From the NCBI GenBank assembly GCA_021160245.1, contig JAGHCW010000135.1, positions 1 through 21,947 of the forward strand: a stretch of 21,947 bases of DNA. The letters run 5' to 3'. Both the position numbers and the translations under genes were made by a program. This DNA comes from a bacterium (GTDB lineage: Bacteria > B130-G9). Positions 1-21,947 of the stretch are shown here, one piece after another (position 1 is the stretch's first letter; each line of letters begins with the position of its first letter). The notes beneath the pieces are model-generated. The model did no database searches, was not told where the DNA came from, and saw only the letters and a list, made by a program, of their open reading frames with translations.

Positions 1-251
1 AACATACCCCGCCCGTTAGTGAGTTCCTCTATGTGGTCTATGCTACCGATATTGGCGGTATTACCGCTCCCACTTCTGTCGCTTGCGATCTCCCATTTCT
101 CAGAGATAAAAAACTGGAAGTGCCTAATGACCGACGTTATGGAGTTCATCTGTTCCATTTGGAGTACTCTTGTTTCCTCAAGTCTTGGGTCACCTGTTCT
201 TGAATAGATTATCCCTAAACAGAAATGGGCCATATATTCAGAATATGGGAA
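1..251 (-). pseudogene. C-terminal continuation of the EcoRV-like endonuclease, downstream of the in-frame stop (runs off the window)
   Basis: Directly after the TAA at 252-254, the same minus-strand frame stays open to the window edge and still reads as EcoRV. FPYSEYMAHFCLGIIYSR aligns with YPFDQYIAHWIIGYVYTR, and SEKWEIAS aligns with QDKWVIAG. GSGNTANIGSI aligns with the EcoRV recognition loop GSGNTTNIGSI (residues 182 onward), which contacts the GATATC site. The stop sits exactly where one residue (Val in EcoRV) is expected, with no frameshift, so a single base change can explain the break. The remaining 40 or so C-terminal residues lie outside the window. I read this as a recently broken gene. 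An assembly error is the main alternative; a split two-chain enzyme or stop readthrough is less likely. Confidence 0.8.
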
Positions 252-680
252 TTAAATGTTTTTTGTGCTGTTGCGATCTATGAAGTATTGGCCGTGCGAT
301 CCCAGGGTGAATCCATTGCAGAATCCTGGATAGTCCTTCAACCGATAGGTTGTTTTGATATCTAAAGCGAATTTTACACGCGCGTCCTGTTTCGAAACAA
401 ACGATAGGTCAGGATAGTAATTCTGGTGGTCAGCGAGCACGATATAGTAGCCAGCTTGGTTGGCGAACTCCAGCAATTTGGGGAAAAGATGGATTTCAAT
501 GATTTTGGAGACGATCTTTGTGTCAGCCGATATCGTGTAGAGGTTCTTATAGACGTCAATGAACCCCTTTATCGTCCATTGCTTGTCATCGGCTTCCACA
601 TAAGAAATCAAACTCTCGACAAAAGCCGAGAGGCTCGCCTTGAACTCAGCCTTCATGGCATCCTTATTCTCTGTCGGCAT
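252..680 (-). CDS. EcoRV-family type II restriction endonuclease, N-terminal part ending at an in-frame TAA
   Basis: This 142-residue frame aligns with the first half of the EcoRV endonuclease (245 residues, cuts GATATC), compared with the EcoRV sequence from memory. The catalytic set is intact: E62, D91 (in NYYPD) and D107/K109 (in ALDIKTTY) match EcoRV E45, D74, D90 and K92, all at a constant offset of 17. DTK before the first glutamate and QN before the YPD motif also match. The conserved FTLG...STKNI stretch follows, and the frame then stops with TAA at 252-254, where EcoRV continues. The ATG at 680 has an AGGGGAG Shine-Dalgarno about 7 nt upstream. Taken alone, the product has the active-site half but lacks the recognition loop and C-terminal subdomain, so it is unlikely to cut DNA. 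The rest of the gene is in the same frame at 1-251. No companion methyltransferase lies in the window. Homology is very likely; whether any protein is functional is open. Confidence 0.85.
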   Translation of the reverse strand: MPTENKDAMKAEFKASLSAFVESLISYVEADDKQWTIKGFIDVYKNLYTISADTKIVSKIIEIHLFPKLLEFANQAGYYIVLADHQNYYPDLSFVSKQDARVKFALDIKTTYRLKDYPGFCNGFTLGSHGQYFIDRNSTKNI

Positions 681-740
681 AGCCCGTCTCCCCTGTCGCG
701 CCCGTTCGAGGGCATTGAATCAAACCCACCGAGGAGAATC

Positions 741-761
741 AGCCAGAGATTACCTCTGACT
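741..761. repeat. Imperfect palindrome upstream of the EcoRV-like gene
   Basis: Arms AGCCAGAG (741-748) and CTCTGACT (754-761) pair at 7 of 8 positions around a 5-bp centre, about 60 bp before the start codon at 680. Restriction genes are often controlled by a small C protein that binds such dyads, but no C gene is visible here. A role as an operator is only a guess. The rest of the 681-833 spacer shows no convincing promoter or terminator. Confidence 0.3.
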
Positions 762-833
762 GCAATCTCAAGACAGACATTGGGACCTTCGCAGCCCAAC
801 CGCAGGCCGCTGGGCCCTCCGCATTCAGGCCTC

Positions 834-2141
834 TCAATCGATGACGAGGTCAAACACGTCTATTGGGCCGATGAAATTCATCGTGTCTCGTAGTGTAATC
901 GCGGCATAGAACCGATAAGTTCCTGGCGGTATGAGCGACGCGTAGCCCTCAGCTATGACGCCGTCAAAGCCAAAGCCTCGGAAAAGGTCAACGGGGTACG
1001 GGTCCATGACATTGCTCCAATGTGGCCAGAATTGCAGTTTGCCGTTGAGCTCCATCGCCACGTACACATCTACGCAAAGAGGCTCGCCCGAGTTTTCCAG
1101 CCTTGCTCCGGCCATGATCTTCGAGCCACTTGCCATATTGATGAGATATATCGATTGTGACGGTGGGCCATCGCCAGAGATACGCGTGAGTCCATTCGGG
1201 TGTCTCAGCCAAACGTTGCCCGAATGATCGATTAGCATCTGCCTTATGTCGGTGCTCAGTATTCCGCGGGACGTGTCGAAGAGCTCGGTAGCGTCTCGGG
1301 CAAAGTGAGCCACGAAATGATCCGAGGCCGCCCAAACGGTCCCATCCGCGGCGACAACCAGATGATTGTACATCGGTTCTTGTTCGTAGAACTCTGGATA
1401 GTGGCCGGAGAAGGTCATGATCTTCCTGTCGGAAAGAAACCAGAGCGTGTCGTTTCCATCCAGCGTGGCGGGATAGCTTGCATCATTGGACACGCCGTAT
1501 CCCTGACTGAGCCTCTCCAACACGGTTCGGGTCCCAAGATGCACGAGCGAGACGCCATCCCCCTTTACGCCCAGCCAAGCTTTCTCTATCGAGACAATCA
1601 GGGCGGAATTGATCGGGCCGCCTGGGGGAATGTATCTGCTTATCGGCTCGGAGGACGAAAGCTCGACAATCTCGGAGGTCTCGGGCTCATCCTCGCCGTC
1701 CCAAAGCACGGTGAATAGGTTCCCTCGCGCGTCGAACTGCAGTCCGTCGCAGCCCGTAGATTGTGGAATCTCGAGGCCCGAATACGAGAGTCCGTTCTGC
1801 TCATTGAAATAATATAGGAACCTCTGACATGAAATCCCATCTTCCGCTCCCTGCTGAAAAACAAGCATCTGCCCTGATGGGCTGAAATAGACGTCCGCGC
1901 CAAAGTCCTGAAGCAGGGCGATGTGTCCGTTGAATGGGACATCCGAAACCGCATCACCGAGTACTTTCACGATTCTCGGAGGGTGCCCGAGGCAGAGCCA
2001 GACCGCGCCATCATGCCCAATCCCCATCTCGTGTGTGGTGTCCTCCCCCTCAAGGAACGTCGTAATCTCTTGTGCCGAGATCGGCGCCACAATCAAGATA
2101 ACTGCAAACAGAGAAATGTTCAGAAAACCCCACCTTCGCAT
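834..2141 (-). CDS. Secreted seven-bladed beta-propeller protein with C-terminal module
   Basis: The product is a predicted exported protein of 435 residues with no recognised enzyme motif. A signal peptide (MRRWGFLNISLFAVILIVAP, then ISA before the probable cleavage) opens the protein. Seven propeller-type repeats follow, marked by DG/SG-x-V/L-W-like turns near residues 44, 88, 138, 184, 229, 266 and 307, a spacing of about 37-50 and enough for one propeller. Residues about 329-435 form a module shared with three neighbours, including VDVYVA (357-362) and FWPHW (371-375). The open frame extends upstream to 2255 into the previous gene. ATG 2141 was chosen because GGAGGAG lies 6 nt before it and the signal peptide starts there. 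The gene lies 61 bp after the large subtilase on the same strand and may be cotranscribed with it. Such propellers commonly bind ligands or proteins; the partner is unknown. Confidence 0.82.
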   Translation of the reverse strand: MRRWGFLNISLFAVILIVAPISAQEITTFLEGEDTTHEMGIGHDGAVWLCLGHPPRIVKVLGDAVSDVPFNGHIALLQDFGADVYFSPSGQMLVFQQGAEDGISCQRFLYYFNEQNGLSYSGLEIPQSTGCDGLQFDARGNLFTVLWDGEDEPETSEIVELSSSEPISRYIPPGGPINSALIVSIEKAWLGVKGDGVSLVHLGTRTVLERLSQGYGVSNDASYPATLDGNDTLWFLSDRKIMTFSGHYPEFYEQEPMYNHLVVAADGTVWAASDHFVAHFARDATELFDTSRGILSTDIRQMLIDHSGNVWLRHPNGLTRISGDGPPSQSIYLINMASGSKIMAGARLENSGEPLCVDVYVAMELNGKLQFWPHWSNVMDPYPVDLFRGFGFDGVIAEGYASLIPPGTYRFYAAITLRDTMNFIGPIDVFDLVID

Positions 2142-2178
2142 GGCCATCTCCTCCCATTTGCCTAATACGAAAACACTC

Positions 2179-2194
2179 CGTGCAATCCAGCACG
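2179..2194 (-). terminator. Weak hairpin between the large subtilase and the propeller gene
   Basis: On the minus strand CGTGC and GCACG form a 5-bp stem with a 6-nt loop, soon after the stop codon at 2203-2205. A TTTT run follows 5 nt beyond the stem. The stem is short and the T run displaced, so at most this attenuates transcription into the downstream propeller gene. Confidence 0.25.
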
Positions 2195-2202
2195 ATTGAG
2201 AA

Positions 2203-5200
2203 CTAATAAACGTAAACGCCCTGTTTTGCCGCGTCCGTCTGCCCAGCGCCATCAATTACCTCAACCGCCACTTCGAATCCCCCGGAATATGGAAACCTCA
2301 TCTCCATGATCGGCGACTGACCATAATCGGAATCCCACAGACCATCAGCATCGAAGTCCCATCGGAACCGCAGCCCGTCCATCGGGGTGATGTCGTCAAA
2401 CGAGGCGGAGGCGTCAAAAATAACCGGCTCGTCCACCGCGGCGATCATCGGTGATGCGCCCAAAGACGCGTAGGGATGAAGGTCAAACTGAGGAACGATG
2501 CTGAAGCCTTTTCGCGCCGGCCCGCAGACCACCTCGCCCGATAGGTCGTAGAGCACAACTTCCGCGAGCCAAAAGCCCTGAAGGCTCATCGCCTGATCGA
2601 GATCGCTTATCACAGTATTCACGATGGGGAGCATCAGCGGCTCCTTCTGCGCGAAATCAACAGACATGAAGCTCGGCAAGGCTGACCAGTCGGGGTAATA
2701 TGCTGATATTCCCCCTGACGAGATAAGGCCACAGGTCAGAAGATACTCTTCGCCAATGAGGTTCCCCGGCGTTATTTTGAGGCTTATGTCCACCGGGCTG
2801 TTGACCCTAAACTCCTGCGAGTTGCAGTAGAGTTTGATCTTCGGCTCGCACCCCATATCACCTATCAGCGTAAAGTCATCGACGCATGTGTATCCTACCG
2901 GGGCATCGGAGCTTGACTTCGCCCTGAACCTAAACCTGCACTTCTCGGAATTCGTCGAGAATACGGCTACAACCCGATTCCATCGCCCGTCAACATGATG
3001 AGCCATGTCAAATGGTGTGATATCCACCCACTGATCTCCGGGATATGGCGCCGCCTCAACCGACATTGGGACAAAGGTTGACGAGTGCTTCTCATAGAAG
3101 CTGATGGTCATTGCGTCGGAAGCCCATAGAGGCTGGGACATCAGGACGGCGTCTAGCCGCCCAACGTCTTTCTTGCGTTCCGCCTTGAAATAGCCGGCTT
3201 CACCGTCAGCGCCCGCACTCGCACACCACTGCCAGATATCCTCATCCGGCCGATAGACATCTTTCACCGAGCCGCGCATCCACCCATCAGAGTCTGAATA
3301 CGTCATGTGATATTCTATGCGTGGCTGGCCCATCGTGGTAAAAAACTCCTCCTCTTCCGAGTCGTTCGTCGCGACGTTCCCAACCGTATCGAACATGTTT
3401 ATGATGAAATGATAATCCTCGCAAGCCCTCATACCGGGAATCAACATGGAGAAATGCTCCTGTGGCCCACCGGCGTCAAGCGAGGCGCTTTCACCCAAGT
3501 TCACCGCCTCATAGCGCAAAAAGCACGTCACCGGTCTTGAGACGTCCCAAGACGCCAGAACATGATCGGCGCCAAGCTGCTGCGCGCGGAAGCTCACAAT
3601 CTCGGGCCTTTCGCAATCCGCCCAGGCCCGCTGCATAAGCATCAACGGTGTCTTTTCAGCACCGTGCTCCTCGTCCAGATACACAGCCGTCAGGCAATCG
3701 TTGCTTTCCACTTTGATCGAAGCTCGCGTTCCTATCGCATCGCCATCTGTAACCTCAATGCTTCCGACGAAAACTGCGCTGTCGCAGCCCTGTTCATTGA
3801 GCGTCAAAGTAGCGCTATCACCGGCAAAGAGAGATGAAATACTCACCTCAGATGTCTCAGTCACATCCGGGTCGCGATTCAGGTCGAGGTCGATGACCTC
3901 AATGCCGAGCTCCGAACCGCAACACCCAACGAACTTCTTATCAAGCTCAAGCGTCCCGGAATGACAGTCCCAGAGACCATAGATGACAAGATCATCCAAG
4001 TACCAGCCCTCATCGGTGGTGGAGTCGTCCGTGTGCATTCTGAATCGAAGTGCGGAAGGCTCATCGAATTCGGGCAAGTCTATTTTCACCTCCTGCCAAC
4101 TATTAGAATACCCGTTAAACGTCTCAAGCTTCTTCCAGGACGATCTGGTCGGATCGAATACCTCCACATAACCATAGTCATAGCCGCTCTCAAGCGAGTA
4201 GTACGTCTGGAAGGTCAACTTGGACCCCTTCAGCCACGACATCGAATCCAGCAGAAGTACAGAATCCGACATGTCGAAGTAATTGCCGCTTTCTCTGCCC
4301 CAGAACCAAGAGTGGGACCCCGATTTGCTCCTGCGCTCGGACAGGTGCCAGAGGTCCTGGCCATAATTCGCTTCATGAGTCCAGACGCCCTCACCTTGCT
4401 CACAGTCGTCGTCGAGGACTGTAATCGCGCGCAGCGTCTCGAATTCGTAGAAAGAACCATTATTATCGAGCAGACGGTAGTTGCCTACAGCGTCCCACAT
4501 CTCAAGGTAAAACTCGTATGTGGCGCATTCCTCAAGATTGACCACATTGACCTCGTGCGAGGTGTGGAAATTGATGTCATCCATCATCACAATCAGGTTC
4601 TCTGAATCCACAAACGTCAGAGAGCATCGACTCAAGGTGTCTGTACTCCATTGGATGCAGGCGACTTCTGCCGATGCGTAGAGAATCTGATAATCCAGAA
4701 TCACTGGCGCCTCGCAGTCCAATTCAACTGAGGCAGTTGGATATTCATCGACGGGCCCCACAGGGGAGGGGTCCACGTATGTCAGAACAAGCGAGTCGCC
4801 GTGCTCAACCCGAATTGTGCCAGGCGTGCCATCGGACGAGAGAGAAACCTCGCCGCAGAAGCGAGGTGAGTCCGTCGAAACCTCAGTCAATGAGACGCTC
4901 GTCTCATAGCCATCGGGCATCCTTGTTAGATCGATGCTGACACTCTCCGCCGATTGCGGGTCCACGCCCAAGTCGCTATCCATCAGCGTTACAAGCACCG
5001 TTTGGCCGCAATTATAGAGGCTATTGTCTGTTTGCAGCACTCCCTTTGTGCAGTCGCCCCTCGATAAGATATAGCAGTCGTCGATGTAGCAACCCTCGTC
5101 CGTGGTGTAGCTGTCAGAGGTGAACCGGAACACAATGCTGATTGTTTGACCTTCATAATCGCCAAGCGCATATTGGAATTGACGCCATTCACGGTCATAA

Positions 5201-8200
5201 CCCGTAAACGTAAGCTCATGTATCCTAGCGTCCTGACCGTCCTGCCTGACGTAAACGCGCAGATAGTCGTAGTTCGCCTCTGTGGCATACCAGGTCGTGA
5301 ACATCAGCTTCGCGTTGGGGCCGACCAGAATCTCTGGAGATATAAGGTCTGTTCTCCAGCCATTGCCATATCCCCCAGATGACTCGGCGCCGCAGTACCA
5401 GGAGCCGCTGCCAGTGATGGCCTTGCGCGTGCTTCTGTGCCACACCTCGCCACTCGGCGCCTCGGAGAACCAGCCGTCGCTTTCGAATGGCTCGCCACCT
5501 GTATAGGCTTCGGTCATTGAAGTGGAGGTCTCGAACATGTAGAACTCGCCGGCGTTGTCATAGACTGAGATGTTGCCGTACATGTCCGTCAGCGTGAGCT
5601 TAAAGAAGTAAGATGTGCATTGATAGAGATTGTCTATATATAAGTCGTGCGCATTATTGAAGAACTCGCCACTTTCGACCGTAGCCGCATCTTCAGGAAT
5701 GTCCCAGCAGTCGATCACCGCGGAGCATCGCTCGTTCGCCTCAACATGGAAGCATATCCGGCCAGGGCCATCTTCCTCAGCTGTGAGCTTCTCAAGAGAA
5801 GGCCCCAAACAGTCGGTAGTGGCGAAACACCACGCAAGAACATCTGTCCCGCCCATGCCATCATCCGCATCTGTGTAAAGCGCTCCAAAAACATCGTCAT
5901 GATGGACCTGAAGGGCGCCGGGAGCAGGATTCTCAATCGGGGTGAGCATGAATGACCCCTCAAAGAAGCCAAGCTTGTCCTCAACGGGCAGTAATTCGAC
6001 TTTGATACTGTCCTCAGGCTCGTAGCTAGTCGAGACCCAAACCGACGCCGCAGTCGCCTCTGCGAGGTCTATGTCGCCAAGAGTAACGTCCACCTCAGCA
6101 TCGCAACGATATGTGGCCTCTGAGAAACGAACCCAGCCCCTCGGACCGACATCCAACGCGTTGTCAATCAAAAGCGAGAATGGCTGGCCTAATCCGTCAG
6201 TACCCGGCGTGGCGTCGGTCGTAAGCTGGTGCGCCACAACTCGTATCTGATACTGGACGTCTGGATGCTCTATGAAGACACACTCCACGTTATTGAGCCG
6301 ATCAGCAGAGCCCCCCGGGCGCGAGAATCCATTCTCGAAATTGTTGCCCGAATAATCCTGCCAGCTGGCGTCAGTGACGCTCAGGTCGAGATCGTTCACA
6401 AGCGCCGGCTGAGCATGAAGCGCGCCGGGAGGGTCCGTCCAGACGAGTGTAATCCTCAGCGGCTCGTCGATTGAGGCGGGGTTGATCGTGATAAGAAACT
6501 CCTCGCCCGTCTCCGTCAGCTCGACCTCCTCATCAAAGAATACGCGCTCCCTGTCCGGGTCGAGCATTCTCAAGAGATCAATCCTTCCCCAACCCTCGTT
6601 ATTGTTGGGTATTGCCGTGTTGCCCGGGTCCGGCATATCGATAGCGGTCCCGACCATAAAAGCGTGAACCATCGACGGAGACGGGACCATATCTGTCTCA
6701 CCCTTAAGCATCTCAACAAGCAGCGCCGCGCTGCCGGCCGCCGCCGGACAAGCCATACTCGTCCCAGAACAGTATTCGTGAAAATCGCCAAAGCTGCCAT
6801 AACACCAGCCGGGATACGACTCTGAGGAGAGCGCCGAGATTATGCAGTCGCCGGGCGCGCACACATCCGGCTTCAGCCGGCCATCCTCGCACGGCCCGCG
6901 CGAGCTGAAATCCGCAACACTGTCAAAATTATCGCAGCCCTTCTCCGGCCGCTGATTCTCTGTCGCGCCGATGATTATCGTGTTTTTCGACTCGCTCGGC
7001 GAGCCAATTGTGCCGGAGCCCGGTCCGTCGTTGCCCGCCGCCCTAATGGCAATCAGCCGCTGGGTTCCGGCCAGCCCCGGGTCAACATCGAGCATTCCCT
7101 CATCCCACTCGATGCAGGTGGTGGTATAGCCCTGATCCGAATAGTAACCATCTCCCCAACTGTTGCTCTGAATCAAGGCCCCCGCTGCATACGCATCGCC
7201 TATGATCTCCATCGTCGAAACCGGTGACCAAGTCGCCAGAAGATTCTGGTTGACAATAAGCGCTTCTGGGGCGATGCCGAGGCCGACCTCGAAGCCGGCA
7301 GAATCCGTTACCGAGCTCCCGTTGTTCCCAGCAACAACGCCTGCACAGTGCGTCCCGTGGCCATCATAATCCCGGCCCGAGTTCCCCTCGTAGTCCACGA
7401 CGTCGATCACGCGGCCGCGAAGGTCTGCATGCATATTGTCAAAGTCCGTGCCCGTGTCAACTCCCGTATCGCAAACCGAAACGGCAACCCCCGCGCCCGA
7501 GAGACCAACCTGCTGAAGGAATTCACGATAGCCAACCGCCGTCTGACCATCGTCACCCCTCCGAAGACTCATGATCGAATCCTGCATCTCATCGACCTTC
7601 TCAGGCCTAGTATAAAGACCGATAGCCAGCACACCGTCAATGGCGGCAACATCCGGAACGTACCCTGTGTCGCAGCGGAATTGGAGAAAGACTCTGGATG
7701 CCGTCAGTGCGGGCTCACCGAGTATCTCACCGAACTCGCTGAGCTTCTGCATCGTACTCTGGCAAGATTCAGTCTTGTGAAGATGCACATTCAGAATCTG
7801 CTCACCGAGCGGCTCAAGTAAAACGCGCTCGACCTTAAAAGCTGGCTCAAACGGAGCAACTGCCCGCACAAAGGGCAACCGCGACATCTCCCCTACTGAC
7901 ATCGCGCCGCGCTTCACCAAAACGCCATAGTCAGGCACAAACTGAACAAACTCAGCGCCAGAAGACTTCAAGGAATCCAGAAAGTCGCTCCTTAATGGGC
8001 CTATGTATTGGACGATGACATATTGGGCGGCCCCGGAACCTTTCTTCGAACTACTCAAAGCATCTGGCATTGCCGGAAGGCCCTCGACTGGGTCAAAAGA
8101 ATAGCCCGCGATCTTCAGATGAATGCTCTCAGAAATCGCCTCATAGACGACACCTGCCGAGCTCAAGGAAGCCAAGTTTTCAGAAGCCAGCCTCGCTAGA

Positions 8201-8403
8201 ACAAACGAGCCGTAATCGATCACAACACGGTCCGGGTCATCAATCACGTCTGGCAACGCGCCTCGCGCATCCCGCTTAACGATGATGAGTTCATGCCCTT
8301 CGTTACCGAGGCTCAATGCGCTCTGGGCAAAGCCCCCCCAACAGACCACGCAAAATAGAGCGAGCAGCAGGCAACTAAAACGATGTGAGGAATTGGTAGG
8401 CAT
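2203..8403 (-). CDS. Giant secreted subtilisin-like (S8) protease with three repeated domain triplets and a PKD domain
   Basis: A 2066-residue exported serine protease. From ATG 8403 the order is: signal peptide (1 to about 28); propeptide-like region (about 30-290); S8 catalytic domain (about 300-615) with Asp312 (CDTGVD), His349 (DGHGTHCAG), oxyanion Asn458 (AAGND) and Ser549 (SGTSMACP); and a P-domain/pre-peptidase-like sandwich (about 620-755, ITLVWTDPPG, NDLDL). Then comes a unit repeated three times (about 766-1117, 1118-1482, 1483-1855). Each unit has a Cys-containing beta domain, a fibronectin III-like domain and a jelly-roll/MAM-like domain ending in a DD motif (GCYIDDCYI, GWYLDDLVI, TCVDDFTL). 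The shared C-terminal module (about 1856-1972) and a PKD domain (about 1975-2066, FRWDFDADG) end the protein. The open frame reaches 8523, but GAGGAG 7 nt before ATG 8403, the signal peptide and a promoter at 8494-8520 favour the shorter start. Many paired cysteines suggest disulphides outside the cytoplasm. The substrate is unknown. Confidence 0.95.
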   Translation of the reverse strand: MPTNSSHRFSCLLLALFCVVCWGGFAQSALSLGNEGHELIIVKRDARGALPDVIDDPDRVVIDYGSFVLARLASENLASLSSAGVVYEAISESIHLKIAGYSFDPVEGLPAMPDALSSSKKGSGAAQYVIVQYIGPLRSDFLDSLKSSGAEFVQFVPDYGVLVKRGAMSVGEMSRLPFVRAVAPFEPAFKVERVLLEPLGEQILNVHLHKTESCQSTMQKLSEFGEILGEPALTASRVFLQFRCDTGYVPDVAAIDGVLAIGLYTRPEKVDEMQDSIMSLRRGDDGQTAVGYREFLQQVGLSGAGVAVSVCDTGVDTGTDFDNMHADLRGRVIDVVDYEGNSGRDYDGHGTHCAGVVAGNNGSSVTDSAGFEVGLGIAPEALIVNQNLLATWSPVSTMEIIGDAYAAGALIQSNSWGDGYYSDQGYTTTCIEWDEGMLDVDPGLAGTQRLIAIRAAGNDGPGSGTIGSPSESKNTIIIGATENQRPEKGCDNFDSVADFSSRGPCEDGRLKPDVCAPGDCIISALSSESYPGWCYGSFGDFHEYCSGTSMACPAAAGSAALLVEMLKGETDMVPSPSMVHAFMVGTAIDMPDPGNTAIPNNNEGWGRIDLLRMLDPDRERVFFDEEVELTETGEEFLITINPASIDEPLRITLVWTDPPGALHAQPALVNDLDLSVTDASWQDYSGNNFENGFSRPGGSADRLNNVECVFIEHPDVQYQIRVVAHQLTTDATPGTDGLGQPFSLLIDNALDVGPRGWVRFSEATYRCDAEVDVTLGDIDLAEATAASVWVSTSYEPEDSIKVELLPVEDKLGFFEGSFMLTPIENPAPGALQVHHDDVFGALYTDADDGMGGTDVLAWCFATTDCLGPSLEKLTAEEDGPGRICFHVEANERCSAVIDCWDIPEDAATVESGEFFNNAHDLYIDNLYQCTSYFFKLTLTDMYGNISVYDNAGEFYMFETSTSMTEAYTGGEPFESDGWFSEAPSGEVWHRSTRKAITGSGSWYCGAESSGGYGNGWRTDLISPEILVGPNAKLMFTTWYATEANYDYLRVYVRQDGQDARIHELTFTGYDREWRQFQYALGDYEGQTISIVFRFTSDSYTTDEGCYIDDCYILSRGDCTKGVLQTDNSLYNCGQTVLVTLMDSDLGVDPQSAESVSIDLTRMPDGYETSVSLTEVSTDSPRFCGEVSLSSDGTPGTIRVEHGDSLVLTYVDPSPVGPVDEYPTASVELDCEAPVILDYQILYASAEVACIQWSTDTLSRCSLTFVDSENLIVMMDDINFHTSHEVNVVNLEECATYEFYLEMWDAVGNYRLLDNNGSFYEFETLRAITVLDDDCEQGEGVWTHEANYGQDLWHLSERRSKSGSHSWFWGRESGNYFDMSDSVLLLDSMSWLKGSKLTFQTYYSLESGYDYGYVEVFDPTRSSWKKLETFNGYSNSWQEVKIDLPEFDEPSALRFRMHTDDSTTDEGWYLDDLVIYGLWDCHSGTLELDKKFVGCCGSELGIEVIDLDLNRDPDVTETSEVSISSLFAGDSATLTLNEQGCDSAVFVGSIEVTDGDAIGTRASIKVESNDCLTAVYLDEEHGAEKTPLMLMQRAWADCERPEIVSFRAQQLGADHVLASWDVSRPVTCFLRYEAVNLGESASLDAGGPQEHFSMLIPGMRACEDYHFIINMFDTVGNVATNDSEEEEFFTTMGQPRIEYHMTYSDSDGWMRGSVKDVYRPDEDIWQWCASAGADGEAGYFKAERKKDVGRLDAVLMSQPLWASDAMTISFYEKHSSTFVPMSVEAAPYPGDQWVDITPFDMAHHVDGRWNRVVAVFSTNSEKCRFRFRAKSSSDAPVGYTCVDDFTLIGDMGCEPKIKLYCNSQEFRVNSPVDISLKITPGNLIGEEYLLTCGLISSGGISAYYPDWSALPSFMSVDFAQKEPLMLPIVNTVISDLDQAMSLQGFWLAEVVLYDLSGEVVCGPARKGFSIVPQFDLHPYASLGASPMIAAVDEPVIFDASASFDDITPMDGLRFRWDFDADGLWDSDYGQSPIMEMRFPYSGGFEVAVEVIDGAGQTDAAKQGVYVY

Positions 8404-8493
8404 CATTTCTCTCCTCGTATGATTGGATGCAGATAGCTCAGGCATAAACTCTGCTCCGTAATATACATTGTGGCCGGCGAGACGCAGGAGTAA

Positions 8494-8520
8494 ATTATAC
8501 AAACCTCGCTGAAATGTCAA
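8494..8520 (-). promoter_or_regulatory. Predicted sigma70-type promoter for the giant subtilase gene
   Basis: On the minus strand TTGACA (8515-8520) and TATAAT (8494-8499) both match consensus, but the spacer is 15 bp rather than 16-18. Transcription would begin near 8487, leaving a leader of about 85 nt before ATG 8403. This argues against the longer open frame starting at 8523. Confidence 0.5.
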
Positions 8521-8799
8521 CACATATCAGCGCTGGGCCGGTCAAAAACGGGCTCCCCATCCAATAGGTGCAGGACGGACTTTCTGGGAGACCGTCCCAT
8601 AGGTTGTATATGCTGTTTATGTAAGGGCAGGCCCTGTCTCCGTCGATCTTTGTACTAGGGCAGACTCAAAGCCAATCCCTACATCGTGGTACCGTCGTTG
8701 AGTTCATCTGTGCCATATTCTATCGAAAACCGACCTATCAGACTGCCTTTCTTGGGTTGTTCATCGAATGCTCGCATCTGATTTTGCCGGAACGCAATC

Positions 8800-8814
8800 T
8801 CGATTGACAATCGA
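8800..8814. repeat. Perfect 15-bp palindrome over the -35 element (possible operator)
   Basis: TCGATTGACAATCGA has 7-bp arms around a central A and contains the TTGACA of the predicted promoter for the 8879 subtilase gene. A dimeric repressor bound here would block RNA polymerase. No regulator gene is visible in the window. Confidence 0.4.
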
Positions 8815-8833
8815 TCATGTCGCGCATTAGGCT
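8804..8833 (+). promoter_or_regulatory. Predicted promoter of the second subtilase gene
   Basis: A perfect TTGACA (8804-8809) is followed after 18 bp by TAGGCT (8828-8833), a weak -10 that keeps the key T, A and final T. The predicted leader is about 40 nt long, ending in GGGAGAAG just before ATG 8879. The -35 lies inside a perfect palindrome, listed separately. Confidence 0.4.
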
Positions 8834-8878
8834 ACATGAGAAACCTGGCCAACATTAAACACGTAGAAGTGGGAGAAG

Positions 8879-11194
8879 ATGAGAAACAAGGTCCTGTTTG
8901 CCGCCCTGTTTTGCTGTATTATTGCATCTGCGTTCTTTCCTGCAAACGCAGCTGAATGTCCTAAACTCGACATCTTGCTGAAACCAATTCTGCGAACGCC
9001 TCTCGCAGAGCCCGTTCAGTTGCGCACTTTCCTGATCGCTCGAGGCATCAGCTTCAGCACAGATGATGGCGCCTTGAAGGTGGGAATGGTCATGAAGGCC
9101 AAGGATGAGTCGAGCGCCTCAAAGCTTGCAGAGGGCGTGCGCCTTCTCGGGGGCAAAGTGGGCTCTGTCTTTAGCAAGTTCGTTACCGCAAGAGTTCCGG
9201 TCTCTGCCATTCATGCTCTATCGGAAATCGAGTCCCTGCAATTTGCCGAGGCGGCGAGGCGCGTTAGGCCTGATCTGAACAAGAGCGTGCCGGCTTGCAG
9301 AGGCGACCTCGCTGGGTGGGGGATTAACCTCTCTCTTCCGTACAAAGGAAGTGGCGTCGTCGTTGGCGTAGTAGATAGCGGCATCGATTGGACGCATCCC
9401 GATTTCTGCAACGAGGACGGCAGCTCGAGGATACTTGCGATATGGGACCAGACATCCTCACAAGACAGCCCGCCTGCCGGATTCTCTTACGGAACCGAGG
9501 TCACTCCACCGTTCTCCGGAGGAACTGGTCTTGACCAGGATGGTCATGGGACCCACGTAATGAGCATTGCGGCAGGAAATGGCAACGCCGGAGCGGGGAT
9601 GTCCGGAATGGCGCCCGCGGCCGACCTCGTTTTCGTCAAAATGTCTTTGATGTATGAGCAGGGGATTGACCACATGCTCGACGGCGTTAATTATATCTTC
9701 CAAAAGGCTAAGAGCTTGGGGCTTCCGGCGGCTGTGAATCTCTCGCTTGGTTTTACGGGTGGCTCTCATGACGGAACCTCGATCGCGTGCCAGGCAATTG
9801 ACGCCTTAACTGGGCCGGGGAGGATAATCGTCAACTCGGCTGGCAATGAAGCACGTTACAGCACTGGTTATGAATACATCTATATGCACGTGGGATTCGA
9901 GGCGACCCAAGAGGAACAGACATTCGCCTTCGCTCTCTATGATGATGAAGGTTCTGCGGAGATTTGGTACGAGCCGCCCGGAAGCATTCAGGTGTCGTTG
10001 GGAGCCACAAGCTCCTTCGGAGATACTGTGGAGCATGGGGTATTTATCCAGCCGGGAGAATCGATTTACGGTCGATACATAGCTGATCCATATTGGGGCC
10101 TAATCTGCCAATATGACATCGACGCAACCGAGACCGCGAATCCTAACAACGCCTCTCGGCACATCATCATAACGCTTAAGCCCGATTGGCTCGCAATGCA
10201 GCTCTTTAAATGGACGGTCACCGTCAAGGGTGACTGCTACTTCGACGCATGGCCCAGCGAGGGCAGCTATATGTTCTTCGTCGGGGAGGGATACGATGTC
10301 CATACTGGTGATAGCAGACTCTCACTTACCTATCCGGCATTCGCCAAGGAGGTCATTACCGTTGGCTCATACGTCTCGAAAAACGAGTGGCAGGACGTTA
10401 CCGGAAGCTGGCAACACTTGCCCGAAGCGAGGATCGGATACATCTCGGACTTCAGCAGCTGGGGCCCGACTAGAAGACCCGAGTTCACAGGACCCAAGCC
10501 CGAAATCTGCGCGCCCGGCCAGTATATTGCAGCCGCGCTCTCGGCCCAGGCCCTTGCCAGTGGCGAGTTCGATGACCGTCGGGAAGTATTGACGCACGAT
10601 TACGATTACGCGCTTTTTGCAGGAACAAGCATGTCAGCCCCTCATGTAACCGGTGCGGTAGCTTTGCTTCTTCAGAACAACCCAGACCTGACGCCGGACG
10701 ATATAGAACAAATACTCGCAGACAGCGCTGTGGCCGATTCGTTCACCGGCGATGTGCACAATGACATCTATGGTTATGGCAAACTAGATATACATGACGC
10801 CCTTCGGCAGGTGGATTCGGGCGGCACGAAGGCTTTTGGAATAGACGTTCAGGCCGACTACTCCTCATACGAGAGCGGAGACGACATGGATATACTTTGT
10901 CAGGCGGCAAACATGGGACCTGAGCGGGCAGTCGATTTTGGGATGGCGCTACTCGACCCAGACGGCGCCCTCTGGTTTTGGCCAAACTGGACGACCGACT
11001 TCCTCGTTATGCGTCTTGTCATTCCCGGAGACTTCCACGCTCGCGACTTCATGCTTGACAGCATCGCAGTTGAGGCCGGCTCCGGTCCATGCACAACGGA
11101 CGGGACATACTACATCTTCGCCGGTTTCCTTGACCCAGATACGGGCCAGGGATTAACTGACCTCGCCATCTCCCCGGTCCAACTTGGGCTCTAG
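8879..11194 (+). CDS. Secreted subtilisin-like (S8) protease with an inserted beta domain and C-terminal module
   Basis: A 771-residue exported serine protease. The signal peptide is MRNKVLFAALFCCIIASAFF followed by PANA. A propeptide-like region runs to about 140. The catalytic residues are Asp166 (VVDSGID), His223 (DGHGTHV), Asn323 (NSAGNE) and Ser584 (AGTSMSAPHVTG), so the triad and oxyanion residue are complete. Asn to Ser spans about 260 residues against about 66 in subtilisin. Residues about 330-490 are therefore an insertion, rich in beta-type sequence, placed like the jelly-roll of clostridial Csp proteases. Residues about 650-771 are the module shared with three other secreted proteins here (VDFGMA 685-690, FWPNW 700-704). 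The ATG has GGGAG 3-4 nt upstream, rather close. The gene is divergent from the giant subtilase and 33 bp before plsY, so readthrough into plsY is possible. The substrate is unknown. Confidence 0.95.
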   Translation: MRNKVLFAALFCCIIASAFFPANAAECPKLDILLKPILRTPLAEPVQLRTFLIARGISFSTDDGALKVGMVMKAKDESSASKLAEGVRLLGGKVGSVFSKFVTARVPVSAIHALSEIESLQFAEAARRVRPDLNKSVPACRGDLAGWGINLSLPYKGSGVVVGVVDSGIDWTHPDFCNEDGSSRILAIWDQTSSQDSPPAGFSYGTEVTPPFSGGTGLDQDGHGTHVMSIAAGNGNAGAGMSGMAPAADLVFVKMSLMYEQGIDHMLDGVNYIFQKAKSLGLPAAVNLSLGFTGGSHDGTSIACQAIDALTGPGRIIVNSAGNEARYSTGYEYIYMHVGFEATQEEQTFAFALYDDEGSAEIWYEPPGSIQVSLGATSSFGDTVEHGVFIQPGESIYGRYIADPYWGLICQYDIDATETANPNNASRHIIITLKPDWLAMQLFKWTVTVKGDCYFDAWPSEGSYMFFVGEGYDVHTGDSRLSLTYPAFAKEVITVGSYVSKNEWQDVTGSWQHLPEARIGYISDFSSWGPTRRPEFTGPKPEICAPGQYIAAALSAQALASGEFDDRREVLTHDYDYALFAGTSMSAPHVTGAVALLLQNNPDLTPDDIEQILADSAVADSFTGDVHNDIYGYGKLDIHDALRQVDSGGTKAFGIDVQADYSSYESGDDMDILCQAANMGPERAVDFGMALLDPDGALWFWPNWTTDFLVMRLVIPGDFHARDFMLDSIAVEAGSGPCTTDGTYYIFAGFLDPDTGQGLTDLAISPVQLGL

Positions 11195-11227
11195 ACAATC
11201 GTATGACGACAATGGAGATCGGATAGA

Positions 11228-11827
11228 ATGATCCTCGGAATCGCTGCCGTCATCGGCGCGTATCTCGTCGGCTCAATACCGTTTGGGCTAATTGTCGGCA
11301 AGATAATGGCCGGAAGCGACGTCCGACAGAAGGGCAGCGGCAACATAGGCGCGACAAATGTCATGCGCGCCGCCGGCAAGACCGCGGGCATCATCACTCT
11401 GCTTCTGGATATAGTTAAAGGATACATTGCGGTTCTGGGCGCTCAGACGCTGGCGCCTCAGCCCAATTCGCTCATTCCGCTCTATGCTAGTATCGCCGTC
11501 CTTTTGGGCCACTGCTTCCCGATATACCTAAGGTTCCGAGGCGGCAAGGGCGTCGCAACCGCGCTCGGCATATTCCTGCGGCTCGCCCCGGTATTAGTCC
11601 TAATCGCGCTCGGCATATTCATCGTGGTGGTCGCGATAACGAGATTCGTCTCGGTGGGCTCTATAATAGCGGTTCTTTCGGTGCCCATCATAATCGGGCT
11701 GGCCGGTGGGAAGGTCTCTTCGATTGCCCTCTCATCCGCGATAGCCGCTCTCGTCATCGCCAAGCACAACAAAAACATTGCGAGATTGATACGAGGCGAG
11801 GAAAACAAGCTGGACGGCTCGAAATAA
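11228..11827 (+). CDS. plsY: Acyl-phosphate:glycerol-3-phosphate acyltransferase PlsY
   Basis: An inner-membrane enzyme that moves an acyl group from acyl-phosphate to the sn-1 position of glycerol 3-phosphate, giving lysophosphatidic acid, the first step of bacterial phospholipid synthesis. The 199-residue length is normal. The family motifs are all present: SGNIGATN (37-44), GHCFPIYLRFRGGKGVAT (94-111, including the Gly-rich phosphate-binding part) and HNKNIARLIRGEE (180-192). About five hydrophobic segments alternate with these loops. GGAG about 9-10 nt before ATG 11228 supports the start. The gene follows the subtilase by 33 bp and converges with a glycosyltransferase gene. PlsX, which makes the acyl-phosphate, is not in the window. 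Confidence 0.97.
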   Translation: MILGIAAVIGAYLVGSIPFGLIVGKIMAGSDVRQKGSGNIGATNVMRAAGKTAGIITLLLDIVKGYIAVLGAQTLAPQPNSLIPLYASIAVLLGHCFPIYLRFRGGKGVATALGIFLRLAPVLVLIALGIFIVVVAITRFVSVGSIIAVLSVPIIIGLAGGKVSSIALSSAIAALVIAKHNKNIARLIRGEENKLDGSK

Positions 11828-11840
11828 AGGATGATATAGA

Positions 11841-11874
11841 TTTAGGACGGTCGCACCTTCTTGCCCCGTCTAAA
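11841..11874. terminator. Hairpin between convergent plsY and the glycosyltransferase gene
   Basis: TTTAGGACGG (11841-11850) and CCGTCTAAA (11866-11874) pair with one bulge across a 15-nt loop, in the 53-bp gap between two facing stop codons. No clear T run follows on either strand; only the A/T ends of the stem do. It may serve as a weak two-way terminator. Confidence 0.3.
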
Positions 11875-11880
11875 AGCGGA

Positions 11881-12636
11881 CTATTTGCGCGCTCGAGGCT
11901 TCAGGTAGAGGGGATCGTGGGTGAGTCCGATCCTCTTGAGGAGGAACCTCAACACAGATATGAGCGTCATCGTCCCATAGACGACAGATCGCTTGAAACT
12001 GATGCTGGACGCCTCGGCCGCGTACCTACACGGAACGGGGACATCGCCAATCCTGAAGCCGAAAAAGACCGCCTGGGTTATAAACTGGCTATCAAATACA
12101 AAATCATCTGAATTGTTCAAAAACGGTATGGTCTCAAGAACATCCCTTCGGTACGCTCGATAGCCGGTGTGCAAATCGCCCAGGTTCTGCCCCAAAGCAA
12201 CGTTCTCGATAAATGTCAGAACGCGGTTAAATAAATACTTATACTTCGGCATCCCGCTATTTAGGGCCTCTGCCCTGGTTCTGATTCGAGAGCCCAGCAC
12301 AACGTCGCAGACATCGTCTTTAATGAAGCCAACCATGAAAGGAACAAGCCTGCTATCGTATTGGTAGTCGGGATGAACCATCACGATGATGTCCGCGCCC
12401 GACTTGAGCGCCTCTTGATAACACGTCTTCTGGTTTGCGCCGTATCCCCGATTCTCATCGTGCACGATGACGCGCAGCCCGAGCTGCTCTGCTATCTCCA
12501 CAGTCCTGTCCGTGCTCTTGTCATCGACCACAATAATCTCATCAAAAGCCTTTCTAGGAAGGTCCTGCACCGTCTTCAGAAGCGTCATTTCAGCGTTGAA
12601 CGCCGGCATCACAACTACAATCTTTGGCCGATTCAA
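11881..12636 (-). CDS. Family 2 glycosyltransferase, polyprenyl-phosphate (DPM1-like) sugar transferase type
   Basis: A GT-A fold enzyme of 251 residues that likely moves a sugar from a nucleotide donor to a lipid phosphate or glycan at the inner face of the membrane. Visible motifs: [10 protein letters not shown] at the start, [10 protein letters not shown] (DD at 38-39, nucleotide binding), [16 protein letters not shown] (88-94, metal/donor site) and [13 protein letters not shown], typical of the DPM1/DPG group. There is no long C-terminal membrane region. The open frame extends to an ATG at 12756, but that ATG lies in the terminator of the upstream gene and has no ribosome binding site. 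TTG 12636, with AAGGAG 6 nt upstream, gives a typical family start ([16 protein letters not shown]). Donor and acceptor are unknown. The gene converges with plsY. Confidence 0.88.
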
Positions 12637-12642
12637 TTGCCG

Positions 12643-12648
12643 CTCCTT
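12643..12648 (-). promoter_or_regulatory. Ribosome binding site that decides the TTG start of the glycosyltransferase
   Basis: AAGGAG on the minus strand sits 6 nt before TTG 12636. A second AGGAG lies just upstream of it. No in-frame ATG downstream has a comparable site before the VVVMPAFN motif. Confidence 0.6.
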
Positions 12649-12735
12649 CTCCTGAATGCCCTCTGCAAACCCGCGCGGAATATGAAGCTTGACCGCGCCT
12701 TCATATCTAAATGGACTTGGAGACGCATTCCGAGC

Positions 12736-12769
12736 AAAAACTCGCGCCGACCACATCGGCCGACGCGAG
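12736..12769 (-). terminator. Rho-independent terminator of the double-propeller gene
   Basis: On the minus strand CTCGCGTCGGCC (12758-12769) pairs with GGTCGGCGCGAG (12741-12752) through 12 positions (10 Watson-Crick pairs plus 2 mismatch/wobble positions) around the loop GATGT. TTTTT (12736-12740) follows at once. It lies about 50 bp after the stop codon at 12819 and just before the glycosyltransferase gene, separating the two transcripts. Confidence 0.85.
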
Positions 12770-12818
12770 TTTGCCTATTTCGGTTGATCTATGCTATTTG
12801 GCTTTCTGACTACTTAGA

Positions 12819-15350
12819 CTATGGAACTGCCGGACCTCTAAACTCCCAGTCGGCCTCTGATATGTCGCTCATAAGTTCAAGCCCCGCCGCATTCGGATCG
12901 GCACAAGCGGCCATCCAAGTGTAATTGCCATAAAGATCTTCATCTTCACCCAGAATGGTGTTAAACAGCTCGACCTTATCGTATCTCTGCCCGGGCTGAA
13001 GAACCATGTTCAGTCCCTCGAATTGGTCGGTGAAATCCGCGGGGAACTTGAAGAACAATAGGCTGCCTAGCGGTGTCCGGATAGCAGTATAGAGCGTGAT
13101 TTCCTGCGGAATCTGCGTATTGTTGGCCAGCGTAAGGAGAACTGATAGCTGCTGACTCGGTATGATGATAGAATTCTGCACCTCTATAATCACCGTAACA
13201 GGAAATTTATTCACATTCGGTCCCGGCATAGAGAGCATGAACGGCAACATTGTGCGGGCGCCATTCAAATCAGTCACGACGAAATCATAGCCATGCAAGG
13301 TCGGAAGCAGAGTGGTTTGGAATTCGTATGTCCCGTCATTGGCCTGACCATCCGCGAGCGTCATTTCCTGTCGGATCCCGTCCACATTGACACATATATC
13401 CGGCTCGACTGCCACTTCCGGGTTCGCGTAACTGACCGAATAGGTGAATACGGTATCCAAAACGCCCGATTGTGGATCAACGGTTCCATCCGCCAAGGAC
13501 GGGAAACTGGGTGAGGTAAATTCCGTGATCCCGGTCTGGCATCCAACATAAACCACGCCACTTGATGTCTGAAGAACCGAGCTGCAAACATCAGTTAGTA
13601 GCCCGCTGAATGCTGACGAGTACCTGACCGATGTGTCCGCGCTGAACGCAACGAGGCCATCCTTCGTCGAGAGATAGATGGCGCCATCGGCCGACGCGTG
13701 GATATCCCTGATCTCGTTGTCTGCGAGCATGCTATCGTGCGTGTGGTATTGCCGCCAGATATTCCCGTCCGTAACGCCGAAGCCGGTCGTCGTGCCAACG
13801 AGTACACTGCCGTCTGCCGCTTCCTCAATGCAGAACACGTTGTCGCCGGGTATGTTGCTATTATTCGTGTCCATGGGGAACCAGAAAGGCTTATTGTAGG
13901 AGAATATTCCCTGCCCATTACTTCCAGCCCAGACCCTGCCGTCGCTAAGAACCTCAATGCAGGTAAATTGAGCAATGGGAGGCAAGTCCGGAACATCCCA
14001 AACGCCATTGCTGAAATAGTGAAGACTGGATGGTGTCATGAAGTTCTGAACAGCAGCCCAAAGCACGCCGTCGGGGCCGTAGCCAAAATCGACGACATCG
14101 CCGGACGGGAAGTTCCCAAGCGCCGAGGAGTAGTTCTCAAAAGCCACGCCATCGAAGTGAGACACACCGTCAGCAGTACCAAACCACAATGAACCGTCCG
14201 TTGCCACCTGAATGGCCGAGACCATATTATTCAGAAGGTCACTATTCTCCGCTGTGTAACTGGTCCAAGTATCGTCATCCTTGCAGACAACGCCTCCACC
14301 TAATATCGCAAACCAGACCTTGCCCTCGTTGTCCTCAACGATTCTGCTAATTTGACCGGACAGCATCGGATGGTGCGAGTGCGGTCGAAGCGTCCATGCT
14401 CCACCGATAAACGATGCCGTTCCGCTAGGGCCTCCTACCCAAAGCGCTCCGTCCGGGGCGAAGCCAAGCGCGCTTATGTTGTTGTCTGGAAGATCGGTTG
14501 TGTCAACATTCATTACCGTCCAATCGGCGCCATCAAAGTGCAACAGCCCAGCAGGATGTCCCGCATAAACATCGCCGGTTGGGCTCACTGCGATTGACGA
14601 GATCATCGGCAGCATCATCGGCGTATTGGTTCCGTCAAACACCTCCCATACATCAACACCATCGAATGAGATGATGCCACCATAAGTCGCCATCCAGACC
14701 TTGCCATCAGGCCCAAATGCAATGTCCCTAACGTTCAGGCCATCTCCAGGAGTTAGCCCACTGTTCGACTCGTCATAAACCGTCCAATCCAAGCCGTCAA
14801 AGAAGCAAACGCCACCCTCTGTTCCGGCCCAGACATTCCCGTCCCCGTCAACCGCTATGACGTTAGTGATGCTAAGCATTGGCGTCCCCAAGATGAGATG
14901 CTTCTGCCAAGAATCACCATCATAGGAATACAAACCATCGGTCGTCCCAGCCCAGACCATCCCATCGGCGCCAATGGCAATCGCCTTGCCACCATCAACG
15001 TCTAGCTCCGAATTCTCCGCCAGATACCGAGTGATGGTTCCATCTGGGAGCCTCGACGCGAAGCCCTTATCCATTGCCGCCCATAGAGTACCATCGGTAG
15101 CCACTGCCACGGCATTCCCGAGCGAGCATGGCAGGCCGTCTGCGCTCGTATAAACGGTGAACTCAGTCGCGCTCGCGTCGTATTCCACCAGACCACCTTG
15201 AGCGGCAATCCAGACGGTATCCCCGTCAAATGCGAATCCATTAGCCGTCACAGGATTGGAGTAGTTAGCCCAATCCGCCGAGGCCATTCCGCCAAAACCG
15301 ATGCAAAAAAACACCGCAAACAGCGTTAAACAACTTGCCATCCGTCCCAC
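12819..15350 (-). CDS. Secreted double seven-bladed beta-propeller protein (two-component-regulator propeller type)
   Basis: An 843-residue exported protein. After a signal peptide (MGRMASCLTLFAVFFCIGFG then GMASA), 14 repeats of about 43 residues carry the signature DGxVWxGTxxGxxxFDGxxW, with the DG turn near residues 42, 86, 129, 170, 215, 259, 300, 342, 385, 427, 470, 513, 556 and 598. Fourteen blades suit two seven-bladed propellers, as in the sensor region of hybrid two-component proteins. Here no membrane segment, kinase or regulator domain follows. An Ig-like region (about 618-706, NDGTYEFQTTL) and the shared C-terminal module (about 714-843) end the protein. The start is taken as GTG 15350, with GGAGG 6 nt upstream. 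ATG 15341, nine bases on, is the alternative; the open frame to 15386 has no such site. A ligand- or polymer-binding surface role is inferred only. Confidence 0.88.
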   Translation of the reverse strand: MGRMASCLTLFAVFFCIGFGGMASADWANYSNPVTANGFAFDGDTVWIAAQGGLVEYDASATEFTVYTSADGLPCSLGNAVAVATDGTLWAAMDKGFASRLPDGTITRYLAENSELDVDGGKAIAIGADGMVWAGTTDGLYSYDGDSWQKHLILGTPMLSITNVIAVDGDGNVWAGTEGGVCFFDGLDWTVYDESNSGLTPGDGLNVRDIAFGPDGKVWMATYGGIISFDGVDVWEVFDGTNTPMMLPMISSIAVSPTGDVYAGHPAGLLHFDGADWTVMNVDTTDLPDNNISALGFAPDGALWVGGPSGTASFIGGAWTLRPHSHHPMLSGQISRIVEDNEGKVWFAILGGGVVCKDDDTWTSYTAENSDLLNNMVSAIQVATDGSLWFGTADGVSHFDGVAFENYSSALGNFPSGDVVDFGYGPDGVLWAAVQNFMTPSSLHYFSNGVWDVPDLPPIAQFTCIEVLSDGRVWAGSNGQGIFSYNKPFWFPMDTNNSNIPGDNVFCIEEAADGSVLVGTTTGFGVTDGNIWRQYHTHDSMLADNEIRDIHASADGAIYLSTKDGLVAFSADTSVRYSSAFSGLLTDVCSSVLQTSSGVVYVGCQTGITEFTSPSFPSLADGTVDPQSGVLDTVFTYSVSYANPEVAVEPDICVNVDGIRQEMTLADGQANDGTYEFQTTLLPTLHGYDFVVTDLNGARTMLPFMLSMPGPNVNKFPVTVIIEVQNSIIIPSQQLSVLLTLANNTQIPQEITLYTAIRTPLGSLLFFKFPADFTDQFEGLNMVLQPGQRYDKVELFNTILGEDEDLYGNYTWMAACADPNAAGLELMSDISEADWEFRGPAVP

Positions 15351-15356
15351 TGCATT

Positions 15357-15361
15357 CCTCC
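15357..15361 (-). promoter_or_regulatory. Ribosome binding site for the GTG start at 15350
   Basis: GGAGG on the minus strand lies 6 nt before GTG 15350. It is worth listing because an out-of-frame ATG lies in the spacer, and the in-frame ATG at 15341 has only GGGACGG before it. Confidence 0.55.
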
Positions 15362-15416
15362 CTCTTAAGTGAGCCTCTATCCACAAACAACAAAATATAT
15401 AAACCCTAACTAACAG

Positions 15417-15445
15417 ATATTACGGGATTAGGACATGATCTTCAA
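15417..15445 (-). promoter_or_regulatory. Predicted promoter of the double-propeller gene
   Basis: TTGAAG (15440-15445) and TAATAT (15417-15422) are separated by 17 bp on the minus strand, within the 131-bp gap after the acyltransferase gene. The leader would be about 60 nt long. Confidence 0.4.
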
Positions 15446-15481
15446 GGGCGATTTCGTAAATTATCCAAATAGTCACTTAGA

Positions 15482-16876
15482 TCAAGACGCGCCCCGCTTA
15501 GCTCGCCTCTTCCTGTGAAATCCCGGGAAACTCTGCTCATACTTCCACCGATCATGCACCCAAAGCCACGCCTCGGGATGTTCACGAATGAATCTCTCGA
15601 ACACCGCATTGTAGGCCGTTGTGTTGATGGTAACGAACTCCTCGTAATCTGAATACGCCTCAGTCGGAATTCGGTCTGAAAGGACAATCTTGTAACGGCC
15701 TCCCGGAAGCGGAATGCCGGCTGCGAAAAGAACCGAGGCGCCGGTCATCTTGGCCAGGGCCGCCGGAAGTGGGGAGCTGGCTATATATTGACCGGCGAGC
15801 TCCACAAAGACGCATTCCTTTTTGTGGACGTTCTGGTCGAATAGCACTGCGACGCATTTTCCGTTCCGAAGCGAACGAACCAGTTCCCTGATTGAGCTAG
15901 ACCTTGTGATGATTGTGGAACCAGCCATCTCTCGGCGCCGATTAACCCATCTGTCAAGATAATGATTATCGAGCGGTCTGGCGAGAGCAACTGGCGGAAA
16001 GCCTGCCTGAGCCATCCCCAGCGGCGAGAGCTCCCAACATCCGAAATGACCTGTGAGAACAATCACGCCCTTGCCTTGTCCATGAGCCCTCTTCATAGCC
16101 TCGAGATTCTCGATCTCAAACAGACCATCCGCGCTCATTCTAACCAATGATGGCAGTCTGGCAAATTCCGCCGCCAGCCGGCCAAGATTCAGAAAGCTGC
16201 GCCTCGCAATCCTGCTCATCGACTCATCTGTCATTTCATCTCCGAAGACGATCTTGAGATTGCGCATTGCGATGCTCCTTCTACGAGGCATCAATCTGAA
16301 GACAGCAGCGGCAAGCGACTCGCCAAGGGCGATTGAGGTCTTACGGGGCAGAATGCGAAGGAAAAGGGCCAGCAGCCTAGCGATGATGTATAGCGTCAGA
16401 TCAATTGCTTCGCTTAAGAGTTGCTTGGAGATGCCCAAAAGTAACCAGCTGGTTAAGACAAATAGCGCAGCGGATGAAGCATAAGCTACCCAGAATCCCA
16501 ATCCGCATGCGCCGGAGAATCGCATACCCCAAGCCAGCCAATGTGTGGCAAGCAAAAGCGCGCATGAGAGCAAAATTGTGGTGATAAGAACTAGGCCCTT
16601 GGGAATCAGTTTTGAGCCTCTGTAAAGGCAAAATGCGGACAGAGCGCCGCTTATGCCCAATAAAAGAACGATACATGGGCTCAAGAATGCCCAGCGCGAG
16701 ATACCGAGGGCCTCCCCGTATTCGCTTAGATACGAGAAACCTGTCAGCATCTTGAGGCCGCTCACCGGTCTGTCGAATATACGGAACCACGGCAGCCAGA
16801 ACGAGGCGATAATGGAAAGGGAGCAAATAACGATAGTCAATCGCTGTAAACGAGCGTTCAAGGCTGGGCTGGGCAT
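15482..16876 (-). CDS. LpxL/HtrB-like lipid A-type acyltransferase with an extra N-terminal membrane domain
   Basis: A 464-residue inner-membrane protein. Residues about 160-460 are a lysophospholipid/lipid A acyltransferase domain, which adds a secondary acyl chain to lipid A or a similar lipid. The marks are HFGCWE (277-282, the HX4E catalytic motif), ARPLDN (about 299-304), LFDQN (about 345-349) and WVHDRWK (about 439-445), in the family order. Before it, residues about 1-150 hold four predicted membrane helices (near 12-33, 64-85, 92-113 and 124-148) that LpxL, normally about 300 residues with one helix, lacks. ATG 16876 has GAGGAG 5 nt upstream; the open frame to 16957 adds only polar sequence. 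The stop is 131 bp before the propeller gene, which has its own promoter. The acyl donor and acceptor cannot be read from the sequence. Confidence 0.9.
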   Translation of the reverse strand: MPSPALNARLQRLTIVICSLSIIASFWLPWFRIFDRPVSGLKMLTGFSYLSEYGEALGISRWAFLSPCIVLLLGISGALSAFCLYRGSKLIPKGLVLITTILLSCALLLATHWLAWGMRFSGACGLGFWVAYASSAALFVLTSWLLLGISKQLLSEAIDLTLYIIARLLALFLRILPRKTSIALGESLAAAVFRLMPRRRSIAMRNLKIVFGDEMTDESMSRIARRSFLNLGRLAAEFARLPSLVRMSADGLFEIENLEAMKRAHGQGKGVIVLTGHFGCWELSPLGMAQAGFPPVALARPLDNHYLDRWVNRRREMAGSTIITRSSSIRELVRSLRNGKCVAVLFDQNVHKKECVFVELAGQYIASSPLPAALAKMTGASVLFAAGIPLPGGRYKIVLSDRIPTEAYSDYEEFVTINTTAYNAVFERFIREHPEAWLWVHDRWKYEQSFPGFHRKRRAKRGAS

Positions 16877-16888
16877 CAGGGCTCCTCT

Positions 16889-16927
16889 TTTGCGAGTCCC
16901 TTGCCCAGCTGCAGAACTACTCGCAAA
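16889..16927 (-). repeat. Perfect 9-bp inverted repeat just before the acyltransferase ribosome binding site
   Basis: TTTGCGAGT (16889-16897) and ACTCGCAAA (16919-16927) are exact inverted copies separated by 21 nt. They lie 3 nt upstream of the GAGGAG of the 16876 gene. As RNA this would be a leader hairpin next to the ribosome binding site; as DNA it could be an operator. No T run follows, so it is not a terminator. Confidence 0.4.
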
Positions 16928-16965
16928 TAATGCCATATTCCGTTGGGTTCGGCGCATTTTTTGTA

Positions 16966-16993
16966 TTGCCTGCTTGCCAAGTGGTGCTATAAC
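16966..16993 (+). promoter_or_regulatory. Predicted extended -10 promoter of the pgsA-ligase operon
   Basis: TTGCCT (16966-16971) and TATAAC (16988-16993) have a 16-bp spacer, and TGC directly before the -10 fits the extended TGn form. The leader to ATG 17143 would be about 145 nt, AT-rich, with no recognised riboswitch. The divergent acyltransferase promoter must lie in the same 266-bp gap, but I could not place it. Confidence 0.4.
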
Positions 16994-17142
16994 CAGTTTA
17001 TATTATGGACATTGGGCATTGCATGCTTCGTCTTGGGTATTATCGTGGTTCGGAATGTGTTAATGATTCTATGCTGCTATATTCATTTTAATGTTCATCA
17101 AGATAAGAGTATTGAGGCTATGGGCTATACGGAGGCTTGTCA

Positions 17143-17718
17143 ATGAGCATAGCTAATATGCTGACAATAGCGAGAATCGCCCTCATGCCGCTCTATTTGC
17201 TGCTTCTCTGTCGCTCCGGAGTCGAGAGTAACTCCTATCTATGGGCCAGCCTGATCGTATTTTTCATCGTCGCAATTAGCGATGCCCTTGATGGCTACCT
17301 TGCGAGAAGGTTCAATGAAGTAACGTCCTTTGGCGCCATCTTAGACCCAATAGGCGACAAACTGATACTCTGGTCGAGCTTCATTGTGTTCGCTTACTAT
17401 GGCCGAGTCCCAACCTGGCTCGCGGCTCTCGTCATTGGGAAGGACTTTCTAGTTGTGTGCGGCGGAATTGCTCTCTTTGCCCTCAAGTGCGACTACAGCC
17501 CAAAACCCAATGTGTGGGGCAAGTCCTCCGCCGCGATCAACTTCTTCCTAGTCATCAGCACGTTGACAAGCATTGGTTTCGGGCTCTTTGAGCATCCGAC
17601 ATCCGCCCGTTTCTTCTGGGGATACTGGCTGATTGCCGGGCTGCTGACAATCATCTCCGGCGTCAGCTACGCTGTGATAGGGGCGGGGAGAGTGAAGCAG
17701 AGGGCTAGGTCAATATGA
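17143..17718 (+). CDS. CDP-alcohol phosphatidyltransferase family protein (divergent PgsA paralogue)
   Basis: An inner-membrane enzyme of 191 residues that swaps the CMP of CDP-diacylglycerol for an alcohol. The full family motif D-x2-DG-x2-AR-x8-G-x3-D-x3-D is present (D47, D50, D68, D72; SDALDGYLARRFN then GAILDPIGDK), so it should be active. About six hydrophobic segments surround it. It is less PgsA-like than the next gene: it lacks the R-D/E-x7-R type region and ends in a different C-terminus. The substrate may be glycerol phosphate, phosphatidylglycerol (cardiolipin synthase type) or another alcohol. ATG 17143 with GGAGG 7 nt upstream is preferred over the in-frame TTG at 17137. Its stop overlaps the next start as ATGA, implying translational coupling. 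Confidence 0.9.
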   Translation: MSIANMLTIARIALMPLYLLLLCRSGVESNSYLWASLIVFFIVAISDALDGYLARRFNEVTSFGAILDPIGDKLILWSSFIVFAYYGRVPTWLAALVIGKDFLVVCGGIALFALKCDYSPKPNVWGKSSAAINFFLVISTLTSIGFGLFEHPTSARFFWGYWLIAGLLTIISGVSYAVIGAGRVKQRARSI

Positions 17719-18296
17719 CGTCCGCATTTTTCACGCTCCCAAACATGATCACAATTTCTAGGATATTCCTCGCGCCGATTATCGTTGTCCTCTTGATCTC
17801 GCCTTTTGGTGTCAACACGCTAGTAACAGCGGCCGTATTCCTGTTTGCTGCCGCAACGGATTGGCTAGACGGTCGGTTGGCAAGGCGATACAATCAGGTT
17901 ACGACTCTGGGCACTCTTCTTGATCCCGTTGCGGACAAGCTACTAGTGATGGCAGCGCTTGTAGCACTTGCGTCGATGCAGAAGGTGCCGGCGCTTGTGG
18001 TCGTGGCGCTAGTCGGTAGAGACCTTGTTGTGTCTGGTATTCGACAAATGGCTGCGGCCAGGGGGACTGTCATCGCGGCCGGAAACCTCGGCAAGTATAA
18101 GACGGCCTTGGAGATGGCGGCGATCGTTCTTCTGATGGTCTCCATTGAGCACCAATTCGTTGACCCGGCGCTCGTCGTGGGAATTAGGCCCAGCCTTTTG
18201 ATGCTTCTTGGCGCCCTTATTCTCGCCATTGTGTCCGGGGCATCTTATCTCTCGGTGTTGCTGAAGATTGCCCGAGCCCCAGAACTCTCTGACTGA
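17715..18296 (+). CDS. pgsA: CDP-diacylglycerol-glycerol-3-phosphate 3-phosphatidyltransferase (PgsA)
   Basis: Makes phosphatidylglycerol phosphate from CDP-diacylglycerol and glycerol 3-phosphate in the inner membrane. The 193 residues carry the complete CDP-alcohol motif (TDWLDGRLARRYN then GTLLDPVADK; D49, D52, D70, D74). They also carry the PgsA-typical VGRDLVVSGIRQMAAARG stretch and GNLGKYKTALEM near residues 95-135, which distinguish PgsA from other family members. Its ATG overlaps the stop of the preceding paralogue by 4 bp, and the ligase gene follows within 30 bp, so the three form one transcription unit. The specific PgsA call rests on motif resemblance; the family call is certain. 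Confidence 0.93.
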   Translation: MTSAFFTLPNMITISRIFLAPIIVVLLISPFGVNTLVTAAVFLFAAATDWLDGRLARRYNQVTTLGTLLDPVADKLLVMAALVALASMQKVPALVVVALVGRDLVVSGIRQMAAARGTVIAAGNLGKYKTALEMAAIVLLMVSIEHQFVDPALVVGIRPSLLMLLGALILAIVSGASYLSVLLKIARAPELSD

Positions 18297-18326
18297 TTGG
18301 TTGGGGCCAACTGTGAGGTTCGTATC

Positions 18327-21290
18327 GTGACTGGTAGCACCTCAAAAATAGCAGCCCTATTCTTAAGGGCGTTACTCATCCTGATATTAAGCCTGCAAGT
18401 CTATTTGACTGTGGTTTATCCGAAGGAGTCAAACCTCGCCTTGACGACTTGGATCGTAACGCTTGCGGTCTTTATCTTCTCGCTCTCTTTGCGCCTCGCC
18501 ACTGACAGAGAATTCGGGGTTTCGCAGCGACTAGACCGCTTGCTGACAAGGTCTTATACTCTGTTGCTGCCAATACTCGGATCATTCGCCGTCCTCTTCA
18601 CTCTGAATGCGCTACACATCGCGCCGCTCTCCTCCAGGACGATGAAGGATCAGCCAGATATGTTGATCCCGATCTTGCTTTTCGCATCAGTGGCGATTTT
18701 CGCAGGCCTCGTCAAGTTCTACTCTGGCCACGACCCACTCCATCTAGGCGTTGCGATGTGTTTAGTATTCGCGTATCCGCTTTACGGGGCGGCGAACCTC
18801 AATGGTTATGGAACGCTCCTCGTCATTATGCTTGCCATTGTCTGGTATATAAGGTCAGGGAGGCTCGCGTGGACACCTTCGGCGCTAGATGTGCCATTGA
18901 TAGCCTTTCTGAGCGTAGCTACTCTCTCAACCATCACCTCGTTCAGTTTCTTCAACAGCTCTCTTCCGCATGCGTCAATCGCGACGAGTATCGGCGTGGC
19001 GTTGCTAATCGCCGGGACTACTAGAAGCAGACGTGACCTTACAAGGCTGATCTTCGCACTGGCCTCAGTTGGCCTGGCTCTTGGCATGTTGGGGATGTAC
19101 AAATTCTGGATCGTCTCAAAACACTTCGGCATCGGTTTCGCCCTGACAAACAGACTCTGGCTCCCAGGCTCAGGCCCGAACGGTTTGGCCGGGCACCTCG
19201 TCGTGAGCATTCCGCTGATGCTATCACTCATTGTTGCACGGCCCAGGCGGTGGATTTCAATCTCTCTTGCCGCGATAGTTGCTGCTGCCGTCGCTTGTCT
19301 TGTGCTTTCCTACTCCAAGGGCGGTTGGCTTGGATTTGCCGCCTCAATCCTCGCTTTCTTACTGCTTGGTCGGCAGCACGCGACGCGCAAAGGAACTCCC
19401 AAACGACGATGGCCGACCATTGGTATCATCGTGATCGTCGCTTTGCTGCTTGCATTCATCATTCCGGGGAAAGTCGGGCAGCGCGCCGTAGAGCGTTTTA
19501 CAGACCCCCTTAGCCTGTCCAGCAGGGCCTTTTTCTGGAGGCTGGCGGAACACATTATCGCCGAACACCCTCTCATCGGCGTTGGCATGAACAACTATTA
19601 CACCCACGCAAAAATAGGCCCCACGATTCAAGCGGGGCTTGAGGTCGATATTAGGCGTAGTGTGCTGTATCATCCTCACAGCACGTACTTGGATATCGCT
19701 GAGGGGACGGGCCTACTTGGGCTATGCGCGTACCTGTTTCTACTTGTGACATTTGTCGGACGCGGCGTCTCCATTCTCCGGTTCGTAGCCCCTGGGCCGA
19801 TCTCAGCACTTATGAGAGGGCTTATCGCAGCCGTCATAGGCTTTGCCGTCCATGGCCTTTTCGATCTGGAGTTCTGCTCGCCCGAGTGGAAATGCGGGCT
19901 TTTTGCCTGCATGGGTCTTCTAGTTGCGGCAGAAAAAATCTGGCGAAATGAAACAGGCCTCGAGCTCCGATACAGCAGGGGCGCCGTCAAACGGGCACAG
20001 ATATTGCACATCGGATGTTTTATCATCCTCGTCGGCATCCTAGGAGCCATCGTATTCTCGTTCAAATGCGATGCCTTCTGCCCGCAGCTTGCGACAACTA
20101 CCATCTCTCGCAACCCGGACTCGCTTGAAGAACTCGCCGAGAAGAGCATCCAACAGAATGACTTTGAAACTGCAAAATCGCTCTATGAAAAAGCTATTGC
20201 GAGACGCCGAGATTATCCGCTCTACCATGAGAAGCTCGGCTGGCTATATTGGTTGCTGGAAGATACAGAGAGTGCAGACGAGCATTTCTCGGCAGCCGTC
20301 GAATGCGATCCACTCGGCGCCATCGGGGGTGAGCATTACACTGGGCTTTCGCTCTTCCTCTTCGCACATGGAAAACATGAACTCGCGAGGCAAGCGATGG
20401 CCTCCGCGATACAGACTGATCCTGAAATCCTAGCTTCCGATATATGGCAGTATATCCCCCGAGAGCCGGGAGAGAAAGTCGATTGGACTATTAGAAGAGA
20501 ATTCCTAAATCTGCGCCAGGACAACACCGAGAAACCACCGGGCCTCTCCGTCCGCATAGCCAAGCATCTCAAGGGCGAGATAGGACCGCGAAAGACCATC
20601 GTCGGACCGGATACTCTGGAAATCGCGTCGGAGATTGCGCCGCTCAACTCCTTGCCGGTGTGGTCGGTCAAAGTCATCCTGCACACCGTATATGAAAGAT
20701 ACATCAGCATAATGACTACTGACCCTCTGGGCGCAAAAAAGATTCTGCTCAACCTTGGCAAGGCCTACTATTATACCGGTTGGTACGATGAGGCGGAGGA
20801 ATTCTTTAGAGAGGGCATTAAGTTCTATCGAGGCGATCCCAATTTCCGAAGGGCCTTGGCGGTGTTATATAATCACCAACGAGAGTTTGAGAAGGCCGCG
20901 GAGCTATTTGCGCAAATCGGGGACTATTACTCGGAGGGCATAGTCTGGTTACGGGCTAAAAGGCACGATCGGGCGATCTCGGCCTTCTCCCGCACCATCG
21001 AAGAGAACATGACGCATCAAAGAGACCTCGAGCAAGCGACGGCTCTTGTGATTATGGCCAATATCCACAAAGAACAGGGCAATACAATCGGGCTTCTGCG
21101 CGCCAAGAGCTGCCTTGAGAGGGCTCTTATGCTCTCGGAAACGGCCGCAAACCACAAGCGGCTGTCAGACCTTTTATATGAACTAGGGCAAGAAAATAGG
21201 GCTAAGGAACAGCTCAGAAAAGCGCTTGAACTGCATCACGAAGGGCAGCCGTTGAACGATGACCCATCACTAACATTGAGAATGGAGTAG
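18327..21290 (+). CDS. O-antigen ligase/polymerase (Wzy_C) family membrane protein with C-terminal TPR domain
   Basis: A 987-residue protein. Residues about 1-585 hold a dozen or so membrane helices with the ligase/polymerase signature: YSKGGWLG (about 329-336), GVGMNNYY (about 418-425) and the large periplasmic loop with HPHSTYLDIAEGTGLLGL (about 449-466), whose His and Arg residues are typical of WaaL/Wzy. Residues about 600-665 and 800-970 are tetratricopeptide repeats (EKAIARRRDYPLYHEKLGWL; LGKAYYYTGWYDEAEEFFREG) for protein contacts, probably in the periplasm. It likely transfers or polymerises lipid-linked glycans on lipid A core, proteins or another acceptor. GTG 18327, with GAGG 8 nt upstream, is taken as the start; TTG 18297, adjoining the pgsA stop, is the alternative. 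Its 3' end overlaps the facing glycosyltransferase gene by 21 bp. Confidence 0.9.
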   Translation: MTGSTSKIAALFLRALLILILSLQVYLTVVYPKESNLALTTWIVTLAVFIFSLSLRLATDREFGVSQRLDRLLTRSYTLLLPILGSFAVLFTLNALHIAPLSSRTMKDQPDMLIPILLFASVAIFAGLVKFYSGHDPLHLGVAMCLVFAYPLYGAANLNGYGTLLVIMLAIVWYIRSGRLAWTPSALDVPLIAFLSVATLSTITSFSFFNSSLPHASIATSIGVALLIAGTTRSRRDLTRLIFALASVGLALGMLGMYKFWIVSKHFGIGFALTNRLWLPGSGPNGLAGHLVVSIPLMLSLIVARPRRWISISLAAIVAAAVACLVLSYSKGGWLGFAASILAFLLLGRQHATRKGTPKRRWPTIGIIVIVALLLAFIIPGKVGQRAVERFTDPLSLSSRAFFWRLAEHIIAEHPLIGVGMNNYYTHAKIGPTIQAGLEVDIRRSVLYHPHSTYLDIAEGTGLLGLCAYLFLLVTFVGRGVSILRFVAPGPISALMRGLIAAVIGFAVHGLFDLEFCSPEWKCGLFACMGLLVAAEKIWRNETGLELRYSRGAVKRAQILHIGCFIILVGILGAIVFSFKCDAFCPQLATTTISRNPDSLEELAEKSIQQNDFETAKSLYEKAIARRRDYPLYHEKLGWLYWLLEDTESADEHFSAAVECDPLGAIGGEHYTGLSLFLFAHGKHELARQAMASAIQTDPEILASDIWQYIPREPGEKVDWTIRREFLNLRQDNTEKPPGLSVRIAKHLKGEIGPRKTIVGPDTLEIASEIAPLNSLPVWSVKVILHTVYERYISIMTTDPLGAKKILLNLGKAYYYTGWYDEAEEFFREGIKFYRGDPNFRRALAVLYNHQREFEKAAELFAQIGDYYSEGIVWLRAKRHDRAISAFSRTIEENMTHQRDLEQATALVIMANIHKEQGNTIGLLRAKSCLERALMLSETAANHKRLSDLLYELGQENRAKEQLRKALELHHEGQPLNDDPSLTLRME

Positions 21291-21947
21291 CCTCCGCATC
21301 CCAAATCTGCGAAGCGCCATTTCATATCCATCTATAATGGACTCAGTTGTTCTTGCCCAGTTGAACTCGCTTTCAGCCCTACCTCTCGCCATGGCCCCCA
21401 GCCTCGCGGCAAGGGCAGGTTCTCGAAGCAACCGAACCACTGCGGCGGCAAGGCCCTCAACATCACCCGCCCGAACTAGCAGGCCCGCATCTTTGACCAT
21501 TCGTCCAACATCCCCCACATCCGACGCAACTATCGGCTTGCCACAAGCCAGATACTCCGCAATCTTAAGTGGGCTCTTGCACCGCGTAACTTCATTGTCC
21601 TCAAATGTCGCAACAGAAACGGCAGCCGAGTCTATATGGCGTGCAACGTCCCGATGAGAGATGTATCCTGTGAAATTCATCTGCAGCCCATTCGCCTCGG
21701 CCAACTCCTTCAACCTCAATAGCTTCACCCCACCGCCCACTATCTTGAACGACGCATTTGGGACCTCCGCCTGAACTCTAACCGCACATCTGATGAAGTC
21801 CTCGGCAAAGGAAGCCTCCTCCAGCTGGCCCTGATAGAGCACAATCGGCCCGGATTGCTTCGCTTCGGCTCTCTTGGGTGAGAATAGGCTCAAGTCGGCT
21901 CCGACCGGCGCGTCGAACACAACATCGCTTGCGGCGCCATATCTAAG
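21270..21947 (-). CDS. Family 4 (group 1) glycosyltransferase, C-terminal part; start lies outside the window
   Basis: 225 residues of the donor-binding half of a GT-B glycosyltransferase, open to the right edge (it begins LRYGAASDVVFDAPVGADLS), so the N-terminal acceptor half is missing. Visible marks: IVLYQGQLEE at the first strand of the domain, FKIVGGG, NFTGYISHRDV, and SPLKIAEYLACGKPIVASDVG, the EX7E-type nucleotide-sugar site (the second Glu is in IAEY). A GTG at 21920 could open a shorter frame, but it lies inside the fold and is not a believable start. The enzyme probably adds a sugar to an envelope glycan, fitting the adjacent ligase. Its stop TAG (21270-21272) lies within the 3' end of the opposite-strand ligase gene. 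Confidence 0.92.
   Translation of the reverse strand, partial: LRYGAASDVVFDAPVGADLSLFSPKRAEAKQSGPIVLYQGQLEEASFAEDFIRCAVRVQAEVPNASFKIVGGGVKLLRLKELAEANGLQMNFTGYISHRDVARHIDSAAVSVATFEDNEVTRCKSPLKIAEYLACGKPIVASDVGDVGRMVKDAGLLVRAGDVEGLAAAVVRLLREPALAARLGAMARGRAESEFNWARTTESIIDGYEMALRRFGMRRLLHSQC

What the first reader, a model, noticed from the sequence alone, without database searches (positions are those of the whole stretch)
1..680. EcoRV-type endonuclease gene broken by a single in-frame TAA
Sequence: E62, D91, D107 and K109 match the EcoRV catalytic set at a constant offset. After the TAA at 252-254 the same frame continues with YMAH, KWEIA and GSGNTANIGSI, the last matching the EcoRV recognition loop. 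The stop replaces exactly one residue. Knowledge: EcoRV homologues are uncommon outside a few bacteria. Inference: a recent nonsense mutation in a GATATC-specific nuclease, possibly tolerated or favoured because its methylase is lost or weak.
Basis: partly seen in the sequence, partly recalled or inferred. Interest (0 to 1): 0.75.

Follow-up and report, generated by a model that had tools for sequence, protein, structure and literature searches.

The report
EcoRV-type nuclease gene, stopped; methylase intact
A bacterial DNA-cutting gene of the EcoRV family carries one premature stop codon while the protective methylase gene beside it is intact, and a related genome has lost the cutter almost completely but kept the methylase, so this looks like an ordinary restriction system caught decaying into a lone methylase.

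Summary
On the minus strand, 680-252 encodes the N-terminal 142 residues of an EcoRV-family nuclease (PF09233, E 4e-56). After one TAA (254-252) the same frame continues to the contig edge (PF09233, E 2.7e-28). The gene's end lies on contig C31 of the same genome, joined by a 44-base overlap with one mismatch. The stopped column is glutamine in 82 of 82 intact close relatives, and the catalytic residues E62, D91, D107 and K109 are invariant in them. A read-through model matches solved EcoRV (Z 20.7). In a genome of the same family, the orthologous methylase (70% identical, same position beside leuS) is intact, the nuclease is gone, and a 14-codon fossil of it remains upstream. EcoRV homologues are common (at least 550 loci), so the rarity claim is wrong. 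Best reading: nonsense inactivation of the nuclease in a vertically inherited R-M locus, with the methylase kept. An assembly or strain artefact is not excluded without reads. Ordinary in kind; mildly useful as a traced case.

The parts
252..680 (-). EcoRV-family nuclease gene, N-terminal 142 codons, holding the whole catalytic set
   Evidence: ORF; PF09233 E 4e-56; phmmer to EcoRV chains E 4e-14
252..254 (-). In-frame TAA at codon 143; glutamine in all 82 intact close homologues
3..251 (-). Same frame after the stop, up to the contig edge: the part with the EcoRV recognition loop; the gene continues on contig C31 (L003:45-230)
   Evidence: PF09233 E 2.7e-28 (for 3-233); contig overlap
231..233 (-). 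ATG, seventh codon after the stop; a possible restart codon, with no Shine-Dalgarno-like sequence seen in front of it
   Evidence: sequence
354..362 (-). D107-I-K109 codons (EcoRV D90 and K92)
408..410 (-). D91 codon (EcoRV D74)
495..497 (-). E62 codon (EcoRV E45)
42..71 (-). GSGNTANIGS, counterpart of the EcoRV recognition loop
1..44 (-). Overlap with the start of contig C31 (one mismatch, A versus G, Thr versus Ala), which carries the gene's end and the methyltransferase gene

Best explanation
This is a chromosomal type II R-M locus of the EcoRV kind (nuclease gene followed by an overlapping D12 adenine methyltransferase gene), present beside leuS since before this genome split from a relative in another genus of its family. 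In this genome the nuclease gene has been inactivated by one nonsense codon at an otherwise invariant glutamine. The predicted product is a 142-aa fragment that keeps the catalytic residues but lacks the recognition loop and the rest of the fold, so it should not cut DNA. The methyltransferase gene is intact and is inferred to go on methylating GATATC. Losing the nuclease first is survivable, whereas losing the methylase first would expose the chromosome. In the related genome G001 the process has gone further: the nuclease is reduced to a 14-codon fossil and the methylase stands alone. Shown: the stop, the family membership, the intact methylase gene, the fossil, the orthology of the locus. 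Inferred: loss of cutting, methylase activity and specificity, and that the stop is fixed rather than one strain's variant.
For: Both halves are EcoRV family, and the read-through model fits EcoRV structures at Z 20.7, rmsd 2.6 over 203 residues. The stop column is Gln in 82/82. The methyltransferase is intact: PF02086 E 1.6e-43, TIGR00571 over cut-off, PADLOC type II MTase E 1e-115. A nuclease-then-methylase order with the methylase starting at or within the nuclease's end is seen in 78 of 82 scorable relatives. G001: no PF09233 match; orthologous methylase, 70% identical and intact, convergent with leuS at a 57-base gap (66 in the window's genome); fossil RLEDYPGFCNGFTL, 13 of 14 identical to the window, same strand, upstream of the methylase, E 7e-6, 34.7 bits against at most 26.9 in 189 shuffles. 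The three methylases of this family form one clade, support 99/98. Methylase pN 0.19 against pS 0.79. Broken nuclease with intact methylase recurs in L085, L087 and L060. About 96% of the rest of the window lies in uninterrupted ORFs, so general base quality looks good.
Against: No reads. The gene lies at a contig end, and the 44-base overlap with C31 already holds one mismatch, so at least one base of this gene is polymorphic or miscalled. Nothing shows that the methylase is expressed or methylates GATATC. GATATC is not depleted (991 sites in 3.43 Mb), which neither supports nor excludes past restriction.
Confidence: 0.75

Rival explanations
1. The stop is an assembly or consensus error, or belongs to only one strain of a mixed population; the living cells mostly carry an intact EcoRV-type R-M system.
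For: The gene sits at the broken ends of two contigs, and their 44-base overlap has a mismatch that changes an amino acid. There is only one lesion, and every catalytic residue and the recognition loop are intact.
Against: All the large ORFs of the window are uninterrupted, covering about 96% of 681-21947, so random errors are rare here. The part after the stop is the most diverged, for its N-part, of 83 sequences, a weak sign of relaxed constraint. A relative has really lost the nuclease.
Confidence: 0.2
2. The two halves are made as separate chains (translation restarts at the ATG at 233-231) and assemble into a working split nuclease, or the N-terminal fragment keeps a role of its own.
For: An in-frame ATG is the seventh codon after the stop. 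The break falls in a stretch that the model shows mainly as loop, between helix 130-134 and strand 151-161. The N-part is as conserved as usual, while the C-part is somewhat more diverged.
Against: No Shine-Dalgarno-like sequence before the ATG. No relative seen here is split at this place. In the related genome the nuclease was simply lost. The excess divergence of the C-part is slight (3 unusual residues in 40 conserved columns).
Confidence: 0.04

Closest known systems
EcoRV R-M system (E. coli plasmid pLG13 and relatives)
   Same: Same nuclease family (PF09233), catalytic residues, recognition-loop motif and fold; a DNA adenine methylase as partner
   Different: About 33-35% identity; EcoRV on pLG13 has its methylase divergent with an HTH regulator gene between, whereas here the methylase follows the nuclease and overlaps it; the nuclease here has a stop
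EcoRV-family R-M pairs of plasmids pSMS3-1 (Antarctobacter) and pRMAR01 (Rhodothermus)
   Same: Nuclease over 60% identical in the N-part; same order, nuclease then overlapping Dam-family methylase
   Different: Intact nuclease; on plasmids
Solitary (orphan) methyltransferases derived from R-M systems (discussed in PMC4176335, PMC6471742)
   Same: Methylase intact with the nuclease broken here or gone (G001)
   Different: Here the nuclease reading frame is still whole but for one codon; the methylase is not yet alone

Membership tests
EcoRV-family type II restriction endonuclease (PF09233) | Profile match over the gathering score | tested here: met
   190.6 and 99.5 bits for the two halves, cut-off 25
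EcoRV-family type II restriction endonuclease (PF09233) | Catalytic set E45, D74, D90, K92 of EcoRV | tested here: met
   E62, D91, D107, K109 aligned and invariant
EcoRV-family type II restriction endonuclease (PF09233) | EcoRV fold | tested here: met
   Read-through model (contig part, 226 aa): pLDDT 89, Z 20.7 to EcoRV
EcoRV-family type II restriction endonuclease (PF09233) | Uninterrupted reading frame giving an active enzyme | tested here: not met
   TAA at codon 143: a broken member by descent; activity itself not testable
EcoRV-family type II restriction endonuclease (PF09233) | Cleavage of GATATC | not testable with these tools
   Only the recognition-loop motif GSGNTANIGS is shared
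Type II R-M system | Cognate methyltransferase gene next to the nuclease gene | tested here: met
   L003:221-1138 overlaps the nuclease's end by 10 bases, contigs joined by a 44-base overlap
Solitary methyltransferase | Methylase active without its nuclease | not testable with these tools
   Gene intact; activity unknown

The most novel reading that the evidence does not exclude
The nonsense codon is tolerated because translation restarts at the ATG at 233-231 and the two chains form a split EcoRV, or because the N-terminal fragment alone has a kept role such as binding DNA or regulating the methylase.
Probability: 0.04. Interest if true: 0.55.

Novelty: new member of a known kind. Interest (0 to 1): 0.3.

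Why it matters
How solitary methylases arise is disputed: a survey of 43 pan-genomes concluded that they rarely come from decay of R-M systems in place (PMC4176335), while an earlier survey, as cited in PMC6471742, saw degraded nuclease genes beside them. Here one locus beside leuS shows two stages in one bacterial family, a single nonsense codon in one genome and a 14-codon fossil with an intact methylase in the other, so decay in place can be followed directly. It is one example, not a general answer.

Tried and rejected
Stop-codon reassignment: rejected, since leuS and other intact genes end in TAA. GATATC avoidance as a trace of past restriction: none seen (991 sites in 3.43 Mb; relatives 750, 1487 and 397); the tool's reversed-pattern control CTATAG is a poor yardstick because CTAG is often rare. 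Relaxed constraint after the stop: only a hint (lowest of 83, z -2.4; 3 of 40 conserved columns changed, as bad or worse in 15% of relatives). A second copy of the nuclease or the methylase in the genome: none but a distant D12 gene (31% identical). Synteny of the gene upstream of the nuclease with G001: no significant match. In G002 the methylase starts at a contig end, so its nuclease cannot be judged; in G003 no orthologous methylase was found. The organism's name could not be determined.

Full report
Observation. The minus-strand frame starting at 680 runs to TAA at 254-252 (142 aa) and stays open from there to the contig edge. hmmscan places the two pieces at positions 2-116 and 125-199 of the same Pfam family, EcoRV (E 4e-56 and 2.7e-28), and phmmer finds EcoRV chains with both. 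E62, D91, D107 and K109 take the places of EcoRV E45, D74, D90 and K92; GSGNTANIGS takes that of the recognition loop. In 82 intact close homologues from public genomes, plasmids and one viral contig, the four catalytic residues are invariant and the stopped column is always glutamine.

Fold. The contig part, read through for folding only, models with pLDDT 89 and pTM 0.87. It matches EcoRV structures at Z 20.7, rmsd 2.6 over 203 residues, well above SwaI (11.8) and HincII (9.3).

What lies beyond the window. The window is the whole of contig C33. Its first 44 bases overlap the start of contig C31 in reverse, with one mismatch. C31 supplies the nuclease's last codons and, overlapping them by 10 bases, a 305-aa D12-class adenine methyltransferase gene: PF02086 E 1.6e-43, Dam-family TIGR00571 over its cut-off, PADLOC type II MTase E 1e-115. 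The methylase is therefore not lost, and shows no sign of degradation in sequence. Of 84 relatives compared, 82 had a scorable nuclease frame and all 82 have the methylase downstream on the same strand; in 78 of these it starts at or within the nuclease's end.

How common. EcoRV homologues are not rare.

History of the locus. The methylase gene is convergent with leuS. In G001, same family but another genus, leuS is followed in the same way by an intact methylase 70% identical to this one, with gaps of 66 and 57 bases. G001 has no EcoRV-family match. On the methylase's strand, about 1.6 kb upstream of it, RLEDYPGFCNGFTL matches residues 113-126 of the window's nuclease at 13 of 14 positions (tblastn E 7e-6; blastn E 1.4e-5); 189 shuffles gave at most 26.9 bits against its 34.7. 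Stops and unrelated sequence surround it, and a Reg_prop-type gene lies between it and the methylase. The methylases of G000, G001 and G002 form a clade with support 99/98 among 87 sequences. Between G000 and G001 the methylase shows pN 0.19 and pS 0.79, so it has been under purifying selection for at least part of that time. This is what one expects if the R-M pair sat here in their common ancestor and the nuclease decayed while the methylase stayed.

Age of the stop. After the stop, 144 codons contain no further stop. With 4% of random substitutions in them making a stop, even 0.17 neutral substitutions per site would leave no new stop one time in twenty, so absence of further stops is only a loose bound on age. 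The C-part is the most diverged for its N-part among 83 sequences (z -2.4), but unusual residues at conserved columns are few. The stop is young or moderately young; no closer dating is possible.

Other broken cases. Of the 80 public loci, L085 and L087 have an in-frame stop and L060 a frameshift in the nuclease with an intact methylase; L049 and L061 have nuclease frames that end early, and L049's methylase is also damaged. No clear case of an intact nuclease with a broken methylase was seen. The sample was chosen by similarity to the nuclease, so this is not a rate.

Mechanism. The 142-aa product lacks the recognition loop and a large part of the core, so it should not cut; this is inferred. 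The order of loss, nuclease before methylase, is the survivable one (established knowledge of R-M systems). Whether the stop lowers translation of the overlapping methylase gene is unknown; the in-frame ATG at the seventh codon after it could restore coupling. The main open rival is an assembly or strain artefact: the gene is at a contig end and the overlap has a mismatch, while the rest of the window reads cleanly.

Standing. In kind this is known: decaying R-M systems and solitary methylases are described. Whether solitary methylases commonly arise by decay in place is debated (PMC4176335; PMC6471742). This locus is one traced example.

Noticed in passing
L005:403-2277 (-), genome G004: A single 624-aa ORF joins an EcoRV-family nuclease (PF09233, E 3e-99) to a D12 adenine methyltransferase (PF02086, E 7e-14): a one-chain EcoRV-type R-M fusion.
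   Followed up: partly
L003:3837-5654 (-), contig C31 of the window's genome: A GmrSD-type (PF03235 plus PF07510) gene lies between leuS and the microcompartment-like and aldolase-like genes; in G001 and G003 leuS follows these genes directly, so it looks like an insertion next to the R-M locus.
   Followed up: partly
window 1-44 and L003:1-44: The contig overlap has one mismatch that changes Thr to Ala in the nuclease: strain variation or a contig-end error.
   Followed up: partly
L085:3193, L087:3760, L060 near 3691: Other EcoRV-family nuclease genes broken by a stop or a frameshift with the methylase intact.
   Followed up: partly
L092 (IMG/VR contig): A complete EcoRV-type nuclease plus methylase pair on a contig classed as viral, 56% identical to the window's nuclease.
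   Followed up: no
L129, upstream of leuS in G002: Short repeated stretches that translate as MGFQPMNEQ or SFMGWKPLPL, looking like an interspersed repeat family.
   Followed up: no
window 357-362 and 529-534: The nuclease gene itself holds two GATATC sites.
   Followed up: no

Follow-up and report, generated by a model that had tools for sequence, protein, structure and literature searches.

What is the stretch of sequence that recurs at or near the C-termini of several exported proteins in this DNA, and what might it do for its carriers? Four such proteins are encoded in the window (the whole stretch analysed, 21,947 nucleotides), each with a signal-peptide-like N-terminus as judged by eye. 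The 435-aa protein (834-2141, outer bounds 834-2255, minus strand) comprises a signal peptide, propeller-like repeats (Reg_prop, sub-threshold) and the module, whose first copy (FWPHW; 837-1166, minus strand) forms the exact C-terminus. The 2,066-aa protein (2203-8403, outer bounds 2203-8523, minus strand) carries a signal peptide, an S8 subtilase domain, two MAM-like/choice-of-anchor J regions, the module and a PKD domain (PF00082, 6e-43; PF20773, 2.6e-14; NF038128, 1e-13). Its segment with YYPDW (2491-2847, minus strand), the probable second copy, is followed towards the C-terminus by the PKD-like domain (2227-2463, minus strand; PF00801, 1.7e-4, slightly below the curated cut-off). On contig C71 of genome G000 and contig C37 of genome G001 there is an open frame (~1,170 aa) containing some ten PKD-like repeats in tandem that are related to this terminal domain.

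The 771-aa protein (8879-11194, plus strand) has a signal peptide, an S8 subtilase domain (PF00082, 1.9e-42) and the module, of which the third copy (FWPNW; 10832-11191, plus strand) is the exact C-terminus; an orthologue, L069, has the same kind of ending. When contigs were scanned with this protein, a 'Candidatus Coatesbacteria' contig was found to carry an orthologue followed by plsY, as in the window, which most likely derives from this group. The 843-aa protein (12819-15350, outer bounds 12819-15386, minus strand) combines a signal peptide, Reg_prop propellers (PF07494, 2.8e-27) and the module (KFPADF; 12834-13202, minus strand), this fourth copy ending 4 residues ahead of the stop. It scored 86 bits against the PorZ model NF052228 (cut-off 260) in a genome with no SprA, and the match probably reflects merely shared propeller repeats. 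Beside these genes, an open frame at 252-680 (minus strand), running towards the window start, corresponds to the N-terminal half of EcoRV (PF09233, E 4e-56, profile positions 2-116 of 244) and contains a DIK stretch; beyond an in-frame stop the frame runs on almost to the end of the contig, and the gene therefore seems to be interrupted.

A search of the window's own genome (a 3.43-Mb draft of 244 contigs, 94.8% complete), seeded with the C-terminal 98 residues of the 435-aa protein, yielded 49 places with E ≤ 10; roughly the top twelve had E-values of 1e-5 or lower. Thirty of these places were aligned, and a test profile was made from copies outside the window only. In a search of the four window proteins, to which the E-values refer, this profile gave 86.7 bits for the 435-aa protein (E 2.6e-28), 64.6 bits for the 771-aa protein (1.9e-21), 55.1 bits for the 843-aa protein (1.6e-18) and 2.9 bits for the 2,066-aa protein; copies 1, 3 and 4 scored 86, 63 and 53 bits. 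The YYPDW segment and its 50%-identical orthologue L153 were compared with the family as profiles, and the resulting alignment spans 113 columns (P 3e-7, probability 88% in hhalign); judged by this comparison, the 2,066-aa copy is probably a diverged member. The proposal of a sequence-only reading that the four proteins share one module thus held, for three through the window-free profile and for the fourth through profile-profile comparison. That reading had taken KFPADF for the weak copy; the order is the reverse, with KFPADF sound and YYPDW doubtful. Nor did its aromatic-Pro hallmark stand, as some 55% of copies have the proline and some 50% the tryptophan. The better-conserved positions, numbered on the 435-aa copy, are G-D (14-15), N25, V-D-x-Y (32-35), P-x-G (41-42) and G82-x-Y84, in a family of highly divergent copies (about 25% identity).

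Copies were counted with a 26-row profile at E ≤ 0.1. The window's genome gave 136 matches, and three relatives of the same family gave at least 111, at least 111 and 41. Outside the family most genomes had zero copies; five unrelated genomes had 52, 31, 30, 16 and 6. The clustering of four copies in the window, earlier taken as a hint of common function, is a minor point, as copies in the genome are on average some 25-27 kb apart and four or five occur together on some other contigs.

Signal peptides were called by a home-made rule, not a published predictor, with neighbouring open reading frames as the only control. By this rule 72 of 82 complete carriers had a signal peptide, against 39 of 140 neighbouring frames (Fisher P 9e-19). 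Among the ten that it missed, six have a signal peptide by eye and four are fragments of interrupted frames. Pfam partners among 56 carriers were Beta_helix (18), DUF1565 (11), Reg_prop (9), NosD (9) and FGE-sulfatase (6), with single carriers of a C25 peptidase, a redoxin or DUF3160. From their sequences, nearly all intact carriers look exported, as beta-helices, propellers and proteases. A large number of copies on signal-peptide proteins had been proposed as support for a sorting role, and matches mainly in cytoplasmic proteins as evidence against it; the copies are numerous and nearly all on carriers that look exported, and the matches are not mainly in cytoplasmic proteins. Stops or frame shifts interrupt several carriers, mostly of beta-helix type, in some cases within the module (L108:860-1493, L128:1160-1723, L086:5617-6228, L121:1301-1795 and L136:1315-1974); these are either decaying copies or assembly errors.

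The fold model, made from the 435-aa copy and three sequences related to it, is an eight-stranded beta-sandwich (pLDDT 72.7, pTM 0.65); the module is thus predicted to be an Ig-like beta-sandwich of about 115 residues. The 2,066-aa segment, predicted alone, gave an unusable model (pLDDT 39), and the usable model is that of the 435-aa copy only. Structural comparison (Foldseek, VIA-align) returned Ig-like matches including the Ig domain of a GH2 beta-mannosidase (Z 11.9) and factor XIII. The CARDB structure 3idu also matched (E 3.6e-4, TM 0.60/0.60, 110-116 residues), a likeness that is not specific because other Ig-like folds match too. An Ig-like fold is common and is by itself no sign of function. 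Families in Pfam, NCBIfam and PHROGs do not cover the module (26 members scanned against Pfam and NCBIfam), and CARDB had zero matches among the 26 at E ≤ 1. Matches below the Pfam cut-off were to DUF11 in 3 of the 26 (best E 0.045) and to MG2 in one (2.9e-4). The PDB held no sequence relative, a plasmid search gave no match, and literature on Coatesbacteria and on C-terminal sorting domains outside type IX contained nothing on this module. By sequence it is uncatalogued in the databases checked.

Position in the chain was read from fetched regions around 126 copies in 109 open frames. Where the 3' end was intact (104 frames), the module lay at most 20 residues from the stop in 85, and at most 10 in 82 of those 85. 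In frames of at least 250 aa it was terminal in 69 of 87, compared with 3.8 expected at random and a maximum of 11 in 2,000 simulations. The five unrelated genomes had it C-terminal in 29 of 31 distinct frames with intact ends, with 0-10 residues beyond it. Tandem copies were found at C-termini. The remaining frames had about 15 copies directly behind the signal peptide, preceding FGE-sulfatase-like domains, beta-helices and others, and 4 internal copies. On a tree of 114 copies, built on few columns and weakly supported at many forks, the N-terminal state required 9 changes by parsimony, at least 4 of them forced by well-supported branches; with several changes needed on this tree, the N-terminal copies do not form one separate subfamily. 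N-terminal modules that are close relatives of each other (identity up to 62%) occur on unrelated partners, which indicates that the module has been shuffled between proteins. Strict C-terminal processing had been called unlikely on account of the PKD tail, and so it appears, with the post-signal-peptide copies and their repeated switches as the main ground; such repeated N-terminal placement speaks against an export signal that works at the C-terminus only. Sortase-type tails (LPXTG, PEP-CTERM, GlyGly-CTERM), which combine a short C-terminal motif with a hydrophobic helix and a basic end, were considered and rejected: in C-terminal carriers the chain ends about 0-15 residues past the last beta-strand, with no room for a transmembrane stretch.

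A C-terminal module on exported proteins raises the type IX secretion system, whose C-terminal domain is an Ig-like beta-sandwich on Sec-exported cargo (PMC4804311; PMC12618676). Position in the chain, fold class and similar cargo all speak for the module being such a domain, as does the PorZ match of the 843-aa protein. Against this, a model search for SprA found none in G000-G003 or in five other domain-rich genomes (drafts 83-99% complete), although the same search detected it in 129 of the 386 genomes, among them G104 and G120, which have one module copy each. Taken by itself, the lack of SprA in domain-rich genomes falls short of a significant anti-correlation (P 0.10 over 6 independent lineages). 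NCBIfam sorting-tail models, TIGR04183 among them, had no match among 26 module members, and type IX tails numbered none in G000-G002 compared with 67 and 30 in SprA-positive G104 and G120. The lone PorV-like match, confined to G000 and under the cut-off at 28 bits, proved to be a TraF_2-type protein. The type IX rule that the tail is always the last domain also fails, given the N-terminal and internal copies. A type IX identity is accordingly given very little probability, and the module, which occupies the same place in the chain in genomes without SprA, is not a type IX tag. In G003, a relative without SprA, a single clear type IX tail was observed (contig C226:3233-3472; TIGR04183, 41.9 bits), which may be contamination, a relic or real.

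Three further roles were weighed. We tentatively favour, at a little short of even confidence, a non-covalent docking or surface-retention part that acts outside the cell. Carriers would be made with a signal peptide and, as their sequences suggest, cross the inner membrane by Sec, the lineage having equipped a large part of its exported proteins with the self-contained module at the chain end. Once outside, the folded module would bind one common partner in the envelope or extracellular matrix non-covalently, the binding and the surface partner both being putative, and unrelated enzymes, beta-helices and propellers would thereby be held in the same place, in the manner of SLH, dockerin or carbohydrate-binding modules. 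Docking is favoured because the module stands at an end, and at either end, of unrelated exported partners, has been shuffled among them and can be tandem. A few carriers are lipoprotein-like (by heuristic only); these would need no other anchor and count against docking. The C-terminal preference in the five unrelated genomes likewise exceeds what a plain anchor needs, and it fits an export signal too.

Such a signal, directing carriers through or to the outer membrane by a putative non-type-IX route in diderms without SprA and recognised at the C-terminus, is a less probable role, unlikely on balance yet to be taken seriously. It explains the C-terminal bias better than docking does, the position at the last residues being near-universal in the module's own genome and in the unrelated ones, and the N-terminal copies worse, as these lie where the mature protein begins and have more than one origin. 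Its cargo resembles that of type IX (propellers, beta-helices, one C25 peptidase, subtilases), the copy number in the window's genome is comparable to the tail counts of the two SprA-positive genomes, and type IX tails belong to the same fold class, the Ig-like beta-sandwich (PMC4804311). Outer-membrane secretins were found in all nine domain-rich genomes, so there is very probably an outer membrane to cross, and a lipid A acyltransferase gene lies within the window; secretins are nevertheless common and prove no link. We consider somewhat less likely again an as yet undescribed pathway of outer-membrane export or surface sorting, common to several lineages that lack the type IX translocon, in which the module would be the label on up to ~130 proteins per genome. 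Least probable of the three roles is a passive or ligand-binding end cap that serves no shared sorting function, either a stabilising Ig-like module or a carbohydrate-binding module directed at the substrate of its particular carrier. An Ig-like fold is frequent in glycoside hydrolases, the copies diverge strongly in sequence, and an aromatic strand-turn (F/Y-W-P-x-W) is a type of feature seen on carbohydrate-binding surfaces. A cap would leave unexplained why one family is kept at the chain end of more than 100 unrelated partners and why it expanded in particular lineages, and the partners have no evident common substrate. Of the earlier proposal of a sorting, anchoring or partner-binding tag, the shared tag is supported by the many exported carriers and by the terminal position in five unrelated genomes, with sorting, anchoring and partner binding each a candidate role.

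A module carried by more than 100 exported proteins of one genome and common to unrelated lineages points to a shared system of extracellular placement. Bacteria of this kind are known mostly from metagenomes, and the module profile offers a handle that selects a large part of their surface proteome; the module is also a defined segment for deletion or fusion.

Several known systems resemble the module in part. The type IX C-terminal domain (TIGR04183, type A) is likewise Ig-like, C-terminal and borne by dozens of unrelated Sec-exported surface proteins; the module differs in its length of about 115 positions (72 in the model), in occurring N-terminally as well, and in having neither a match to the model nor SprA beside it. 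CARDB (PF07705; 3idu) has the same fold and size and no sequence match to the module. A G-D...N-x-G strand pattern is usual in CARDB-like domains and is present in the module also; to our knowledge, CARDB is not confined to chain ends. RbmA, the FnIII-type biofilm protein of Vibrio cholerae, gave an Ig/FnIII-like match (Z 10.3, 96 residues) that, at 12-17% identity, is a likeness of fold only. Dockerin, SLH and carbohydrate-binding modules are unlike it in sequence, dockerin and SLH also in fold, and they differ from the favoured docking part in that the acceptor of the latter is putative; in deployment they are alike, as in each case one module recurs on numerous exported enzymes that are otherwise unrelated, at the N- or the C-terminus and sometimes in tandem.
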